Assembly (NCBI RefSeq): GCF_036227565.1
Contig: NZ_CP109460.1
Location: forward strand, 8,184,001 to 8,248,000
DNA length: 64,000 nucleotides
Origin: Streptomyces sp. NBC_01454
Lineage (GTDB): Bacteria; Actinomycetota; Actinomycetes; Streptomycetales; Streptomycetaceae
Direction of reading: 5' to 3'
Position 1 is the first letter of the stretch, and the number at the start of each line of letters is the position of its first letter. The notes under the pieces are model-generated. The model saw only the letters and a program-made list of their open reading frames with translations, searched no databases and was not told the DNA's origin. Made by a program: the position numbers and the translations under genes. Of the stretch, positions 1-64,000 are shown piece by piece.

Positions 1-407
1 AACGCGTTCATGGTGGAGCTCCCGTGATCGGGGGTGGGAAGAGGACGTGATGCGGGGCGGGAGGTGAAGACCAGACCGGGCCAACGACGCCGGGCGCCCT
101 GGCGGCTGATGCCCCACGCCTGCCCGAGCTGCGGGTAGTTGGCGCCGTTCTCGGCGGCTTCCTGCGCGAGTTGCCGGGCGCAGCGGCCGACGGCACGGTC
201 CAGGCAGGCGAGGGCGTGCAGCCGGGCCAGGGCGGGATTGCCGTCCGCGGGCGGTCCTGGCTCCGCCGTCCCGTCGTCGTGCTCCGCCGCGGGAGCGGGG
301 TGAAGGCCGTGCCGGGCGAGTTCGTCCGCGAGCTGATGCACCGCACGTTCGGCGAGCTCTGTCATCCATTCGTGTTCAAGGGGGACGGGGAGCGGCTCGC
401 GGTCCAT
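1..407 (-). CDS. Partial helix-turn-helix-like protein, runs off the left edge
   Basis: The minus-strand frame stays open from an ATG at 407 to the first base, so the 3' end lies outside the window. The N-terminus carries an acidic, Ala-rich helical stretch (MTELAERAVHQLADELARHG). Later comes a segment reading YPQLGQAWGISRQGARRRWP, which resembles the DNA-recognition helix of small Streptomyces regulators. It is divergent from the histidine kinase gene, and a perfect palindrome lies between the two starts. A DNA-binding role is inferred from the HTH-like segment only. The alternative start is the internal ATG about 14 codons downstream. Confidence 0.6.
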   Translation of the reverse strand, partial: MDREPLPVPLEHEWMTELAERAVHQLADELARHGLHPAPAAEHDDGTAEPGPPADGNPALARLHALACLDRAVGRCARQLAQEAAENGANYPQLGQAWGISRQGARRRWPGLVFTSRPASRPLPTPDHGSSTMNA

Positions 408-437
408 GCCGCGACCCTACGGTGGCTCTTGCCGTCT

Positions 438-455
438 CGACAACCATTGTTGTCG
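438..455. promoter_or_regulatory. Operator-like palindrome between divergent genes
   Basis: CGACAAC-catt-GTTGTCG is a perfect 7-bp inverted repeat with a 4-bp spacer. It lies 31 bp upstream of the minus-strand HTH gene start and 77 bp upstream of the kinase start. The ACAAC-N4-GTTGT layout is typical of MarR-type operators. Which regulator binds it is not shown; the adjacent HTH-like gene is one candidate. Confidence 0.4.
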
Positions 456-531
456 CCGCTCTGTACTCTATGGCTGCTTGTGCCCACACATCTTCGCCTC
501 ATTCGGGGCGGGAGCGCAGAGAGCAGGTGTG

Positions 532-2196
532 ATGAGTCAGCAACTCCCGCACGGTGAAGGCTCCGGACAGGCCGATGAGTCCGGCGGTGCGGCCGCTGAC
601 GACCCGCCGCGGGGGCCGGCCGGAGCGGGGTCGCGGTGGACCACCCGCCGGGCGCTGAGCGTCAGTGTCGCGGTGGTGATGGTGGCGCTGGTGCTCCTCG
701 GCGGCGGTGGCGCGTGGGTGCACGCGCGCGCCGCGGACGCCACCGCCAGACTCGTCGACCGCTCCAGCCCGGCGCTGATCGCCGCGGCCGGCCTGGAGAA
801 CGCGGTGGTCAACCAGGAGACCGGCATCCGCGGCTACGGGCTCACCGGCCGGCGGCAGTTCCTGGACCCCTACCACGACGGGCTCACCCAGCAGCAGACC
901 GCCGCCGCTCGCCTGCGCACACTCCTCGGGCACGACGGGCCGGCCGCGCGGGACCTGGCACGCGTCCTGGACCGGACCGAGGTGTGGCAGCGGGAGTTCG
1001 CCCGGCCCGTCGCCGCCGCACCGAGCGGCGCCCCCGTCCGCCTCGCCGCCCGGGACGCGGGGGCCGGGCTGCGCAGCTTCGACGCCGTCCGTGCCGCACT
1101 CGGCGCCCAGCAGCGTCATCTGGAGCACGAACGCGCCCAGGCGCGGGCCGAACTCCACGATGTGGCGGTGCTCCAGAACTGGATCTTCACGGGGCTCGCC
1201 GCCGTGGTGTTCGTGGTGATCGTGCTCGCCGTGATCGGCCTGAGGCGCGGCGTGACCGAGCCGCTCGGCAAACTGTCCGCCGATGTCCGCGCCGCGGCCC
1301 GCGGCGACTTCCGCCGGCCGGTGAAGGGGACCGGACCGGCCGACCTGCGCGCCCTCGCCTCCGACATCGACGGTATGCGGCAACGCCTCGTCGACGAGCT
1401 GGCGTTCAGCGACGAGGCCCGGGCGCAGCTGGACGCGCAGGCCACCGAGCTGCAGCGTTCCAACAGCGAACTCGAGCAGTTCGCCTACGTCGCCTCGCAC
1501 GACCTGCAGGAACCCCTGCGCAAGGTGGCCAGCTTCTGCCAGCTGCTCCAGCGCCGCAACGCCGCACAACTCGACGACCGGGCACAGCAGTACATCGGCT
1601 TCGCGGTGGACGGCGCCAACCGCATGCAGGCACTCATCAACGCCCTGCTCGCCTTCTCCCGGGTCGGACGGGTACACGCCGAGCACACGGACGTCGACCT
1701 GGAGCAGCTCTTCGGCCAGGTGCGGGACTCCCTCAGCATCGCCATCGAGGAGTCGGCCGCCACCGTCACCCACGATCCGCTGCCCACGGTCCCCGGTGAC
1801 ACCACGCAGCTGGGGATGCTGCTGCAGAACCTCCTGAGCAACGCCCTCAAGTTCCGCTCACCCGACCGGCCCCCGGCCGTCCATCTCTCGGCCCGCCGGG
1901 CGGACGGCTACTGGCACTTCTCGGTCGACGACAACGGCATCGGCATCGAACCCGCCTACAGCGACAAGATCTTCGTCATCTTCCAGCGGCTCCACACCCG
2001 GGAGAGCTACCCGGGCACCGGCATCGGCCTGGCCCTGTGCAAGAAGGTCGTCGAGTACCACGGCGGCACCATCGCCGTCGACCACGACCACGCTCCCGGT
2101 ACCCGCATGACCTTCACCCTGGCCGAGCACGCCCCCGTGATCCCGGCGCCAGAGACCACCGAGCCCACCCTCCACGGAGAAGTGACCGCGTCATGA
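532..2196 (+). CDS. Membrane sensor histidine kinase (CHASE3-HAMP-HisKA-HATPase)
   Basis: The protein has 554 residues from the ATG at 532; the reading frame is open upstream, but that part has no domain. The first membrane segment lies at about residues 41-63. An extracytoplasmic CHASE3-like region with the NQETGIRGYGLTG motif follows, then a second membrane segment near 216-237 and a HAMP linker. The phosphoacceptor is His323 in VASHDLQEPLRKV, and the ATP-binding domain shows the N box (NLLSNALKF), DNGIGI and GTGIGLALCKK. The HisKA/HATPase part is of the phytochrome-like type. It overlaps the next gene by 4 bp (ATGA), so the two are translationally coupled. It probably signals to that regulator-phosphatase; the stimulus is unknown. 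Confidence 0.88.
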   Translation: MSQQLPHGEGSGQADESGGAAADDPPRGPAGAGSRWTTRRALSVSVAVVMVALVLLGGGGAWVHARAADATARLVDRSSPALIAAAGLENAVVNQETGIRGYGLTGRRQFLDPYHDGLTQQQTAAARLRTLLGHDGPAARDLARVLDRTEVWQREFARPVAAAPSGAPVRLAARDAGAGLRSFDAVRAALGAQQRHLEHERAQARAELHDVAVLQNWIFTGLAAVVFVVIVLAVIGLRRGVTEPLGKLSADVRAAARGDFRRPVKGTGPADLRALASDIDGMRQRLVDELAFSDEARAQLDAQATELQRSNSELEQFAYVASHDLQEPLRKVASFCQLLQRRNAAQLDDRAQQYIGFAVDGANRMQALINALLAFSRVGRVHAEHTDVDLEQLFGQVRDSLSIAIEESAATVTHDPLPTVPGDTTQLGMLLQNLLSNALKFRSPDRPPAVHLSARRADGYWHFSVDDNGIGIEPAYSDKIFVIFQRLHTRESYPGTGIGLALCKKVVEYHGGTIAVDHDHAPGTRMTFTLAEHAPVIPAPETTEPTLHGEVTAS

Positions 2197-3398
2197 CCAC
2201 CCCTGCCGCCGCGCCGCTCCCCGCCATCCCGACGCAGACCGCGGACGGCGCCGGCGTCGTCCTGCTGGTCGAGGACGACGCCGGTGACGCCCTGCTCGTC
2301 GAGGAGTACCTCCAGGACACCGCACTGACCGTCAGCCTCACCTGGGTGCAGACCTTCGGCGAGGCACGCGGCTACCTGGCCGGCCGGACCCCCGACTGCG
2401 TGCTGCTCGACCTCCACCTCCCGGACGCCTCGGGTACCGGCGCGGTCCAGAGCATGCAGAGCCTGTGCCCCGAGGCGGCCGTCATCGTCCTCACCGGCCT
2501 CGACGAGACCCGCGCGGGCATCGAGGCCGTCGCCGCGGGCGCCCAGGACTACCTGCCCAAGGGCCGCGTCACCCCCGAACTCCTCGAACGCGCCATCCGC
2601 TACGCCCTGCACCGCAAGAACACCGAACGCACCACCGCCCGGCTGCGGGAGAACGAACTGCGCGCCCAGGAGAACGCCCGCCTGGAACGGGGCCTGCTGC
2701 CCGCCCCGCTGCTGCGCTCCACGGACGTGCTCACCAGCACCTGCTATCTGCCCGGCCGCAAGAACGCCCTGCTCGGCGGCGACTTCCTGGACATCGTCCA
2801 GACCCCGGACGGCCTGCTGCACGCCGTCATAGGCGACGTCAGCGGGCACGGCCCGGACGCCGCCGCGCTCGGTGTCTGTCTGCGCATCACCTGGCGCTCC
2901 CTCATCCTCGGCGGGCACCGTGACACCGGGCTGCTGGGGCTCATGGAGCAGGTGCTGGTCGCCGAGCGCAGCACCCCGGAAATGTTCGCGACCTGCGCGA
3001 TCCTCACCCTCGACCCCACGCACCACCGGGCCACGGTGACCCTCGCCGGCCACGACGAACCCCTTCTGATCCCGCCCTCCGGAGCCGCCCATCCCGTCGA
3101 GGCCCGGCACGGCATCGCCCTGGGCATGCTCCCGGGGCACGGCTCCTGGCACCCCACCCACTGCACCCTGCCGCCGCGCGCCACTCTCCTCATGCACACC
3201 GACGGGCTGGTCGAGGGCCACACCGTCGGCAGCGGCCGCCATCGCCTGGGCACGGACGGCCTGCTCCGGATCATCGAGGCCGGCCGGCATCTGCCGCCGC
3301 CGGACCTGATCGACCATCTCACCGGTACCGCCCGCTCCCTCGACGCCGGCCGGCACACCGACGACCTGGCCGTCCTCGTGCTCAGCTGGAACCGCTGA
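2193..3398 (+). CDS. Response regulator fused to PP2C/SpoIIE-type phosphatase
   Basis: This 401-residue protein starts at the ATG overlapping the kinase stop. The N-terminal receiver domain (about 20-140) has the acidic pocket EDD and the phosphoacceptor Asp73 in VLLDLHLPD. A short helical linker follows, then a PP2C-like RsbU/SpoIIE domain (about 195-400) with GGDFLD, GDVSGHGPDAA and TDGLVEG, whose Asp residues bind metal. Known relatives dephosphorylate anti-anti-sigma factors when the receiver is phosphorylated. With the kinase and the SigB-like sigma factor at 11-12 kb, the likely job is input to a partner-switching stress cascade. The anti-anti-sigma substrate is not in this window. Confidence 0.88.
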   Translation: MTTPAAAPLPAIPTQTADGAGVVLLVEDDAGDALLVEEYLQDTALTVSLTWVQTFGEARGYLAGRTPDCVLLDLHLPDASGTGAVQSMQSLCPEAAVIVLTGLDETRAGIEAVAAGAQDYLPKGRVTPELLERAIRYALHRKNTERTTARLRENELRAQENARLERGLLPAPLLRSTDVLTSTCYLPGRKNALLGGDFLDIVQTPDGLLHAVIGDVSGHGPDAAALGVCLRITWRSLILGGHRDTGLLGLMEQVLVAERSTPEMFATCAILTLDPTHHRATVTLAGHDEPLLIPPSGAAHPVEARHGIALGMLPGHGSWHPTHCTLPPRATLLMHTDGLVEGHTVGSGRHRLGTDGLLRIIEAGRHLPPPDLIDHLTGTARSLDAGRHTDDLAVLVLSWNR

Positions 3399-3455
3399 CC
3401 GGCAGCGACCCCACCCGCGCGGGCAGCGCGACGCCACGGCCGTACGAGCCGCTCC

Positions 3456-3506
3456 GGCGCGGGGTGCGCCGTCGCCCCGCAGCCGCGCGACGGCGTACCC
3501 CGCGCC
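3456..3506. terminator. Strong hairpin between convergent genes
   Basis: Two 19-bp arms (3456-3474 and 3488-3506) pair with one mismatch around a 13-bp loop. The site lies between the phosphatase stop and the convergent ferritin-like gene, so it can end transcription from both sides. Confidence 0.6.
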
Positions 3507-3512
3507 GCCCCC

Positions 3513-4058
3513 TCAGCCCTTCTTGTGCCGGGGCATCCGCTCCAGCAGCCCCCGCAGGTCATCGGCGTGCTCCTCCTCCTTGGCGAGGAGGTCCTCGAAC
3601 ACCCGCCGGGTCGTCGGATCGCCGTCACCGAGCCACTTGGCGATCTCCGTGTAGGAAGCGATCGCCACCCGTTCGGCGATCAGATCCTCCTTGATCATCT
3701 CGATCAGGTCGGCGCTGGCGTCGTATCCCGCGTGCGCCCGCCGCGTCAGGGTGTCCGGGTTGAAGTCGGGCTCCCCGCCGAGCTGGACGATGCGCTGCGC
3801 CACCTTGTCGGCGTGCTGCTGCTCCTCCGCGGCGTGCTCCAGGAACTCGGCCGCGACCGGCTCCGAATAGAGCCCGGACGCCGTGTAGTAGTGCCGCCGG
3901 TATCGCAGCGTGCACACGATCTCGGTGGCCAGTGCCTCGTTCAGCACCTGCAGGACACGCTCCAGGTCGGCCCCGTAGGCGTCGGTGACCGGCCCCTTCT
4001 CGATCTCGCGGCGGGCCCGTTCCCTGAGGGTTTCGACGTCGGTGAGGAATTCAGCCAT
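3513..4058 (-). CDS. Ferritin-like (bacterioferritin-type) di-iron protein
   Basis: The 181-residue protein starts at ATG 4058, with an AGAG-rich Shine-Dalgarno just upstream. It is a four-helix ferritin-like chain. Metal-ligand motifs are visible as EIVCTLRY in helix 1, EEQQHADK in helix 2, a second Glu-rich helix (EDLIAERVAIASY) and KEEEHADDL near the end. Such proteins store iron or detoxify it with peroxide, or act in the DPS-like stress class. It stands alone, convergent with the phosphatase gene and divergent from the cation transporter. Membership of the stress regulon is inferred from position. Confidence 0.82.
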   Translation of the reverse strand: MAEFLTDVETLRERARREIEKGPVTDAYGADLERVLQVLNEALATEIVCTLRYRRHYYTASGLYSEPVAAEFLEHAAEEQQHADKVAQRIVQLGGEPDFNPDTLTRRAHAGYDASADLIEMIKEDLIAERVAIASYTEIAKWLGDGDPTTRRVFEDLLAKEEEHADDLRGLLERMPRHKKG

Positions 4059-4322
4059 GGCTCTCTTCCGTTTCGATTCGACCGGGTTGCACGAAGCACT
4101 GTCCCCGGCCGCCGTCCGGTGGCCGGAACAGGCGCGCTGTCGTGCCCCGGCGCACCACCCCGCCGGACGCAGGGGCGGCACCGGACGCCGGGTGACGGCC
4201 GACGGGCGTCACCCAGGCTCACGGACAGCGGGTACCTGCGCCCTTCGTGAGGAATGGGGCAGGCAACGAGGGGCATCCGTGCTGGGGGCCGGAGTTCCGG
4301 CCGGGGAGGAGAACGGCCGGAG

Positions 4323-5369
4323 ATGAGCGAGGACGCGGCACGGGACCCGTCAGAACCGACGCACGGCGGGCGCGACGGGGAGACCAGGAAGACCGTGTGG
4401 GTCGCCCTCGCGGCCAACCTCGGGATCGCCGTTGCCAAGACCGTCGGGGGAGTGGTGGCCGGCTCGCCCGCTCTGCTCTCCGAAGCGGCGCACTCGGTGG
4501 CGGACAGCCTCAATGAGATCTTCCTGCTGGCCGCGGTGAAGCGCAGCGAACGCCCCGCGGATCACCGGCACCCCTTCGGATACGGCAAGGAACGGTTCTT
4601 CTGGTCCCTGCTCGCGGCCGTCGGCATCTTCGTGACGGGCGGCTGTTTCTCCTTCTTCCAGGGCATCGTGGCCTTCCACACCCAAGAGACGGAATCCCGC
4701 ACGGGATACCTCATCGGCCTCGTCGTGCTGGCCGTCGCGATGCTCGCCGAGGGAACGTCGCTGATCCGGGCCCTGTCCCAGGTGCGGACGCAGGCCAGGA
4801 CCCACCGCCGCAGCATGCTGGGCGAGATCAAAAACACCGAGGACCCCGCCCTGCGCACCGTCCTGGCGGAGGACAGCACCGCATGCCTCGGAGTCCTGCT
4901 CGCCCTCCTCGGCATGGCACTCCACATGACCACCGGCAACGGCGCCTACGAGGCCTGGGCCTCCCTGCTGATCGGCGCCCTGCTGGTCTACGTCGCCTTC
5001 ATGCTCGGCAAGAGCGCCCGGACCCAATTGATCGGCGAGGCGGCCGCCCCCGAACTCCAGCAGCAGGTGCTCACGTTCCTGCACGACCAGCCGGAAATCG
5101 ACACCGTCACCGCGGCCATGACGATGCAACTCGGGCCGGAATCGGTGATGCTGGCGGCGCGCATCGACCTGGTGGCCGGTCTCGACAGCGAACTGGTCGA
5201 AGCGGCGTTGGTGCGGACGAAGACGGAACTCCGCGCGCGCTGGCCGCAGCTCGACCAGCTGTTCCTCGATGTCACGGACGCGTCCACCGCCGACCGGGCA
5301 CGCGCCGTACGGGCCCGCCGCCGGCTGGACGACGTGGTGGAACGGCGCCGGCAGGCGGACGGCGTCTAG
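4323..5369 (+). CDS. Cation diffusion facilitator (ZnT9-like) transporter
   Basis: This 348-residue membrane protein is read from ATG 4323; an upstream in-frame ATG at 4254 would add 23 residues without homology. It has the CDF core with SEAAHSVADSLNE in the second membrane helix (His and Asp metal site) and LAEDSTACLG in the fifth, the variant typical of the SLC30A9-like branch. A cytosolic ferredoxin-like C-terminal domain follows (about 250-320). Proteins of this family exchange Zn2+ or other divalent metals for protons. No metal-sensor gene lies next to it. Confidence 0.83.
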   Translation: MSEDAARDPSEPTHGGRDGETRKTVWVALAANLGIAVAKTVGGVVAGSPALLSEAAHSVADSLNEIFLLAAVKRSERPADHRHPFGYGKERFFWSLLAAVGIFVTGGCFSFFQGIVAFHTQETESRTGYLIGLVVLAVAMLAEGTSLIRALSQVRTQARTHRRSMLGEIKNTEDPALRTVLAEDSTACLGVLLALLGMALHMTTGNGAYEAWASLLIGALLVYVAFMLGKSARTQLIGEAAAPELQQQVLTFLHDQPEIDTVTAAMTMQLGPESVMLAARIDLVAGLDSELVEAALVRTKTELRARWPQLDQLFLDVTDASTADRARAVRARRRLDDVVERRRQADGV

Positions 5370-5423
5370 GTAGCGGTCTCCCGGCCGCCCACCGTCCACC
5401 CACCCCCGCGGGCGCGGGGCGCC

Positions 5424-7322
5424 TCAGCCCATGAAGCCGTCCAGGCTCGTGGCCGCGCTGATCAGTGCGAGATGGGTGAGCGCCTGCGGGAAATTGCCCA
5501 GGTGCTCACCCGTCGTCCCGATCTGCTCCGCGTACAGGCCGAGGTGGTTGGCGTAGGTGAACATCTTCTCCAGCGCCAGCCGCGCCTCCTCGATCTGACC
5601 GGTGCGGGCCAGCGCCTCCACCCACCAGAACGAGCAGATGGAGAAGGTCCCCTCCGTGCCGTCCAGTCCGTCGGGCGACTGCTTCGGGTCATAGCGGAAC
5701 ACCAGACTGTCCGTGACGAGATTCGCGCCGATCGCACGCACCGTGGACCGGAACCGCGGATCGTCCGGAGACAGGAACTTGACCATCGGCATCACGAGGA
5801 GCGAGGCGTCCAGGATGCTCTCCGGTGGCTGCCCCGCCTCGTCACTGAGGCGCTGCACGAACGTCTGCTCCTGCTCGCTCCAGCCCCGGTCCATGATCTG
5901 GTGGTACATCGCATCGCGTGCGGACATCCAGCGCCCGAGATCACCGGGCAGACCACGCCGCTGAGCGATTCTGATCATGCGCTCGACGGCCACCCAGCAC
6001 ATCAGCCGCGAGTAGGTGTGGCGCTGCTGCCCGGCACGGGTCTCCCATATTCCCGCGTCCGGGGTGTCCCAGTGCTCCAGGAGCCAGTCCAGGATCGCGC
6101 ACAGGTCCGTCCAGCTCTCATGGGAAATGCCCGCACCGTGCTTGTCGAACAGATAGACCGAGTCGAAGAGTTCACCGTAGATGTCCAGCTGGAGCTGGCC
6201 GGCCGCGCCGTTTCCCACCCGCACCGGGGCGGACCCCCGGTAGCCCCCCCAGTGGTCGAGGACGTGCTCGGGCAGGTCGGCGTGGCCGTCTATCGAGTAC
6301 AGGACTCGCAAGGGGCCGCGGTCACCGTCCTGGGCGCCGCGCGGACAGTCCGTCAGCCACCCGATGAAGGCCTGTGCCTCGCGGGTGAAGCCGAGGCGCA
6401 GCAGCGCGTGCAGCGAGAAGGCCGCGTCGCGGATCCATACGTAGCGGTAGTCCCAGTTGCGTTCGCCGCCGAGCTGTTCGGGCAGGCCGAGCGTGGGCGC
6501 CGCCACGATCGCGCCCGTGGGCTCGTGGGTGAGCAGCTTCAGGGTCAGCGCCGACCGGTGGACCCGCTCGCGCCAGCGCCCCGTGTAGGTGCACTGGGAC
6601 AGCCACTGACGCCAGAACCGGACGGTGGACCGGAACAGTTCCTCCGTCGCCTGCGCATCCACCAGGTCGACCGAGGGATCGCCCCCGGCCGTCTCCGCGG
6701 ATTCCAGCACGAAGAGCACCGACTGCCCTTCCGCCAGGTCGAACTCACCAACCGCGTCCCGGCCCTCGACCCGCAGCGTCGCGCTGGCCTGCAGGGAGAG
6801 GGTCAGCGCGGCACCGGTGAAACGCACCCCGTGCGGCTGCCGGTGGGCACGGTGTGCGTCGCGGCCGTAGTTCATCCGCGGAGCGATGACGGTCCGGATG
6901 CGGGCACTGCCCCGTACGCTGACCACCCGTCGCACCAGGCGCTGCCGGTGCTGCCGGTCGCCCTCCGCCAGCACCGGCATGAAGTCCTGGATCTCGACGA
7001 TGCCGCTGTCCGTCAGCATCCGCGTGATCAGGATGTTGGTGTCGGGGAAGTAGTACTGCTGGTGCTTGGCCACGTCGCCCACGGGACTCAGCTGCCAGCA
7101 ACCGCCGTTGTCCGCGTCCAGCAGCGCCCCGAAGACACTCGGTGAGTCGAAGCGCGGCGCACAGAACCAGTTGATCCGGCCGTCCGTCCCCACCAGCGCG
7201 GCCGTCCGCAGGTCTCCGATCAGCCCGTGCTCGGCGATGGGCAGATAGCGCGCGTACGACGCCCCGTCCGGCCCCGCTCGCCCCTCGCCCACCCGCTCTG
7301 CCGCACCGCGCTCGCCCGCCAT
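5424..7322 (-). CDS. Glycoside hydrolase family 15 (glucoamylase/trehalase-like)
   Basis: The 632-residue protein starts at ATG 7322 behind AAGGAAGG. An N-terminal beta-sandwich (HGLIGDLRTAALVGTDGRI) precedes an (alpha/alpha)6 barrel with GGERNWDYRYVWIRDAA and EGTFSICSFWWVEAL, the signature segments of bacterial GH15. Characterised actinobacterial members with this layout include trehalases as well as glucoamylases, so the substrate is uncertain. It follows glgX in the same orientation, with a hairpin between them. A role in glycogen/trehalose turnover during osmotic or desiccation stress is inferred. No signal peptide is visible, so it acts in the cytoplasm. Confidence 0.82.
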   Translation of the reverse strand: MAGERGAAERVGEGRAGPDGASYARYLPIAEHGLIGDLRTAALVGTDGRINWFCAPRFDSPSVFGALLDADNGGCWQLSPVGDVAKHQQYYFPDTNILITRMLTDSGIVEIQDFMPVLAEGDRQHRQRLVRRVVSVRGSARIRTVIAPRMNYGRDAHRAHRQPHGVRFTGAALTLSLQASATLRVEGRDAVGEFDLAEGQSVLFVLESAETAGGDPSVDLVDAQATEELFRSTVRFWRQWLSQCTYTGRWRERVHRSALTLKLLTHEPTGAIVAAPTLGLPEQLGGERNWDYRYVWIRDAAFSLHALLRLGFTREAQAFIGWLTDCPRGAQDGDRGPLRVLYSIDGHADLPEHVLDHWGGYRGSAPVRVGNGAAGQLQLDIYGELFDSVYLFDKHGAGISHESWTDLCAILDWLLEHWDTPDAGIWETRAGQQRHTYSRLMCWVAVERMIRIAQRRGLPGDLGRWMSARDAMYHQIMDRGWSEQEQTFVQRLSDEAGQPPESILDASLLVMPMVKFLSPDDPRFRSTVRAIGANLVTDSLVFRYDPKQSPDGLDGTEGTFSICSFWWVEALARTGQIEEARLALEKMFTYANHLGLYAEQIGTTGEHLGNFPQALTHLALISAATSLDGFMG

Positions 7323-7405
7323 CGCCTGACTGCCTTCCTTAGCCCCTGCACGCCGACCGGTCTCCTGCTCCGCGCGGGGACACGCAAACGGCCTGCGGCG
7401 GCGGA

Positions 7406-7433
7406 CCCGCACCGTCGGCGCCGGCGGTGCGGG
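7406..7433 (-). terminator. Hairpin downstream of glgX
   Basis: CCCGCACCG (7406-7414) pairs perfectly with CGGTGCGGG (7425-7433). It lies in the 172-bp gap between the glgX stop and the GH15 start, so the GH15 gene may have its own promoter or receive attenuated read-through. Confidence 0.45.
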
Positions 7434-7494
7434 CCTCTCCTCCCGCCGCTCCGCACGGCCCGCCGCCGTCGTCGGCTCCGGCCGGAGGGGGCCG

Positions 7495-9636
7495 TCACTC
7501 CTGGCGGGACTCGCGCAGCACCAGAAGAGCCCGGGCCTCCACCTCCACCGCCGTGCCGGCCTTGATGAGCGACCGGTACTCCACATACGGGATGGCCGTG
7601 TCCACGACCACGCTCCACCACTCGCCCACACCGCCCGGCACGGTGAATTCGAGTGGCTCGTGATGGGCGTTGAACAGCAGCAGGAACGAGTCGTCGTGCA
7701 TGCGCCGGCCGCGTGGATCCGGCTCGGATATCGCCTGACCGTTGAGGAAGACCGCCAGCGACTTGGCGAACCCGGCCTCCCAGTCCTCGTCGGTCATCTC
7801 CCGGCCCGCCGGCGTGAACCAGGCGATGTCCGACAGCCCGTCCCGGCTGCCGCGCACCGCCACCCCCTGGAAGAAACGCCGCCGCCGGAACACCGGATGC
7901 TCCCTGCGCAGCGCGATCAACTCCCGGGTGAATTCCAGCATGTCGCTGCCTTCGGCGACCGCGGGCCAGTCCACCCAGGAGACCTCGTTGTCCTGGCAGT
8001 ACGCATTGTTGTTGCCGCGCTGCGTCCGGCCCAGTTCGTCCCCGTGCGAGAGCATCGGAACGCCTTGGGAGAGCAGCAGCGTCGCCAGGAAATTGCGCTG
8101 CTGCCGGGCGCGCAGCGCCAGTACGTCCCGGTCCTCGGACGGCCCCTCCGCGCCACAGTTCCACGACCGGTTGTGGTTCTCCCCGTCGCGGTTGTCCTCA
8201 CCGTTGGCCGTGTTGTGTTTGTCGTGGTAGGAGACCAGATCGCGCAGGGTGAATCCGTCGTGCGCGGTGACGAAGTTGACCGAGGCGTGCGGCCGGCGCC
8301 CGTCGCTCTGATACAGGTCCGACGAGCCGGTCAGCCGGGAGGCGAATTCCCCCAGCGTGCCGCCCTCGCCGCGCCAGAAGTCGCGCACACAGTCGCGGTA
8401 CTTTCCGTTCCACTCCGTCCACAACGGCGGGAAGTTGCCCACCTGGTAGCCGCCGTCACCGACGTCCCAGGGCTCGGCGATCAGCTTGACCTGCGAGATG
8501 ACCGGGTCCTGCTGGACCAGGTCGAAGAACGACGACAGCCGGTCGACACCGTGGAACTGACGGGCCAGCGTGGCGGCCAGGTCGAAACGGAAGCCGTCCA
8601 CATGCATCTCCGTCACCCAGTACCGCAGCGAGTCCATGATGAGCTGCAGGGTGTGCGGATGGTTCATGCGCAAGCTGTTGCCGGTGCCGGTGGTGTCCCA
8701 GTAGTACCGGGGATCGTCGTCGGACAGCCGGTAATAGGCGGCATTGTCCAGACCCCGGAACGCCAGGGTGGGGCCGAGGTGATTTCCTTCCGCGGTGTGG
8801 TTGTACACCACGTCGAGAATGACCTCGATGCCCGCCTGATGAAGGCACTTGACCAGGTAACGGAATTCCTGCACCTGCTCACCCCGCTGCCCCGAGGAGC
8901 AGTAGGCGTTGTGGGGCGCGAAGAATCCGATGGTGTTGTAGCCCCAGTAGTTCGCCAGTCCGCGTTGCGTGAGGCTGTGATCGTGAATGAACTGGTGCAC
9001 GGGCATCAATTCGACGGCGGTGACACCCAGGGCGGTGAAGTAGTCCAGCATCACCGGATGCGCCAGCGCGGCGTAGGTGCCGCGGATGTCCTCGGGAATG
9101 GCCGGGTGCGTGCGGGTCATGCCCTTCACATGCGCCTCGTAGATCACTGTCTCGTGGTACGGCACCTGCGGAGGGTGGTCGTTGCCCCAGTCGAAGTAGG
9201 GGTTGGTCACGACCGATTTCATGGTGGCGGATGCGGAGTCCGCATTGTTCCGGCGGTGCGGGGCGTCGAAGCGGTAAGGGAAGAGGGACTCATCCCACTC
9301 GATCCGGCCCGCTATCGCCTTGGCATACGGATCGAGCAACAGCTTATGGGAATTGCAGCGCATACCGCGGGCCGGCTGGAAGGGGCCGTGCACCCGGAAG
9401 CCGTAGCGCTGCCCCGGTCCGATGTCGGGGAGGTGGACGTGATGGACGAATGCGTCGACTTCCCTCAGCTCGATGCGTTCCTCACGGTCCCGTTCGTCGA
9501 ACAGACACAACTCGACCTTGTCGGCGACTTCGGAGAACACCGCGAAGTTCGTTCCGCTCCCGTCATAGGTGGCCCCCAGCGGAGAGGCACTTCCGGGCCA
9601 CCGCCCCGATTCCGTGGTGTCCTGCCATATCTGCAT
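7495..9636 (-). CDS. glgX: Glycogen debranching enzyme GlgX
   Basis: This 713-residue GH13 isoamylase-type enzyme starts at ATG 9636 with GGGAGG upstream. An N-terminal CBM48-like domain (about 10-110) precedes the catalytic barrel. Visible catalytic motifs are VDGFRFDLAATL (nucleophile Asp), LIAEPWD (acid/base Glu) and VTAHDGFTL (stabilising His-Asp). GlgX removes short alpha-1,6 branches from phosphorylase-limited glycogen. It is followed by the GH15 gene and preceded by divergent stress genes. Coupling of carbon reserve use to stress is inferred. Confidence 0.92.
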   Translation of the reverse strand: MQIWQDTTESGRWPGSASPLGATYDGSGTNFAVFSEVADKVELCLFDERDREERIELREVDAFVHHVHLPDIGPGQRYGFRVHGPFQPARGMRCNSHKLLLDPYAKAIAGRIEWDESLFPYRFDAPHRRNNADSASATMKSVVTNPYFDWGNDHPPQVPYHETVIYEAHVKGMTRTHPAIPEDIRGTYAALAHPVMLDYFTALGVTAVELMPVHQFIHDHSLTQRGLANYWGYNTIGFFAPHNAYCSSGQRGEQVQEFRYLVKCLHQAGIEVILDVVYNHTAEGNHLGPTLAFRGLDNAAYYRLSDDDPRYYWDTTGTGNSLRMNHPHTLQLIMDSLRYWVTEMHVDGFRFDLAATLARQFHGVDRLSSFFDLVQQDPVISQVKLIAEPWDVGDGGYQVGNFPPLWTEWNGKYRDCVRDFWRGEGGTLGEFASRLTGSSDLYQSDGRRPHASVNFVTAHDGFTLRDLVSYHDKHNTANGEDNRDGENHNRSWNCGAEGPSEDRDVLALRARQQRNFLATLLLSQGVPMLSHGDELGRTQRGNNNAYCQDNEVSWVDWPAVAEGSDMLEFTRELIALRREHPVFRRRRFFQGVAVRGSRDGLSDIAWFTPAGREMTDEDWEAGFAKSLAVFLNGQAISEPDPRGRRMHDDSFLLLFNAHHEPLEFTVPGGVGEWWSVVVDTAIPYVEYRSLIKAGTAVEVEARALLVLRESRQE

Positions 9637-9962
9637 GTTCGCAAGCCTCCCGACCGGATGGCACAGCACGGCATCACGCAGCGTCCACCACACCCTGCCC
9701 CCTGGATCACCGGCCGAAGCGCCACAACATGGGGGTGGTCGGTCAGGCCTGGTGGGTGGTGCTCGGAGGGGGCGGTGTGCGGAGCCCGGAGCCCAGAGCC
9801 CGGCGCTCGACATCCGGCTGGGGCGTCCGCCGCAGAGCGGTGCGCGCACGCCGCCGAGGAAGAATCTGCTTCGGATGCCCCGCCCCTCCGATAAGAAACC
9901 CATAAAGAGAAATGTGTGGCGGGGGAGAGCCGGGGCACACGCTTGTCCGGAGGTTGATAACT

Positions 9963-10133
9963 ATGGTTCCGCTGCTTCTCGTTCTTCTTCTGGCACTGCT
10001 TCTTTTCGGTGCCGGATTCGCACTCAAGGCCCTGTGGATCGTGGCCGTGATCGTGCTCGCCGTGTGGTTGCTGGGCTTCGTGATGCGCTCGGCAGGCGCC
10101 GGCGGCAAGCGAGGCCGCTGGTATCGCTGGTGA
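9963..10133 (+). CDS. Small hydrophobic membrane protein
   Basis: This 56-residue protein starts at ATG 9963 behind a clear GGAGG. It is almost entirely two hydrophobic helices (VPLLLVLLLALLLFGAGFAL, then WIVAVIVLAVWLLGFVM) with a short basic tail ending in KRGRWYRW. It resembles the lmo0937/DUF5670-like small membrane proteins often found next to csbD in Streptomyces. The function is unknown. It is followed 90 bp later by the CsbD-like gene. Confidence 0.72.
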   Translation: MVPLLLVLLLALLLFGAGFALKALWIVAVIVLAVWLLGFVMRSAGAGGKRGRWYRW

Positions 10134-10223
10134 CAGCTGGTGGCAATGGACGCACCGCTGCACTCGAATGAACGTCGGGCTTCCCGACCGAACCGTACAG
10201 AACTGCTGATGAAGGGATTCACC

Positions 10224-10397
10224 ATGAGCGCCGAAGAAAAGGCCAAGGCCAAGACCGAGCAGGCCACCGGAAAGGCAGAGAAGAACGTGGGGCGGGCCGT
10301 GGGAAATGAACGCATGGAGGCCGAAGGCTCGGCCAAGGAATCCAAGGGTGACCTGCGCAGCGCCAAGGAAAAGGCCAAGGACGCTTTCAAGGACTGA
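10224..10397 (+). CDS. CsbD-family stress protein
   Basis: The 57-residue protein from ATG 10224 (GAAGGGA upstream) is Lys/Glu/Ala-rich and fits CsbD: MSAEEKAKAKTEQATGKAEK, then GRAVGNERMEAEGSAKESKG. CsbD proteins are small hydrophilic proteins under general-stress sigma control in Gram-positive bacteria; their molecular role is unclear. A strong terminator follows at once. Confidence 0.85.
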   Translation: MSAEEKAKAKTEQATGKAEKNVGRAVGNERMEAEGSAKESKGDLRSAKEKAKDAFKD

Positions 10398-10412
10398 CGT
10401 CCGTGACATCTG

Positions 10413-10450
10413 TGGTGTGCGGGGCCGGACTTCCTCGGCCCCGCACACCA
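10413..10450 (+). terminator. Perfect 15-bp stem terminator after csbD-like gene
   Basis: Arms 10413-10427 and 10436-10450 are perfectly complementary around an 8-base loop (GACTTCCT). It begins 15 bp after the CsbD stop. Confidence 0.75.
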
Positions 10451-10484
10451 CATGCATGTCAGGGATCACCAAAGGCGAGCCGCG

Positions 10485-11024
10485 ATGATGACCACCACGT
10501 ACCGAAAGGCAGCAGGGCCCCGGTCATCTGTCCCTTTCGGGGTAGACGGTGGACTACGGCGTCACGAAGCGGAAGGGGTGTGCGGTGTGTCGGATGCTTC
10601 CTTGCGAGCGGTGGGATGGGCGCAGACCTTCCCGATATCGGGTGGGGTGCGGGAGGGCCGGCAGTGGGCACGCCGGCATCTGGACTCACTCGGCTGGACG
10701 CGCGAGGCGCCCGAGACGGTCGATGCCGTCCTGCTGACCGTCTCGGAGCTGATCACGAACGCGCACCGCCATGCCCACAGCTCCGCCCAACTGGTCCTGA
10801 CCTGGGACAGCCGATGCCTCCATGTCAGCGTGCACGATTCCGGATCGGGGTCGCCCGTGCCGCGTACGCCCGATACCACCAGCACCGGCGGGCGGGGACT
10901 CGCCCTGATCGACGCGGTCTCCGACGACTGGACGGCACACTCCACCCGGCACGGCAAAACCGTCACGGCCTGCTTCACCCTGCCCGACACCGAGCCCCGG
11001 GACCGTCGATCCGCGGACGACTGA
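10485..11024 (+). CDS. RsbW-like ATP-binding regulatory protein (anti-sigma kinase type)
   Basis: The protein has 179 residues from ATG 10485, with a second ATG next to it. The HATPase_c fold of the RsbW/SpoIIAB type is shown by LLTVSELITNAHRHAHSSAQ (N box), VSVHDSGSGSP and GGRGLALIDAVSDDW. The first about 45 residues are unrelated and poorly structured. Such proteins bind or phosphorylate sigma-pathway partners. It points towards the convergent sigma factor gene 168 bp away, so regulation of that sigma factor is plausible but unproven, because Streptomyces has many of these paralogues. Confidence 0.75.
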   Translation: MMTTTYRKAAGPRSSVPFGVDGGLRRHEAEGVCGVSDASLRAVGWAQTFPISGGVREGRQWARRHLDSLGWTREAPETVDAVLLTVSELITNAHRHAHSSAQLVLTWDSRCLHVSVHDSGSGSPVPRTPDTTSTGGRGLALIDAVSDDWTAHSTRHGKTVTACFTLPDTEPRDRRSADD

Positions 11025-11103
11025 ACGCGGACGACCAAACGCGCCTCGCGTACGACAGGAGGGCTCGCATCGCCAGATCACTGGCGCAGATCTCCGCCAA
11101 TGC

Positions 11104-11135
11104 GTCGGCCCCGATGCGGGGACATCGGGGCCGAC
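11104..11135. terminator. Bidirectional hairpin between anti-sigma-like and sigma genes
   Basis: Thirteen-base arms (11104-11116 and 11123-11135) pair perfectly around CGGGGA. The flanking genes converge on it. Confidence 0.75.
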
Positions 11136-11192
11136 ACGCCGTCGTTCACGTGCTGTCACGTGCTTCACGTGCGAGTGCAGTTCATGAAGAGA

Positions 11193-12074
11193 TCAGTCCG
11201 TACCGAGCATCTCGGTACGCAGATGAGTCAAGCAGCGGCTGAGCAGCCGGGAGACATGCATCTGGGAGATGCCGAGCGCTTCGCCGATCTGGGCCTGCGT
11301 CATCTCCTGCCCGAAACGCATTTCCAGGATCTGCCGGTCACGATCCGCAAGCCCGTCGAGGAGTGGCTTGAGGGTGTGGAGATCCTCGAAGAGATCCATG
11401 TCCTCGTCGCATGCGCCGATCAGGTCCGCGAGCGGGGCATCGTTGCCGTCCTCACTGATGGCGACGTCGATGGAGGAGGCGCTGTAGCCATTGGCGGCCA
11501 CCTGGCCCTCGACGACCTCTTGCTCGGTGATGTTCAAGTGCGCCGCGAGCTCGGAGACCTTCGGGTCCCGCCCGAGTTCGCTGCTGAGGTGCTCGTTGGC
11601 GCGGGCGAGGTCGACGCGCAGTTCCTGCAGCCGCCGCGGGACGCGCACATCCCACGTGGTGTCACGGAAGAAGCGCTTCATCTCGCCCGTGATGTACGGC
11701 ACCGCCAGGGTGGTGAACTCCACCTCACGGGACAGGTCGTAGCGGTCGATGGCCTTGATCAGGCCGATCATGCCGACCTGCATGATGTCCTCGAAGTCAT
11801 CGCCGCGATTGCGGAATCGCCGGGCGGCGTAGCGCACCAGCGAAATGTTCATCTCGATGAGGGTGTTACGGGCGTACTGGTACTCGTGAGTGCCCTCTTC
11901 CAACGTTGCCAGCCGCTCGAAGAACAAGCGGGACATCTCGCGGGCATCGCCGGGAGCGAGGTTCTCAGGAGACTCGATAAAGGGGAGTTCTTCCTGCTGA
12001 GCAGGTACTGCGCACTTCTCGGCGGCGATTTCGGCGTCCTGCGCGGTGTCCGCCATCGTGCTGCCGACGCCCAT
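11193..12074 (-). CDS. SigB/SigF-type RNA polymerase sigma factor
   Basis: The 293-residue protein starts at ATG 12074 behind AAAGGAGT. Region 2 reads ARRFRNRGDDFEDIMQVGMIGLIKAIDRYD; region 3 follows with RVPRRLQELRVDLARAN, and region 4 ends with MTQAQIGEALGISQMHVSRL. This is the sigma-70 group 3 class controlled by partner switching, covering general, osmotic and sporulation stress in Streptomyces. Two ATP-binding RsbW-like genes flank it, and a SpoIIE-type phosphatase lies 8 kb away. Which paralogue it is (SigB, F, G, H and so on) cannot be decided from this sequence alone. Confidence 0.88.
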   Translation of the reverse strand: MGVGSTMADTAQDAEIAAEKCAVPAQQEELPFIESPENLAPGDAREMSRLFFERLATLEEGTHEYQYARNTLIEMNISLVRYAARRFRNRGDDFEDIMQVGMIGLIKAIDRYDLSREVEFTTLAVPYITGEMKRFFRDTTWDVRVPRRLQELRVDLARANEHLSSELGRDPKVSELAAHLNITEQEVVEGQVAANGYSASSIDVAISEDGNDAPLADLIGACDEDMDLFEDLHTLKPLLDGLADRDRQILEMRFGQEMTQAQIGEALGISQMHVSRLLSRCLTHLRTEMLGTD

Positions 12075-12256
12075 GTCTGACTCCTTTTCGTACCGCTGAG
12101 CCCCCGATCGAAGAGGCTTCTTCCCGGCAATACGCGCGGTACACCCATGCCTGCCGTGCGCCCGCGGCGCGGTGGTGCCGGGGAGTCATCGTGGGCCCCG
12201 GGACAAGGAGGAGCGGTGCGGAACAGCTCGCCGGCCCTGGGGCCTCGGTGCTGCGT

Positions 12257-12667
12257 TCAACGCGGGAGGGTCACCCGGATGGCCTTCCCGCCGCCGGGAC
12301 GCGGCTCGATGCTGACCGAGCGGGCCAGGCGACGCACCATGGGCCAGCCGAAACCTCCTGAACACCCCGTCAGATCGGGGCTGCGGTCCTGCGGATGAGC
12401 GCGACTGGGATCGTCCACGGTGACCTGAATGCTGTGCCGGTCCGCCGTCAACAGCAGAGCGGAGACATCGCCCGCATGCCGCAGGGCATTGGTGACGAGC
12501 TCGGAGACCAGCAGGAGCAGGTCCTGCACCGTGGGCGGCGGCGGAGCAGGATGCAGGCCGGCGAGAAAGCCGGTCGTGACATCGCGGGCGTCCGCCGCCT
12601 GCTGTGGCCGACAGACGTGCTGGGTCAGGTAAGGCTGGTGCTCGTCGCTCGTGATCGTCTGCCACAT
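12257..12667 (-). CDS. ATP-binding protein of the RsbW-like HATPase family
   Basis: The chosen ATG at 12667 gives 136 residues; the frame is open further to a TTG at 12712. The HATPase core is visible as LLLLVSELVTNALRHAGDVS, VTVDDPSRAHP and SGGFGWPMVRRLARS. The motif order matches anti-sigma-type kinases of Streptomyces, which usually act on sigma-pathway partners. It lies upstream of the sigma gene in the same orientation with a 182-bp gap, so it may belong to the same regulatory unit. Confidence 0.72.
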   Translation of the reverse strand: MWQTITSDEHQPYLTQHVCRPQQAADARDVTTGFLAGLHPAPPPPTVQDLLLLVSELVTNALRHAGDVSALLLTADRHSIQVTVDDPSRAHPQDRSPDLTGCSGGFGWPMVRRLARSVSIEPRPGGGKAIRVTLPR

Positions 12668-13046
12668 GTGCTCGGTCCCGTCGTGAGGCGCCTCATCCGC
12701 CGACTTCCGCAAGCTCGCTTACCCTGCACGACCGCAGTGAAAAGTGAGACCGGTGAGGAGGACGGTCGACGAGGCCGGTGTGGCGTAGCGGGTACCGGGT
12801 GCCAGGTACCGAGGCAGTTCTTCCGGGCAGCCGCCGTCAGCATCAGCCGTCGATCGTGCCGGCTGTCCATCGTGTCGGCCCCGCATCACCTCACTCCGTC
12901 CCGCTGGGATCCATGCGCTCTGGCGGATGAAGAGCCGCAGGTCAGCGCGCATGACAACGGTGTTCAGTCCCGTGTTGCCCTATACCCCCCACCCGTAGTT
13001 CACTGCAGGTGTCGCAAGGCCACGCCGACCACTGGGAGGCAGTTTC
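12668..13046. other. Intergenic region between divergent genes
   Basis: I see no gene here. An AT-containing C-tract (TATACCCCCCACCCGTA, 12981-12997) lies about 50 bp before the zinc-transporter start. It looks like half of a CsoR/RcnR-type metal-sensor site, but the other half of the palindrome is missing. The shadow frames here have no homology. Confidence 0.4.
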
Positions 13047-13988
13047 ATGGGGGCTGGACACGACCACGGGCGCACGCACGACGGGCAGCCCTCGACCGGT
13101 ACCGCGGCCGCGGCTCACAAGGGTCGGCTCCGTATCGCGCTCGCCATCACGCTCGGTGTGATGGCATTGGAGATCGTCGGCGGTGTGGTGACCGACTCGC
13201 TCGCGCTCATCGCGGACGCGGCGCACATGGCCACGGACGCGGTCGGACTCGCCATGGCGCTGCTGGCCATCCTTGTCGCGGGCCGGCCGGCGACGGCGAA
13301 CCGCACGTTCGGGTACGCCCGTACCGAGATCCTCGCGGCACTCGCCAACTGTCTGCTCCTCCTCGTCGTGGGCGGCTATCTGCTCGTCGAGGCCATCGGC
13401 CGGTTCCTCGACCCGGCCGAGACCCAGGGCGGTCTCACGATCGTCTTCGCCGTGGTCGGTCTGGCCGCCAACTTGGTGTCGCTGTCACTGTTGATGCGCG
13501 GACAGAAGGAGAGCCTCAACCTGCGCGGGGCCTATCTGGAGGTACTCGCGGACGCGCTCGGTTCGGTGGCGGTGCTGGTGTCCGCCACGGTCATCCTCAC
13601 GACCGGCTGGCAGCTCGCGGACCCGATCGCGTCCCTGGTCATCGGCCTGATGGTCGTCCCGCGTACCTGGAAGCTGCTGCGCGAGACGCTGAATGTGCTG
13701 CTGGAGGCGGCCCCTAAGGGCGTCGACATGGCCGAGGTCCGGGCCCGGATGATGGCGCTCCCCGGCGTGGCGGACGTGCACGATCTGCATGCCTGGACGA
13801 TCACCTCGGGGATGCCGGTGCTCTCCGCCCATGTGGTCGTGACCCAGGACACCCTGGACGAGGCGGGGCACGAGAAGGTGTTGCACGAACTGCAGGGCTG
13901 CCTGGGCCGGCGCTTCGATGTCAAGCACTGCACCTTCCAGCTGGAGCCCGCCGGCCATGCGGAGCACGAGGCGAAGCTCTGTCACTGA
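13047..13988 (+). CDS. Cation diffusion facilitator, CzcD/ZitB type
   Basis: This 313-residue protein starts at ATG 13047 with GGGAGG about 12 bp upstream. The His-rich N-terminus (GHDHGRTHDG) precedes six membrane helices. Metal sites are ADAAHMATDAVGL in helix 2 and EVLADALGSVAVL in helix 5. The cytosolic domain holds VHDLHAWTITSG, and the C-terminus has further His residues (GHAEHEAKLCH). The family exports Zn2+, Cd2+ or Co2+ in exchange for protons. It stands alone, with a possible metal-sensor half site upstream. Confidence 0.9.
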   Translation: MGAGHDHGRTHDGQPSTGTAAAAHKGRLRIALAITLGVMALEIVGGVVTDSLALIADAAHMATDAVGLAMALLAILVAGRPATANRTFGYARTEILAALANCLLLLVVGGYLLVEAIGRFLDPAETQGGLTIVFAVVGLAANLVSLSLLMRGQKESLNLRGAYLEVLADALGSVAVLVSATVILTTGWQLADPIASLVIGLMVVPRTWKLLRETLNVLLEAAPKGVDMAEVRARMMALPGVADVHDLHAWTITSGMPVLSAHVVVTQDTLDEAGHEKVLHELQGCLGRRFDVKHCTFQLEPAGHAEHEAKLCH

Positions 13989-14511
13989 GGTGAGACGGCT
14001 GACCCGTAACAGGTCCGCGCCGCACCCTCGCAGGACGGCACGCCCGCCGAGGCGCGCAGCACCACCCTCACTCAGCACTCAGGTCACCAGCGCTCAGGTC
14101 ACCGGCGCTCAGCTCATCGGCACCCAGGACTCCGGTCATCAGCCGCCGAAGCCTCTCCCATGCCGTGCGCCGCGGCGTGGCCGCGAAGCAACGAGCCGCA
14201 CCGTACGCCTGCCTGTTCTGCGCGCTGTTCGAAGCGATGGCACCGCATCACGACTTCGCCCCCTTGGCGAGACCGGCGGTAACCCCTTGGGGCATCTGGA
14301 TGGGTGTAAGGGGCGTTGCGTTGGTGCTGGTAGGCGCGGGGGAGTGCGCGCCTGGCGCGGTGTGGTTGTGCATATGTCCATGTTTTGTAACACCAAACCG
14401 GATTTCTTCTGCCAAGGGGTGACGAGGGGTCACTGTGTGGGGGCCCGGTCAAACCGGCCGGGTATCCGGTTTCCGGCAGCCCGTCATGGGCGCCGTATCC
14501 AGGGGGTTTCT
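13989..14511. other. Long non-coding stretch upstream of the lamin-tail gene
   Basis: No convincing gene is seen. At 14065-14120 an imperfect repeat of CTCAGGTCACC occurs. From 14370 to 14400 the DNA becomes AT-richer (CATATGTCCATGTTTTGTAA), which suggests a promoter. AAACCGG (14451-14457) and CCGGTTT (14466-14472) form an inverted repeat about 40 bp before the start of the next gene. A structured leader is possible, but I cannot match it to a known riboswitch. Confidence 0.4.
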
Positions 14512-15051
14512 GTGCTCCGTAACGCTTCACGCATCGCCGCAGCGGTTCTCGGCTCGGTCGCTCTTGCCGCCGCCGCTGCTCTCCCGGCCGCCGCGGCCGG
14601 CCATGGTCACCACGTTCCGGCCCCGCACCGCTTCCACTCCGCGGTGGCTCTCGGCGCGATCCAGTACGACAGCCCCGGGCGGGACGACCGTTCCAACCGG
14701 AGCCTGAATGCCGAGTACGTGACGGTGAAGAACACCGGCCGCATGGCGGTCAACCTCCGCGGCTGGACCCTGTCGGACCGCTCCGGCAACACCTACCGCT
14801 TCGGCAACGTCTGGCTGAACGGGCACAGCCAGGTCCGCGTCCACACCGGCATCGGCCGTGACACCCGCGGGGACCTGTACCAGGACCGCCGGAACTACAT
14901 CTGGGACAACACCGACACCGCCACCCTGCGCAACGACCACCGCCGGGTCGTCGACGTCGAAAGCTGGTCCCGCCACGGTGGCCACGGCCATGGTGGCCAC
15001 GGCCATGGTGGCCACGGCCACGGCCACGGTGGCCACGGTCACGGCCACTGA
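14512..15051 (+). CDS. Secreted lamin-tail-domain protein with His/Gly-rich C-terminus
   Basis: The GTG at 14512 follows AGGGGG and gives 179 residues. A signal peptide (LRNASRIAAAVLGSVALAAA, cleaved near AAAAG) is followed by an LTD-like immunoglobulin fold at about 45-150 with YDSPGRDDRSNRSLNAEYVT, NLRGWTLSDRSGNTY and YIWDNTDTATL. The last 26 or so residues are a HGGHGHG repeat. The LTD fold is known from secreted Streptomyces proteins of unclear role. The His-rich tail could bind divalent metal; this is inference. The gene is monocistronic, closed by a strong terminator. Confidence 0.8.
   Translation: MLRNASRIAAAVLGSVALAAAAALPAAAAGHGHHVPAPHRFHSAVALGAIQYDSPGRDDRSNRSLNAEYVTVKNTGRMAVNLRGWTLSDRSGNTYRFGNVWLNGHSQVRVHTGIGRDTRGDLYQDRRNYIWDNTDTATLRNDHRRVVDVESWSRHGGHGHGGHGHGGHGHGHGGHGHGH
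14972..15048 (+). repeat. Tandem GGCCACGG-type repeats encoding the His/Gly tail
   Basis: Repeated units of GGCCACGGCCATGGT and shortened GGCCACGGCCACGGT encode HGHGGHG. They are in frame with the lamin-tail gene and are likely to vary in copy number between strains. Confidence 0.7.
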
Positions 15052-15063
15052 GGGTCCTTGACC

Positions 15064-15092
15064 GGCCGGTGAGCTGATGCCGCTCACCGGCC
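15064..15092 (+). terminator. Terminator of the lamin-tail gene
   Basis: GGCCGGTGAGC (15064-15074) and GCTCACCGGCC (15082-15092) are perfectly complementary around TGATGCC, 13 bp after the stop codon. Confidence 0.8.
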
Positions 15093-15518
15093 ACCCCCGC
15101 CACGGTGCGCCGCAGGGTTCTTGCCCTGCGGCGCATCGCCATGTTCCGGCGTCGACCGCCGGCAACCGCCGGGCGATCCAAACCTTCTGGCCTTGCTCGT
15201 CGAGCTCGACATGGCCCCGGAGTCCTCGGTATGAAGCACCGCCGGCAGGTGGGACGGCCGACGCGAGTGGCGCGCAGCGCAGCACCGCGAACCCCGGGGA
15301 AGAGCAAGCAAGTTGAAGATCAGGGCAGCCGACCTCTCCGGTCCGGAGAGCGCAGCCTTCCTCGCGCAAGGAGTTCGGATTCCACTGCGTGCCGTTCGCC
15401 GACTACCACCCCGATCCCCACAGCGCGTTCACGACGAGGGTGCTCGGTCAGGCCACACGGACGCAGCGAGCCGCACGGCATGAAGGGGCGACAGCTCGTG
15501 GCCCGGCGGCTGCCTCGC
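15093..15518. other. Accessory DNA left of the AlkZ cassette
   Basis: I recognise no intact gene. On the minus strand a short stretch (about 15180-15240) reads HVELDEQGQKVWIARRLPAVD, which looks like real protein but has no start or continuation. On the plus strand an open frame from 15317 runs to the cassette boundary (…FHCVPFADYHPDPHSAFTTR…) and would be in phase with the small gene on the other side if the cassette were absent. Whether it was ever coding is uncertain. Confidence 0.3.
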
Positions 15519-15523
15519 ACCAG
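15519..15523. repeat. Left copy of 5-bp target duplication (ACCAG)
   Basis: ACCAG directly abuts the left 342-bp arm, and the same five bases abut the right arm at 17681-17685 in direct orientation, as expected after a transposition event. Confidence 0.6.
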
Positions 15524-15865
15524 TGTGACTGAGTTCTTCAGATGGCCCGTGAGCGGTTGAGTTGGCCCGGCTGAGCGTCGTAGTCGGCCTGTGCGTGTTC
15601 AATCGTGGGTAAGTGCGTGTTTCTGATCCATCGCACCAGTTATGCGACATCCCGCGGGTTCGTCCTGGCTTTCATCTCCCGTTGCCGCAGGTCAGCCCGG
15701 CAGGCGGGAGCGATGGATCCGCATAGATCATGATGGACCTTCGGGATTCCTGAAGAACCATCATGATCCCTCCATAGACGCACAGGCCGAGGGCGACGAG
15801 GTGCCTGGTAAGGCCCCATGCCGAGGAACCGAGGGGCACGGCGAACTCGCGGGATGTTGCACACG
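15524..15865 (+). repeat. Left 342-bp inverted-repeat arm
   Basis: The arm starts TGTGACTGAGTTCTTCAG and ends GATGTTGCACACG. It matches the reverse complement of 17339-17680 except for three single-base differences that I could see (one in TGATCC/TGAACC, one in GGATCC/GGGTCC, one in GACGAGG/GACGGGG). It has no open frame with a recognisable protein. Confidence 0.85.
15641..15865. repeat. MITE-like subunit nested in the arm
   Basis: Inside the arm, a 225-bp segment has its own imperfect terminal inverted repeats: TATGCGACATCCCGCGGGTT at one end and, on the other strand, TGTGCAACATCCCGCGAGTT at the other (about 20 of 24 matches). At its centre, ATCATGATGG and CCATCATGAT form a palindrome around about 22 bp. 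A second copy is at 17339-17563 in the right arm. The bases TCGCACCAGT precede both this subunit and the outer arm. Confidence 0.55.
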
Positions 15866-16122
15866 GCGGGGGCGATGACGGCAGCCCGCGGATGCCGCTG
15901 ATGTCGGCTATCACCAAGGACCTGATGCTGCGCGGCTTCGCCACGCTGCACACCCCGGACCAGATCGAGGAGTGGAACGCGCGGTTCGGCCCGTGGCTGC
16001 GGGAGGGACGCAACGTGTTCCTGCACACGGTCGTCGAGGGCGGCACCGGTCAGCTCCCGGCGGCGTGCGCCGCCCTGCTCGACCGCACGTACAGCAGCAC
16101 GATGCTGGTGCGCATGAGCTGA
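15866..16122 (+). pseudogene. 3' fragment of an NADP-dependent oxidoreductase gene
   Basis: The frame reads straight out of the left arm and encodes about 77 residues from 15892: ITKDLMLRGFATLHTPDQIE, then WLREGRNVFLHTVVEGG and YSSTMLVRMS. This matches the C-terminal end of zinc-independent MDR quinone/alkenal reductases (MLRGF... G.WLR.GR....TVVEG...GKMLVR). The nucleotide-binding domain is absent, so the gene is dead. The arm boundary falls inside the gene, which suggests that the cassette captured adjacent DNA along with the glycosylase gene. Confidence 0.6.
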
Positions 16123-16212
16123 GCGGCATCGCAGTACGGCGGTGGCGTCCCGGGCGCGGTCCGAGGCAGCCACCGTGTTTTCGTGAGTGGACACGAGGAA
16201 GGGAATCCCGTC

Positions 16213-17319
16213 GTGGTGACAGGAGACGTGAAGGTGCTGGACCATCGGGCGCTCAACCGGAGCCTACTGGCCCGGCAGTTGCTGCTGGAGCGGTCCGCGA
16301 TGCCAGCGGGGCGGGCGGTCGCGCACCTGGTGGGCATGCAGGCACAGGCGCCGAACCCGCCCTACATTGGCCTGTGGACGCGGCTCGCCGGCTTCCGCAT
16401 CGAGGACCTGGCCTCCCTCGTCAGGAACCGCGAGGTGGTCCGGGTGGGTCTGATGCGCGGCACGATCCACCTGGTCACGGCGGACGACTGCGTCGCACTG
16501 CGCCCCGTCCTGCAGGGCGCCCTGCGGCAGGGGCTGAAGGGCGCCTTCGGGCGCAAGCTCGAAGGGCTCGACGTCGAGAAGGTGGCCGAGCTGGGCCGCG
16601 AGCTGGTCGAGCGGGAGCCGCTCACGCTGGGCGGCCTGGGCACCCTGCTCGCCGAGCGGTGGCCGGACCGGGACCCCTTCGCCCTCGCCAACGCCGTGCG
16701 CAACCTGGTACCGCTCGTGCAGGTGCCGCCGCGCGGGCTGTGGGGCGAGAGCGGGCAGGCCGTGCACACCAGCGCCGAGGCGTGGCTCGGCCGGCCCGTC
16801 GCCGGGCTGGCGGCACCGGACCTGATGGTCGAGCGCTACCTGGCGGCCTTCGGGCCGGCCACGGTCAAGGACATCCAGGTCTGGTCCGGCATGACCCGGC
16901 TCGCCGACGCGGTGAACCGGCTCCGGCCGCGGCTGGCGGTCTTCCGCGACGAGAACGGCCGCGAACTGCTCGACCTGCCGGAGGCCCCCCGCCCCGACGC
17001 GGACACCCCCGCCCCGGTGCGCTTCCTGCCGGAGTTCGACAACATCCTGCTCTCCCACGCCGACCGAGCCCGCATCCTCACCGAGGAGCAGCGCAAGCTC
17101 GTCTTCACGCGGAACGGGCTGATCAGGTCGACGTTCCTGGTGGACGGGTTCGTGGCGGGCGTGTGGCGCGTCGAGCAGACGCGCGGTGCCGCCGTCCTCG
17201 TCCTGGAGCCCTTCGGTACCCTGCGTGCCGGGGACCGCGCCGCGCTCACCGAGGAGGGCGGCCGGCTGCTCGCGTTCGCCACGGCCTCCGCCGCCTCGCG
17301 CGAAGTCCGCTTCGCCTGA
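16213..17319 (+). CDS. AlkZ-like winged-helix DNA glycosylase (HTH_42 family)
   Basis: The GTG at 16213 (GAGGAAGGGA upstream) gives 368 residues; a GTG at 16183 is an alternative. The protein has the tandem winged-helix layout of the HTH_42/AlkZ family. The catalytic Q-x-Q motif is present near the N-terminus in HLVGMQAQAPNPPYIGLWTR. Downstream come VGLMRGTIHLVTADDC, then GLWGESGQAVHTSAEAW and FLPEFDNILLSHADR. Characterised members unhook interstrand crosslinks or remove bulky alkyl adducts; AlkZ gives azinomycin self-resistance in its producer. It is the only complete gene between the two long inverted repeats and no toxin biosynthesis gene is near, so it looks like a mobile DNA-repair or resistance gene. 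Confidence 0.82.
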   Translation: MVTGDVKVLDHRALNRSLLARQLLLERSAMPAGRAVAHLVGMQAQAPNPPYIGLWTRLAGFRIEDLASLVRNREVVRVGLMRGTIHLVTADDCVALRPVLQGALRQGLKGAFGRKLEGLDVEKVAELGRELVEREPLTLGGLGTLLAERWPDRDPFALANAVRNLVPLVQVPPRGLWGESGQAVHTSAEAWLGRPVAGLAAPDLMVERYLAAFGPATVKDIQVWSGMTRLADAVNRLRPRLAVFRDENGRELLDLPEAPRPDADTPAPVRFLPEFDNILLSHADRARILTEEQRKLVFTRNGLIRSTFLVDGFVAGVWRVEQTRGAAVLVLEPFGTLRAGDRAALTEEGGRLLAFATASAASREVRFA

Positions 17320-17338
17320 TGCCCGGCCATGCGCACGG

Positions 17339-17680
17339 CGTGTGCAACATCCCGCGAGTTCGCCGTGCCCCTCGGTTCCTCGGCATGGGGCCTTACCAGG
17401 CACCCCGTCGCCCTCGGCCTGTGCGTCTATGGAGGGATCATGATGGTTCTTCAGGAATCCCGAAGGTCCATCATGATCTATGCGGACCCATCGCTCCCGC
17501 CTGCCGGGCTGACCTGCGGCAACGGGAGATGAAAGCCAGGACGAACCCGCGGGATGTCGCATAACTGGTGCGATGGTTCAGAAACACGCACTTACCCACG
17601 ATTGAACACGCACAGGCCGACTACGACGCTCAGCCGGGCCAACTCAACCGCTCACGGGCCATCTGAAGAACTCAGTCACA
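17339..17680 (-). repeat. Right 342-bp inverted-repeat arm
   Basis: This is the reverse-complement partner of 15524-15865, about 99% identical. It starts 20 bp after the glycosylase stop codon. Confidence 0.85.
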
Positions 17681-17685
17681 ACCAG
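17681..17685. repeat. Right copy of 5-bp target duplication (ACCAG)
   Basis: Direct repeat of 15519-15523, immediately outside the right arm. Confidence 0.6.
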
Positions 17686-17727
17686 CACGACATTCACTCG
17701 TCCGTGTGCTGCCCCGCAATTCGAACA

Positions 17728-17733
17728 TATGAT
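17728..17733 (+). promoter_or_regulatory. Possible -10 box (TATGAT)
   Basis: TATGAT lies 13 bp before the GTG at 17746. A transcript from here would be leaderless or nearly so, which would explain the weak Shine-Dalgarno. No good -35 is seen, and the cassette lies just upstream. Confidence 0.3.
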
Positions 17734-17745
17734 GCAATCGGAGTC

Positions 17746-17991
17746 GTGACTCCCTACGCTTTCCCGGATGACCTCGTCCAGGCACAGCGTGCCTGGTACA
17801 CCGCCTACCGACAGCTCTCCCAAGAGGAAAACCCTGCCCGCACCACCGTGCTGCGCTGCACACTGCAGCGACTCTCCGTGCGGATCGCCACACACCCGTA
17901 CTGGGCGACGATCCCTGGTCGGGCCCCAGCGGCCCGGATGGCGCTCAAGCAGCAGACCTGGGAGCCGGATCCCCAAGAGGTTCGGCGATGA
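17746..17991 (+). CDS. Small conserved Streptomyces-type protein, unknown function
   Basis: From GTG 17746 the protein has 81 residues: VTPYAFPDDLVQAQRAWYTA, YRQLSQEENPARTTVLRC, and near the end HPYWATIPGRAPAARMALK. The sequence looks like a compact helical protein with conserved Trp and Pro residues. I have seen similar small proteins near phage-like or accessory regions of Streptomyces, but no function is known to me. The frame is open back into the cassette, so the exact start is uncertain. A strong bidirectional terminator follows. Confidence 0.6.
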   Translation: MTPYAFPDDLVQAQRAWYTAYRQLSQEENPARTTVLRCTLQRLSVRIATHPYWATIPGRAPAARMALKQQTWEPDPQEVRR

Positions 17992-18058
17992 CCCTATGTG
18001 AGATCTACGCCCGGGGCGGGACCACGGCGTCCTGGAGCAGCCGACCGGGTAAGGCAAA

Positions 18059-18088
18059 GGGGCCCTGCCTCGTGAGAGGCGGGGCCCC
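18059..18088. terminator. Bidirectional terminator between convergent small genes
   Basis: GGGGCCCTGCCTC (18059-18071) pairs with GAGGCGGGGCCCC (18076-18088) with one G-T pair and a 4-base loop. Confidence 0.75.
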
Positions 18089-18107
18089 CGTGCACACGCC
18101 AATACAG

Positions 18108-18260
18108 CTAGATGCGTCGTGTCGGCACGTAGTGATGAATCAGTTCGGCATCGCGGTTGGCGTGCCGGTGATGCGACTCGGCAGGATCGAGCCGAGACGG
18201 CCACCTCCCGCGCAGCAGCCGGCCCACTAAATAGACCACGCGCGCAAGCTCCGACTTCAT
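18108..18260 (-). CDS. Short basic protein, 50 aa, unknown function
   Basis: The ATG at 18260 follows a strong AGAGGGGGA ribosome site, which supports translation despite the short length. The sequence begins MKSELARVVYLVGRLLRGRW, and later comes HHRHANRDAELIHHYVPTRR. It is basic and His-rich with one amphipathic helix. No family is recognised. It converges on the small gene at 17746 through a shared terminator. Confidence 0.5.
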   Translation of the reverse strand: MKSELARVVYLVGRLLRGRWPSRLDPAESHHRHANRDAELIHHYVPTRRI

Positions 18261-18524
18261 CGATCCCCCTCTGTGGACGCCCGTTGAGGCGCCTGATCCA
18301 CTCGGCCCGTCAAGGGCCGATATCGAACGAATATGCCCCGCCCGCCGACCGGCAAACGGCATGTGCACGGCGCCACACCGACCGCCTCACAGCCGTGGTC
18401 GCCGTGCCCTCCCTCGTCCACCTACCACTCAAGCTCCTGAACAGCACGGGATGTTCACCTGCACCGGAACCCCGGGGAGGGTGGTCGATTGGGCACAGCG
18501 CGAGTTGGTTGATAGGGAGGGGAC

Positions 18525-18797
18525 ATGAGTGAAGTCCCTCCGATATTGACCGTGACAGCTGCCAGCACCATCGAGCCCACCGATGCCGAAGACCGGAACG
18601 GCATGGACTCATGGATGGTGATCGAAACTGCCGAACAGGGCCAGCTGCTGCTGAACCTTCCCGGCCGGCTGTACCGCGCCATGGTGCAGGCAACCGAGCT
18701 GCCCGCGCATCAGGCGGGCCCCGGCCGCCTGGCACTCACCGAAGACGAAATCACCGCCTACCGAGCCAACGTCGCGCGCCTGACGAGCGTGGGCTAG
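18525..18797 (+). CDS. Hypothetical 90-aa protein
   Basis: The ATG at 18525 sits behind AGGGAGGGG, one of the best ribosome sites in the window. The protein is acidic at the N-terminus and then reads WMVIETAEQGQLLLNLPGRL and LALTEDEITAYRANVARL. It has no membrane segment, signal peptide or Cys. I recognise no family. It is followed by 213 bp without a gene and then the DUF1918 gene. Confidence 0.6.
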   Translation: MSEVPPILTVTAASTIEPTDAEDRNGMDSWMVIETAEQGQLLLNLPGRLYRAMVQATELPAHQAGPGRLALTEDEITAYRANVARLTSVG

Positions 18798-19010
18798 ATC
18801 CTCGCGATGGCCGGCGACCCCTGCCCGCGGCTCACTGCAGCGCGCGCCTGATGGGTCACCGCACCCGCCTGCGGCTCCCTCTCCCCGTCGCGGAAACAGC
18901 GCCTCTGCGCAAGCGTGGTGATTCTGCGTGATCTCCGCATCGCTGTGTGCTTGAGTCGGCTCCGTGGGCCCGACAGCCGGTCCCATGTGGTGCTGAGAGG
19001 AGTCGCGACA

Positions 19011-19211
19011 GTGCATGCCAGCAAAGGGGACCGTCTCGTGGTCCACGGCCGGGTGGTCGGGAAGCAGGACCGTGTCGTGGAGATCGTCGAGGTGCTGGGC
19101 CCGGACGGTACGCCGCCCTACCGCGTTCGCGCCGAGAACGGTCACGAGACGATCATGACGCCGGGACCCGACTCGGTGATCGACCACCGCACGGCAACGA
19201 ACCTCCCCTAA
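19011..19211 (+). CDS. DUF1918 protein
   Basis: The GTG at 19011 follows GAGAGGAGT with good spacing. The 66 residues match DUF1918: HASKGDRLVVHGRVVGKQD, then EIVEVLGPDGTPPYRVR and HETIMTPGPDSVIDH. This is a small SH3-like beta-barrel common in actinobacteria; its function is unknown. No operon partner is visible. Confidence 0.82.
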   Translation: MHASKGDRLVVHGRVVGKQDRVVEIVEVLGPDGTPPYRVRAENGHETIMTPGPDSVIDHRTATNLP

Positions 19212-20125
19212 CAGGGGGAGTCACGACCGACACTGTGCGACAGTTCAGCCGGTGGGCCTGGGGAATCCCGGGCTCAACTGGCTGCCCATGCACCGGCTCC
19301 ATCCATCCATCCCTCCCGTACCCATCCGAAGCTGAAGGACCGCTTCGACGAGCTCCACCGAGGGCTGCGCCCACCGTGGCCACGCGAACGTACCTCGAGC
19401 ACTACCTGAAGACGCCGTACGCCAAGTGGCAGAAGAGGGCGGCCCGGCCCCACCGAGCGCTTCAGCTGCCGTCACGGCAGTCCCTGAAGGCCGACCGGGC
19501 AGCGTTCGACTGGGCCGTGCAGAACGCGAAAGCCATCAACCGCACCGCCCGGCAGTACGCCTTCGACTTCGACGTCCCTGCGCTGCTCGCCGCGAGTCTG
19601 CCCTACCGCGACGGGCGATGGGGGACAACGTGGTCAGGTGACAGCGGCACACGGGAACCAAGCTGCTGCTGGCGGCACACCGACGCTCACGCCGCCTATC
19701 GGACTCCGGCCCCGCCCGGTGCCCCTTCAACGCCCCCTGGTTCCGACGGCGCTCTCCACGGGCGGACGCTCGGCCCAGCGGGGCCGGTGGGCCCAGCAGT
19801 ATCGAGCACACTCTGGACCGGGTGCGGTACCGGAACTCCTGATCCTCCTTCACCACGTCACCACGTCACCACGTCACCACGTCACCACGTCACCACGTCA
19901 CCGCGGCGCCGCTGCCGGACGTCACATGAGTGCCGGCGGGGGAGCGCGTTCCGCTCACGTCACGCAGCACCGCAGGGCGTGAGCGACAACCACGGACCGC
20001 CCCGCCCCCACCCCGGGCCGCTTCACCCGTCGCGACGACTACTTAGCCCACCTGGCCCCCGGTGAGGGCGGCGATGACGGTGTATCAGGTTCGCCATGTT
20101 TCCATCGCGTGATGGAGGTGCTCAC
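19212..20125. other. 914 bp without a recognised gene
   Basis: A plus-strand frame at about 19381-19640 reads like real protein (TYLEHYLKTPYAKWQKRAAR, then QSLKADRAAFDWAVQNAKAI and TARQYAFDFDVPALLAA). It has no start or stop that makes sense and loses coherence at about 19640, so I regard it as a remnant of an unidentified gene. An octanucleotide tandem array follows at 19852. Nothing else is seen up to the DUF1259 gene. Confidence 0.4.
19852..19899. repeat. ACCACGTC x6 tandem repeat
   Basis: Six exact copies of the 8-bp unit ACCACGTC, followed by ACC. No coding role is apparent. Confidence 0.85.
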
Positions 20126-21136
20126 GTGATCGCTGGAGACCGCACACCACAGCAGGACACCGACCCGCGAGCGGGTGCGTCGAGGCGGCGCGTGCTGGCC
20201 GCGGCCGCCCTGGCGCCGGTACTGGCCAGTGCGCCGAGCCCCGCTCGCGCCGTGCCCACAGGGGTGGCCGAGGTGAGCCGCCGGGAGCTGGTCAAGCCGG
20301 TGCCCACGACCCTGTCGGACTGGGCGGGTGTGGCTCGCACGCTGGGTGGCCCGGGCGACATGAAGCGAAATCTGATGTACCACACCGGTCTTCCACGCCG
20401 GGACCTCCGGGTGGTCTCCCGAAGGATCACCGTCCAACCGTCCCTGGCCCTGGGCTCGCACGTGTCCTTCGTCCGCTACGCCGACGGCAGCACGCTGCTG
20501 ATGGGCGACGTGGTGGTCACCGAGGGCGAACTGCAGAAGTTCACCGATACCCTGCACCGGCACGGGATCGAGCAGACCGCGATCCACAAGCACCTGCTCG
20601 CCCAGACTCCCGACATCTGGTGGATCCACGTCCATGCGCACGGCCACGACCCGGTGGTCATCGCCCGCGGCCTGCGCGCCGCATTCGATTGCACCGGCAC
20701 CCCGCTCCCGCGGCCGGCCGGTCCGATGCGGGCCGTCGACCTGGACACCGCCGGCATCGACGCCGCCCTGGGCGTCAAGGGTTCCACCGACGACGGCATC
20801 TACAAGTGCATCTTCGTCCGGCGCGAGACCATCACTGACGGTGGCCTCGTACTGCCCCCGGGGCTGGGATCGACCAGTGCGTTCAACTTCCAGCCGCTGG
20901 GCGGCGGCCGGGCCGCGATCAGCGGGGACTGCGCCATGATCGCCAATGAGGTGCAGCACGTCCTGGTGGGCCTGCGCCGCGCCGGGGCCGAACTCGTCGA
21001 GCTGCACAACCACGGCCTGAAGGACGAGCCCCGCCTGTTCTTCACCCACTTCTGGGCCGTCGGCGACGCCGTCGAACTCGCCCGCGCCCTGCGCCCCGTT
21101 GTGGCGGCCACCAACGTCGTAGCTGCGGGGGGCTGA
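20126..21136 (+). CDS. Exported DUF1259 (LppY/LpqO-type) protein
   Basis: The GTG at 20126 is preceded by GGAGGTGCTCAC, a better site than the upstream ATG at 20096, and gives 336 residues. A twin-arginine-like signal (ASRRRVLAAAALAPVLASA) precedes the mature chain. Two homologous DUF1259 halves are suggested: VSFVRYADGSTLLMGDVVVT with TPDIWWIHVHAHGHDP, and ISGDCAMIANEVQHVLVGL with VELHNHGLKDEPRLFFTHFW. The His-rich strands fit the LppY/LpqO family of mycobacteria, whose function is unknown. The gene is monocistronic. Confidence 0.82.
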   Translation: MIAGDRTPQQDTDPRAGASRRRVLAAAALAPVLASAPSPARAVPTGVAEVSRRELVKPVPTTLSDWAGVARTLGGPGDMKRNLMYHTGLPRRDLRVVSRRITVQPSLALGSHVSFVRYADGSTLLMGDVVVTEGELQKFTDTLHRHGIEQTAIHKHLLAQTPDIWWIHVHAHGHDPVVIARGLRAAFDCTGTPLPRPAGPMRAVDLDTAGIDAALGVKGSTDDGIYKCIFVRRETITDGGLVLPPGLGSTSAFNFQPLGGGRAAISGDCAMIANEVQHVLVGLRRAGAELVELHNHGLKDEPRLFFTHFWAVGDAVELARALRPVVAATNVVAAGG

Positions 21137-21289
21137 GCGGCCACCGCTGAGTGCGGGCGTCCGACACGCGGCACCCTGCTGCCGTGAAGGCGGTCGGTGG
21201 CGGGTCGATGTTGGCCGGCGATCAGGGCAAGAGGCAGATCGGGGCTCAACGTGAGAAGGGCGGGACCCTTCACGTCTACGCGATGCTGT

Positions 21290-21602
21290 CCGCCGCTGGA
21301 GTGGTTCGGCGGTATCGACTTCGCCGATCCCGCCGATCCCGCCGATCCCGCCGCGGCCGCCGCACGCATCACGCAGGCGTGTGACGGCTGGGCGCCGGAA
21401 CTCACTGCCCTGTTCACCGACAGCGACATCGCACCGGTGACTCGGTGAGGCCCTCGTGACGCACGCTGGTGACATCGAGACCGCGCTCTCCGCGTACGAG
21501 CAGGCAATGTTCCCTCGCAGTGCCGAGCAGCTCGCGACAGCGGAAGACCCTGACAATCCCACACTCGAGGACGTCATCAACTTCTTCGCCCGGGACGAGT
21601 AG
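21290..21602 (+). pseudogene. FAD-dependent monooxygenase remnant
   Basis: Two frames carry pieces of one protein end. ARITQACDGWAPELTALFTD (ending at 21448) matches the region before the second FAD motif of TetX-like monooxygenases. HAGDIETALSAYEQAMFPRS (in the next frame, ending at 21602) matches their C-terminus. The segment with the GDAAH motif between them is deleted and the N-terminal half is absent. A short Asp-Pro-Ala repeat precedes the fragment. Confidence 0.55.
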
Positions 21603-21681
21603 ACCTCATGAGCCGCCCACTGAGACCACCACGGTGACGGTCACTCCTGCTCAGGTGCCTCAACCGCTCAGTGACAGCCGT

Positions 21682-21712
21682 TCGTGGAACGGTCACCGTG
21701 ACCGTTCCACGA
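21682..21712. promoter_or_regulatory. 31-bp near-perfect palindrome
   Basis: Two 15-bp arms (21682-21696 and 21698-21712) pair perfectly around one base; the left arm reads TCGTGGAACGGTCAC. A related GGTGACGGTCACT lies 50 bp upstream. It could be an operator, a transposon-end remnant or a terminator of the decayed gene; the loop is too small for a classical hairpin. Confidence 0.5.
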
Positions 21713-22143
21713 AAGGGAGGCGTCGACGGTAGCCCCGCAATGCCGGGGATCTGTGAATGTCTGCGTCCAGCCGCCGAAGGACTCGTTCGAGGTGCCGGAG
21801 GATCCATCCGGCGATGGCCCCAGGGCGGCTTGGCGGTCACCGGCCGCCGGTGAGGTGCATGACAATGGCCGGATTGGTTCGGCTTGTTGTGCCGCGCCCC
21901 CGGACCCCACTGACCTCCGCATACTCCCGCACGCCGCGGCGGGATGTGCCACAGCCGGGGCGCACGGAGGCACCACTATGCGCCGTCTGCTTCGATCCGG
22001 GGTTTGTGCCTTCTGGTCGCGAGGCCGCCCCCTTTCACGCCGTACCGGCGTGCCCTTCCTGGCTGTTTGGCTGTCCTTGCGCACGGCCACCTTGCTCACC
22101 ACCGGCCGTTTCCTTCACCTCTGTTCACCTCCCGGGAGGGAAT
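21713..22143. other. Upstream region of the encapsulin/MIB operon
   Basis: No intact gene is visible. On the minus strand, about 21722-21796 reads [17 protein letters not shown], which resembles the C-terminal part of IS21-family IstB helper ATPases, so a tiny IS remnant is possible. From 21960 on, the operon promoter should lie within about 180 bp, but I see no consensus boxes. The encapsulin frame is open upstream of its GTG, without homology. Confidence 0.35.
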
Positions 22144-23586
22144 GTGTCCGTACCGGACAGTGTCACCGGTTCCGCCACCGAAGAGCCCGGTCTCGCACCA
22201 CCCCCGCACAGCGCGCCCACCAGCCTCAGCACACAGGCCGCGCGCCACCTGGCGACCACCACCAAGTCCGAGCCCCAGATGCAGGCCATCACCTCGCGGT
22301 GGCTGCTGAAGATGCTGCCCTGGGTGGACGTCAAGGGCGGGACCTACCGGGTCAACCGGCGTCTGCAACTCCGCGTCGGCCGAGGCCGTGTCCAGTTCGA
22401 GCACAACGGCGCCGACGACATCAAGGTGATCCCGCAGACGCTCACCGAACTGCCCGCCCTGCGCGGCTATGACGACACCGAGGTCCTCAAGGAGCTCGCC
22501 GGCCGCTTCCGTGTCCGGGAGGTCCGGGCCGGCCAGACGCTCTTCGAGGAAGGGCAGCCGGTCACCGAGGCCTATCTCGTCGTCCACGGTCGCTTCGCCC
22601 GCTACGCCGTCGGCAAGTACGGCGACGAAGAGGCCATCGGCGTCGTCACGGACGGCGACCAGATGGGGGACGAGGCGATCGGCCGGCCCGGCCCCCTGTG
22701 GCTGAGCTCGGTCCGCGCCGAATCCGCCGGCGTGGTGATGGTGCTGCCGTGGGACGTGGTCCAGGAGGTCACCGACCGGGCGCCGTCCCTGGCCGCGCAC
22801 CTCGCCGCGTACGCGGAACGGCAGCAGCGCCCCATGAACCGCAAGGGAGAGGCGGAGGTGCCGGTAGCGGCGGGGCACGTCGGCGAGCCGACGCTGTCCG
22901 GCGGCTTCGTCGACTACGACCTGGCGCCCCGCGAGTACGAACTCTCCCTGACCCAGACCGTGTTGCGGGTCCACAGCCGGGTCGCCGACCTCTACAACGA
23001 GCCCATGGACCAGACCCAGCAGCAACTCCGGCTGACCGTGGAGGAGATCCGCGAACGCCAGGAGTGGGAACTGGTCAACAACCGGGAGTTCGGGCTGCTG
23101 CACAACGCCGACTACGGCCAGCGCATCAGCACCTACACCGGCGCGCCCACCCCCGACGACATGGACGAACTGCTGTCCATGCGCCGCAAGACGCGGCTGT
23201 TCCTGGCGCACCCGAAGGCGATCGCCGCCTTCTTCCGCCAGTGCAACAAGCGCGGTCTGGTGCCGGGCACGGCGAGCGTCGACGGGCACGACGTTCCCGC
23301 GTGGCGCGGTGTCCCGATCTTCCCGTGCGGCAAGATCCCGATCAGCCAGGCCCACACCACCAGCATCCTTGCGCTGCGTACCGGGGAAGCGGACCAGGGA
23401 GTCGTCGGCCTGCACCAGACCGGCATTCCCGAGGAGTACCAGCCCGGCCTCAACGTCCGGTTCATGGGCATCGACCAGGCCGCCGTCATCAAGTACCTCG
23501 TCACCGCCTACTACTCGGCGGCCATCCTCGTGCCCGACGCGGTCGGAGTCCTGGAGAACGTCCAGATCGGCCGCAGCGCCGACTGA
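22144..23586 (+). CDS. Family 2B encapsulin shell protein with cyclic-nucleotide-binding domain
   Basis: The GTG at 22144 follows GGGAGGG and gives 480 residues. An N-terminal arm and the start of the HK97-like fold ([20 protein letters not shown]) are followed by an inserted cNMP-binding domain at about 110-215 ([40 protein letters not shown]). The rest is the HK97 shell domain ([40 protein letters not shown]). EshA-like proteins of this family form nanocompartments, and terpene cyclases of the 2-methylisoborneol pathway are known cargo. The next gene, 15 bp downstream, is that cargo. Older annotations call such proteins cyclic nucleotide-binding or Crp-like; the HK97 part argues against a transcription factor. 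Confidence 0.88.
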
Positions 23587-23601
23587 CAGTGGAGTACGTA
23601 C

Positions 23602-24660
23602 ATGAGCACCTCCCCGAACGACACCGCCGCGTATGCGCTGCCCGGCCCGCCGAACCTCGTCCGTAGCCTGCGGAACCGGCGCAGTACCACCGTGCCTGGT
23701 CTGAGGTTCCGGCCCGCCGCCCCCGTCGACCCCGCCAAGGTCGAGGAGATCGACCGCCGGCTGGAGAGCTGGGCCCGACAACTGGACCTCTTCCCCGCAC
23801 AGTGGAGCGGGGACTTCACCCAGTTCAAGTTCGGCCGGGCCGTCGCCCTGCAGCACCCCGGCGCTGCCGACCTCGAACGCCTCACCGTCGCGGGCAAGTT
23901 GCTGCTGGCCGAGAACATCGTCGACAACTGCTACTGCGAGGAAGACGAAGGCAAAGGCGGTGCGCACCGCGGTCTGGGCGGTCGGCTGATCATGGCCCAG
24001 TCAGCCCTCGACCCCTTCCACGGCACCGCTGAAACGGAAGAGCAGTGGCGTCGCGGCGTGCAGAGCGACGGACCCCTGCGCTCGTACCACTGGGCCCTCA
24101 AGGACTACGCGGCCGTTGCCACCCCCAGCCAGGCCGACCGGTTCGTGCACGACATCGCACGGCTGCACCTCGGCTACCTCGCGGAGGCCTCCTGGGCGGA
24201 GACCCGGCATGTGCCGGAAGTCTGGGAGTACTTGGTGATGCGGCAGTTCAACAACTTCCGCCCCTGCCTGTCCATCGTGGACACGGTGGACGGCTATGAA
24301 CTGCCCGAAGCGCTCTACGCCCGCCCCGAAATCCAGCGGATCACCAGCCTGGCCTGCAACGCCACGACCATCGTCAATGACCTGTACTCCTTCACCAGGG
24401 AACTGGCCAGCGACCCGACCCACCTCAACCTGCCCCAAGTGGTCGCCGCCAACGACAAGAACGGTCTGAAGGCCGCTTACCTCAAGAGCGTCGAGATCCA
24501 CAACCAGATCATGGAAGCGTTCGAGACGGAGTCCGCCCCGCTGTCCGCCGCCTCGCCCCTCGTCGAGAGGTATGTGCGGGGTCTGACCGACTGGGTGTCC
24601 GGCAACCACGAGTGGCACGCCACCAACACCGAGCGCTACCAGCTGCCCGACTACTGGTAA
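23602..24660 (+). CDS. 2-methylisoborneol synthase-like terpene cyclase, encapsulin cargo
   Basis: The 352-residue protein starts at ATG 23602. It matches class I 2-methylisoborneol synthases over the catalytic domain (YLAEASWAETRHVPEVWEYL, MRQFNNFRPC). The second metal motif is intact: N259, S263 and E267 in NDLYSFTRE. The first reads D108-N-C-Y-C-E-E-D instead of the usual DDCYCED. The N-terminal extension before the domain is only about 35 residues (ALPGPPNLVRSLRNRR), whereas characterised enzymes have a Pro/Ala-rich extension of 100 or more. In Family 2B systems this disordered region targets the enzyme to the shell. The expected reaction is cyclisation of 2-methyl-GPP; product identity is not certain with the altered motif. 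Confidence 0.87.
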   Translation: MSTSPNDTAAYALPGPPNLVRSLRNRRSTTVPGLRFRPAAPVDPAKVEEIDRRLESWARQLDLFPAQWSGDFTQFKFGRAVALQHPGAADLERLTVAGKLLLAENIVDNCYCEEDEGKGGAHRGLGGRLIMAQSALDPFHGTAETEEQWRRGVQSDGPLRSYHWALKDYAAVATPSQADRFVHDIARLHLGYLAEASWAETRHVPEVWEYLVMRQFNNFRPCLSIVDTVDGYELPEALYARPEIQRITSLACNATTIVNDLYSFTRELASDPTHLNLPQVVAANDKNGLKAAYLKSVEIHNQIMEAFETESAPLSAASPLVERYVRGLTDWVSGNHEWHATNTERYQLPDYW

Positions 24661-24695
24661 ATCGAGCCCACGCACCACACCAGCAAGGAGCCACG

Positions 24696-25571
24696 TTGAC
24701 CACCGTTCACGCCGACACCGCACGCATCCCGGTGCCGACCCAGTCCACGTACCAGAACCGCGTCGCGGACTACTGGAACGCCGAGGAAAACCCGGTCAAC
24801 CTCGAACTCGGAAAGATCGACGACCTCTACCATCACCACTACGGCATCGGGGACGCCGACCGGTCGGTGCTGGACGAGTCGGATCCCGGCCGGCGCCGTG
24901 AACGCCTCACCGGCGAACTGCACCGGCTGGAAGAGGCCCAGGCCCAACTCCTCGCCTCGCACCTCGGCCAGCTCTCGCCCAGCGACCGGGTCTTCGACGC
25001 CGGATGCGGACGCGGCGGCGGCAGCGTCGTGGCGAACCTGCGCTACGGCTGCCACGCCGACGGGGTCACGATCTCCGCCAAGCAGGCCGATTTCGCCAAC
25101 CAGCAGGCCCACAAACGCGGCATCGACGACAAGGTGCGCTACCACCACCGCAACATGCTCGACACCGGCTTCGCCTCCGGCGCGTACGCGGCCTCGTGGA
25201 ACAACGAGTCGACCATGTACGTCGAGCTTGATTTGCTCTTCGCCGAACACGCCCGGCTGCTGCGCCGCGGCGGCCGGTATGTGACCATCACCGGCTGCTA
25301 CAACGACACCTACGGGCGCGCCTCCCGCGAGGTGTCCCTCATCAACGCTCATTACATCTGCGACATCCACCCCCGCTCGGCGTACTTCCGCGCCATGGCC
25401 CGCAACCGGCTCGTCCCGACGCATGTCCAGGACCTGACCCAGGCAGCCCTCCCGTACTGGGAACTGCGTAAGCAGGCCGACCACCTGGTCACCGGCATCG
25501 AGGACACCTTCCTGACCGCCTACCGCAACGGCAGCTTCCAGTACCTGCTGATCGTCGCGGACCGAGTCTGA
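24696..25571 (+). CDS. Geranyl diphosphate 2-C-methyltransferase
   Basis: The TTG at 24696 follows AAGGAG with 5-base spacing and gives 291 residues. The SAM-binding motif is VFDAGCGRGGGSVVANLRYG, and the substrate region shows YHHHYGIGD, then MLDTGFASGAYAASWNNEST and MYVELDLLFAEHARLLRRGG. The family methylates C2 of geranyl diphosphate to make 2-methyl-GPP, the substrate of the upstream cyclase. It is the last gene of the three-gene operon, with a hairpin 8 bp after its stop. Confidence 0.92.
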   Translation: MTTVHADTARIPVPTQSTYQNRVADYWNAEENPVNLELGKIDDLYHHHYGIGDADRSVLDESDPGRRRERLTGELHRLEEAQAQLLASHLGQLSPSDRVFDAGCGRGGGSVVANLRYGCHADGVTISAKQADFANQQAHKRGIDDKVRYHHRNMLDTGFASGAYAASWNNESTMYVELDLLFAEHARLLRRGGRYVTITGCYNDTYGRASREVSLINAHYICDIHPRSAYFRAMARNRLVPTHVQDLTQAALPYWELRKQADHLVTGIEDTFLTAYRNGSFQYLLIVADRV

Positions 25572-25579
25572 GACCACCC

Positions 25580-25615
25580 GCACGGGGCCGTGCCACTCAG
25601 GGCGCGGCCCCGCGC
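25580..25615 (+). terminator. Terminator of the MIB operon
   Basis: GCACGGGGCCG (25580-25590) pairs with CGGCCCCGCGC (25605-25615) with one mismatch around a 14-base loop. Confidence 0.6.
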
Positions 25616-25679
25616 CTGTGACCGGAGCACTGACGAACAACCACCGCCGCGGACCACCCGCGCAGACCACCCGCGCGGA

Positions 25680-26132
25680 CTACTCGGGCAGGGGCCGGTC
25701 GTCGACGACGTGCTTCATGACGAGGGTGGAGGTCAGGCGTTGAACGCCCGGCAGCCTGGCCAGCTGCTGGTCGTAGAGCTGCTGGAAGGCGCCGAGGTCG
25801 GTGGTGGCGACGCGCAGAAGGTAGTCGGGTTCGCCGAAGAGGCGCTGGGCCTGGAGCACGTGGGGGACGGCGGCCACGGCCTCTTCGAAGGAGGTGACGG
25901 TGTCGGGGTCTTCCCAGCGCAGGGTGGCGAAGACGAGCGCTTCGAAGGTGAGGCCCAAGGCGACCGGGTCCACGACGGCGCGGTAGCCGCGGATCGCTCC
26001 CTCGCGCTCGAGGTCGCGCAGGCGGCGGTGGCAGGGCGAGACGCTGAGCTGCACGCGGGCGGCCAGCTCGGTGACGGTGAGACGGCCGTCCAGCTGTAGC
26101 TCGGCAAGAATTTTCCGGTCCATGGCGTCCAT
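25680..26132 (-). CDS. Lrp/AsnC family transcriptional regulator
   Basis: The 150-residue protein from ATG 26132 has an N-terminal winged HTH (MDRKILAELQLDGRLTVTEL, VQLSVSPCHRRLRDLEREG) and a C-terminal RAM/ACT-like ligand domain (AQRLFGEPDYLLRVATTDLG). Such regulators sense amino acids. It is divergent from a LysE-type exporter gene 111 bp away. The pair is a classical arrangement in which the regulator controls amino-acid export; this link is inferred from layout. Confidence 0.9.
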   Translation of the reverse strand: MDAMDRKILAELQLDGRLTVTELAARVQLSVSPCHRRLRDLEREGAIRGYRAVVDPVALGLTFEALVFATLRWEDPDTVTSFEEAVAAVPHVLQAQRLFGEPDYLLRVATTDLGAFQQLYDQQLARLPGVQRLTSTLVMKHVVDDRPLPE

Positions 26133-26243
26133 GGGAAAGATTCTCCCTCAGATGGCGCGATCATGGAGTAAATGAAGGAACACCTTCGGGCAGATCCGGC
26201 CTAGCCTTCCTCTCGAAAAGCGGAATGCGAGAGGGAACGATCC

Positions 26244-26861
26244 ATGAACACGACCACGCTGGCGGCATTTCTGGCAGTGGACCTCCTGCTGGTGTTCACC
26301 CCGGGCGCGGACTGGGCCTATGCGATCTCCGCGGGCCTGCGGGGCCGCTCGGTCGTCCCCGCGGTCGCCGGGCTGATAGCCGGATACGCGGGATACACCC
26401 TGCTCGCCGTCGCGGGCCTGGTGGTGATCGTGGCGAGCTCCCCGACCCTGCTCACCGCGCTGACCGTCGCCGGCGCCGTCTACCTGGTGTGGCTCGGCTT
26501 CGGCGTGCTTCGGCAGCCGGCCACCTTGACGGCCTCCGAGTCGCCGATGGAGTCCTCCCGCGCGCAGATCATGCTCAAGGGGATCGGGATCAGCGGCCTG
26601 AACCCCAAGGCGCTGTTGCTGTACTTCTCGCTGTTCCCGCAGTTCATCAACCCGGCGACGGGCTGGCCGGTCGCCGCGCAGACCGGCCTGCTGGGCACGC
26701 TCCACATGGCCGCCTGCGCCGTCGTCTACCTCTCCGTCGGCGTCCTGGCACGCACCGTCCTGAAGACCCGGCCCGCCGCCGCCCGGGCGGTCACCCGCGC
26801 CTCCGGTGCCATGATGATCGTCATCGGCGGGTTCCTTCTGGTGGAACGCCTGGCCGGCTGA
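26244..26861 (+). CDS. LysE/RhtB family amino-acid exporter
   Basis: This 205-residue membrane protein starts at ATG 26244 behind GAGAGGGAA. It has about six helices, with the family motif FTPGADWAYAISAGLRGRS near the N-terminus and ISGLNPKALLLYFSLFPQFI in the middle. It probably exports an amino acid or a derivative under control of the divergent Lrp-type regulator. A second LysE-type gene lies at 53496. Confidence 0.88.
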   Translation: MNTTTLAAFLAVDLLLVFTPGADWAYAISAGLRGRSVVPAVAGLIAGYAGYTLLAVAGLVVIVASSPTLLTALTVAGAVYLVWLGFGVLRQPATLTASESPMESSRAQIMLKGIGISGLNPKALLLYFSLFPQFINPATGWPVAAQTGLLGTLHMAACAVVYLSVGVLARTVLKTRPAAARAVTRASGAMMIVIGGFLLVERLAG

Positions 26862-26862
26862 C

Positions 26863-26994
26863 GAACCCGGCGACCACATCGAGGCCGTCGGAACGGTCTT
26901 GCAGTCCGGACGCACCCTGACCGTGTGCCGGCTGGAGGTGTACGGCATCCAGGACGGCCGACGAAGTGCGTCGCGAACGGGCAGCAGCCACTGA
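26863..26994 (+). pseudogene. PaaI-type thioesterase C-terminal fragment
   Basis: The frame immediately after the exporter stop reads DHIEAVGTVLQSGRTLTVCR, then LEVYGIQDGRRSASRTGSSH and a stop. This matches the last strand-loop-strand of hotdog-fold thioesterases (GrVv.sGRtl.vcr.eVy). The catalytic N-terminal part is missing, so it is a remnant. Confidence 0.5.
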
Positions 26995-27081
26995 TCCGAG
27001 CGAATCGTGAGCATGCCATCTGGCAGAACCTGCCGAAAAACCCTTCGACGCGCCCTTTAATCCCTTTGTACTGTTTGTTAG

Positions 27082-28047
27082 ATGACTATCAGCCTCAAGC
27101 CGCTCGCTACGGCCGAAGCCCGGGACCTCGCGACCCTGCGCGAAGAGGTCGAACACGTCGACAGGACGGGCCTGCACGAGGACGAGGTGGACGTCCGCCA
27201 TGAACTCACCGACCCCAAGGTGGACTTGGCGCGTCACACCGTCGGCTTCTGGCAGGGATCTCGGCTGGTGGCGTACGCCATGGTGTACGAGCCGGAGCGG
27301 GTACGGGACATCGCCCGCTTCGAAACCGCCGCAGCCGTCCATCCGGACTGGCGTCGGCAGGGGATCGGTACGCGGCTGGTCGACTGGATGCGCAGCCGCG
27401 CGGAGGCGATCCGGGCGGAGCGTCACCCCGGCGAACCGGCGGAACTGCTGATGGACGGGACGGCCGGCAGCGCGGGGCTGGCGGCTCTGGCCCGGCACGC
27501 CGGTTTCGCGCCCCGTCGGTACTGGTTCAGCATGACGCACGGCCTGCGCGCGGACCGGCTGCCCGCCCTGGGGATGCCGGACGGCCTGCGCCTGACGCCC
27601 TTCGATCCAGTCCTCGACGAAGCGACCCGGATCGCGCACAACGACGCGTTCCGCGATCACTGGAATCACACCGAGACGGACCGAACCGACTGGGACACCT
27701 GGTTCACCGGGGCCCGTTCGTTCCGCGCCGGTCTCTCCTCCCTGCTGCTTGACGCCGAGGGCAGCGTCGCGGCGTACCTGCTCGCCGACGAGTACGTCGC
27801 CGACCACGCGGCCACGGGCGACCGCGGGTGCACGATCGGCCACCTGGGCACCGTGCAATCCCACCGGGGACGCGGTGCGGCGCGCGCCCTGCTGGCGCAC
27901 ACCTTGGCCGAGGCCAGGAAGCAGGAGTACGACAAGGCGGAACTGGTCGTCGACGCCGCCAACCCGACAGGGGCCCTGGGGCTCTACGAACGGATGGGCT
28001 TCGCGACGGAACGGGAGTTCGTGACGTACGCCCGGCCACTGGACTGA
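27082..28047 (+). CDS. Tandem GNAT acetyltransferase
   Basis: The 321-residue protein starts at ATG 27082 with no Shine-Dalgarno. The upstream sequence (TTTGTACTGTTTGTTAG) is AT-rich and could hold a -10 box, giving a leaderless mRNA. Two GNAT domains are present: the first has VHPDWRRQGIGTRLVDWMRS (acetyl-CoA site), the second GTVQSHRGRGAARALLAHTL and NPTGALGLYERMGFATE. The two-domain layout recalls mycothiol synthase, but overall it fits general N-acetyltransferases of unknown substrate. Confidence 0.82.
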   Translation: MTISLKPLATAEARDLATLREEVEHVDRTGLHEDEVDVRHELTDPKVDLARHTVGFWQGSRLVAYAMVYEPERVRDIARFETAAAVHPDWRRQGIGTRLVDWMRSRAEAIRAERHPGEPAELLMDGTAGSAGLAALARHAGFAPRRYWFSMTHGLRADRLPALGMPDGLRLTPFDPVLDEATRIAHNDAFRDHWNHTETDRTDWDTWFTGARSFRAGLSSLLLDAEGSVAAYLLADEYVADHAATGDRGCTIGHLGTVQSHRGRGAARALLAHTLAEARKQEYDKAELVVDAANPTGALGLYERMGFATEREFVTYARPLD

Positions 28048-28212
28048 ACAGAAACGGCGGGTCCGTCGCTCGCTCATGGACATGCCGGGGCCGGCAGCAA
28101 ATAGCCCATTTGGTGATTCCGGTAGTGGGGCTCGCCGGTGCTGCGGCATTGTCGTTTCCGGCGCCCCGGTCGAGGACGCGTCGGGTGCGGGTGGAGTGGC
28201 TGGAGGAGTGCC

Positions 28213-28818
28213 ATGGGTGAGCGCGAGACGTGGACGACGGAGGAGTTCGGCTCTTCGCACGCGGGCGCGGTCGGTGTGCTCCTGGCCGACGGTAGCGTCC
28301 CGGCGTCCGTCTTCTTCGGGATGAACTCTGGTGGGGGTGGGCGGTCGGTGTCGGAGTGGAGCGTCTATGACGGCCGCTTCGCGTACGGACCGCGGGCGGC
28401 CGCGTTGCGCGCGGTGTGCTCCTGCGGCTGGAATGGCCCGGAGCACGAGCTGGACTGGGACATGATCGGCGAGCGGAAGCTGATCGAGGCGGCGGGCGGC
28501 ACGGCGGACACCTGCGCGCAGGACTGGGACGCGCACACCGTGGAAGTGGAACAGTCGGCCATTCCCTTGCCGGAGACGGTCACCGCTTTGCTGGCACAGT
28601 TGCAGGAGGAGATCGAGAAGCTGGCGAAGACCTCGCCGCTGGCGGCCGTACGGGCAGCCCGACGGCTGGAAGTCGCTGCGGGGCAGGTCGGGTATGGGCC
28701 GGCCCACGAGGCCCGGCAGGACACGACAGCCGAGCAGGCCGCCGCCGCCCTTGGGCTGACCGAGGAGGCGGCTCGGAAGCTGATGGCCCGCTTCGGCGGC
28801 TGGAGCCCCTACTGCTGA
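28213..28818 (+). CDS. Hypothetical 201-aa protein
   Basis: The ATG at 28213 follows GGAGGAG. The N-terminal half contains VYDGRFAYGPRAAALRAVCS and CSCGWNGPEHELDW, with a possible Cys-x-Cys site. The C-terminal half is helical (VTALLAQLQEEIEKLAKTSP) and ends with an HTH-like tail (TAEQAAAALGLTEEAARKLM). Similar proteins are common in Streptomyces accessory and plasmid regions; the function is unknown. Its 3' end overlaps the convergent nucleotidyltransferase gene by 10 bp. Confidence 0.7.
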   Translation: MGERETWTTEEFGSSHAGAVGVLLADGSVPASVFFGMNSGGGGRSVSEWSVYDGRFAYGPRAAALRAVCSCGWNGPEHELDWDMIGERKLIEAAGGTADTCAQDWDAHTVEVEQSAIPLPETVTALLAQLQEEIEKLAKTSPLAAVRAARRLEVAAGQVGYGPAHEARQDTTAEQAAAALGLTEEAARKLMARFGGWSPYC

Positions 28819-29561
28819 ACACCGGTCGGCCGTGCCTGCCAGCGGTGGGAATACCCCTCGCGCAGCGGCCCGCCAATCAAGTCCAGCAGGTTTTCCGCCG
28901 CAGCTGCCAGTGGGGTGGGGTCGGCTCGTTCTGCCACGGCTCGGTGCCCGGCCAGAAGGGCGTTCCCCAGCACTGGATCTGCGGCAATGAGCCGACGGGG
29001 CATCCACTTTCCTATCCCTGTCCAGGCACCGTGGTGAGCAGTGACGAGCTCGGCCGCTTCCCGCAGCACGTGGTCAGCGACGACGAGCTGCTCATAGCGG
29101 TGCACCGATGAGGTGACGGTGTCGGCCAGGTCGTCCAGATAGCAAGTCAGTACATAGCGTCCATGGCGCCACTGTTCAGCTGTCAGCGGCGGTGGCCCCA
29201 TGGCGACGACCTCTTCTGCCAGTTGGCGAGTCCGGGTCACCTGCCCATGAGGATCCGTCAACGTCATCCCTTGGGCGTAGACGAACACCACGGTCGCTCT
29301 GCGGCGCGCCCGATCCCACTCGAAGAACTCGGGCACGTCGCCTACTGAGTTGAGGAACAACTCGACGAGGCGACCTTCGTAACGGATCACCTCTCGCCCG
29401 CTTCCTGCGGAGTCCGGAAGAAGGACTCCGATGTCGAGGTCACTCGTCGGAGTCGAATTGCCGAGGGCGGCTGACCCTCCGAGAACGGCCCCGAGCGCCT
29501 GCGGGAACAGTTCGCCCACGAGACGACCGGCCTGCGAAAGTGCGGCTTCTTGATCCTTCAT
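28809..29561 (-). CDS. Nucleotidyltransferase, aminoglycoside adenylyltransferase-like
   Basis: The 250-residue protein from ATG 29561 has the Pol-beta-type signature GGSAALGNSTPTSDLDIGVL, with the two catalytic Asp residues. The C-terminal helical part (RYVLTCYLDDLADTVTSSVH) resembles DUF4111/AadA-like or MNT-type helper domains. Adenylylation of a small molecule is possible, but the domain is also found in proteins of unknown substrate. It has no antitoxin-like partner. Confidence 0.72.
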   Translation of the reverse strand: MKDQEAALSQAGRLVGELFPQALGAVLGGSAALGNSTPTSDLDIGVLLPDSAGSGREVIRYEGRLVELFLNSVGDVPEFFEWDRARRRATVVFVYAQGMTLTDPHGQVTRTRQLAEEVVAMGPPPLTAEQWRHGRYVLTCYLDDLADTVTSSVHRYEQLVVADHVLREAAELVTAHHGAWTGIGKWMPRRLIAADPVLGNALLAGHRAVAERADPTPLAAAAENLLDLIGGPLREGYSHRWQARPTGVQQ

Positions 29562-29816
29562 GGGCGTTCATCGTGCCACTGCGAGAAGGCAGCGGCGCGG
29601 GAGCGGTCGTGTGGTGTGCCGAGCCCAGACCGCGCATCCGACAGCTCGGGCATGCGGATGTCCAGAGGTACACGTCGGGCCATAATCGCCGGGCCTCCTA
29701 CCGGGCACGGTCGCAGGAGGTACACGGCCGGCCGCGCCCCTCAGCCGGAGAGGGGCTCGGGTGCCGCCGCCGAGAGTATGTGGCGGGCACCCCGTCGGCC
29801 CTGGTGTGCGTCTCGG

Positions 29817-30962
29817 TCATCCCGAAGAGGGCTGGCCCCAGCTCTGGGCGATGACGCCCTTGGCATTGCTCTGCTGGGTCTCGGTCGGGAAGGTCGGCGT
29901 GCCGGAGACCTTCGGCAGCTTGGCGGCCGCGGCCTTGTCGAGCGTGCCGGCCTTCTTCATGGCGGCCATCAGAGCCGGGCGGGCGTACCCCTTGAGTCTG
30001 GTGTTCTGGCCCTCGGCGCTGTAGAGGTACTCCAACCACAGGCGCGCGGTAGCGGGGTGCGGCGCATCCTTGTTGATGGCCTGCGAGTAGTACTGGGAGA
30101 ACTTGCCGTCCGAGGGGACCACGACCGTCCAGTCGCGGCCCTTGGACTTGAACTCGTCGGTGTACCCGGCGTTGAGGTAGTCCCAGTCGATGCTGATCGG
30201 CGTCTTGCCCTTCGCGACGGTGGCCGGGGTGGAGTCGAGGGACGTGAAATTGCCGCTTCTCTTCAGCTTGGCGAAGAAGTCTATGCCGGGCTGGATGTCG
30301 TCGAAGGAGCCGCCGTTGGCGAGAGCGGCCGCGTACACGGCGCCGAAGGCCGAACCCGACTTGGTGGGACTGCCGTTGAGCGCGACCTGCCCCTTGTACT
30401 GCGGCTCGAGCAGTTCCTTGAAGCTGGTCGGGCAGGTGTGCACACGCTTGGCGTCGCAGCCGAAGGAGATGTAGCCGCCGTAGTCGTTCGACCAGCGGCC
30501 GATCGAGTCCCTCTGGGCATCGGGTACGTCAGCGAAACCGGCGACCATGTACGGCGCGAGCAGCCCGTCCTGAGCGGCGCTCTGCGCGAAGGAGCTGCCG
30601 AGGTCGAGGACGTCGGGCGCGCTGTCCTGGCCCTTGCGCGAGGTGACCGCGTTGATTTCGTCCTGGCTGGAGCCACTCGGGTTCTCGACCTCGACCTTGA
30701 TGCCGTACTTCTTCTTGAAGCCGTCGATCAGGGCGCCGTAATTGGCCCAGTCGCGGGGGAGCGCGATCGCATGCAGCGTGCCCTCCTGCTTGGCCGCCTT
30801 GGCCAGGGCGTTGATGCCGCCGAAGGCCTCGGCCGTGGTCGCGGTGGCCGCGTTCTTCCCGCCGGTTGACGCGTCGGGGGCGCCACAGGCGCTGAGGGCG
30901 AGTGCGGCGGCGACGACGAGGGCGCCGGTGAGGACGGCAGTCCTCGGCAGGGACACGGTCAC
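29817..30962 (-). CDS. Extracellular solute-binding lipoprotein (ABC type), orphan
   Basis: The GTG at 30962 follows GGAGAG and gives 381 residues. The lipoprotein signal is TAVLTGALVVAAALALSACG with lipobox LSAC. The mature part is a PotD/AfuA-like type 2 periplasmic fold (LHAIALPRDWANYGALIDGF, GSSQDEINAVTSRKGQDSAP, TPISIDWDYLNAGY). It should bind a solute such as a polyamine, phosphonate or iron complex. No permease or ATPase gene follows; downstream is the nucleotidyltransferase. The binding protein is therefore an orphan here. Confidence 0.85.
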   Translation of the reverse strand: MTVSLPRTAVLTGALVVAAALALSACGAPDASTGGKNAATATTAEAFGGINALAKAAKQEGTLHAIALPRDWANYGALIDGFKKKYGIKVEVENPSGSSQDEINAVTSRKGQDSAPDVLDLGSSFAQSAAQDGLLAPYMVAGFADVPDAQRDSIGRWSNDYGGYISFGCDAKRVHTCPTSFKELLEPQYKGQVALNGSPTKSGSAFGAVYAAALANGGSFDDIQPGIDFFAKLKRSGNFTSLDSTPATVAKGKTPISIDWDYLNAGYTDEFKSKGRDWTVVVPSDGKFSQYYSQAINKDAPHPATARLWLEYLYSAEGQNTRLKGYARPALMAAMKKAGTLDKAAAAKLPKVSGTPTFPTETQQSNAKGVIAQSWGQPSSG

Positions 30963-31668
30963 GGACTCTCCAGGGGTACGCACAGAGGGTTGAGGGGATT
31001 CATGCGGGGCCACACAGGGGATGCACGTGGGGGGTGAGCACCTGTCCGACAACGGGTCCGAACAAGTTGGCCTCAGTAGGCCCAACTATGGTGTGCACCA
31101 GGTAAACATTGGTCAAACTATTAGCTCCGATTCCCTCACAATCGCAGCTCGCAGGGGTTACCACGGCACCTTGTCCAGGTTGGCCGTACTGCACACTTTC
31201 CACACAACTCGGCGCAAGAGGGAACGCGTGACGGTTTGCGGGTGGCCGCGGCTTCGCGCTGTCCGGCCTTGGTTTGTGGCTGCCTGCGCATCGCGGTTGA
31301 TGCCGGCGCCAACACCACCCCCCTCGAGATCGCGCGCGACGTCGCCGGCCGCGCCGGAACGAGGCCGCCGCCGACGCCCGCCGCAGCCAAGCTCACCGGA
31401 CCCCTCCTCTTCCCATCCGCACCACCATCGCACCTGAAGGGAGGGGAGAGGGGGCAAATGTCAATCCCCTGGTTTTGTGGAGCCGTTGGTTATGCGGCCC
31501 GGCCCGGCCAGCCTTCCTGATCGGTTCGAGCTCGCGCTTCCTGGCTGATCCGTTCGAACTCGGTGGGCGGTTTCCCGCCGGCCGCGCCGTGGCGATGATT
31601 CAGGCCCATCTTGCCAGACCCATCGATATTCGATAGATTTCCATCGCGTTTCGATCAGAGGAGTGACG
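30963..31668. other. Divergent intergenic region between binding protein and DUF2975 genes
   Basis: I see no gene. The segment 31060-31200 is AT-richer than the surroundings and includes TTGGCCTCAGTAGGCCCAA (31069-31087, imperfect inverted repeat) and AAACATTGGTCAAACTATTA, which are good candidates for the promoter and operator of the binding-protein gene. From 31210 to 31600 nothing is recognised. Confidence 0.4.
31622..31634. promoter_or_regulatory. ATCGA-N3-TCGAT inverted repeat
   Basis: An AT-rich palindrome 35 bp before the DUF2975 gene, followed by GATAGATTT. The XRE-type regulator encoded two genes on could bind it as an autoregulatory site; this is inference. Confidence 0.35.
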
Positions 31669-32163
31669 TTGGGAAAGCTGACAGTGCTTGCGCTGCGTGC
31701 CGTGATGGTGGTGCTGCTCGCCGGATCGGTGTTCACGCAAGTGGTGATGGTGGCGATTCTGGCGGGCGCCGTGGAGGAGAGCGTCCTGGCGGCGGAGTGG
31801 CGCACTCCGGCCCTCGTGATCACGCTCCTGGTTCTCGTGACGGTCCAGGTCACCCTGGTCTGCGTGTGGCGGCTGGTGACGATGGTGCGACGCGGAACGG
31901 TGTTCTCCCACGCCGCATTTCGCTATGTCCACCTGGTGATCGGCGCGTTCGTGGCGGCCGCGCTCCTGGTGTTCGCGCTCGGGGTGGTCCTGGCGCCGGA
32001 CAAGACCGTGGCCCCGGGCGTTGTGGCCCTGCTGGGCGCGGTTTCCCTGGCGGTCTTCGGGGTCGCGCTCATCGTGCTCGTACTGCGGATGTTGCTCGCA
32101 CAGGCCGTGGCACGCGAGGTGGAGGCGTCGCGGCTGGGGGCCGAGCTGGCCCAGGTGATCTGA
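31669..32163 (+). CDS. DUF2975 membrane protein
   Basis: The TTG at 31669 is chosen because GAGGAG lies at proper distance, and related proteins begin MGKLTVLALR; a GTG at 31663 overlaps the ribosome site. The 164-residue protein has four membrane helices (LTVLALRAVMVVLLAGSVFT, ALVITLLVLVTVQVTLVCVW and two more). DUF2975 proteins are always paired with a small YozG-like regulator, as here. Its TGA stop overlaps the next start. The function is unknown. Confidence 0.82.
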   Translation: MGKLTVLALRAVMVVLLAGSVFTQVVMVAILAGAVEESVLAAEWRTPALVITLLVLVTVQVTLVCVWRLVTMVRRGTVFSHAAFRYVHLVIGAFVAAALLVFALGVVLAPDKTVAPGVVALLGAVSLAVFGVALIVLVLRMLLAQAVAREVEASRLGAELAQVI

Positions 32164-32438
32164 TGCCGATCTCCGTCGACATCGACGTGATGCTGGCCAA
32201 GCGGAAGATGTCCGTGGGCGAACTGGCGAACCGGGTGGGGATCACACCCGCCAACCTGGCGGTGCTCAAGAATGGTCGTGCCAAGGCGGTGCGTTTCACG
32301 ACACTCGCCGCGCTGTGCGAGGTGCTCGAGTGCCAGCCCGGAGACCTGCTGCGCTGGGAGCCGGAGACCCCCGGGGACGGGGGCAGCGCCGCGCACGAAT
32401 CCGGAGCATCCGTCCCAGCTGGACCTTCGCCATGGTGA
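32163..32438 (+). CDS. XRE-family (YozG-like) regulator
   Basis: The 91-residue protein starts inside the DUF2975 stop (TGATG). A complete HTH reads VDIDVMLAKRKMSVGELANR, VGITPANLAVLKNGRAKAVR and FTTLAALCEVLECQPGDLLR. It is the usual partner of DUF2975 membrane proteins and probably autoregulates the pair. The acidic tail after residue 65 is variable. Confidence 0.87.
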   Translation: MPISVDIDVMLAKRKMSVGELANRVGITPANLAVLKNGRAKAVRFTTLAALCEVLECQPGDLLRWEPETPGDGGSAAHESGASVPAGPSPW

Positions 32439-32673
32439 CCACGGTTCCGGTAGCCGGCTTCTGCACGTGATCACCGGGTACGAGGCCGCCGGCGTCCTCC
32501 CCACCCTTCACTGCGGTGGCCCGGAACCCCGCCGTCCTGCCCGCCGCTGCCCGTCGCTGACCGGCCCCCGAACGAAGCGACGGCCCGAGTTCTGCACTCG
32601 CAGCGTCGAAACGCCGCGCACTGTCGGCGCCTGCCGAGCACCGATGACGGACCCCCAAGGAACAGAGCGAAGC

Positions 32674-33831
32674 ATGACGACAGCAAACCTCTCCCACGGC
32701 CTCGGGGGCACGGACAGCACTGACGTGATGGTGGTCGGGGCGGGACTGGCCGGCCTGAACACCGCCACCCTCCTCGCCCGGCAAGGCCATGACGTGCTCC
32801 TCGTCGAACGCCGAACCAGTCTCTCCCGCGCGATCCGCACCACAGGAATCTTCGTACGGAAGACACTCGATGACTTCCCCCTGCCCTCCGACTGCCTCGG
32901 GCCACCGATCCGACACGTGGTCCTCTATCCCCCCAACCTGCGCCGCCCGGTCAACCTCACCAGCCCCCGCGATGAGTACCGCGTGGGCGACATGGCACCC
33001 CTCTACGAAGCGTCGGCCGCCGCCGCGGCTGACGCAGGCGTACGCATAGCACTGGGCACGCGCTACGCCGGCCGACAGGGCAATGCCTTCCACCTGGCCG
33101 GTCGCGACGGGCCGACCGTGGTCCGGGCCCGGTTCGTCGTCGGCGCCGACGGAGCCCGCTCAAGAGTTGCCCGCGACCTCGCTCTCGACCGCAACCACCA
33201 CCTGATCGTCGGCGCCGAAGAGGTCTTCGAAGTATCCGGAAGCGACGAGCCACCGACATTCCACTGTGTGCTCGACCCCTCACTCGCCCCCGGCTACCTG
33301 GCCTGGGTGGTCAACGACGGGCAGCACGCCCATGTCGGCGTCGCGGGCTATGCCGACCGCTATCCGGACGGTCTTCGGCGGGCGGTTGAGCGGTTCAGCG
33401 CCTCAGCGCCCGGACTGGCCGGCATCGAACGTCCCAAAACGGTGGAGCGGCGCGCAGGCCCCATCCCCGTCGGTGGCCTGCTGCGCCGGATCAGCTGTGC
33501 CGAGGGTCTTCTCGTGGGGGACGCGGCAGGCGCGGTCTCCCCACTCACCGCCGGGGGCCTGGACCCGTGCCTACGGCAGTCGGAACTGGCAGCCGAGGTC
33601 CTCAGCGACGCGCTGCGCACCGGTAAGCCAGACTCCATGACCCACTACGACGGAGCCGCACTCCGCACCCACTTCCGCGGACGACTCATGCTGCGCCGGG
33701 GGTTGGCCCAGGTACGGACGCCGACCGTGGCAGCAGCGGCGTTCGCCCTGCTGCGCACACCGTTCGGCCAGGCGGCGGCAAGCCGAGTCCTCTTCGGCGA
33801 CAGGTCCTTCCCCGACACCACCACCAAGTGA
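32674..33831 (+). CDS. FAD-dependent oxidoreductase, geranylgeranyl-reductase-like
   Basis: The ATG at 32674 gives 385 residues; an in-frame ATG at 32644 is an alternative. The Rossmann motif is VMVVGAGLAGLNTATLLARQ, followed by GHDVLLVERRTSLSRAIRTT. A second FAD motif, LLVGDAAGAVSPLTAGGLDP, lies near 275-300. The fold is that of group A flavoproteins, such as GGR and halogenase-like enzymes. The substrate is unknown. It is not clustered with terpene or polyketide genes. Confidence 0.82.
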   Translation: MTTANLSHGLGGTDSTDVMVVGAGLAGLNTATLLARQGHDVLLVERRTSLSRAIRTTGIFVRKTLDDFPLPSDCLGPPIRHVVLYPPNLRRPVNLTSPRDEYRVGDMAPLYEASAAAAADAGVRIALGTRYAGRQGNAFHLAGRDGPTVVRARFVVGADGARSRVARDLALDRNHHLIVGAEEVFEVSGSDEPPTFHCVLDPSLAPGYLAWVVNDGQHAHVGVAGYADRYPDGLRRAVERFSASAPGLAGIERPKTVERRAGPIPVGGLLRRISCAEGLLVGDAAGAVSPLTAGGLDPCLRQSELAAEVLSDALRTGKPDSMTHYDGAALRTHFRGRLMLRRGLAQVRTPTVAAAAFALLRTPFGQAAASRVLFGDRSFPDTTTK

Positions 33832-34410
33832 ATTCACCACGGGCCGTTTCAAGATCGGTCAGCTGTGGGTGAGGGACCGCATGGCGGGGGGCTTCTCCTG
33901 CCGCTTCGGCCTCCAGCACCACCAGGTCGCCGGTGCAGGCTTCATCCGTCCGCTCCCACGATCGCGTCGTCGGTCCGGTGGTGGCGCTAACTGATGCGAA
34001 GTGGGGGTGGAATTCTCCGGCCGCTGCGGTCTGCGTGTTGCTCCGGTCCGGGGGCGTCGCGGCGGTCCTGGGTTGTCGCCGGTGTGTGCCGCGTCTGTGC
34101 CCCCTGTTTGTCTGCTGCGCGGACACCGAGCGTGGCCGGTGCCCGGTGGGTGGACGCTCGCGCGGACCGGCCGCCGGGCCCGCGCGGTCGAGCGGCGGCG
34201 AGGTCTCTGCCCGCTCCTCGGACCGGGCCGGGGCAGCCCGTGAGCGGTTCGAAGGAGCCGGCGCCCCTCCCGACCCAAGGTAGCGTGTGGCGGTCCGCCG
34301 ATCACGGAAAGAGCACAGGACCCGGCCGGTCGCGCGGCCGGCCGATGAGTTCTCGCCGGTCCAGGAGTCATTCCACGTACAGGCACACTCCGCACCCGAA
34401 AGGCAGCACC
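33832..34410. other. 579 bp without a recognised gene
   Basis: No frame shows homology that I can name. Base composition is typical GC-rich DNA. The only regulatory expectation is the promoter of the RibD-like gene near the right end. Confidence 0.5.
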
Positions 34411-35049
34411 ATGAGCAAACTGATCGTCACCGCGTTCGTCACCCTGGACGGCGTCATGCAGGCCCCCGGCGGCCGGGGCGAGGATGTCGACGAGGGCTTC
34501 GAGCACGGTGGCTGGCAGGTCCCATACGTCGACGACGACTTCATGCGTCTCATGCGGGGTGTCTTCGAGCGGACCGCTGATCATCTCCTGCTCGGCCGGA
34601 AGACCTACGACATCTTCGCCGCGCACTGGCCCCGCATCACCGACGAGAACGACCCGATCGCCGTGAAGCTCAACGCCATGCCCAAATACGTCGCCTCGCG
34701 CACCCGCAACAGCCTGGAGTGGCACAACTCCCATCTGCTGAAGGGCGAGGCCGCAGAGGCCGTCGCACAGCTCAAGGAGCGGCTCGACGGCGTGATCATG
34801 ACGCAGGGCAGCAGCGACCTCATCCGCACCCTGCAGCAGCACGACCTCGTCGACGAGTACCGGCTGCTCGTCAACCCTGTGATCCTCGGCACCGGCAAGC
34901 GGCTCTTCGCCGAGGGCGCCACGCCTTCCGCCTGGACGCTCACGGAATCCCGCGCCACCGGCGTGGGCGTGCAGTACTGCGTCTACGAACGGGCAGGGAA
35001 GCCCGAGTACGGATCCTTCATGCTGGACGAACTGGACGAACTGGAGTGA
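34411..35049 (+). CDS. RibD C-terminal/dihydrofolate reductase-like protein
   Basis: The ATG at 34411 follows GAAAGG and gives 212 residues. The DHFR-like fold is shown by SKLIVTAFVTLDGVMQAPGG at the N-terminus, HLLLGRKTYDIFAAHWPRI (NADPH site) and LIRTLQQHDLVDEYRLLVNP near the end. Such proteins are widespread NADPH-dependent reductases of unknown substrate (YwjB/YyaP-like). The gene is monocistronic. Confidence 0.88.
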   Translation: MSKLIVTAFVTLDGVMQAPGGRGEDVDEGFEHGGWQVPYVDDDFMRLMRGVFERTADHLLLGRKTYDIFAAHWPRITDENDPIAVKLNAMPKYVASRTRNSLEWHNSHLLKGEAAEAVAQLKERLDGVIMTQGSSDLIRTLQQHDLVDEYRLLVNPVILGTGKRLFAEGATPSAWTLTESRATGVGVQYCVYERAGKPEYGSFMLDELDELE

Positions 35050-35225
35050 CGATGCTCGACACGCCCTCGTGGTCACCGCCGGGAACCTGACCGGTCCTGG
35101 GCGGCGGCGCCGCGGTCGTCAGCGCGCGCCGCGATGTGGCCGCGAAGTCTGAGTGTCCATACAAGCAGGACCGGGCCCCGCCACCCGCATGGTCGGGACC
35201 CGGCTCTGAGCGTCTGGCTTCCGGC

Positions 35226-35489
35226 TCAGATGCCCATGTTCGCGAGGGCCAGCGCGATGTTCCGCAAGGTTGCGGCGAGACCGGGATGGTCGATCTCGAA
35301 CCGTTCGACGGTCAGGTGCACGCCGTGCGCAAGGTTGGTGTCCCTCGTCGCCGTTTCGAGTTCGATCTCTGCGTCGATCTGCTGGATCAGATCCTTGAGG
35401 TGGTTGCGCTCCTCCAGAGAAAGAGGCGGGTTCTGCTCCAGCTGTTCCCGAAGGGTGTTCAGCTGCTCTTGCAGTTCGCGTGCCGACAC
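35226..35489 (-). CDS. DUF4404 protein
   Basis: The GTG at 35489 follows AGAGGATG and gives 87 residues. The sequence is a helical, coiled-coil-prone chain (RELQEQLNTLREQLEQNPPL, SLEERNHLKDLIQQIDAEIE) ending HPGLAATLRNIALALANMGI, which fits DUF4404. Its function is unknown. The gene is alone. Confidence 0.85.
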   Translation of the reverse strand: MSARELQEQLNTLREQLEQNPPLSLEERNHLKDLIQQIDAEIELETATRDTNLAHGVHLTVERFEIDHPGLAATLRNIALALANMGI

Positions 35490-35681
35490 TGTGGATCATC
35501 CTCTGGTGTGCGAGCGGTTGACGGGCGCCCACGATTCCTGGCGCAAACTTGATCATGACGCCCATACCGTCGATGCGCCAGGGGCGAGATCAAGCCACGC
35601 CTGGCTTGCTCTTTACTGCACGCGGCAGTGTCTGTCGATCCGGTTCGCCCGGCGGTGGAAAGGCCGCGGGCCCGCAGATGT

Positions 35682-35903
35682 TCACGAGAAGCGACGTCGC
35701 TCCGGTATCAGTACGAGTGCCACAGCCCCATGCGCGGAAGGGCCGTCCCGTTGCAGATTCCAGTGCTCCGAGAACTCCTCGGCCAGGGTCGGCAGGCAGC
35801 AGTCCATGCTCGCCAGGCACCGCTGTTCTGCGAGGCGGCAGAGCCGCCGGCACGTGGACCTCGCAGTGAGATCGGCTGAAGCCACGACGCTCCCGTACAG
35901 CAA
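35682..35903 (-). pseudogene. N-terminal fragment of a hydroxyurea/aminoglycoside-kinase-like gene
   Basis: The frame reads RLCRLAEQRCLASMDCCLPT, then LAEEFSEHWNLQRDGPSAHG and AVALVLIPERRR. This resembles the N-terminal lobe of APH(6)/hydroxyurea phosphotransferase-like kinases (W.L..DG...HG..ALVLPV.R.DGTPAVLK). A stop follows within the strand that should carry the ATP-binding Lys, and no catalytic loop is present. It is probably a decayed gene. Confidence 0.42.
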
Positions 35904-36261
35904 CGGTGTTGGAGTGCCGGCCTGCCTGACCTCGATCGCCGCCGGACCATCGGGAAGCCGGCGGGCGTGAGCGGTTCAGGCGAGGCAGTCATCCTTGAGG
36001 GGGCACAGCGGAGGGTGGGTTTCGTCGACCTGGCTTCGCATACGGGGCCAAGCCGGCCGTCGGCCGGCCCGTAACGAGCGGTAGCCCTGGCCAGCAGCAC
36101 GAACCACACCCCGACGGAGACCAGATGTTCGTCGCCATCACGGGGCACCTCGAGCTCGACAACGTCGCGCCACTCGACAAAACCCTCGTGGCGGTCAACG
36201 CGGACGGGGAAGTATGATAGCGGTCGGCGGTCTCCTGGTATTCCGATGGCTCGGCCTCGGT
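35904..36261. other. 358 bp without a clear gene
   Basis: A 30-codon plus-strand frame, MFVAITGHLELDNVAPLDKT (from 36124, ending at 36216), has the look of a protein end or a minimal fragment but no family that I can name. Nothing else is seen. Confidence 0.35.
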
Positions 36262-36804
36262 TCAGGCCTGGAACTCGGTGAGATCGATGGTGTGAACGCG
36301 CAGCGGATAGCCGTACACCGGGTGTGCCGTCTCGCGTTCCGGCACCATGCCGAGCTTGCGGATGACGTTCTCGGAGGCGTCGTCACCCACCCGGTTGATG
36401 CTGATGACCTGGTCGAGGCCACGGTCCTGGAGCGCGAACTCCAGGGTGGCTTGGGCGGCTTCGGACGCGTATCCCTGGCCCCAGAACTGTGAGCCGAGCC
36501 GCCAGCTGATCGCCACGGCGGGCAGCACCTCCGGCAGGAACTCGGGCACGGACAGACCCGTGAAGCCGGCCAGTTCACCCGAGGCCAGCAGCTCGACGGC
36601 GAAGAGGCCGAATCCCTCTTCGTCCCACTCTTCCTCCCACCTCTCGATGGCCTCCGCCGTGTGGTCCAGGTCGTGCACCGAGCCGTCGTCGATCCAGTGC
36701 ATGACCCGCGGGTCGGCGTTGATGTCCGCCATAGGCGCGAGGTCGTCGTCATGCCAGCGGCGGAGGAGGAGGCGGGGGGTGCGGATCTCGGTCATGGTGC
36801 TCAT
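36262..36804 (-). CDS. GNAT acetyltransferase, RimJ/RimL-like
   Basis: The 180-residue protein from ATG 36804 (a second ATG is three codons on) begins TEIRTPRLLLRRWHDDDLAP, typical of the RimJ/RimL branch. The acetyl-CoA region is AISWRLGSQFWGQGYASEAA, followed by INRVGDDASENVIRKLGMVP. Such enzymes acetylate N-termini of ribosomal proteins or small amines. No partner genes are present. Confidence 0.87.
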   Translation of the reverse strand: MSTMTEIRTPRLLLRRWHDDDLAPMADINADPRVMHWIDDGSVHDLDHTAEAIERWEEEWDEEGFGLFAVELLASGELAGFTGLSVPEFLPEVLPAVAISWRLGSQFWGQGYASEAAQATLEFALQDRGLDQVISINRVGDDASENVIRKLGMVPERETAHPVYGYPLRVHTIDLTEFQA

Positions 36805-36847
36805 CCTGCCGAACGCAAGGGCCTCATCGGTAATCAGCGCTCACTCG

Positions 36848-36874
36848 TGCTGCCGGTCCGGACCGCCGGCAGCA
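36848..36874. terminator. Hairpin upstream of the GNAT gene
   Basis: TGCTGCCGG (36848-36856) pairs with CCGGCAGCA (36866-36874). It lies in the 374-bp gap between the GNAT gene and the DsbA remnant. Confidence 0.45.
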
Positions 36875-36972
36875 CCTGGGCCGGTCTGTTCGCGTCCGGA
36901 CCAGGAGGGCAGGAGGGGTGGGGAGGGGAGCAGGTTTCACCAGCATTCTTGCGAGGGTCCGTCTGCGAAGAC

Positions 36973-37001
36973 GGCCGACCCCACTCACGCTGGGGTCGGC
37001 C
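36973..37001 (-). terminator. Perfect hairpin downstream of the DsbA remnant
   Basis: GGCCGACCCCA (36973-36983) and TGGGGTCGGCC (36991-37001) pair perfectly around CTCACGC. It probably once closed the transcript coming from 37.9 kb. Confidence 0.65.
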
Positions 37002-37178
37002 GCCGCCGTTCGTCCACTGCCGTCTTACGTCACGAAATGCGGATGTCAGGTCAGATGGTCGAAGGCGCCCCCCTTCGCGCCAGCCAGCAGGGGCTCGGTC
37101 TTTCACCGCCCCGTAGAGCGTGCTGCGAGATACTCGTCCGAGGGGGTCTTTTCGTAGGGGCGGTGTGCGCCGCTTCGG

Positions 37179-37448
37179 TCAGGACTTTGACTTCATGGCC
37201 TTGTCGACCTCGGCGTTGAAGGCGCCCGGGGAGGCCGGGGCGGCCTTGCCGTTTGGGGTGTCGGTGCCCAGCACCGTGTCGTCCAGCTTGACCGTAGGCG
37301 TGACCACTTTGCAGGTGTTGAAGCTCTCCGACATCTCCAGCGCCCAGCGGTGATACGTACCGGCCTTCACGGCGTCCCGGAACGTGGCGTTGCCCTTCAG
37401 GGCGGGCACCGTGTCGGCGACCTTGAGCAGGTAGGCACTGTCCGGCGG
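37179..37448 (-). pseudogene. C-terminal part of a DsbA/thioredoxin-like protein
   Basis: The frame reads DSAYLLKVADTVPALKGNAT, then FRDAVKAGTYHRWALEMSES and TPTVKLDDTVLGTDTPNGKA. This matches the C-terminal helical and cis-Pro (TPT) region of DsbA-like thioredoxin-fold proteins. The CxxC half is missing. It starts just after the stop of the next upstream gene in another frame, so a deletion joined the two. Confidence 0.5.
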
Positions 37449-37449
37449 A

Positions 37450-37851
37450 TCATGCTTCGGGGGCGAGCGGCTGTAGGTCGTAGAGGTAGGAACGGTCGTT
37501 CTTGAAGCTGCGCCAGACGGTGGTCGGAGGTTCGGGTTCGTCAGCGTGGCTGTTGAGGGGATGGGCAGTGACGAGGCCGTCAGCGATCTCGCAGTGCCAG
37601 CCGTCGGTCGGCGACCGGACACACCACACGTTCCCGTCCGTTCGGCGGTAGGCGGGGCGGCCGTTGCGTTCGCCGTCGCGTGCGAAGGTGTAGCGGAGCC
37701 CGTCGATGTGGCGTACGAAAGTGAAGGATGCAAGTGCTGTCATGCCTTCGGCACTGTAGGGCACCTTCTCCGTCTTCGTCTGCTGCTCGCGCTCGGCGCG
37801 CAGCCGCTCACGGGCTGTCTGCTTGTTGGGCCGGCTGTTGCGAGTGCTCAT
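37450..37851 (-). CDS. Hypothetical 133-aa protein
   Basis: From ATG 37851 the protein has a basic N-terminus (NSRPNKQTARERLRAEREQQ), identical in style to the linker before DsbA-like domains. A compact beta-rich part follows: FTFVRHIDGLRYTFARDGER, NVWCVRSPTDGWHCEIADGL. The basic N-terminus suggests that the start of the DsbA-like gene has been joined to another sequence, or that this is a fusion gene. The function is unknown. Confidence 0.5.
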   Translation of the reverse strand: MSTRNSRPNKQTARERLRAEREQQTKTEKVPYSAEGMTALASFTFVRHIDGLRYTFARDGERNGRPAYRRTDGNVWCVRSPTDGWHCEIADGLVTAHPLNSHADEPEPPTTVWRSFKNDRSYLYDLQPLAPEA

Positions 37852-37911
37852 GACTGTCCTGCTCTCAGGGCAAGTGTGGATGCTGCCTGTCCGAAAGCCG
37901 CGGGCCGGGGC

Positions 37912-38568
37912 CTACGCAGCGACGGAACAGGGCGGTCCACGCCGCACGACACAGTGCACGAGCAGGGGAGCGGCCAGGGCGACCGGCTCGGTCCGCGCGG
38001 GCCGGGCCGCCGGGCGATGCGGCAGGCGCAGCGCCCGGACGACGGCCACCGCCTTCAGCAACGGCCGAAACGCGAACGCCCCCACGGCGCCCAGCAACTG
38101 GGCCACCGCCGCCTCGCCCCGCCGCAGCCACAGCGCCGCGAGCAGCCCCACGACGACGTGCACGAGGAGCAGCAGCCAGGTCCCGGCGGGCGACGGGCCC
38201 TCCCCGGACACGGGCTCCAGGGGAGTGCCCAGGTTGCCGGTGTGGCACAGCACATCCATGCCCAGGGACCGCAGCGGTCCGGTGACCGGCCCGCCGGCCG
38301 ACCCGTAACAAGCCCGCTGGCCCGCATCGAAGGCCGCGTCAGCGGCCAGCTCCAGCGGGACGAGCAACGCGGCGATGCACCAGAAGCCGCGCTCCCGGCC
38401 GGCAAGCACGTACGCCACCGCGAACACACCGACCGAGAGCGCGGCGACCAGGGGCGGCGGCAACGGCATCCGGGACAGCAGCACATGACCCGTGGCGGAC
38501 AGCGTCACGCACAGCGCCGTGAAGAGCGCCGCGCGCAGTGCCCGCAGGCGTGCTGCCGAAATGTCCAT
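37912..38568 (-). CDS. Integral membrane protein, unknown function
   Basis: The ATG at 38568 gives 218 residues. About five hydrophobic segments are visible (LRALRAALFTALCVTLSATG, LVAALSVGVFAVAYVLAGRE, WCIAALLVPLELAADAAF, TWLLLLVHVVVGLLAALWLR). Similar membrane proteins with a conserved GQRACYGSAGGPVTGPLRS segment and two Cys occur in Streptomyces. The role is unknown. It lies directly upstream of the hypothetical gene at 37851 in the same orientation. Confidence 0.7.
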   Translation of the reverse strand: MDISAARLRALRAALFTALCVTLSATGHVLLSRMPLPPPLVAALSVGVFAVAYVLAGRERGFWCIAALLVPLELAADAAFDAGQRACYGSAGGPVTGPLRSLGMDVLCHTGNLGTPLEPVSGEGPSPAGTWLLLLVHVVVGLLAALWLRRGEAAVAQLLGAVGAFAFRPLLKAVAVVRALRLPHRPAARPARTEPVALAAPLLVHCVVRRGPPCSVAA

Positions 38569-38946
38569 TGCAGCGAGTCTGCCACGGTCCGACAAAAGTG
38601 CTGAATAAAGGGACATCTGATCTCGTCTGTCGGTACGTGGCCGGGCTGCTGATCCTGACGTCGCAGCCGCCCCCGACGCCCATGGAGGAATCCGACAACA
38701 GCTCGGACGAAGGTATGCATATCGCTGCAGCATGAGCCTGTTCGTCCTGACCCTGGGCATGTTCGCCGTGGGTACGGGTGTCGGTTGTGCTGGGGTTGTC
38801 TACGCGCCGATGGCCCGCGTCGAGAGACTTGGGCTGACCGGGCACAAGTCAGCAGAGGCCGTAGTACATCCGGGATGGCCGCCGATGTGTGGCGGGCCGG
38901 GAGGACTGAACAGGGCCGGGCGGCCCTGTTCAGCTACCCGATTCTG
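38569..38946. other. Intergenic region with a possible MFS-transporter relic
   Basis: From ATG 38732 a plus frame reads SLFVLTLGMFAVGTGVGCAG, similar to the first helix of MFS drug exporters, and then loses coherence. This is at most a 25-residue relic. The transglutaminase terminator lies at the right end. Confidence 0.3.
38908..38931 (-). terminator. Terminator of the transglutaminase gene
   Basis: GAACAGGGCC (38908-38917) and GGCCCTGTTC (38922-38931) pair perfectly around GGGC, 16 bp past the stop. Confidence 0.7.
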
Positions 38947-40194
38947 TTACGGCCAGCCTTGCTCCACCTTGGCGGGTGCGGTGTTCCAGCTCTTGGGTAT
39001 GAACGTGACTACGTAGGTTCCGCGGTCGAAGTCTGCGTACCCGGCAGACCAGTTCCGGAACTTGCTCTCGTATACGTGCATGGGGCCCAGGTCGCTATTG
39101 GGCGCGTGATAGTGGTTGGCGTGGGTCCATATGGTCTTCTCGGCATCCACCTCTGTTTGAGCCCCAAACCAACCGTAGTCGAAATTGACCCAACCTTCGC
39201 CAGGATTGGCGGGACTGCGCGGAATGTTTCTGTCCTTCGACATGTCGACCAGGCCTGTACCCTGGTCGGGGCGGAAGGCATCCGGGTCGCCGTACTTCCT
39301 CTTGTCTGAGGAGCCCCGCTGGTCCTGCCCACTCCAGAAGTGCTTCGAGTAGATCACCGCCTTCATCTTGGATGGGTCGTAGTTGCCTCCATCCCTTTCC
39401 TTGAAGGACGGTGTATTCCTCAGCGCCGAGTAAAAATTCGAGCGGCTGTCCTCGTGGAGCAGGGCATCATTCTTGTTCGTGAGCTCTGTCTTGAGGTTGT
39501 CGATGTAAGTCCCCTCATCGTGGGCATTCTCCAGGGCGTTGTTCATGATGGACGCTACATCGCGGGCCCGCTTGAAACCCTTCCCCTCGTCGAAACTGTC
39601 CTTGGCGATGCGCCCCTCAAACTCCGCCTGCGTTTCATTGGGTCGGGGTCTGGTGTTTTTCAGGTCGTTCTTGTACTTGTTCTCGTCGAAGAACGTGAAC
39701 GCCAAGTTGTTCGTCGGGTAGGGGCCCGAATTGACCCAGGTGACGCCAACGCAACCGTAGGACAGCTCTGCTCGCTGCGCTTCGGTCATTTGCTGTTGCT
39801 TGCCGTCGCGGTGACTGTAGACCTGCTGCCACTTACGTATGTAGTTGTTGACGACCGTAGTGGCCCTACCTCCGTAGGCCTGGTACGCGTCAGGTATCCT
39901 GTTGAGCGGCTCGGCGGGAGGGGTCTCCCTGTCGTCGGCGGCCCTGAAGAAAGCGCCGGCGCTCGGCGGTAATTCCGTCGGAGACTTGCCGGGTTGACCC
40001 AGAGTCAGAGCTCTTTCGTTCAGTGCGTTGATGTTCTTGACGTCATCCGCCGTCAGGCCGTGCGTTTCGGCGTAGGACCCCTCCTTTTCCCCGCCGCCGA
40101 TGCTGGCAGCCTGGCTGACCGACGGCGTGAGCCCAGCGGCGCATATGACCGCACCCACAGTGGCCAACGCGAGGAATCTCCGGCGTTCATACAT
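38947..40194 (-). CDS. Secreted protein-glutamine gamma-glutamyltransferase zymogen (microbial transglutaminase)
   Basis: The chosen ATG at 40194 gives 415 residues; a TTG at 40203 with AAGGGAG upstream is an alternative. A signal peptide covers about 1-29 and an inhibitory pro-region about 30-86 (YAETHGLTADDVKNINALNE). The mature enzyme follows (DDRETPPAEPLNRIPD). Alignment from memory with the Streptomyces mobaraensis enzyme places the catalytic Cys at residue 148 in SYGCVGVTW, with the Asp in WVNFDYGWFGAQTE and the His in THANHYHAP. It crosslinks Gln and Lys side chains without Ca2+. Codon 75, in the pro-region, is TTA (39970-39972), so translation should depend on bldA tRNA. The local GC content is lower than that of the neighbours. 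Confidence 0.93.
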   Translation of the reverse strand: MYERRRFLALATVGAVICAAGLTPSVSQAASIGGGEKEGSYAETHGLTADDVKNINALNERALTLGQPGKSPTELPPSAGAFFRAADDRETPPAEPLNRIPDAYQAYGGRATTVVNNYIRKWQQVYSHRDGKQQQMTEAQRAELSYGCVGVTWVNSGPYPTNNLAFTFFDENKYKNDLKNTRPRPNETQAEFEGRIAKDSFDEGKGFKRARDVASIMNNALENAHDEGTYIDNLKTELTNKNDALLHEDSRSNFYSALRNTPSFKERDGGNYDPSKMKAVIYSKHFWSGQDQRGSSDKRKYGDPDAFRPDQGTGLVDMSKDRNIPRSPANPGEGWVNFDYGWFGAQTEVDAEKTIWTHANHYHAPNSDLGPMHVYESKFRNWSAGYADFDRGTYVVTFIPKSWNTAPAKVEQGWP

Positions 40195-40495
40195 GAAAAT
40201 CAATAACTCCCTTATGGTGAAATCTCACGGCACGAGGGCCTGCGAGAGAACGATGCAATGGAGGGCTTTGCGGCCAGCTGCCGCGCAGGGCCTTGGTCGC
40301 GTTGCCCTGCGTCGCTGCGCCGGCGGCAGGAAGGCCGCTGCCGCGAGGCGGAAGAAGATGTAGTACATGCGAGAGACGGCGGTGGCGGTCCGGTCGTCGC
40401 CGGTCATCACCGTGGAAGCCGCCAGGCCGGCTGGGCGCGACCAGGTCGCCCGCTAGCGGGGCCGGCCGCCCGCGTCGGGCGTGGCCAGTGGCTCG
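40195..40495. other. Intergenic region between two secreted-protein genes
   Basis: About 300 bp with no convincing gene. It contains the transglutaminase promoter, since AATAACTCCCTTATGG is AT-rich near 40200. A GC-rich segment rich in short inverted repeats occupies 40430-40480. Confidence 0.4.
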
Positions 40496-41002
40496 CTACA
40501 TCAGGGTCGCCGCCGAGGCGACGACGCGGGCCCGGTCCGGGTGGCCGGGGTCGCCGTAGCGGACCTCGACGCGCGGGTGGGAGCGCATGAAGTCGGTGTC
40601 GACCAGGCGGACCTGGCCGGGGTGGTCGACCGTGCGCACGGCGATGTCCGTGTCGAGGAAGAAGCTGAACTCACCCGTGGCCGGGGCGTAGACGAAGAAC
40701 TTGCGGCCCTCGAACTTCTGCTGCGCGACGGTGTCCGTCAGGACCAGTGACCAGAAGCCCGCACAGTGGCCTGCGGGACACATGAACTGGAAGTCGGCCC
40801 GCAGGCCGTCCAGTTGCATCCAGCGGAAGGGGTTGTCGTCGGCCGCGTTGATCTTGGCGGCGGTGGCGGGCGCGGCGGTGGCGGCGGTCACCTGGGTGGC
40901 CGTGTCCGGGGCGGCCGCCTGGGCTCCCTGGGTGAGCGGCAGGGCGAGGGCCACGGTCACGGCGACGGTAGTGAGGGCGCGTAAAGCGGTTCGGCGTATC
41001 AC
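40496..41002 (-). CDS. Secreted protein of unknown function next to transglutaminase
   Basis: The GTG at 41002 follows AGGAG and gives 168 residues. A signal peptide (IRRTALRALTTVAVTVALAL, cleaved near AQA) and an Ala/Thr-rich linker precede a compact domain: DNPFRWMQLDGLRADFQFMC, PAGHCAGFWSLVLTDTVAQQ, FEGRKFFVYAPATGEFSFFL. Two Cys residues may form a disulphide (C..GHC). No family is recognised. It is in the same orientation as the transglutaminase gene and could be a substrate or helper, but this rests on position only. Confidence 0.65.
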   Translation of the reverse strand: MIRRTALRALTTVAVTVALALPLTQGAQAAAPDTATQVTAATAAPATAAKINAADDNPFRWMQLDGLRADFQFMCPAGHCAGFWSLVLTDTVAQQKFEGRKFFVYAPATGEFSFFLDTDIAVRTVDHPGQVRLVDTDFMRSHPRVEVRYGDPGHPDRARVVASAATLM

Positions 41003-41318
41003 GTCTCGGCTCCTGGATGAGTGATCAGGTGGATACGAGCAGTGATCATGTCTCCGTGGTAACTCCCCGACAACCTCATGGCTTTAAAACCGGCCAATCT
41101 GTCACGTAGTGCAGTATCTGGCCATGCATCGGATCCGCCCAGCGTGGGGGAGGTGATGCGGCAGCGTTCCCTGCTCCTGGAGTGTGGTTCGCGGCGAGGC
41201 CGGTACCGATGTTGTCGAGAATTCCACGTCCCGGTCGATGACGTCGTCGCCGACCGGGACGAAGAAGTCCCATTCAGCGGCGGAAATCCGGCTGCGGGAG
41301 CTCCGTCAACACGCTCCG

Positions 41319-41463
41319 GGCCGTAGTCGAATGCAAGCCATCGCCCACCTGAAGGACTGGAAGATATTCGCCACCCGCTACCGCGGCCCCCTCGCTAGTT
41401 TCGCCCTCGTCGTGAAGGCTGTCACTGCCCTCCACAGCCCAGATGGCCTGTCCGCCGCGACGG
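41319..41463 (+). pseudogene. IS5-type transposase C-terminal remnant
   Basis: The frame RMQAIAHLKDWKIFATRYRG, then PLASFALVVKAVTALHS, matches the end of IS5-family DDE transposases (ER.NA.LK.W.IL...YRG.L..F...V.AIT.L). Everything N-terminal is missing. The surrounding 41003-41950 has no intact gene; 41560-41900 contains unidentified sequence. Confidence 0.5.
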
Positions 41464-41950
41464 TCCCGTGCGCACCGCGCATCGCTGCCAAATCAAGCCT
41501 CAACTACAGCATAAATCAAGCGCGTTGGCGGTCACGCGGCTCTTTGTCGCCGATTTCCAGCTCACCTCTCCGCTCGGCCGGTATCCGACCCGGCAGGGTG
41601 CCGGTGCGGGTAAGCCATGGCCGGCCACCCAGAGGCTCATTGAGCACGATCGACTTCCAGAGCCGGCGGCTGATCCGGACCATCACGGATTCGCCGTCGG
41701 TCGGCAAGGCGGACCTCGACGAAGTGATACATGTGCGAGCCATCGAGCATGCCCCGGGACTTATTGAGGACGATGACTTCTCAGGATCCGTCTCGTCCGA
41801 CTTTGCGGGATGTGAACATGATGTGGAGCCTACGAGGGTCGGCAGCCGGCCTTGCCGGACCATGCATCGCATCCTGGGGATGACATATGTCCTGCCGGGG
41901 CGTTGAACGGCTTCGGTGCATGGCGGAATCCTCACCGTTCCCCCGACTAA

Positions 41951-41973
41951 TACTCCAGCTGTAGATCGTGATC
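41951..41973 (+). repeat. Left terminal inverted repeat of the IS701-like element
   Basis: Begins TACTCCAGCTGTAGATCGTG; identical to the reverse complement of 43759-43781. It lies one base after the transposase stop codon. Confidence 0.9.
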
Positions 41974-41974
41974 T

Positions 41975-43290
41975 TCATGTCTGGATTGCGGCTTGCCGCC
42001 GGTAGTGGCTGGTACGTGATCGTGCCTGGTGGCGGCGCCGCCAGTCAGACCAGGCTAGTTGGTGGGCCGTGTCGTGGACGGGCTGGACGATGAGTGTGAT
42101 GAACAGGCGCTGGATCTCGTTGCAGGACAGTGGGATCAGGTCGTCCGGAGCGGGGTGGCGGGTGTGTTCGTCGGCGCGGACGACGGCGAGGAAAGCGTGG
42201 GCGAGCATCGCGAGGGTGACCCAGCGGGCCCAGGAGGGGTAACGGCGGACCTGGTGTTCATCGAGTCCGGCCAGTCCCTTTTCGGACTGGAAGGTCTCCT
42301 CCACCCGCCACCGGCTCCCGGCGACCTTGACCAGCGTGGTCAACGGCACCGGCTGGGACGAGAAGCAGCGGTAGTAGGCGAGTTCGCCGGTGGTGCGGTT
42401 GCGCCGGATGAGCAGCTGACAGCTGCCCGGGGCCGGGGCGGTGAGATCGATGACGGCCCAGTCGTAGAGGCGGTGGCCCTTGGCGCCCGCTCCGGCGGAC
42501 AGCTTCTGCCAGGCCCGCTTCGGCAGTCTCGCGGCCAGGGCGTCGGCACGGAACTTGGCTGCGTGGGTGGGTACTTCGGCTGAGCAGGCCACCGCGAGGA
42601 CATAGCCCATACCGCGCTGTTGCAGGGCGGAGCGCAGACGGGGATTGCCGCCGTAGACCTCGTCGCCGGCCACCCAGTCGGCACGGTGCCCGGCGTCGAG
42701 GAACCGTTCGATCATCATGGCGGCCAGCTCCGGTTTGGTGGCGAAGGCGGTTTGCCCGCCCAGCCCCGCCCGTCGGCAGCGATCCAGGTCAGCCGTCCAC
42801 GAGCGCGGGATATAAAGCTCCCGGTCCACAGCGGCGTGCCCGCGCATCCCCGCATAGACGAGGTAGACAGCGACCTGGGAGTTTTCGATTCTGCCGGCGG
42901 TGCCGGTGTATTGGCGCTGGGCCCCGATCGTGTGGGTGCCCTGCTTCACGTCGCCGGTCTCATCGACCACCAACACCGCCTGATCGTCGCGGAGGTGCTC
43001 GACCACGTAGTCGCGGACATCGTCACGGACGGTATCGGCGTCCCAGCGGCCCGGCACAGCAGGTGCTGCATCCCGTACGGGGTGGCCTCCCCGGCCCACT
43101 CGGCGATCGTCCAGCAGTTCTTGCGCGGCAGGTCTGCCAGCAACCCGAGGACCAACCTCCCAGCCCGGCGCCGGGGTTCAACCCGGGCGAACCGGCCCGC
43201 CAGCCGCTCCATCAGGCCCTCGAACGCCTCCCGCCAGCGCGCGGGATCTATGCTGTGACCTGCGGCCACCGTCTCATTGTTTGTCCACAC
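41975..43290 (-). pseudogene. IS701-family transposase, frameshifted
   Basis: The N-terminal part from ATG 43290 reads MERLAGRFARVEPRRRAGRL and WTIAEWAGEATPYGMQHLLC. The remainder, in another frame to 41975, reads WDADTVRDDVRDYVVEHLRD, VLVVDETGDVKQGTHTIGAQ (catalytic Asp region) and VAGDEVYGGNPRLRSALQQR. The two frames join near 43050-43060 by what looks like loss of one base after HLLCRA. The rest of the coding region is intact, so inactivation is recent. Programmed frameshifting is not usual in this family. Confidence 0.82.
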
Positions 43291-43334
43291 AACTCACGAT
43301 GATCAACGGTGGCCGCGCCCTTCGGTGTCTCCTG

Positions 43335-43712
43335 TCAGTCCCGGACGAGACAGAACGGGTGTCCTGCGGGATCAGCCAAGATGCGCCAACTCCGCTTTCC
43401 GCCACCCTCATCGAGCAGTGTGGCGCCCAGATTGAGGACGTCTTCCTGGGCTTGGTCCAGGTCCTTGACCCCCAGGTCGAGGTGGAACTGCTGGGGGTGA
43501 GCGGGGTCCGGCCACCGTGGCGGCTGATGGTCTTCCACGCGTTGGAAGGCCAGCACGAACCCACTGTCGGCGTGGAGCGTTGCCCAGTCGTCGGCTAGCG
43601 ACCACCGCGGATCCGGCTGGTTCACTACGCCGCCGAGGAGCGACTGGTAGAACCGGGACAGCTCAACGACATCGGCACAGTCCAAAACCACACACTGCAG
43701 CTTGGCGATCAT
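43335..43712 (-). CDS. VOC-family (glyoxalase/bleomycin-resistance fold) protein, IS passenger
   Basis: The 125-residue protein from ATG 43712 has two beta-alpha-beta-beta-beta modules: AKLQCVVLDCADVVELSRFY with QSLLGGVV, and QQFHLDLGVKDLDQAQEDVL ending DPAGHPFCLVRD. Metal-type ligands (His in FHLDL, the late GHPFCL) are in the positions expected of the fold. VOC proteins include glyoxalases, dioxygenases and antibiotic-sequestering or thiol-transfer resistance proteins. The gene lies inside the terminal repeats of the IS701-like element, in the same orientation as its transposase, so it moved as cargo. Confidence 0.85.
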   Translation of the reverse strand: MIAKLQCVVLDCADVVELSRFYQSLLGGVVNQPDPRWSLADDWATLHADSGFVLAFQRVEDHQPPRWPDPAHPQQFHLDLGVKDLDQAQEDVLNLGATLLDEGGGKRSWRILADPAGHPFCLVRD

Positions 43713-43758
43713 GAAGGGCAGCGTAGAGCAGCACCGCGCACAGGCCTCTCATGAGCCT

Positions 43759-43781
43759 GATCACGATCTACAGCTGGAGTA
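43759..43781 (-). repeat. Right terminal inverted repeat of the IS701-like element
   Basis: Perfect partner of 41951-41973. CTAA follows directly. Confidence 0.9.
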
Positions 43782-43945
43782 CTAACCGTCGTTGGCTCGT
43801 CGCTGCCATTGCCGCGGTCGTTCCTCGCCCAGCACCCAGCCGTGGTGCCGACGGCAGCGGCACCTGGTCGGCCCGGCGGTGCCGGCGCTTCGTATGCTCG
43901 AGGTGCGGGGAACCGGAAGTCGACCAACTTCGGAGGCGAACGACC

Positions 43946-44761
43946 ATGTCGGAACAGCGCGTTGTCCTGGTGACGGGCGGGGGAACGGGAATCGGGGCCG
44001 CTACCGCCCGGCTGCTGCGCACCGCCGGGCACCAGGTCGTGATCTCCGGGCGGCGGCCCGAGCCACTGCGCCGGGTGGCCGAGGAGACCGGAGCGCTGGC
44101 CCACCCTTCCGACGCCGCCGACCCCGAGGCCGTGCAGGAGCTCGTCGAGACGACGGTGACGGCCTACGGGAGACTCGACGGTGTGGTGCTCAACGCCGGA
44201 ATCGGGCGGGGCGGCGCGGTCGGCGACACCGCGGTCGAGGACTGGGAAGAGGTGATACGGACCAACCTCACCGGCCCGTTCCTGCTGCTGCGTGCCGCGC
44301 TGCCGCATCTGCTGGCGGCCCGCGGCGCGGTGGTCGCGGTCGCCTCGGTCGCCGCGCTCCGCAACAGCGTCGGCAACGCCGCCTACGCGACGTCCAAGGC
44401 GGGTTTGCTCCACCTCTGCCGCTCCCTCGCCGTCGACTACGGGCCGCAGGGGCTGCGGGCCAACGCGGTGTGCCCGGGCTGGGTGCGTACGGAGATGGCC
44501 GACCAGCGGATGGCGCGGTTCGCGGCGGAGGCGGGGCTGGCGGGCGGTGCCGAGGCGGCGTACGAGGAGGCGAACCGGCTGACTCCCGCCGGGCGGCCGG
44601 GTGATCCGGAGGAGGTCGCCGAGGCGATCGACTGGCTGCTGTCGCCCGCCGCGTCCTACGTCAACGGGGCCGTCCTCACCGTCGACGGCGGGGTGACCAC
44701 GGTCGGCGTCGGCGGTGCCGCTTTCGACCACCGGATCGAGGCGCGCGCCCCGCGCCTGTAG
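43946..44761 (+). CDS. SDR-family oxidoreductase
   Basis: The ATG at 43946 follows CGGAGG and gives 271 residues. The cofactor motif is VVLVTGGGTGIGAATARLLR, NAG is in VVLNAGIGRGG, and the catalytic Tyr-x3-Lys is YATSKAGLLHLCRSLAVDYG. The C-terminal part has NGAVLTVDGGVTTVG. It is a classical NAD(P)-dependent dehydrogenase of the FabG-like branch; the substrate is unknown. It lies right of the IS701-like element, which inserted 160 bp upstream and may affect its promoter. Confidence 0.9.
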   Translation: MSEQRVVLVTGGGTGIGAATARLLRTAGHQVVISGRRPEPLRRVAEETGALAHPSDAADPEAVQELVETTVTAYGRLDGVVLNAGIGRGGAVGDTAVEDWEEVIRTNLTGPFLLLRAALPHLLAARGAVVAVASVAALRNSVGNAAYATSKAGLLHLCRSLAVDYGPQGLRANAVCPGWVRTEMADQRMARFAAEAGLAGGAEAAYEEANRLTPAGRPGDPEEVAEAIDWLLSPAASYVNGAVLTVDGGVTTVGVGGAAFDHRIEARAPRL

Positions 44762-44850
44762 CGGACTACCGGACAGGCCTTAGGGCGCGTGTCGGAAGTA
44801 CCCTCGATAGTCATTCGCTCGGAGTGCAGCCATCTGACAGGCTCAATGAG

Positions 44851-45351
44851 ATGGACGAGACTCCTGAGGACTTGGAACGGCTTCAGCACCTGATCGATCA
44901 TTCTTATGCTTCGGCTGGCGCGCACCTTCGCTCGATCGTCACCGCTGAACGGCGGCTCGACGCCGCAGGTGTGGTCGCCGAGATGGGCTCAATGCGTGTG
45001 ATGGCCCTTGCCACCACGACTGCCAGAGGAGAGCCGCGGGTTGGGCCTGTTGACGGGCTGTTCTACCGGGGCCGTCTTCACTTCGGCTCGGGCGCTGATT
45101 CCCTGCGCTTTCGGCACTTGCGTGCCCGTCCCGCTGTTTCGGCTTCGGTCATCGATGGCGAGCGGCTCCAGATCACAGTGCACGGCACGGCGCAGGAAGT
45201 GATTCCGGCGGAGGAGCCGGGGATGGAGGCGTTCTTGATCTCGGTGTACGGGCGCGAGGCGTGGGCGGGCTGGATGCGGGATCTGCCGTGGGCTCGGATC
45301 GAGCCTGGCCAAATGATCACTTTTCGTAATTCGACTGCGGAAGAACGGTAG
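44851..45351 (+). CDS. PPOX-like flavin-binding protein
   Basis: The ATG at 44851 gives 166 residues. After a helical N-terminus (ETPEDLERLQHLIDHSYASA) comes a split-barrel FMN-binding fold: MGSMRVMALATTTARGEPRV, GPVDGLFYRGRLHFGSGADS, RARPAVSASVIDGERLQITV. It belongs to the pyridoxamine 5'-phosphate oxidase superfamily; members reduce F420 or FMN-dependent substrates or bind haem. No genes for pyridoxal metabolism are near. Confidence 0.83.
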   Translation: MDETPEDLERLQHLIDHSYASAGAHLRSIVTAERRLDAAGVVAEMGSMRVMALATTTARGEPRVGPVDGLFYRGRLHFGSGADSLRFRHLRARPAVSASVIDGERLQITVHGTAQEVIPAEEPGMEAFLISVYGREAWAGWMRDLPWARIEPGQMITFRNSTAEER

Positions 45352-45368
45352 CGGGATGCGATTGAGCT

Positions 45369-46249
45369 TCATTGCAGCCACTCGTTGATGGCCGCTACGA
45401 GGATGGTCGCCTCGTAGCGGACCGCGAGCTTGTCGTACCGCGTGGCCACGCACGGTGCCTTTTGAGGCGGTTGATGCCGCACTCGACCGCGTTCCGCTCG
45501 CGGTAGTCGGAGGAGTCGAACTTCGGTGGTCGGCCTCCGTAGGAGCCACGCTCCTTGCGGTTCCGTGTCTGGTCGGCCCTATTTGGGATGGTGCAACGGA
45601 TCCCGCGACGACGCAGGTAGGCACGGTTCTTGCGGGAGGCGTAAGCCTTGTCGGCCCGTACGCGGTTGGGGCGGACGCGTGGCCGGCCTGGCCCGGTGCG
45701 GGGAACACGGACCTTCTCCAGCACGGGTTCGAACGGGGGCGAGTCGCCGCGTTGCCCGGCCGTGACCACGATCGACATGGGCTTTTGACCCTGTTCGACG
45801 GCCAGGTGAAGCTTGGTGGTGAAGCCGCCGCGCGACCGTCCTAGCGCGTGATCGCCGGGCTCGGTGAAGACGCCACCCGGCGCTTCCTTCTGCAGATCAC
45901 CCTGCCTCCGGGCCCCGGCCGCATGCTGGTGGGCGCGGCACACCGTGGAGTCGACGCTCAGGTCCCACACGATCGCCCCCTTCGCGTCGGCCAGGGACTG
46001 GGGCCGGGTGCGGACTCGGTGCCAGGTGCCGTCTCGCTGCCATCGGCGGAACAGGTCGTAGACCCGACCCCACGGCCCGTACTTGGCCGGTATGTCGCGC
46101 CACGGAATACCCGTCCGGACCCGGAACCGTATGCCGTCGATCAACTGCCGCCGAGGCCAGACATGCGGCCGCCCAACCCTGGTGCCCTTCGGCAACAACG
46201 GCTCCAGCACCACCCCCCATTGTGCGTCTGTGAGGTCTCCCCGCCCCAT
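45369..46249 (-). pseudogene. IS5-family transposase with C-terminal frameshift
   Basis: From ATG 46249 the frame encodes a nearly complete IS5-type transposase: GDLTDAQWGVVLEPLLPKGT, FRVRTGIPWRDIPAKYGPWG, then DSTVCRAHQHAAGARR and LGRSRGGFTTKLHLAVEQGQ. One base is lost near 45450: after RLKRHRA the expected VATRYDKLAVRYEATILVAA continues in another frame to a stop at 45369. The right end carries GATCCACTTTTGATACACGC, like other IS5 ends, but no matching left end is visible. Confidence 0.75.
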
Positions 46250-46302
46250 GAATAGAGATCATTCATCACTCAAGATCCACTTTTGATACACGCCCTAGAT
46301 AT

Positions 46303-46981
46303 GAGCGCCATTGCCGCTGGTCCGCGGACGGGACCTGGGATCGGATTCTCCAGGCCGTCCTGGCCGATGCTGACGCCGAAGGACGGATCGACGGGAGCAT
46401 GGTGAGCGTGGATTCCACCTCGTGCCCGGTTCACCAGCATGCGTCCGGGGCAGGCACCGCGCGAGGCGCCACGGATCCCGAAGAGGCGGTCGATTCCTCG
46501 TCAGCACCGGCCCGATGAGGGACTCGGCCGTTCCCGCGGCGGCCTCACCTGCAAGATCCACCTCGCTGGGGAGGGCGGCTGCCGGCCACTGGCCCTGCTG
46601 ATCACTCCCGGTCAGTGGGGCGACAGCCCCCAGCTCATCCCGGTGCTGGAACGCATCCAGGTTAAGCGCCTGGCAGCGGGCGTTCCCGGATGCGACCGGA
46701 CCGCCTCGGCGGCGACAAGGCATGCAGCTCCCGTCACAATCGCTGCTACCTGCGCAGACGTCAGATCAAGCACACCCTCCCCGAGCCGAAGAACCAGCGG
46801 GCCAGCCGGCAAGCCCGCAGCAGCAAGGGCGGCCGACCCACTGGCTTCGACAAGACGCTCTACAAGCGCAGGAACGAAGTGGAGCGGACCATCAATGCCC
46901 TGAAGAACTTTCGATAAAAGCGCCTACGTCTTCCACGGCACCGTCATCGTCGCCTCGATCCGACTCTGGCTCCGCTCGTGA
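46303..46981 (+). pseudogene. Degenerate IS5-family transposase, 5'-truncated
   Basis: The remnant begins at YERHCRWSADGTWDRILQAV without its N-terminus and shows DSTSCPVHQHASGAGTARGA, LGRSRGGLTCKIHLAGEGGC and GGDKACSSRHNRCYLRRRQI in three different frames. A stop interrupts the end (INALKNFR-stop). It lies directly beside the preceding IS5 copy, which may have inserted into it or arrived with it. Confidence 0.75.
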
Positions 46982-46992
46982 TCCGCGACTCG

Positions 46993-47766
46993 CTAGTCAT
47001 CCGAGCCGGTGGCCGAAGGCGGCACCTCGGCGACGAAGAACAGGAAGCAGGGTTTGGCCGAAAGGTCGTGGAAGCCGTCGGGGAAGAGTTCACCGGCGGC
47101 CGGGTCGGGCTGCGGCTCGCTGATGGTGGAAAGGCAGAAGCCGGCGCTGGTGAAGGCATCGGTCATCGCGTGCAACGGCTTGCGCCAGAACTTCATTGGG
47201 ACGGTCCGCCCGTTGAACGTCCAGTCGAAGGTATAGCTGGTGGTCGCGAAGTAGTCGGGCCGAGGTTCCTGGATCGTGTAGGCCACGAACGGGTGGTCCA
47301 CCGACGCGATCAGCCGGCCGCCGGGCCTGAGCACGCGCCGTAACTCGGCCAGCGTCGGCCCCCAGTCCTCCAGGTAGTGCAGGACCAGCGAAGAGACCAC
47401 GTCGTCGAACGCGCCATCGTCGAACGGCAAGCGGTCGCGAAGGTCGACCTGGTGCACGTCCGCGTCGTCACCGAGGCGTCGCCTGGCCAGTTCCAGCATC
47501 CCGGCGCTGGTGTCGATGCCGGTGACGACGGCGCCGCGGTCGCGCAGTGCTGCGGACAGGGGGCCGGAGCCGCAGCCGGCGTCCAGGATCCGGTGGCCGG
47601 CCACGTCTCCGGCGAGGTTCAGCATCGCGGGCCGCGCGTAGTACGCATTCACGAGGTTGCACTCGTTCTCCGCCGAGTACGCCTCGGCGAAACTGTCGTA
47701 GTCATTCACCCGGGCCAGATCTGCAGACCGGGCGAGGCGCTCGGGTACATCGGTTAAGCGTTCCAT
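46993..47766 (-). CDS. Class I SAM-dependent methyltransferase with two TTA codons
   Basis: The 257-residue protein starts at ATG 47766. SAM motifs are HRILDAGCGSGPLSAALRDR, VVTGIDTSAGMLELARRRLG and VSSLVLHYLEDWGPTLAELR, followed by RVLRPGGRLIASVDHPFVAY. The C-terminus is a substrate cap (VPMKFWRKPLHAMTDAFTSA). It resembles UbiE/MenG-like small-molecule methyltransferases. Leu4 (47755-47757) and Leu142 (47341-47343) are TTA codons, so translation is expected to require bldA. It lies between IS5 remnants and may be part of a mobile or secondary-metabolism segment. Confidence 0.85.
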   Translation of the reverse strand: MERLTDVPERLARSADLARVNDYDSFAEAYSAENECNLVNAYYARPAMLNLAGDVAGHRILDAGCGSGPLSAALRDRGAVVTGIDTSAGMLELARRRLGDDADVHQVDLRDRLPFDDGAFDDVVSSLVLHYLEDWGPTLAELRRVLRPGGRLIASVDHPFVAYTIQEPRPDYFATTSYTFDWTFNGRTVPMKFWRKPLHAMTDAFTSAGFCLSTISEPQPDPAAGELFPDGFHDLSAKPCFLFFVAEVPPSATGSDD

Positions 47767-47814
47767 CGTCGCAGCCTAGTAGTCACAAGATCCGCCGGAC
47801 AGGCCGTAGGGAGC

Positions 47815-48350
47815 GTCTTGTCGATCACTGGTCGAGCGAGATGAGGTGCTGGCGAGGGTGATCGCGGCGAAGTAGCGGTCGGGGTGTTGTTCGTAACGGG
47901 TGGCTGTGCCGCGCCATTGTGTGAGGCGGTGGAAGCAGCTTCGACGACGGTGCGGCGCCGATAGCGGCTTTGTCGAACCTGCAGGGACGTTCATGGCGGC
48001 GTGCGCTTCCCGCGAGTTGGTCGGTGCGTCCGAGACCCTGTCTTTCGAGCCCTCTTTGGCGGCGGTGTGCTGGTGGGCCCGCACGATCGTGGAGTCGCCG
48101 GTGACCAGCCAGTCCACGATCGTCCGGGACTGCCGCCCGCGGCGGCAAGGAGGCGGTCGAAGGTGAGGTCGGCGGCCCAGCGGGCGAAGCGTCCGTGGAC
48201 GGTCTGCCAGGGGCCGGACCGTGCGGGCAGGTCTCTCCAGGGCAGGCCGGTGCGGAACTTGAACACGATGTCCTCGAGGACCTGACGGTGCTGGCGGCTC
48301 TGGAGCGCCGTGGGATCGTCCAACCGCGGAAGACGATGCGCAAGACGGTG
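47815..48350 (-). pseudogene. IS5-type transposase, internally deleted
   Basis: The N-terminal part (LEDIVFKFRTGLPWRDLPAR, SGPWQTVHGRFARWAADLTF) is followed, in a shifted frame, by DWLVTGDSTIVRAHQHTAAK and then directly by the C-terminal CFHRLTQWRGTATRYEQHPD. About half of the catalytic domain is deleted. Confidence 0.7.
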
Positions 48351-48453
48351 AAGGAACTGTTGTCCGCGGCCAGTGCGGCGCCCTTTGGACGCCGTTTTGC
48401 CGGACCGGCAACAGGAGTGGCGTGACGGGGATGCGGTGGGCGACGGTGTGCCC

Positions 48454-49134
48454 GTGACCGACAACATCGCAGCGGGATCGCCCGCGTCCGACGCCCCCTT
48501 GCCTCTCGACGGATACGTGGGAGACCCCGCGGTACGGGCGGAGTGGGACCACCTGTACGCCGACCGACAACAGGTGTGGAGCGGCCAGCCCAATGGTGCG
48601 CTCGTGGCCGAGGCCGCCGGGCTCACACCCGGGCGGGTGCTCGACGTCGGCTGTGGTGAGGGCGCGGACGCCGTCTGGCTCGCGCGCGGCGGCTGGGAGG
48701 TGACCGCGCTCGACGTCTCGGGCGTGGCGCTGGAACGGGCGGCCGGGCACGCGCGGGACACTGCTGTCGCCGTGCGCTGGGTCCACGCCGCACTCACCGA
48801 GGCCGCACTTCCGCCGGCCTCCTTCGACCTGGTCTCCGCGCAGTACCCGGCCTTGCTGCGCACGCCGGACGCCGTGGCCGAACGAGCGCTCCTCGCGGCC
48901 GTCGCGCCCGGCGGCGTTCTGCTGTTCGTCCACCACGCGGGGATGGACAAACGGCAGGCGGAAGAAAGCGGCTTCGACCCGGCTGACTACGTCTGGCCCT
49001 CGATGGTCGCCGATCTGCTCGACGACGACTGGGAGGTAGAGGTGGACGAGCAGCGACCGCGCGTGACACCCGACGGTGGCGCCGGCGCGCACCATACCGA
49101 CGACCTGGTGCTGCGTGTGCGCCGGCTGCGCTGA
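48454..49134 (+). CDS. Class I SAM-dependent methyltransferase
   Basis: The GTG at 48454 gives 226 residues; an earlier in-frame GTG at 48445 is possible. The methyltransferase begins YVGDPAVRAEWDHLYADRQQ, VWSGQPNGALVAEAAGLTPG, with motif I GRVLDVGCGEGADAVWLARG and motif II TALDVSGVALERAAGHARD. This is the thiopurine/tellurite-type (TehB-like) architecture, acting on small molecules. The C-terminus (AGAHHTDDLVLRVRRLR) closes the fold. No partner gene is evident. Confidence 0.87.
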   Translation: MTDNIAAGSPASDAPLPLDGYVGDPAVRAEWDHLYADRQQVWSGQPNGALVAEAAGLTPGRVLDVGCGEGADAVWLARGGWEVTALDVSGVALERAAGHARDTAVAVRWVHAALTEAALPPASFDLVSAQYPALLRTPDAVAERALLAAVAPGGVLLFVHHAGMDKRQAEESGFDPADYVWPSMVADLLDDDWEVEVDEQRPRVTPDGGAGAHHTDDLVLRVRRLR

Positions 49135-49193
49135 GACCCCTTCGCGCGCAGCAGACCCGGCCACTGGACAGACTTGATGACTACGGCACTCAC

Positions 49194-49263
49194 AACAGGT
49201 TGCTGAGAACGGGTTGCTGACAACGGGTTGCTGACAACGGGTTGCTGACAACGGATTGCTGGG
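49194..49263. repeat. Five tandem 14-bp repeats (AACGGGTTGCTGAC)
   Basis: Five units: the middle three are identical and the outer two differ by two bases each (AACAGGTTGCTGAG, AACGGATTGCTGGG). They lie in the 327-bp gap before the EF-hand gene. There are no spacers, so it is not a CRISPR array. It may serve as a protein-binding array or be simple slippage DNA. Confidence 0.85.
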
Positions 49264-49461
49264 GACGCATTTCTCGGGGAGGCTGACAGGCGCCTGTCGG
49301 TTCCGGGGCAGGACTCTGTGCAAGTGCGTCGGAACCGAGGAAAGCGTCAATCGTGACGAGCGTTTTTCACGCGAACGAGGCTCCCGTGATGGGTCGATTC
49401 ACCCGATCGCACGCCGTACTCTCGAACCGCTTCGGGGGAACTGTCGGCACTGGAGGGCCAC

Positions 49462-49992
49462 GTGGGCGCACTGCTGGATCAAAAGTACGAAAAGCTTTTC
49501 TCCTTGCTGGATGTCAATGGCGACGGTGTGATCGCCGAAGAGGACTTCGAGCTGATGGCCGCCCGAGTGCTGACCGCCTCCAGTGAGGAGCGCACGGCGA
49601 AGGGCGAGAAGTATGCCGACGCGATGATGAACTACTGGCGGGCTCTGCGGGAGACCGCCGATGCCGACGGCGATGGCCGGATCGACAGGGACGAATTCCG
49701 TCAGGCCCTGCGCCAGGTGAGCGTCAATTTCGACACCCTGGTCGGCCCGCTCTACCAGGCCGGCTTCCACCTCGCAGACCGGGATGACGACGGCCTGGTC
49801 GGCAAGGAGGACTTCGTCACTGTCCTCGCCGCCATCGGTGTCCCCGCGACCGAGGCCGGGGCGACCTTCGATGGCCTGACGGAGCAGGACGGGCAGCTGA
49901 CGAAGGACCAACTCATGACCTCCGCCGCGCAGTTCTACCGCAATGAGGAACCGGCTGGCACCCCAAGCCATCTGCTCTTCGGCGCACTCTGA
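49462..49992 (+). CDS. EF-hand calcium-binding protein (calerythrin-like)
   Basis: The GTG at 49462 follows GGAGGG and gives 176 residues. Three canonical EF loops are present: DVNGDGVIAEED, DADGDGRIDRDE and DRDDDGLVGKED. A fourth, LTEQDGQLTKDQ, is degenerate. The helical spacing is that of sarcoplasmic/calerythrin-like proteins known in Streptomyces (CabA/CabD-like). It is followed 12 bp later by an acyl-CoA oxidase gene and then a P450 gene. Calcium buffering or signalling for that operon is an inference from layout. Confidence 0.9.
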   Translation: MGALLDQKYEKLFSLLDVNGDGVIAEEDFELMAARVLTASSEERTAKGEKYADAMMNYWRALRETADADGDGRIDRDEFRQALRQVSVNFDTLVGPLYQAGFHLADRDDDGLVGKEDFVTVLAAIGVPATEAGATFDGLTEQDGQLTKDQLMTSAAQFYRNEEPAGTPSHLLFGAL

Positions 49993-50004
49993 GGTAAGCC
50001 CACA

Positions 50005-51876
50005 TTGGACGCGATCGCGGCGGTGGGAAGGGCCTCTTGCGCTACGGCCCACAGCACCGCCGCCCCGGCGGACCGATTGCAGGTACCGCTACTGACCGAA
50101 GTGCTCTATGACGGGCGTTTCGACGACCTACACAGACCCTGGACGGAAGTCTTCCGTCGGGACGTTTTCCGCTACCGCGATGGATTGTCACCCGCAGAGC
50201 GTTCCGAACTCGCCTATGAGCGTTTACGGGTCGTCAACGAAGAAATCGAGTCTGTCGCGGGCATGGTGACAGCGACTGACCAGCTGGTATCACTCCACGA
50301 GTGGTTGGGCGTGGTCGACGGCTCGCTGACCACCCTGGCGACCATCCACTACAACCTGTTCCTGGGCAGCCTCCTCCGCCTCGACCCCCGACGCACGATT
50401 GACCTCCTGCCGTTCACCCGGCTGCGGCAATACGGCACGGCCCTGATCACCGAACTCGGCTACGGAAACAACGCCGCCGCATTGGAGACCACGGCGACCT
50501 ACCGGACGGAAACCGACACCTTCGTCCTGCACACCCCCTCGCTCGGCGCCCAGAAGTTCATGCCCAACACCGGCCCCGCCGGCGGGCCCAAGAGCGGTCT
50601 GGTCGCGGCCCGGCTGATCGTCCGCGACCAGGACTGCGGAGTGTTCCTGTTCCTCGTTCCGCTGCGCGACGGACAGGGGCCGCTGCCCGGTATCCGGGTG
50701 CGCCCCCTCTCGGAGATTCCCGGGTCGGCCGTCGACCACGCCATCACCTCGTTCGACCAGGTGGGACTGCCGCGTACGGCGCTGCTGGCCGGCGACCACG
50801 CGGACCTGACCACCGACGGCGCCTTCCACAGCACGCTCGGCAGCCGTCGCCGCCGGTTCCTGCGGTCCATCCAGCGCGTCACCACAGGCAAGCTCTGCCT
50901 GAGCGCGGCGGCGTTGGCCGGAGCCCGCGCCTGCCTCACCATCTCCGTGCGATATGCCCATCGCCGGCACACCTTCGCCCCGGCAAGCAGGACCGGCGTA
51001 CCGGTCTTCGACTACCGCTGCCACCAGACCAGACTGCTCGGGGTCACGGCCCGCGCCTACGCGGCGACGTTCCTGCTGCGCGAGACCACCCGCCGCTGTA
51101 CGGATCCGGACCACACCGAGACAGCCGAGGCGGAGGTTCTCGTCGCGGCGGCGAAGGGCTGGATCACGTGGCAGGCCAGGGACATCGTGGTCGAGAGCCG
51201 GGAACGCTGCGGTGCCCAGGGGCTGCTGTCGGCCAACCGCATCGTCGACCTGCTCACGCCGATCGAGAGCACCATCACCGCCGAAGGCGACAACCTGGTC
51301 ATCTGGACGAAGGCCGGCGCCGACATGTTGATCGGGCGCGGCTACAGCCCACCCCCGACGCCTGCCCCGCGCACAGGGCCGCTGACCGACTGTGCTCTCC
51401 TGCTCGACCTGCTGGTGCGCCATGAGCTGTACTGCCACCAGTACGCCCGCAGCCGGCTCAGCTGCCCCAGCGCCGGCCCGATGGAACGCTGGAATCATGC
51501 GGTGAACCCGGCGTTGGACCTCGTCGACGCGTACGCCGCCCGGCGGGCCGCCCAGGCATTCCTGGCCGCCACCGATCGCGTCAGCGATGTCGCCACGCGG
51601 CGCCCGCTCGAGCAGCTCTTCCAGTTGTTCGCACTGCAACGCCTCGCGCCCCACGCGGGGTTGCTGCTGGCGGACGGGCATCTGACCGCCGAAGCGGTCC
51701 GGGACCTGGCCCCCGCCGTCGACCGCGTCAGTGCCGCACTGGCCCCCGAGGCACTCGCCCTCGTAGCAGCCTTCGCCATTCCGGACGCAATCCTCCAGGC
51801 TCCCCTCGCCACGGACGGCTACGAAGCCGCCTACGACGACCCGGAGGGGCCGTGGCAGCCGGCTCCGCTCGGCTGA
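50005..51876 (+). CDS. Acyl-CoA oxidase-like flavoprotein with a TTA codon
   Basis: The TTG at 50005 follows GAGGTAAG and gives 623 residues. The fold is that of peroxisomal-type acyl-CoA oxidases: HYNLFLGSLLRLDPRRTIDL, YGTALITELGYGNNAAALET, HTPSLGAQKFMPNTGPAGGP (FAD and acyl site), AKGWITWQARDIVVESRERC with CGAQGLLSANRI and a long C-terminal helical domain. It should oxidise an acyl-CoA to the 2-enoyl-CoA and pass electrons to oxygen. Codon 74 (50224-50226) is TTA, pointing to bldA control. It is sandwiched between the EF-hand gene (12 bp) and the P450 gene (55 bp). The acyl substrate is unknown. Confidence 0.85.
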   Translation: MDAIAAVGRASCATAHSTAAPADRLQVPLLTEVLYDGRFDDLHRPWTEVFRRDVFRYRDGLSPAERSELAYERLRVVNEEIESVAGMVTATDQLVSLHEWLGVVDGSLTTLATIHYNLFLGSLLRLDPRRTIDLLPFTRLRQYGTALITELGYGNNAAALETTATYRTETDTFVLHTPSLGAQKFMPNTGPAGGPKSGLVAARLIVRDQDCGVFLFLVPLRDGQGPLPGIRVRPLSEIPGSAVDHAITSFDQVGLPRTALLAGDHADLTTDGAFHSTLGSRRRRFLRSIQRVTTGKLCLSAAALAGARACLTISVRYAHRRHTFAPASRTGVPVFDYRCHQTRLLGVTARAYAATFLLRETTRRCTDPDHTETAEAEVLVAAAKGWITWQARDIVVESRERCGAQGLLSANRIVDLLTPIESTITAEGDNLVIWTKAGADMLIGRGYSPPPTPAPRTGPLTDCALLLDLLVRHELYCHQYARSRLSCPSAGPMERWNHAVNPALDLVDAYAARRAAQAFLAATDRVSDVATRRPLEQLFQLFALQRLAPHAGLLLADGHLTAEAVRDLAPAVDRVSAALAPEALALVAAFAIPDAILQAPLATDGYEAAYDDPEGPWQPAPLG

Positions 51877-51931
51877 GCCGGTCGTACGGGCTCGCCGTTC
51901 CCGTCCACCGTTCCGAGGAGTACCACCGGCC

Positions 51932-53264
51932 ATGAACGATGCCTTCACCCGGGAGCCGTCGTGGGAGCCGCGGCTCTTCCCACCGGCCGCCCGTGCGCCG
52001 CGGGCCGTGCAGACGGCACGGATGCTCCTGGAACCCCAGGGCTACGCGCGCTCCCTGCGCCGGCGGTTCGGCCCGGTCTTCTCGCTCCGCACCTTCCCCT
52101 ACCGCGGTGCCCTGGTGTGCGCGGCCGATGCCGCGTCCAACCGGGCCGTGCTGACCGACCACGCCCGGTTCACCGGCGGTGACGCCGCTGCCCTGCTGGC
52201 GCCCGCCGTCGGCGGCGGTTCGCTGATCTGCACGCCACCGCCCGTGCATCTGGGCCACCGCAAACTCCTGCTGCCCCCGTTCCACGGGGCCCGCATCATC
52301 CATTGGACGGAGCGGGTGCGGGAGCTTGTGCACACCGAGCTTCCCGCTCTCCTGTCCGGCGAGGGCGTGCCCCTGCGGCCCTGGGCGCAGCGGCTGACGC
52401 TCGACGTCATTCTGAGGGTGGTCTTCGGCCTGACGGACCCTGCCCGCATCGCGACCTTCCGGCACGCGCTGAGTTCGTTCGTCGCCATGGGCAACCTGGC
52501 CGTCCTGTTCCTGCCCAAGCCGCTGCAGCGCGATCTCGGACCGCTCTCCCCGGGCGGCCGCTTCCACCGGCTCCGCGAGACCGTACGGAACCTGGCCCGC
52601 GAGGAGATCGCCGCACGCCGGGCCGCGCCCGACCACGTCCACCGCGACGACGTGCTCTCCATGCTGCTCGACGCACGCGACGAGCACGGGGCCGGGCTGG
52701 ACGACGCGCAGCTCTTGGACGAGCTTGCCGGCCTCGTGCTGGCCGGTTACGAGACCACGGCGACCACGATCGCCTGGACGCTCCATCTGCTCGCCCACCA
52801 TCCCGCCGCCCGCGATGCCCTGATCGCCGACCTCGACGAGGGCTCGGACCGCGTGCTCAAGGCGACCGTCAAGGAGTCCGGCCGACTGCGCCCCGCGGTC
52901 TACAACGCCATGCGCACCGCAGCGCACGACACCGAACTCGGCGGCCGGCCGGTGCCGCGGCACGCGTTCGTCGCGGCACTGTTCTCGCTCACTCACCTCG
53001 ACCCCGAGCTGTGGCCCGAGCCGGACGCGTTCCGGCCCGAGCGCCACCTCGGCACGGACCCGGTGCCCTACTCGCTGACGCCGTTCGGCGGCGGCCTGCG
53101 GCGCTGTATCGGGGTGTCGCTGGCCCAGTTGGAAACCGAGACCGTCCTGAGGGAGATCCTCGCGGCGGCTGTCCCCGAGCCGGCCGGCCCTCTGGAACCG
53201 GCTCGTCTCGGTGACCATCGTTCCCGCCCAAGGCGGGCGGGTCCGGTTCCGTGCACACCGCTAG
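51932..53264 (+). CDS. Cytochrome P450, C-terminus shifted out of frame
   Basis: The ATG at 51932 (TTCCGAGGAG upstream) starts a P450 with all core motifs: the I-helix AGYETTATTIAWTLHLLAHH, ExxR in KESGRLRPAVYNAMR, PERF-like FRPERHL and the haem loop FGGGLRRCIGVSLAQLETET. After EPAGPLEPARL the frame continues as unrelated sequence. The expected end (VSVTIVPAQGGRVRFRAHR, stop at 53264) is in the +1 frame, so one extra base near 53200 is likely. If real, only the last beta strand is altered, or the reading runs on to 53827. It is the third gene of the EF-hand/oxidase operon and probably hydroxylates a lipid-type substrate. Confidence 0.82.
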
Positions 53265-53273
53265 GGGCTGTCC

Positions 53274-53391
53274 GGCCGATCACGCGGAGATCGCCGACGC
53301 GATCGTGGGCGATCCGGCTGCAGTCGTTGATGCCGTCGGCCGGCTGGAGTCAGGGTGCACGGAGACACCGAACGGCAGGGCCGTATCCTGA
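53274..53391 (+). pseudogene. Fragment like the C-terminus of a GntR/FCD regulator
   Basis: The frame reads ADHAEIADAIVGDPAAVVDA, then VGRLESG and a stop, similar to the end of FCD domains (EH..IADAI..GD...A..A). A 23-bp identical segment recurs at 54195-54217, where the frame reads EHVTEIADAIVSDLTVLISS. The two copies bracket the LysE-type gene. Confidence 0.4.
53285..53307 (+). repeat. 23-bp direct repeat, left copy
   Basis: Starts CGGAGATCGCCGACGCGATC. The identical sequence is at 54195-54217, 910 bp away, and similarity continues imperfectly on both sides. Confidence 0.8.
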
Positions 53392-53495
53392 GGCAGGCGA
53401 TGCAGGCACCGCCGATGCGTCGCAGCCGCCCGTCGCAGCCGGGCGCCGCCCCACTCCGGGTACCTGGCACCCGGCAAACGATCAGGAGTTGACCG

Positions 53496-54140
53496 GTGAT
53501 CAGCCTGGCCGTAGTGGGGGGAGTGGCCCTGGTCGAACTGGGCATGGCCCTGACGCCGGGACCGAACATGATCCACCTCGCCTCTCGCGCGATCACCCAA
53601 GGCCGCAGGGCGGGCCTGGTCAGCCTGAGCGGGACCGCGGTGGGATTCCTGTGCTACCTGCTGGCCGCGGCCGCGGGCCTGTCCGCGTTGTTCGCCGCCG
53701 TGCCGCTGGCGTTCACGGTGGTCAAGCTCGCCGGGGCCGCCTACCTGGCCTACCTGGCCTGGGCCATGCTCAAGCCCGGTGGCCGCTCGCCCTTCGCCCC
53801 GGCCCAGGACCTGCCTCCGGTCTCTGACGCCCGCCTGTTCTTGATGGGGCTCCTGACCAACCTGCTCAACCCCAAGATCGCTCTCCTCTACGCCGCTCTT
53901 CTGCCCCAGTTCATGGATCCGCAGGCGGGCCCGGACTGGGCGCAACTGCTCCAGCTCGGTGGTGTGCAGATCATCGTGGGGATCTCCGTGAACGCTCTGA
54001 TCATGCTGGGCGCAGCACGGGTGTCGGGGTTTCTGGCCGCCCGGCCCCGCGTGATGACCGCTCAGCGGTTCGCGTCAGGCGGCTTGCTCGGCGTCTTCGC
54101 GCTGCGCACCGCCCTGTCCCGTACGCCTGTCTCGGCCTGA
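53496..54140 (+). CDS. LysE/RhtB family exporter
   Basis: The GTG at 53496 follows AGGAG and gives 214 residues. Six membrane helices with ALTPGPNMIHLASRAITQGR at the N-terminus and LMGLLTNLLNPKIALLYAAL in the middle mark the RhtB branch of amino-acid exporters. No regulator gene is intact next to it, but fragments with GntR-like ends flank it on both sides. The substrate is unknown. Confidence 0.87.
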   Translation: MISLAVVGGVALVELGMALTPGPNMIHLASRAITQGRRAGLVSLSGTAVGFLCYLLAAAAGLSALFAAVPLAFTVVKLAGAAYLAYLAWAMLKPGGRSPFAPAQDLPPVSDARLFLMGLLTNLLNPKIALLYAALLPQFMDPQAGPDWAQLLQLGGVQIIVGISVNALIMLGAARVSGFLAARPRVMTAQRFASGGLLGVFALRTALSRTPVSA

Positions 54141-54184
54141 GCCATGCCCGTGCGCCTGTGACACCGGTCCTGCGGGGATCAGCC

Positions 54185-54286
54185 GAACACGTCACGGAGA
54201 TCGCCGACGCGATCGTGAGTGATCTGACGGTTCTCATCAGCAGCACCCGGCGCCAGAACCAGAGCGTCTACTGCCGGATTGCGTAG
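54185..54286 (+). pseudogene. Second GntR/FCD-like C-terminal fragment
   Basis: The frame reads EHVTEIADAIVSDLTVLISS and ends at a stop at 54284. It shares the 23-bp repeat with the fragment at 53274 and is interrupted by the adjacent IS5 remnant. Confidence 0.4.
54195..54217 (+). repeat. 23-bp direct repeat, right copy
   Basis: Identical to 53285-53307. Confidence 0.8.
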
Positions 54287-54290
54287 GAGG

Positions 54291-54993
54291 TCATGTTCGG
54301 AGCCAGATGGCGACGGACGCCGCGGTGGCGGTGCCGAGGAGACGTAGTCGCGTCCGGCTTCTTGCGTGGCCGTCCCAGGCCAGGTCTGGGCACCCGGATC
54401 TTCTCCAGCACCCACTTGAACTGGGTGCAGTCCGCCCGCTGACCTGGAGTGACGACCAGGGACAGCGGGCGGCAGTGCCCGTCCGCGCTCAGGTGGAGCT
54501 TGCTGGTGAACCCGCCCCGCGAGCGGCCCAGGCCCTCACTTCCAGCACTATTTCCACCAAGCGGGCGACGAGGCTCTGCCGCGGCATCTCGTCCTGGTGT
54601 TCCACCCCTGCGGCCCCCTTTGATCCCACGGCCGGAGGCGGATCGGTGCGGGCGCCGGCCGCATGCTGATGCGCGCGGACAATGGTTGGTGGAGTCCACC
54701 GAGATGTCCCAGTCGGTCTCGCCTGCGGCGTCGGCCGCGGCCTGGACCTGTTGGAGCAGACGTTCCCGGGTGCCGTCGGCCGACCACAGGCGAGGGCGTT
54801 CATAGACGGTCTTCCACGGCCCGAACCGTTCGGGCAGATCACGCCACTGCACCCCGGTCCGCACCCTGCGCAGAATCCCATCGATCACCTGCCGGTGAGC
54901 CCGCCACCTGCCACAACGCCCGTTGCTGACCGGCAGGAACGGCCGAAGCCGTTCCCACTCGGCATCACTCAGAGCACCCCGCCCCATGCCCAC
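54291..54993 (-). pseudogene. IS5-family transposase with internal deletion
   Basis: From ATG 54993 the frame shows GRGALSDAEWERLRPFLPVS, LRRVRTGVQWRDLPERFGPW, DWDISVDSTNHCPRASACGR and GLGRSRGGFTSKLHLSADGH. After GRPRKKPDA about 60 codons are missing, and the true end (LGTATAASVAIWLRT, stop at 54291) lies in another frame. Confidence 0.75.
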
Positions 54994-55095
54994 AGGAGTC
55001 GGTTGGGCCCGTCAGCGGTGAAGTCGAGTTGCACGGGGTCCCGGCGAACCCGGCGTCTGGGGCTCGGCGGGTGACAGCCTGCCCGCCGCACGCGT

Positions 55096-56280
55096 TCATG
55101 AGCCTTGGCGCCACAGGGAGACGAGTGAGACGGCCTGTTCAGGGTTGAGGCGGGGATCGCACAGTGTGGTACGCCGGATGGCGGGGCCGTCGAGGACGCG
55201 CAAGTCGGGGGCGCATTCGCTGACGTTGTCGGGGGTGACCTCCAGGTGGAGTCCGCCGGCGATGCCACCGGAGAGGGTGACGGCCCGGCAGAAGGACTGG
55301 ACTTCATCCGCCATGGTGGGCAGCAGGCGGGTCTTGTGACCGTCGGGGGTGGTGACGGTGTTGCCGTGCATGGGGTCGCACAGCCAGATCACCGGGTGAC
55401 CGGCACGGCGAACGGCCTGGACGAGGGGGGCGAGGCATGAGCCTGCCGCATCGGCGCCCATACGGGCGATGAGCGTGAGGCGGCCAGGTCGACGCTGTGG
55501 GTCGAGGCGAGCACACAAAGCCGTGATCTCGGCCCGGGTGGTCGCGGGACCGACCTTCACCGCAACGGGGTTGATCACGTCGGAGATCAGATCGATATGG
55601 GCACCGTCGAGCTGATGGGTGCGCTTGCCGACCCAGGGCCAGTGGGTGGAGCCGAGGAGACGTTGTCCGTCGCCCAGGTCACGGACCATGGGCAATTCGT
55701 AGTCCAGGACAAGCGCTTCGTGGCTGGTCCAGATCGAGGTGCCGGTCCTGGGCCGGTGCGTGTCGCCGGCGGTGCCGCGCCAGCCGAGGTGCTCCATGAC
55801 GTCGTTGGCCGCCCGATAGGCGATGAGCATCCGCAGGGGATCGTGGCGGCGGCCGGCGAGGTCGCGCGTGGGGGTGTTGACCATGTGACCGCGATAGACG
55901 GGCAGGTCCACACCATCGACCGATTCGACCTGGTGGGAGCGGGGCTTGGCGAACTGGCCGGCGATGCGACCCACGCGGACAACCGGTTTACCGGTTTCGG
56001 CCTGCAGGGTATCGCCGAGCAGGTGAAGCAGGGCGGACTTGCGTGAGACATGTTCCGCCGTGCATTCGTCGGGGTTCTCCGCGCAGTCACCGGCCTGGAG
56101 GACGTGGGCCTCTCCTCGAGCCACCCCCGCCAACTGGTCACCGAGCCTGCGGACGTCCTCCGCCCTCACCAGAGAGGGCCGGTCGGCCAGGATCGTCCGT
56201 ACCCGCTCAGCCTGGAAGGGGTCCGCCCACACGGGCTGCTGCCTGGCGGGATTGCGTGTCTGTGTGACGGAGCTACCCAC
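55096..56280 (-). CDS. Class II 3-deoxy-7-phosphoheptulonate (DAHP) synthase
   Basis: The GTG at 56280 follows TGGAGG and gives 394 residues; the frame is open further upstream without homology. Class II motifs are present: LQAGDCAENPDECTAEHVSR (metal Cys), VVRVGRIAGQFAKPRSHQVE, VDLPVYRGHMVNTPTRDLAG, RMGADAAGSCLAPLVQAVRR, VIWLCDPMHGNTVTTPDGHK and GGLHLEVTPDNVSECAPDLR. It joins PEP and erythrose 4-phosphate as the first shikimate step. It stands alone, which is common for copies attached to secondary-metabolite pathways that need chorismate. No such cluster is complete in the window. Confidence 0.9.
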   Translation of the reverse strand: MGSSVTQTRNPARQQPVWADPFQAERVRTILADRPSLVRAEDVRRLGDQLAGVARGEAHVLQAGDCAENPDECTAEHVSRKSALLHLLGDTLQAETGKPVVRVGRIAGQFAKPRSHQVESVDGVDLPVYRGHMVNTPTRDLAGRRHDPLRMLIAYRAANDVMEHLGWRGTAGDTHRPRTGTSIWTSHEALVLDYELPMVRDLGDGQRLLGSTHWPWVGKRTHQLDGAHIDLISDVINPVAVKVGPATTRAEITALCARLDPQRRPGRLTLIARMGADAAGSCLAPLVQAVRRAGHPVIWLCDPMHGNTVTTPDGHKTRLLPTMADEVQSFCRAVTLSGGIAGGLHLEVTPDNVSECAPDLRVLDGPAIRRTTLCDPRLNPEQAVSLVSLWRQGS

Positions 56281-56562
56281 CACAGCCTCCAGAGTGTCGG
56301 GAAGGGAACGTACGGAATGCAGAGAAACAGGCGAAGCGGCCTGGACGATTAACCAGCCAACACTCACCTTCAGGACACATCCCGAAGTGCCATGAATCGG
56401 CCCTGCTCCCGGAATGCCTGATGGGGGACACCGTCGCAGGATGACTTGACTATAAACAGCCCACGAAAGGCGCACATCGCGCGCAAGCGAAAACAGGGGG
56501 GGTGGTGCGGAGACTAGGGGGGAATCGTAAATGTTAGGGGTGAGCAAACCGGGCCTTCGAAT
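56281..56562. other. Upstream region of the DAHP synthase gene
   Basis: No gene. GACTATAAACAGCCC (about 56447-56461) is AT-rich in GC-rich DNA and could hold the promoter reading leftward. G-tracts (GGGGGG at 56490-56530) occur beside it. Confidence 0.35.
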
Positions 56563-57012
56563 TCAGTGGGGGTGTGCCCGCCGCTGGCTCCGCCGAGTGG
56601 TTTCATGGTGTGAGTGCAGGCGTTGGTTCTCTTGGCTCCGGAAGTCGGAGGCGTTACGCGCTTCGTGCTTGATGAGGCGGTTGTTGCCTTCGGCGGCAGT
56701 GTGGGCGATCCCGGAGCGATCCGGAGAGGCGTGGGGGTGGGTGGCGGCGCGGTGGAGCATGTCGCGCAGGTGTTCTTTGGCCTGGAGGCCCGCCTGGATC
56801 TGCCGTCCGTAGGCCCCTATGTTGTCCAACTCGGTATTGAGGAGGGTGGGTTGGTCTTCGGTGAGGTCTTTCTTGTTGCGACGTAGGATTTTCCCGGACG
56901 CACCCGGGCCCTGGGTGGTCGCTCGCTGCTCAAGCCCGAGGCGCGACGGACTATCGCTGAACCGCAGACGCCCGTGGCCGGTACGAGGCGCTCGAGCGTG
57001 GCCTCTGTGCAA
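56563..57012 (-). pseudogene. ISL3-family transposase fragment
   Basis: The frame reads ILRRNKKDLTEDQPTLLNTE, then LDNIGAYGRQIQAGLQAKEH, GIAHTAAEGNNRLIKHEARN and ends ETTRRSQRRAHPH. This matches the C-terminal third of ISL3-type transposases of actinobacteria. The N-terminal zinc-binding and catalytic parts are missing and no ends are visible. Confidence 0.65.
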
Positions 57013-57487
57013 TCATCCACGGTGCCCCGGGTCGTTCACCACGGTCGCCCACTGCCGCCTGCTGTGCCTCCTGGGAGGAAGCGCCGGCATGTCCAAAAGG
57101 GCAAAGATCTTCTGGGAAGCTGGACTCCGGACCGGGCGTCCATGCAATGTGACAGAGCGAGATCCGCCATACCTGTCCGTCCGGTCCCTTCCGAATCCGA
57201 GGAAGTCAGCGTCATCCACAGGAGTTCGGATGCTGCCACGTATCCGCACACCCTTTCTTTCCGAGTCCCTTCGCGGCGGCGCAGATCTCCAGAACGCCAG
57301 CAGAATCCGCAGCGATGACCAGAGGGTGAGGGAGAGTGGGCGTGCCGACCTCGGACTTACCGTGGTTCCGTTTCCGTCGCCGCCTCACCCGCGGTGATTT
57401 CTCGCCACGGCCTGCGTGGTGATGTCTCCGCGGTCGACCGGCCGTCAGGAACGATAAAAGGCGGGGGCAGAGGGAAATGAGGTTGAA
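57013..57487. other. 475 bp without a recognised gene
   Basis: Neither strand shows a frame with homology that I can name, and no hairpin or repeat stands out. It probably contains the original promoter of the decayed SARP gene. Confidence 0.5.
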
Positions 57488-58010
57488 GTGCACTTCCGGA
57501 TACTGGGCTCTCTTCAGGCAGGCGTGGACGGCGCGATGTTGCCGCTCGCCGGTCTGATCGAACGCCGGCTGCTCGACCTGTGGCGGGGTGCGGCACTCGC
57601 CGACTGGCGGACGGCGATCCGCACCGGCCCGGACCGGTCGCTCTGGAGAGCGAGCGGCTGGGCGCCCTGGGGGAGCACTTCGACGCCGGACCGGCGCTCG
57701 GCCACCACCATGAGCTTCTGGGCGCGCCGCAGCCGGCGTTGCCGAGGACCCGCTTCGTGAGCGGCTGAGCGGCCAGCTGATGCCGGCGCTCTACCGGTGC
57801 GGTCGGCAGACCGGCGCGCTGTCGGTGTTCCGGCACATCAGGAGCGAACTCGTGGAGCGGTTCGGACCGGAGCCGTGCCGGGAGCTGCGTCGTCTGGAAC
57901 GCGCCATCCTCGAACACGCCCCCGACCTGGAGGTGCCGGCGGCTGGGTCCGTGCGGGAGCGCCGAAGGGCGCCCGAGCGGGCCAGGGTGCCGACCCTCGT
58001 CGCACAGTAG
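57488..58010 (+). pseudogene. AfsR/SARP-family regulator, degenerate
   Basis: The start MHFRILGSLQAGVDGAMLPL is the typical N-terminus of SARP regulators, but it jumps at once to the bacterial transcriptional activation domain: LIERRLLDLWRGAALADW, then (other frame) LGALGEHFDAGPALGHHHEL and (third frame) YRCGRQTGALSVFRHIRSEL. The whole DNA-binding winged helix is deleted and two frameshifts are present. An intact SARP would have controlled a biosynthetic cluster, so its loss suggests decay of a neighbouring pathway. Confidence 0.72.
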
Positions 58011-58352
58011 GCGCCATGTCGGCCGGACGCGCCCGATGCCCGTGACGCTCCGTCCGTGAGCCGTGTGCTGCCGCGGGTGGGCAGGGACCACAGGAGCGAT
58101 CACCGTGTGGTGTCCGACCGCGTGGAGGGCGGCGATCGGCAGCGTACGGACCACCGGTCGACGGCTCGGGGAGGGGTCGATATTTCCGAACTCACCCTCA
58201 GTATCCAGCCATTGAGGCATTCCAGGGGCGACAGGCCGGTTGATACGGTCCGTCGTCAATGTCGGATGTTCATTCCTCGATGCGCATCACATCGCGCATC
58301 CAAGCCAATAGTGCGCTGCTGACTTGCAGTTGTGTCTTGCGAGAGGACCCCC
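58011..58352. other. 342 bp upstream of the LAL regulator gene
   Basis: No gene is seen. An AT-rich segment (AATGTCGGATGTTCATTCCT, 58258-58277) about 80 bp before the start is a plausible promoter for the regulator. Confidence 0.4.
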
Positions 58353-61172
58353 GTGAGCGACATCCTTGAAGTAGTCCTGTCGAAACATGCAACCCCGGAG
58401 TTCAAGAACTGGCAGAAAAATGGGGGACTCCTCTTCCTTCGTGGACCGAAATGCGCAGGGAAGACCACCACGCTCAACCGGATCTGCGCATCGGAAGCAG
58501 AGTCCGGAGTGCTGAGCCTGTGGGCGACGGGCTGGCTGAACGAGTACGGTTCCCCCTTCGGAGTCCTGCAGCAGATCCTGGACCAGTTGGACGCGGCGGA
58601 CGAGTGCGGAGACCAACCGAACAGATCCGGCCCCTCGTCGTCCCTCGCGGATCGTCGAGGGCACCCGTCCGGCGTGACCTATGAGTGGGTGTACGCCCGG
58701 CTGTTGAAGGTCGCGGCGAAACGTCCCCTGCTCATAGTCGTCGACGACATCAACTATGTGGACGGCCCGTCACAATTGTTCCTGCGCTTCGTGGCGCGGC
58801 GACTGAAGGGGACGCGCATCCGGCTGGCCATGGCCGAGCGAACAGGATGCGCCCTTTCGTTCTGCGACGACCTGCGCACGGACATCCTGCGACTGCCGTA
58901 CACCAGCCTGGTCCGGCTGCGGCTCCTGGGACGCAAGCAGATCGCCCGGTCTCTCACCGAGCACGTCCCGCAATTCCGCGCTTCCTTCCCGTGCTCGGCA
59001 GCGAACCGCATGGCCGATGACATCCATGACCTGACCGGCGGCAACCTGCTCCTCGTCGACGTTCTGATGCGGACGTGGCTCACGACGGCCGATCCGAAGC
59101 GGAAGGAGCTGACCGTCGACACTGCCTTCCACGACTGTGTACGGGGCATGATCAGCGACACGGACATGCCCGGCATGCTCAGCGGCGCCCACGCGGTGGC
59201 CGTCCTCGGCGACTTCGCCTCCCTGCCACGGCTGGCCCGACTGCTCGGGATCGACATCACCAGGGCCAGCAGGGTCTTCGGCGCGCTCAACGACCTCGGC
59301 ATGCTGGCCGGCGACTGCCTGCGGCCCGAAATGCGCCGAGCGTTACTCCAGGACGAGAGTTTCACCGCGCGTGGAGAGCTGCATCTGCGGGCAGCACATG
59401 TCCTTTTCGAGGACAGCGCGCCCCTGGCACAGGTCGTGGAGCACCTCACCGCGGTGGGGAGGATCGGCGCGCCGTGGGATCTGCCACTTGTCCTGAGCCT
59501 CGTCAACCAGGCCCTGAAGAGCGGCAGTACGGACGTGGCCAGTGGGCTGCTCAAGCTGGCCAAGATCTCCGCCGTCGGCCCCGAAGAGCGCTCCGCCGTG
59601 GAGATGATGCTGCTGCGCACCACCTGGCTGACCGACCCCGGGCTGGTGGCCTCCCTGTTGCCGACGCTGGGCCGCGCTGCCTTCCGCGGTGTCCTGAACG
59701 CGACGGACCTGGCGTTCCTGGTGCGCGCGGCGCTGTGGCACGGCTTGACAGAGCTCGCCGCAGAGTTGATGCCCCTGATGCGTGAGAAAGCTCCGCAGCC
59801 CCCCTATCCGGCCGAGGTCGGTCTCGCGGAAGCGCTCTACAGCCTGTGGAGCGGCGCGCCGATGAACTGGGCGACGTTGGAACTGTCCTCTTCGAGTGAG
59901 GCCGACGAGCGTTATGGGCCGGGTGCCGACGTGCATTCGCTGCTCACCGGTCTGCGCAAAATCCATGACCCGATGAATGAGCGCGGCCGGGACCAGGCGA
60001 TTTTCTGGGCCGAGCAGGTGCTCCAGGGCATCCGAGTCCAGTCCTCCGCGGTGGAAAGCCTGCTGTTCGCCTCCACCGTGCTGGAAAGTATGGGCTCACT
60101 GCCCGCCGCGCGGCCGTGGTTCACCCACCTGTCGGAGGCGCTCGAAGCGCATCCGTCGCCGCTGTGGGAGGCGCTTGTGTCTGTTTTCCAGGCGAAGATC
60201 TCGTTGGAGCTCGGTGACCTCGGCTCCGCGTACCGGCTGATCCAGAAGGCGCTCGCGCGCAAGCCCTGGCATGAATGGGGTGCGCCGATCGCCGGTATCG
60301 CGGCGCTGCTGGTCCAGACTCTGACTGAGATGGGCAGGCCGCAGGAGGCCGCAGAGGTGCTCGACCGTCCCATTCCCCCGGCGGCGTACCAGGGATGTGG
60401 CGGTCTGAAGTACGTACACGCACGTGGCAGGTACCACCTGGCGACCGGTCGGCTGCACGCGGCGTTGGCCGACTTCGAGTCATGCAGGGACATGAGTGCC
60501 TCCCTGTGGATCGAGATGCCTGTGCTCGCCGACAAGACCCACTTGATGGTGCCCTGGCGCTGCGGGATGGCGGAGGCATATCTGGCCCTCGGGGACGTGG
60601 CGGGCGCCCGGGAAGCTCTCCAGCAACAGCTGAAACAGCCACCCAAGGAGGAGTCGTCCGTCCACGGGACCACGCTGCGCCTCCTGGCCAGGACCACCAA
60701 GGACGACGCCCAGCGGCTCTCCCTGCTGAAGAGCTCCGCGGACACACTGGAACGCCATGGAAGCAGGTTGCAGCTCGCGTACACGCTGACCGAGCTCGCC
60801 GCCGCCTACCGGGAGACCGCGCGACTGAACCTCGCCCGGACCACGTCGAAGCGGGCCCGGCGCATGGCCGAGCAGTGCGAGGCAGGCCGGCTGCTCGATC
60901 TCGTCACCGCGGACGCCCACGGGGCCGGTCGGGAAAAACACCAGGTCCGCCACCACCCGGAACTCGCCGAACTCAGCTCCGCCGAACGGCGCGTGGCGGT
61001 CCTGGCGATCTTGGGACACACGAACCGGGAGATTTCCGGGAAGCTGTTCATCACCGCCAGCACGGTGGAGCAGCACCTGACGCGCATCTACCGAAAACTC
61101 CAGGTACAGCATCGCGAGGACCTGCTGGACAAGTTCTCCACCGTGTTCATGGCCCTCGAACAGAGCGGCTGA
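58353..61172 (+). CDS. LAL-type LuxR-family transcriptional regulator with a TTA codon
   Basis: The GTG at 58353 follows GAGAGGA and gives 939 residues. An N-terminal AAA-type ATPase has Walker A at GPKCAGKTTTL (31-41) and a Walker B-like LLIVVDDINYVD near 128. A long TPR-like helical middle (SGSTDVASGLLKLAKISAVG, LELGDLGSAYRLIQKALARK) links it to a C-terminal LuxR HTH: ELSSAERRVAVLAILGHTNR, EISGKLFITASTVEQHLTRI. LAL proteins activate antibiotic clusters in Streptomyces. Codon 331 (59343-59345) is TTA, so it is expected to be under bldA control. It converges on the reductase operon through a shared hairpin. Confidence 0.92.
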   Translation: MSDILEVVLSKHATPEFKNWQKNGGLLFLRGPKCAGKTTTLNRICASEAESGVLSLWATGWLNEYGSPFGVLQQILDQLDAADECGDQPNRSGPSSSLADRRGHPSGVTYEWVYARLLKVAAKRPLLIVVDDINYVDGPSQLFLRFVARRLKGTRIRLAMAERTGCALSFCDDLRTDILRLPYTSLVRLRLLGRKQIARSLTEHVPQFRASFPCSAANRMADDIHDLTGGNLLLVDVLMRTWLTTADPKRKELTVDTAFHDCVRGMISDTDMPGMLSGAHAVAVLGDFASLPRLARLLGIDITRASRVFGALNDLGMLAGDCLRPEMRRALLQDESFTARGELHLRAAHVLFEDSAPLAQVVEHLTAVGRIGAPWDLPLVLSLVNQALKSGSTDVASGLLKLAKISAVGPEERSAVEMMLLRTTWLTDPGLVASLLPTLGRAAFRGVLNATDLAFLVRAALWHGLTELAAELMPLMREKAPQPPYPAEVGLAEALYSLWSGAPMNWATLELSSSSEADERYGPGADVHSLLTGLRKIHDPMNERGRDQAIFWAEQVLQGIRVQSSAVESLLFASTVLESMGSLPAARPWFTHLSEALEAHPSPLWEALVSVFQAKISLELGDLGSAYRLIQKALARKPWHEWGAPIAGIAALLVQTLTEMGRPQEAAEVLDRPIPPAAYQGCGGLKYVHARGRYHLATGRLHAALADFESCRDMSASLWIEMPVLADKTHLMVPWRCGMAEAYLALGDVAGAREALQQQLKQPPKEESSVHGTTLRLLARTTKDDAQRLSLLKSSADTLERHGSRLQLAYTLTELAAAYRETARLNLARTTSKRARRMAEQCEAGRLLDLVTADAHGAGREKHQVRHHPELAELSSAERRVAVLAILGHTNREISGKLFITASTVEQHLTRIYRKLQVQHREDLLDKFSTVFMALEQSG

Positions 61173-61186
61173 GACCGACCCGTCCC

Positions 61187-61234
61187 GGAGTGTGGGGGAG
61201 TCGAGTCCGCTCCCTTCTTGTCTCCCCCCACTCC
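61187..61234. terminator. Bidirectional terminator between LAL and reductase genes
   Basis: GGAGTGTGGGGGAG (61187-61200) pairs with CTCCCCCCACTCC (61222-61234) with one bulged base. It lies between the two convergent stops. Confidence 0.55.
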
Positions 61235-61243
61235 CGCACGTCC

Positions 61244-63322
61244 TCACCCCACGGTGACGCGGGTGATCCGGTGCGCCGCTCGCAGGCCTTCCGCTGTGGC
61301 GCGTACGGCGTTGAGCCCGTCCGTTCCCGCGGCGCCGCCCGCGGTGACGACCGGGACACCGGCCTCGCGCAACGGCGGGACCAGGTCCCGTACCGGGACC
61401 TGACCGACGGCAAGCACGACGTGGTCGGCGTCGAGGGAGCGGTCTTTGCCGTCCGCGTCGGCGACGATGACGCCGGCGGGTGTGATCTCCCGGTAGGTCA
61501 CGCCGGTGAGCATCCGCACACCGGCGGACCTCAGGTTCCGCATGACGACCCAGCGGGTGCTGGGGCCGATGCCCGCTCCGATCCGCCGGCCACGCCGCAC
61601 CAGCGTCACCTCGCGCAGCGCGCTGCGGACGGCGGGTTCCGTCTCGGGCCGCGGAGTGTTCTCGGCCACGCCATGCCGGGCCAGGAACTCCTCCGGCGTC
61701 ACCTTGGCATCCGGTTCGGTGGTCAGGGTGTGCGCCAGATCGACTGCGATACCGCCCCCGCCGATGATGACGGTCCGTCCGTGGAGCGCTTCGGGATCGG
61801 CGAACGCCTGTGCGTAGTCCCGTACATGGGGCAGCTCCGCGCCGGACAGGGACAACCTGGCGGGGAGCACACCGGTGGCCAGCACCACACCGTCGAACGA
61901 CCGCAGCTCCGGGACATCCCTGCGGCCGATGCGACGGCCCAGGTGCAACGGCACGCCGGCTTCGCGTAGTTCCCGCACGTGGTGGCGGATGGTCTCGGCG
62001 AATTCCGCCTTTCCCGGCACCTGGGAGGCCAGCCGGAATTGACCGCCGACGTGGGCCGCCGCTTCGTACACCTCGACCTGGTGGCCGAGGCCGACCAGCG
62101 TGCGGGCGGCCTCCAGTCCGGCGATGCCCGCACCGATCACGGCATAGCGGCCGAACGGCCCACTGTGGTGGCGGGTCGACCGTGGTGGGGGAAACTCCTC
62201 TTCGTGTCCGGCTCTGGGGTTGACAAGGCAGGACACCCTTTCGGTGCCGAAGGAGCGGTCGATGCACGCCTCGTTGCAGGCGATGCACGGATTGACCTGG
62301 TCGGGGCGGCCGGCGGCCGACTTGGCGACGATCTCCGGGTCGGCCAGGAACGGCCGCGCCATGGCCACGAAGTCCAACTCGCCCCCGGACAGGGCTTCGT
62401 CGGCCTGCGCGAGGTGGTGGAAGCGGTTGGAGGCGATCACCGCGACATCCTTGTGGCCGACGGCCAGCAGTGCGCGTTTCAGTGCCTTGCCGCCGGCCGC
62501 CCAGGTACCGGCGGGGACCTGGGACTGCACGGTGGGCACCGATGACTCGTGCCACCCCACGCCGACGGAGAGCGCATCGGCCCCGGCCTCGGCAAGCGCC
62601 ACCGCGAGCGCGGTGACCTCGCCGGGCGGAGTGCCACCTGTCACCAGATCGTTCCCGGAGATGCGGAAGAGCACCGGGAAGTCCCGGCCTACGGCGGCGC
62701 GGACCCCGCGCAGCACCTCCAGCGGAAACCTGCGCCGTCGTTCGGCGTCACCGCCCCACGCGTCGTCGCGCAGGTTGGTCAGCGGGGCCGTGAACTGGTT
62801 GATCAGATAGCCCTCGGACCCCATCACCTCCACGGCGTCGAACCCGAGGGCGCGTGCGGTGCACGCACCCTCGGCGAAGTCGTCGATCGTGGTGGTGATG
62901 TCCCTGGAGGTCATCTCCCGGGGGGTGCAGCGGGAGAAGCCGCTGTACACCGGCGACGGGGCGACGGGGCGGCCGACCCCCTCGCGGGCGCCGGGCTGGG
63001 CGTACCGCCCGGCGTGAAAGAGCTGGAGAGCGATCCGTCCACCGCGGTCGTGCACCGCACGCACCGCCGCCGAGAGGGCCGCCCTGTCCCGGGAGTCGCC
63101 GATCACCCCGTACCCCGGGCCGCCCGCGCCCACGGCGTTCACTGCCACGCCTCCGGTGACGATGAGCGCCGCGCCCGCGGCCGCGCGCTCGGCGTAGAAC
63201 GCGGCCAGGGCCGCGCCGTCATCGTCTCTGGTCTCCAGGTTGAGGTGCATGGCGCCCATGACGATGCGATGCGGCAGCATCATGGTGCCGATGGCGCCGG
63301 CCCGGAAGACATGGTCGTACAT
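61244..63322 (-). CDS. FadH-like 2,4-dienoyl-CoA reductase family flavoprotein
   Basis: The 692-residue protein from ATG 63322 (GAGGGAAGAGG upstream) has an N-terminal old-yellow-enzyme TIM barrel (RIALQLFHAGRYAQPGAREG, FDAVEVMGSEGYLINQFTAP) and a 4Fe-4S site with four Cys in CIACNEACIDRSFGTERVSC. Two Rossmann domains follow, with YAVIGAGIAGLEAARTLVGL for FAD and VIIGGGGIAVDLAHTLTTEP for NAD(P)H. Relatives reduce 2,4-dienoyl-CoA or other enones. The gene follows the SDR gene by 21 bp and is probably co-transcribed. Fatty-acyl or polyketide-like substrates are suggested by the partner, but unproven. Confidence 0.87.
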   Translation of the reverse strand: MYDHVFRAGAIGTMMLPHRIVMGAMHLNLETRDDDGAALAAFYAERAAAGAALIVTGGVAVNAVGAGGPGYGVIGDSRDRAALSAAVRAVHDRGGRIALQLFHAGRYAQPGAREGVGRPVAPSPVYSGFSRCTPREMTSRDITTTIDDFAEGACTARALGFDAVEVMGSEGYLINQFTAPLTNLRDDAWGGDAERRRRFPLEVLRGVRAAVGRDFPVLFRISGNDLVTGGTPPGEVTALAVALAEAGADALSVGVGWHESSVPTVQSQVPAGTWAAGGKALKRALLAVGHKDVAVIASNRFHHLAQADEALSGGELDFVAMARPFLADPEIVAKSAAGRPDQVNPCIACNEACIDRSFGTERVSCLVNPRAGHEEEFPPPRSTRHHSGPFGRYAVIGAGIAGLEAARTLVGLGHQVEVYEAAAHVGGQFRLASQVPGKAEFAETIRHHVRELREAGVPLHLGRRIGRRDVPELRSFDGVVLATGVLPARLSLSGAELPHVRDYAQAFADPEALHGRTVIIGGGGIAVDLAHTLTTEPDAKVTPEEFLARHGVAENTPRPETEPAVRSALREVTLVRRGRRIGAGIGPSTRWVVMRNLRSAGVRMLTGVTYREITPAGVIVADADGKDRSLDADHVVLAVGQVPVRDLVPPLREAGVPVVTAGGAAGTDGLNAVRATAEGLRAAHRITRVTVG

Positions 63323-63343
63323 CTCGCACGCCCCTCTTCCCTC

Positions 63344-64000
63344 TCAGGATTCCCGTGTCGGGCGGGGCGGCAGCCGCAGCGCTTCGCCGGCGTCCGCGAA
63401 GAACGGCGGTGCGACCACGCTCAGGCCCCCGTCGACGACCAGCGTCTGGCCGGTGACATATCCGGCGCCCTCACCCAGCAGGAAGGCGACGGTGTCGGCC
63501 ATCTCCTGGACGGTGCCGGGTCGCCCGGCAGGGATGCGATCCAGGACGCCGCGCATGTCGGGCATGCCCTCGATGCCGTAGAAGTAGGCGAGCGAGTCGG
63601 AATCGATCAGGCCGCCGTTCACCGCATTGACGTTGATGCCGTACGGCGCGAACTCGACCGCCATGTAACGCACCCAGGCCTCGATCGCCGCCTTCATCCC
63701 GCCGAGTGCGGCGTATGTCGGGTAGGCGCGGACCGATCCGTAGGACGACAGCGCGACGATCCGGCCGCCGTCGTCCATGAGCCTGACCGCCTGCTGGGCG
63801 CCGAGCACGAAGGGGCGCAGGTTCATGGCGTAGGAGCGGTCCAGGTGGTGCTGGCCGAGGTCGAGGATGTTCTTGAAGACGCTGGCGGCGGCGTTGGAGA
63901 CGAAGTGGTCCAGGCGTCCGTAGCGACGAGCGACCTCGTCGAACAGTGCCGTGACGCCTTCCGCCGTCTCGACGTCGGCCTGGACGGCACAGCCCCGGCC
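63344..64000 (-). CDS. FabL-like SDR (enoyl-ACP reductase type), 5' end beyond the window
   Basis: The frame is open from base 64000 to the stop at 63344, about 218 residues, and lacks the cofactor motif that lies outside. The visible part has HFVSNAAASVFKNILDLGQH, GGRIVALSSYGSVRAYPTY and YAALGGMKAAIEAWVRYMAV. The Tyr-x6-Lys spacing is that of FabL-type enoyl-ACP reductases (type III) rather than the Tyr-x3-Lys of classical SDRs. The end reads GAGYVTGQTLVVDGGLSVV. It is the first visible gene of an operon with the FadH-like reductase. Confidence 0.85.
   Translation of the reverse strand, partial: GRGCAVQADVETAEGVTALFDEVARRYGRLDHFVSNAAASVFKNILDLGQHHLDRSYAMNLRPFVLGAQQAVRLMDDGGRIVALSSYGSVRAYPTYAALGGMKAAIEAWVRYMAVEFAPYGINVNAVNGGLIDSDSLAYFYGIEGMPDMRGVLDRIPAGRPGTVQEMADTVAFLLGEGAGYVTGQTLVVDGGLSVVAPPFFADAGEALRLPPRPTRES

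Follow-up and report, generated by a model that had tools for sequence, protein, structure and literature searches.

A DNA-repair gene that lies between long inverted repeats, with no transposase beside it, raises the question of what brought it there. This arrangement occurs in a 64,000-nucleotide stretch of the Streptomyces sp. NBC_01454 genome (NZ_CP109460.1), which is the whole stretch that was analysed and is called the window below. Within positions 15519-17685 an inverted-repeat search returned one pair, 350 nt long, 98% complementary and 1457 nt apart, and base-by-base alignment resolved it into two arms of 342 bp, which differ only at arm positions 104, 194 and 276 and cease to match from position 343 on. 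The arms (15524-15865 and 17339-17680) enclose 1473 bp, giving a unit of 2157 bp (15524-17680), and ACCAG stands directly outside each of them (15519-15523 and 17681-17685) as a 5-bp duplication. A preliminary description of the locus had given the equal arms, the three mismatches, the cargo length and the flanking ACCAG, and all of these are confirmed. The parts of the unit are as follows.

15519..15523, no strand: left copy of the 5-bp target duplication ACCAG (sequence)
15524..15865, + strand: left 342-bp arm (inverted-repeat search, arm alignment)
15524..15547, + strand: left end repeat 1 (TGTGACTGAGTTCTTCAGATGGCC), presumed TnsB site (sequence; family profile)
15550..15567, + strand: left end repeat 2 (sequence)
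15572..15589, + strand: left end repeat 3 (sequence)
15641..15863, + strand: left copy of a nested MITE-like repeat of about 221 bp (separate copies elsewhere without the outer end)
15879..16122, + strand: oxidoreductase gene without its 5′ part, 3′ tail only (a full oxidoreductase-alkZ locus matches its DNA at 81%; open frame)
16183..17319, + strand: complete gene for an AlkZ-like (winged-helix, QxQ) DNA glycosylase of 378 aa (Pfam, structure match)
17339..17680, - strand: right 342-bp arm, inverted (inverted-repeat search, arm alignment)
17341..17563, - strand: right copy of the nested MITE-like repeat (repeat search)
17615..17632, - strand: right end repeat 3 (sequence)
17637..17654, - strand: right end repeat 2 (sequence)
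17657..17680, - strand: right end repeat 1, presumed TnsB site (family profile; sequence)
17681..17685, no strand: right copy of the 5-bp target duplication ACCAG (sequence)

The statement of the preliminary description that no transposase lies inside the unit stands, as tblastn with two sets of TnsA, TnsB, TnsC and TniQ proteins gave no match in the 64-kb window. The unit thus has a passenger gene between inverted ends, the organization of a mobile insertion cassette (MIC). Its termini read TGT...ACA, each end carries an array of three repeats that are predicted from their pattern to be bound by a transposase, and ACCAG is a target duplication of the Tn7-like length of 5 bp. Since tnsB, tnsC and tniQ are absent from it, the unit can be at most a non-autonomous derivative of a Tn7-like transposon. 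An empty site with a single ACCAG, for which the preliminary description had proposed to look, was not found: no sequence spanning the empty junction of this locus occurred in 81 genomes, the window's own included. Elsewhere in the window, a Type 2A encapsulin shell protein (SrpI-like, with a cNMP-binding domain) is followed by a terpene synthase gene (21757-24660), and a Lamin-tail-domain protein with a Gly-His repeat tail at its end (14380-15051) lies beside a cation efflux gene (13047-13988).

The cargo protein matches Pfam PF06224 (3.7e-89) over the full-length domain, and its QAQ aligns with the QAQ of the crystal structure of AlkZ, 5uuj (1.6e-9), so that the complete AlkZ-like gene with a Q-x-Q motif proposed earlier is borne out and the protein is predicted to be a DNA glycosylase of this group. 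Unlike these features, its overall similarity to AlkZ of the azinomycin producers is low (41 bits), and searches of solved structures and of the AlkZ literature returned nothing on its substrate. The oxidoreductase tail had also been recognized correctly, with a frame that is open to a stop at 16120-16122. AlkZ-like DNA is common (a match somewhere in 192 of 199 genomes), and the cargo aligns with a chromosomal oxidoreductase-alkZ pair in one genome (G065) at 81% over 1441 of 1457 bases and, in parts, with another (G193) at 76-79%. Both loci are without the ends described here, and the cassette therefore looks like a piece caught from an ordinary oxidoreductase-alkZ locus.

Among the 72,556 records of a plasmid collection, only the linear plasmid NZ_CP129127.1 of Streptomyces sp. 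P9-2B-2 carries the whole unit. The two copies differ at 8 of 2157 bp and encode identical AlkZ proteins, their flanks are unrelated, and identity stops at the element ends. A near-identical unit in unrelated DNA means that the unit has moved, and its recurrence in a second strain with different flanks argues that the structure in the window is not due to chance. The earlier proposal of a mobile unit inserted with a 5-bp duplication is supported; against it, this second copy is without a duplication (CCAGC / TTACG).

The arm proved to consist of two parts. The outer ~66 bp form a transposon end of three 18-24-bp repeats (TGTGACTGAGTTCTTCAGATGGCC, TGAGCGGTTGAGTTGGCC and TGAGCGTCGTAGTCGGCC), and a distinct MITE-like repeat makes up the inner ~221 bp; each is found elsewhere without the other. 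In the plasmid collection the arm matched 22 records, with the full arm (cover at least 80%) in one of them; the records matched by the outer 57-68 bp were not those matched by arm 118-340, in its inner part. Copies of the inner repeat occur in 12 of 199 genomes of the genus at E≤0.001, several of these matches being short, and their flanks differ. At arm position 34 the window copy has T in its two arms and the plasmid copy has G in its two, and the plasmid arms are identical to each other over 342 bp. The arms of one copy thus change together, which suggests that exchange between them keeps them alike.

The preliminary description had left two routes open, movement in trans or two inserted copies. 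In the second, two inserted copies of an independent 342-bp element would carry the alkZ segment as a composite transposon, which we consider very unlikely. The arms are inverted and nearly identical, as this route demands, but the whole arm was seen solely within the two copies of the alkZ unit; the window's own genome has it at this locus only, and neither that genome, the plasmid collection nor the loci fetched contained a solo 342-bp arm, so that there is no sign of each flanking repeat being mobile by itself. Moreover, outer end and inner repeat occur separately, and ACCAG is duplicated outside the pair, not outside each arm. Slightly less probable again is that the nested 221-bp repeats are the active ends and that the transposase of the MITE's parent moved the unit: two inverted copies do bracket the cargo and the repeat is itself dispersed, but it is at the outer ends, and not at those of the MITE, that ACCAG lies and that identity with the P9-2B-2 copy stops. 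Movement in trans, the first route, is probable on comparative evidence.

The elements from which the enzymes for such movement might come were reached through a TniQ remnant (PF06527, 1e-21) at one locus (L047), which led to Tn7-like loci whose ends have the common layout TGTGAC-N8/9-TnAGTTGGC. In Streptomyces sp. CB02009 (L195) a degraded tnsB-tnsC-tniQ set lies beside such an end, and a search with its TnsB piece matched 54 of 392 genomes at E≤1e-20. It yielded three autonomous elements that have both family ends and a perfect 5-bp duplication, namely L249 (7925 bp, GCCAC), L250 (11126 bp, AGTGC) and L252 (8346 bp, ATCAG). All three have tnsA, tnsB and tnsC; tniQ is present in two of them and was not detected in L252. 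Another Tn7-like element (L251) had one family end found. In L249, TnsA belongs to NCBIfam TnsA_like_Actin (5.7e-41), TnsB matches TnsB in the PDB (7.2e-8) and no Pfam model at E≤0.001, and TnsC and TniQ match Pfam TniB and TniQ; the invariant TnsB residues are D222, D324 and E360. Further genes of L249 encode a NUDIX protein and an esterase, the latter 94% identical to the product of the sole gene called in a stand-alone transposase-less cassette (L217), and a transposase-less element with tnsA remnants directly adjoins L249. Family elements also stand in tandem beside autonomous ones (L249, 11198-13104; L252, 8396-10230).

The window's own genome yielded no intact element whose ends match. 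Its Tn7-like TnsABC-TniQ locus (L170, C1:1805001-1825000) is bounded by diverged outer ends (TGTGACCGGGATTCTTAGTTTGCGG) and contains one partial family end, and its TnsB shares 64% identity with a piece of the TnsB of the family. A Pfam search for TniB was unspecific (197 of 199 genomes matched), and the 40 stretches fetched from it held almost no family ends. Two other parentages were dropped because TnsA lies beside the family TnsB: Tn5053/Tn402, which the TniQ remnant had suggested, and IS21, to which we took the terminal repeats to point. Among incidental observations, a sequence close to TCGAACACGTGTTCGA, which we take to be the actinobacterial LexA (SOS) box, lies ~40 bp away from L249 (left flank of 3268) and from L250 (right flank of 13782), and the start of a related Tn7-like element (L156, 5196) lies 79 bp away from the argC 5′ end, its cargo being a large helicase-type protein (named by eye).

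The window unit shows the same terminal repeat pattern as L249, L250 and L252. Its ends, TGTGAC...GTCACA with three repeats at each end and a match to the family end profile at 15524-15591 (1.5e-18), are thus common to elements encoding TnsA, TnsB, TnsC and TniQ. We therefore favour, with a probability of roughly 0.88, the reading that the window unit is a non-autonomous cassette of a Streptomyces Tn7-like family, moved in trans; it explains a DNA-repair gene between long inverted repeats. The preliminary description had proposed to look for the arm elsewhere, for other cargo and for an intact relative with a transposase, and all three were found for the outer ~66 bp of the arm.

The 77-bp end matched 32 of 295 genomes of the genus, and 14 candidate paired elements were read. 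Four have a perfect 5-bp duplication (L047, L051, L052, L015), and the other ten have no exact duplication at zero offset, some of their partner ends being uncertain. A scan of 84,980 species genomes with TGTGACTGAGCGNTTSAGTTGGCC gave 43 stretches with the exact end pattern, from genera given in the record titles as Streptomyces, Kitasatospora, Streptacidiphilus, Actinacidiphila and Kibdelosporangium; one locus (L186) is the same as L051 of the first set. Paired inverted ends were present in 19 of the 43, with a perfect 5-bp duplication at zero offset in 11 pairs and no exact one at that offset in eight; by our arithmetic a chance 5-base match at 70% GC is expected in ~0.2% of pairs.

The cassettes of the first set carry RibD_C, isochorismatase, DinB, an aromatic-ring monooxygenase, or an aldo/keto reductase with an AAA protein, and those of the genome scan a methyltransferase, an MFS transporter, SUKH, an esterase, a rhamnosidase with a transport operon, or proteins without a Pfam match. 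Since these sister cassettes carry unrelated genes, the repair role of the window cassette is incidental, and the earlier suggestion of a new kind of mobile DNA-repair cassette is not supported in that wording. One cargo recurs between unrelated 600-bp flanks in four cases: RibD_C (L049, L176, L196; 94.5-97.5% identical), the methyltransferase (L181, L193, L203), a 232-aa protein (L201, L206) and isochorismatase (L052, L059). The three RibD_C cassettes, L203 and L059 have no exact duplication. The least probable alternative is that a degenerate Tn7-like element underwent decay where it lay and was spread as part of larger DNA segments, with no cassette movement, for which the absence of a duplication from the P9-2B-2 copy and of a matching autonomous element from the host would speak, but identity with the plasmid copy ends at the element ends, the window copy has a perfect duplication, and sister cassettes with one cargo sit in unrelated flanks.

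At the 16 elements that bear duplications, the fold averaged -19.3 kcal/mol against a background of -16.1 (resampling p 0.007), with p 0.0003 for shift-tolerant and p 0.43 for strict symmetry. A hairpin target for insertion is not claimed, as the flanks include tpg terminators and the ends of other transposons. As a sign of gene disruption, a frame that spans the junction and has coding bias appeared in one of 16 joined flanks (L179, doubtful), L217 entering this test with a left flank of only 100 bp. Near the right end of the chromosome in the window's genome, two 174-bp elements with family ends (L061, 1559-1732 and 3242-3415) have no room for a gene, and a broken tpg copy lies nearby.

The gene found ahead of family ends is annotated as an XRE regulator and is Tpg, the telomere terminal protein, which caps linear chromosomes: three tested proteins match NF047541 (5.1e-92, 6.2e-87 and 3.6e-90), and in the one tested Tap lies upstream (NF047542, 1030 bits). 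At 11 distinct loci, selected by their ends, the element has its first base at position 31-35 past the stop of tpg (L012, L016, L186, L029, L043, L189, L190, L195, L206, L211 and L215, the end of L016 being degenerate; the duplicates L051/L018 and L267 were left out). As these loci had been found by their ends, a reverse survey was started from tpg genes. The gene was sought in 131 genomes, 94 of which were above the cut-off, and the first 60 listed full-length matches were taken with up to 12 kb downstream of each, 575,614 bases in all. The end profile matched at base 30-35 after the stop in eight of these 60, two of them being L332 (degenerate), from the genome of the window itself, and L353, from G085, which was known already. 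The other seven profile matches in the 575,614 bases all fell in three of the same eight loci, in tandem with the first. The remaining 52 surveyed tpg genes had no family end by profile, some of them having weaker look-alikes. Judged by eye, several unoccupied copies have a terminator-like hairpin behind tpg, and the insertion point falls in its region. Family elements stand in tandem behind tpg in L381 (35-4363) and L382 (33-4313+).

A second Tn7-like end type (TGAGCCGAAGCACGATAGTTGTCACA...) also starts ~33 bases behind tpg (L014, L056, L061, L181, L337, L339 and L371). It was located at 2669 in L014, 1034 in L061, 4416 in L181 and 7037 in L257; in the first three it is followed by a family cassette in tandem, and on contig L257 it is joined to TnsABC-TniQ. 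A search of the window placed its copy away from tpg, and a tpg search over all loci likewise put L249, L250 and L252 away from tpg in the stretches fetched. As neither these three relatives nor the window copy is at tpg, homing by TniQ is something that we infer.

Under the favoured reading, an autonomous relative would supply the TnsA/TnsB transposase, which would bind the end repeats in trans, and the cassette would move by cut and paste. Its cargo, enclosed by two 221-bp MITE-like repeats in inverted orientation, would have been picked up from an ordinary oxidoreductase-alkZ locus, and exchange between the arms would keep them alike. Many family members appear to home to the tpg 3′ end, presumably through TniQ, and the window copy would then be an off-site insertion. 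A wider and tentative picture, to which we give somewhat less than even odds, is that Streptomyces linear replicons exchange genes by Tn7-like transposons in an integron-like manner. The TniQ-marked 3′ end of tpg, a gene of both linear chromosomes and linear plasmids, would serve as a shared safe harbour, where single-gene cassettes of resistance, repair or metabolism type, for which autonomous elements provide the transposase, stack in tandem and from which they occasionally scatter, as the window alkZ cassette would have done.

Single-gene cassettes with Tn7-like ends that stack behind tpg are of more interest than the alkZ cassette alone, and the family shows single genes mobilised by Tn7-type ends. 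A tpg site, if borne out, would explain how one element can reach linear plasmids as well as chromosomes; it would also provide a natural safe site for the engineering of antibiotic producers and a testable new TniQ target.

The MICs of qnrD/qnrS2 and of Xanthomonas are built on IS or Tn3-type ends. The window unit resembles those of qnrD/qnrS2 (PMC3913671, PMC5444012, in the parts available) and of Xanthomonas (likewise in part) in having a passenger gene between inverted repeats, no transposase and presumed movement in trans; unlike these MICs, its family has Tn7-like ends, a recurrent position at tpg and tandem arrays. The unit is also like the Actinobacteria-dominated Tn7-like clade 2, called uncharacterised in the available part of PMC8649781, in its end arrays of transposase sites, its 5-bp duplication and the tnsA/tnsB/tnsC/tniQ of its autonomous relatives, and unlike it in having no tns gene. 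In that survey of Tn7-like cargo, as far as the part available describes its pipeline, tnsB was the minimal requirement, so that transposase-less elements of the window type would be left out; surveys based on tnsB are blind to cassettes without tns genes. The main text of PMC8649781, in the part available, has no mention of telomer-, tpg, terminal protein, non-autonomous or Streptomyces, and that of PMC10293859 none of telomer-, tpg or non-autonomous. In the literature searched, with subscription literature mostly outside its scope, we found no Tn7-type family homing to tpg, no Streptomyces MITE linked to Tn7 and, for Tn7-like non-autonomous Streptomyces transposons, solely a CRISPR review, seen in part.

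The transposon Tn7 has its attTn7 site behind glmS. The role of TnsD is described in PMC10293859, and that of Tpg as telomere terminal protein in PMC3572947, both sources being available in part. Like Tn7 at attTn7, the family inserts at a short, constant distance downstream of the 3′ end of a single conserved gene; unlike Tn7, that gene is tpg, the telomere terminal protein gene of linear replicons, and most of the tpg occupants found are cassettes without tns genes. Passenger genes bounded by inverted repeats, with no transposase, are familiar from other transposon families; the Tn7-like family itself and the link between it and tpg seem to be new.
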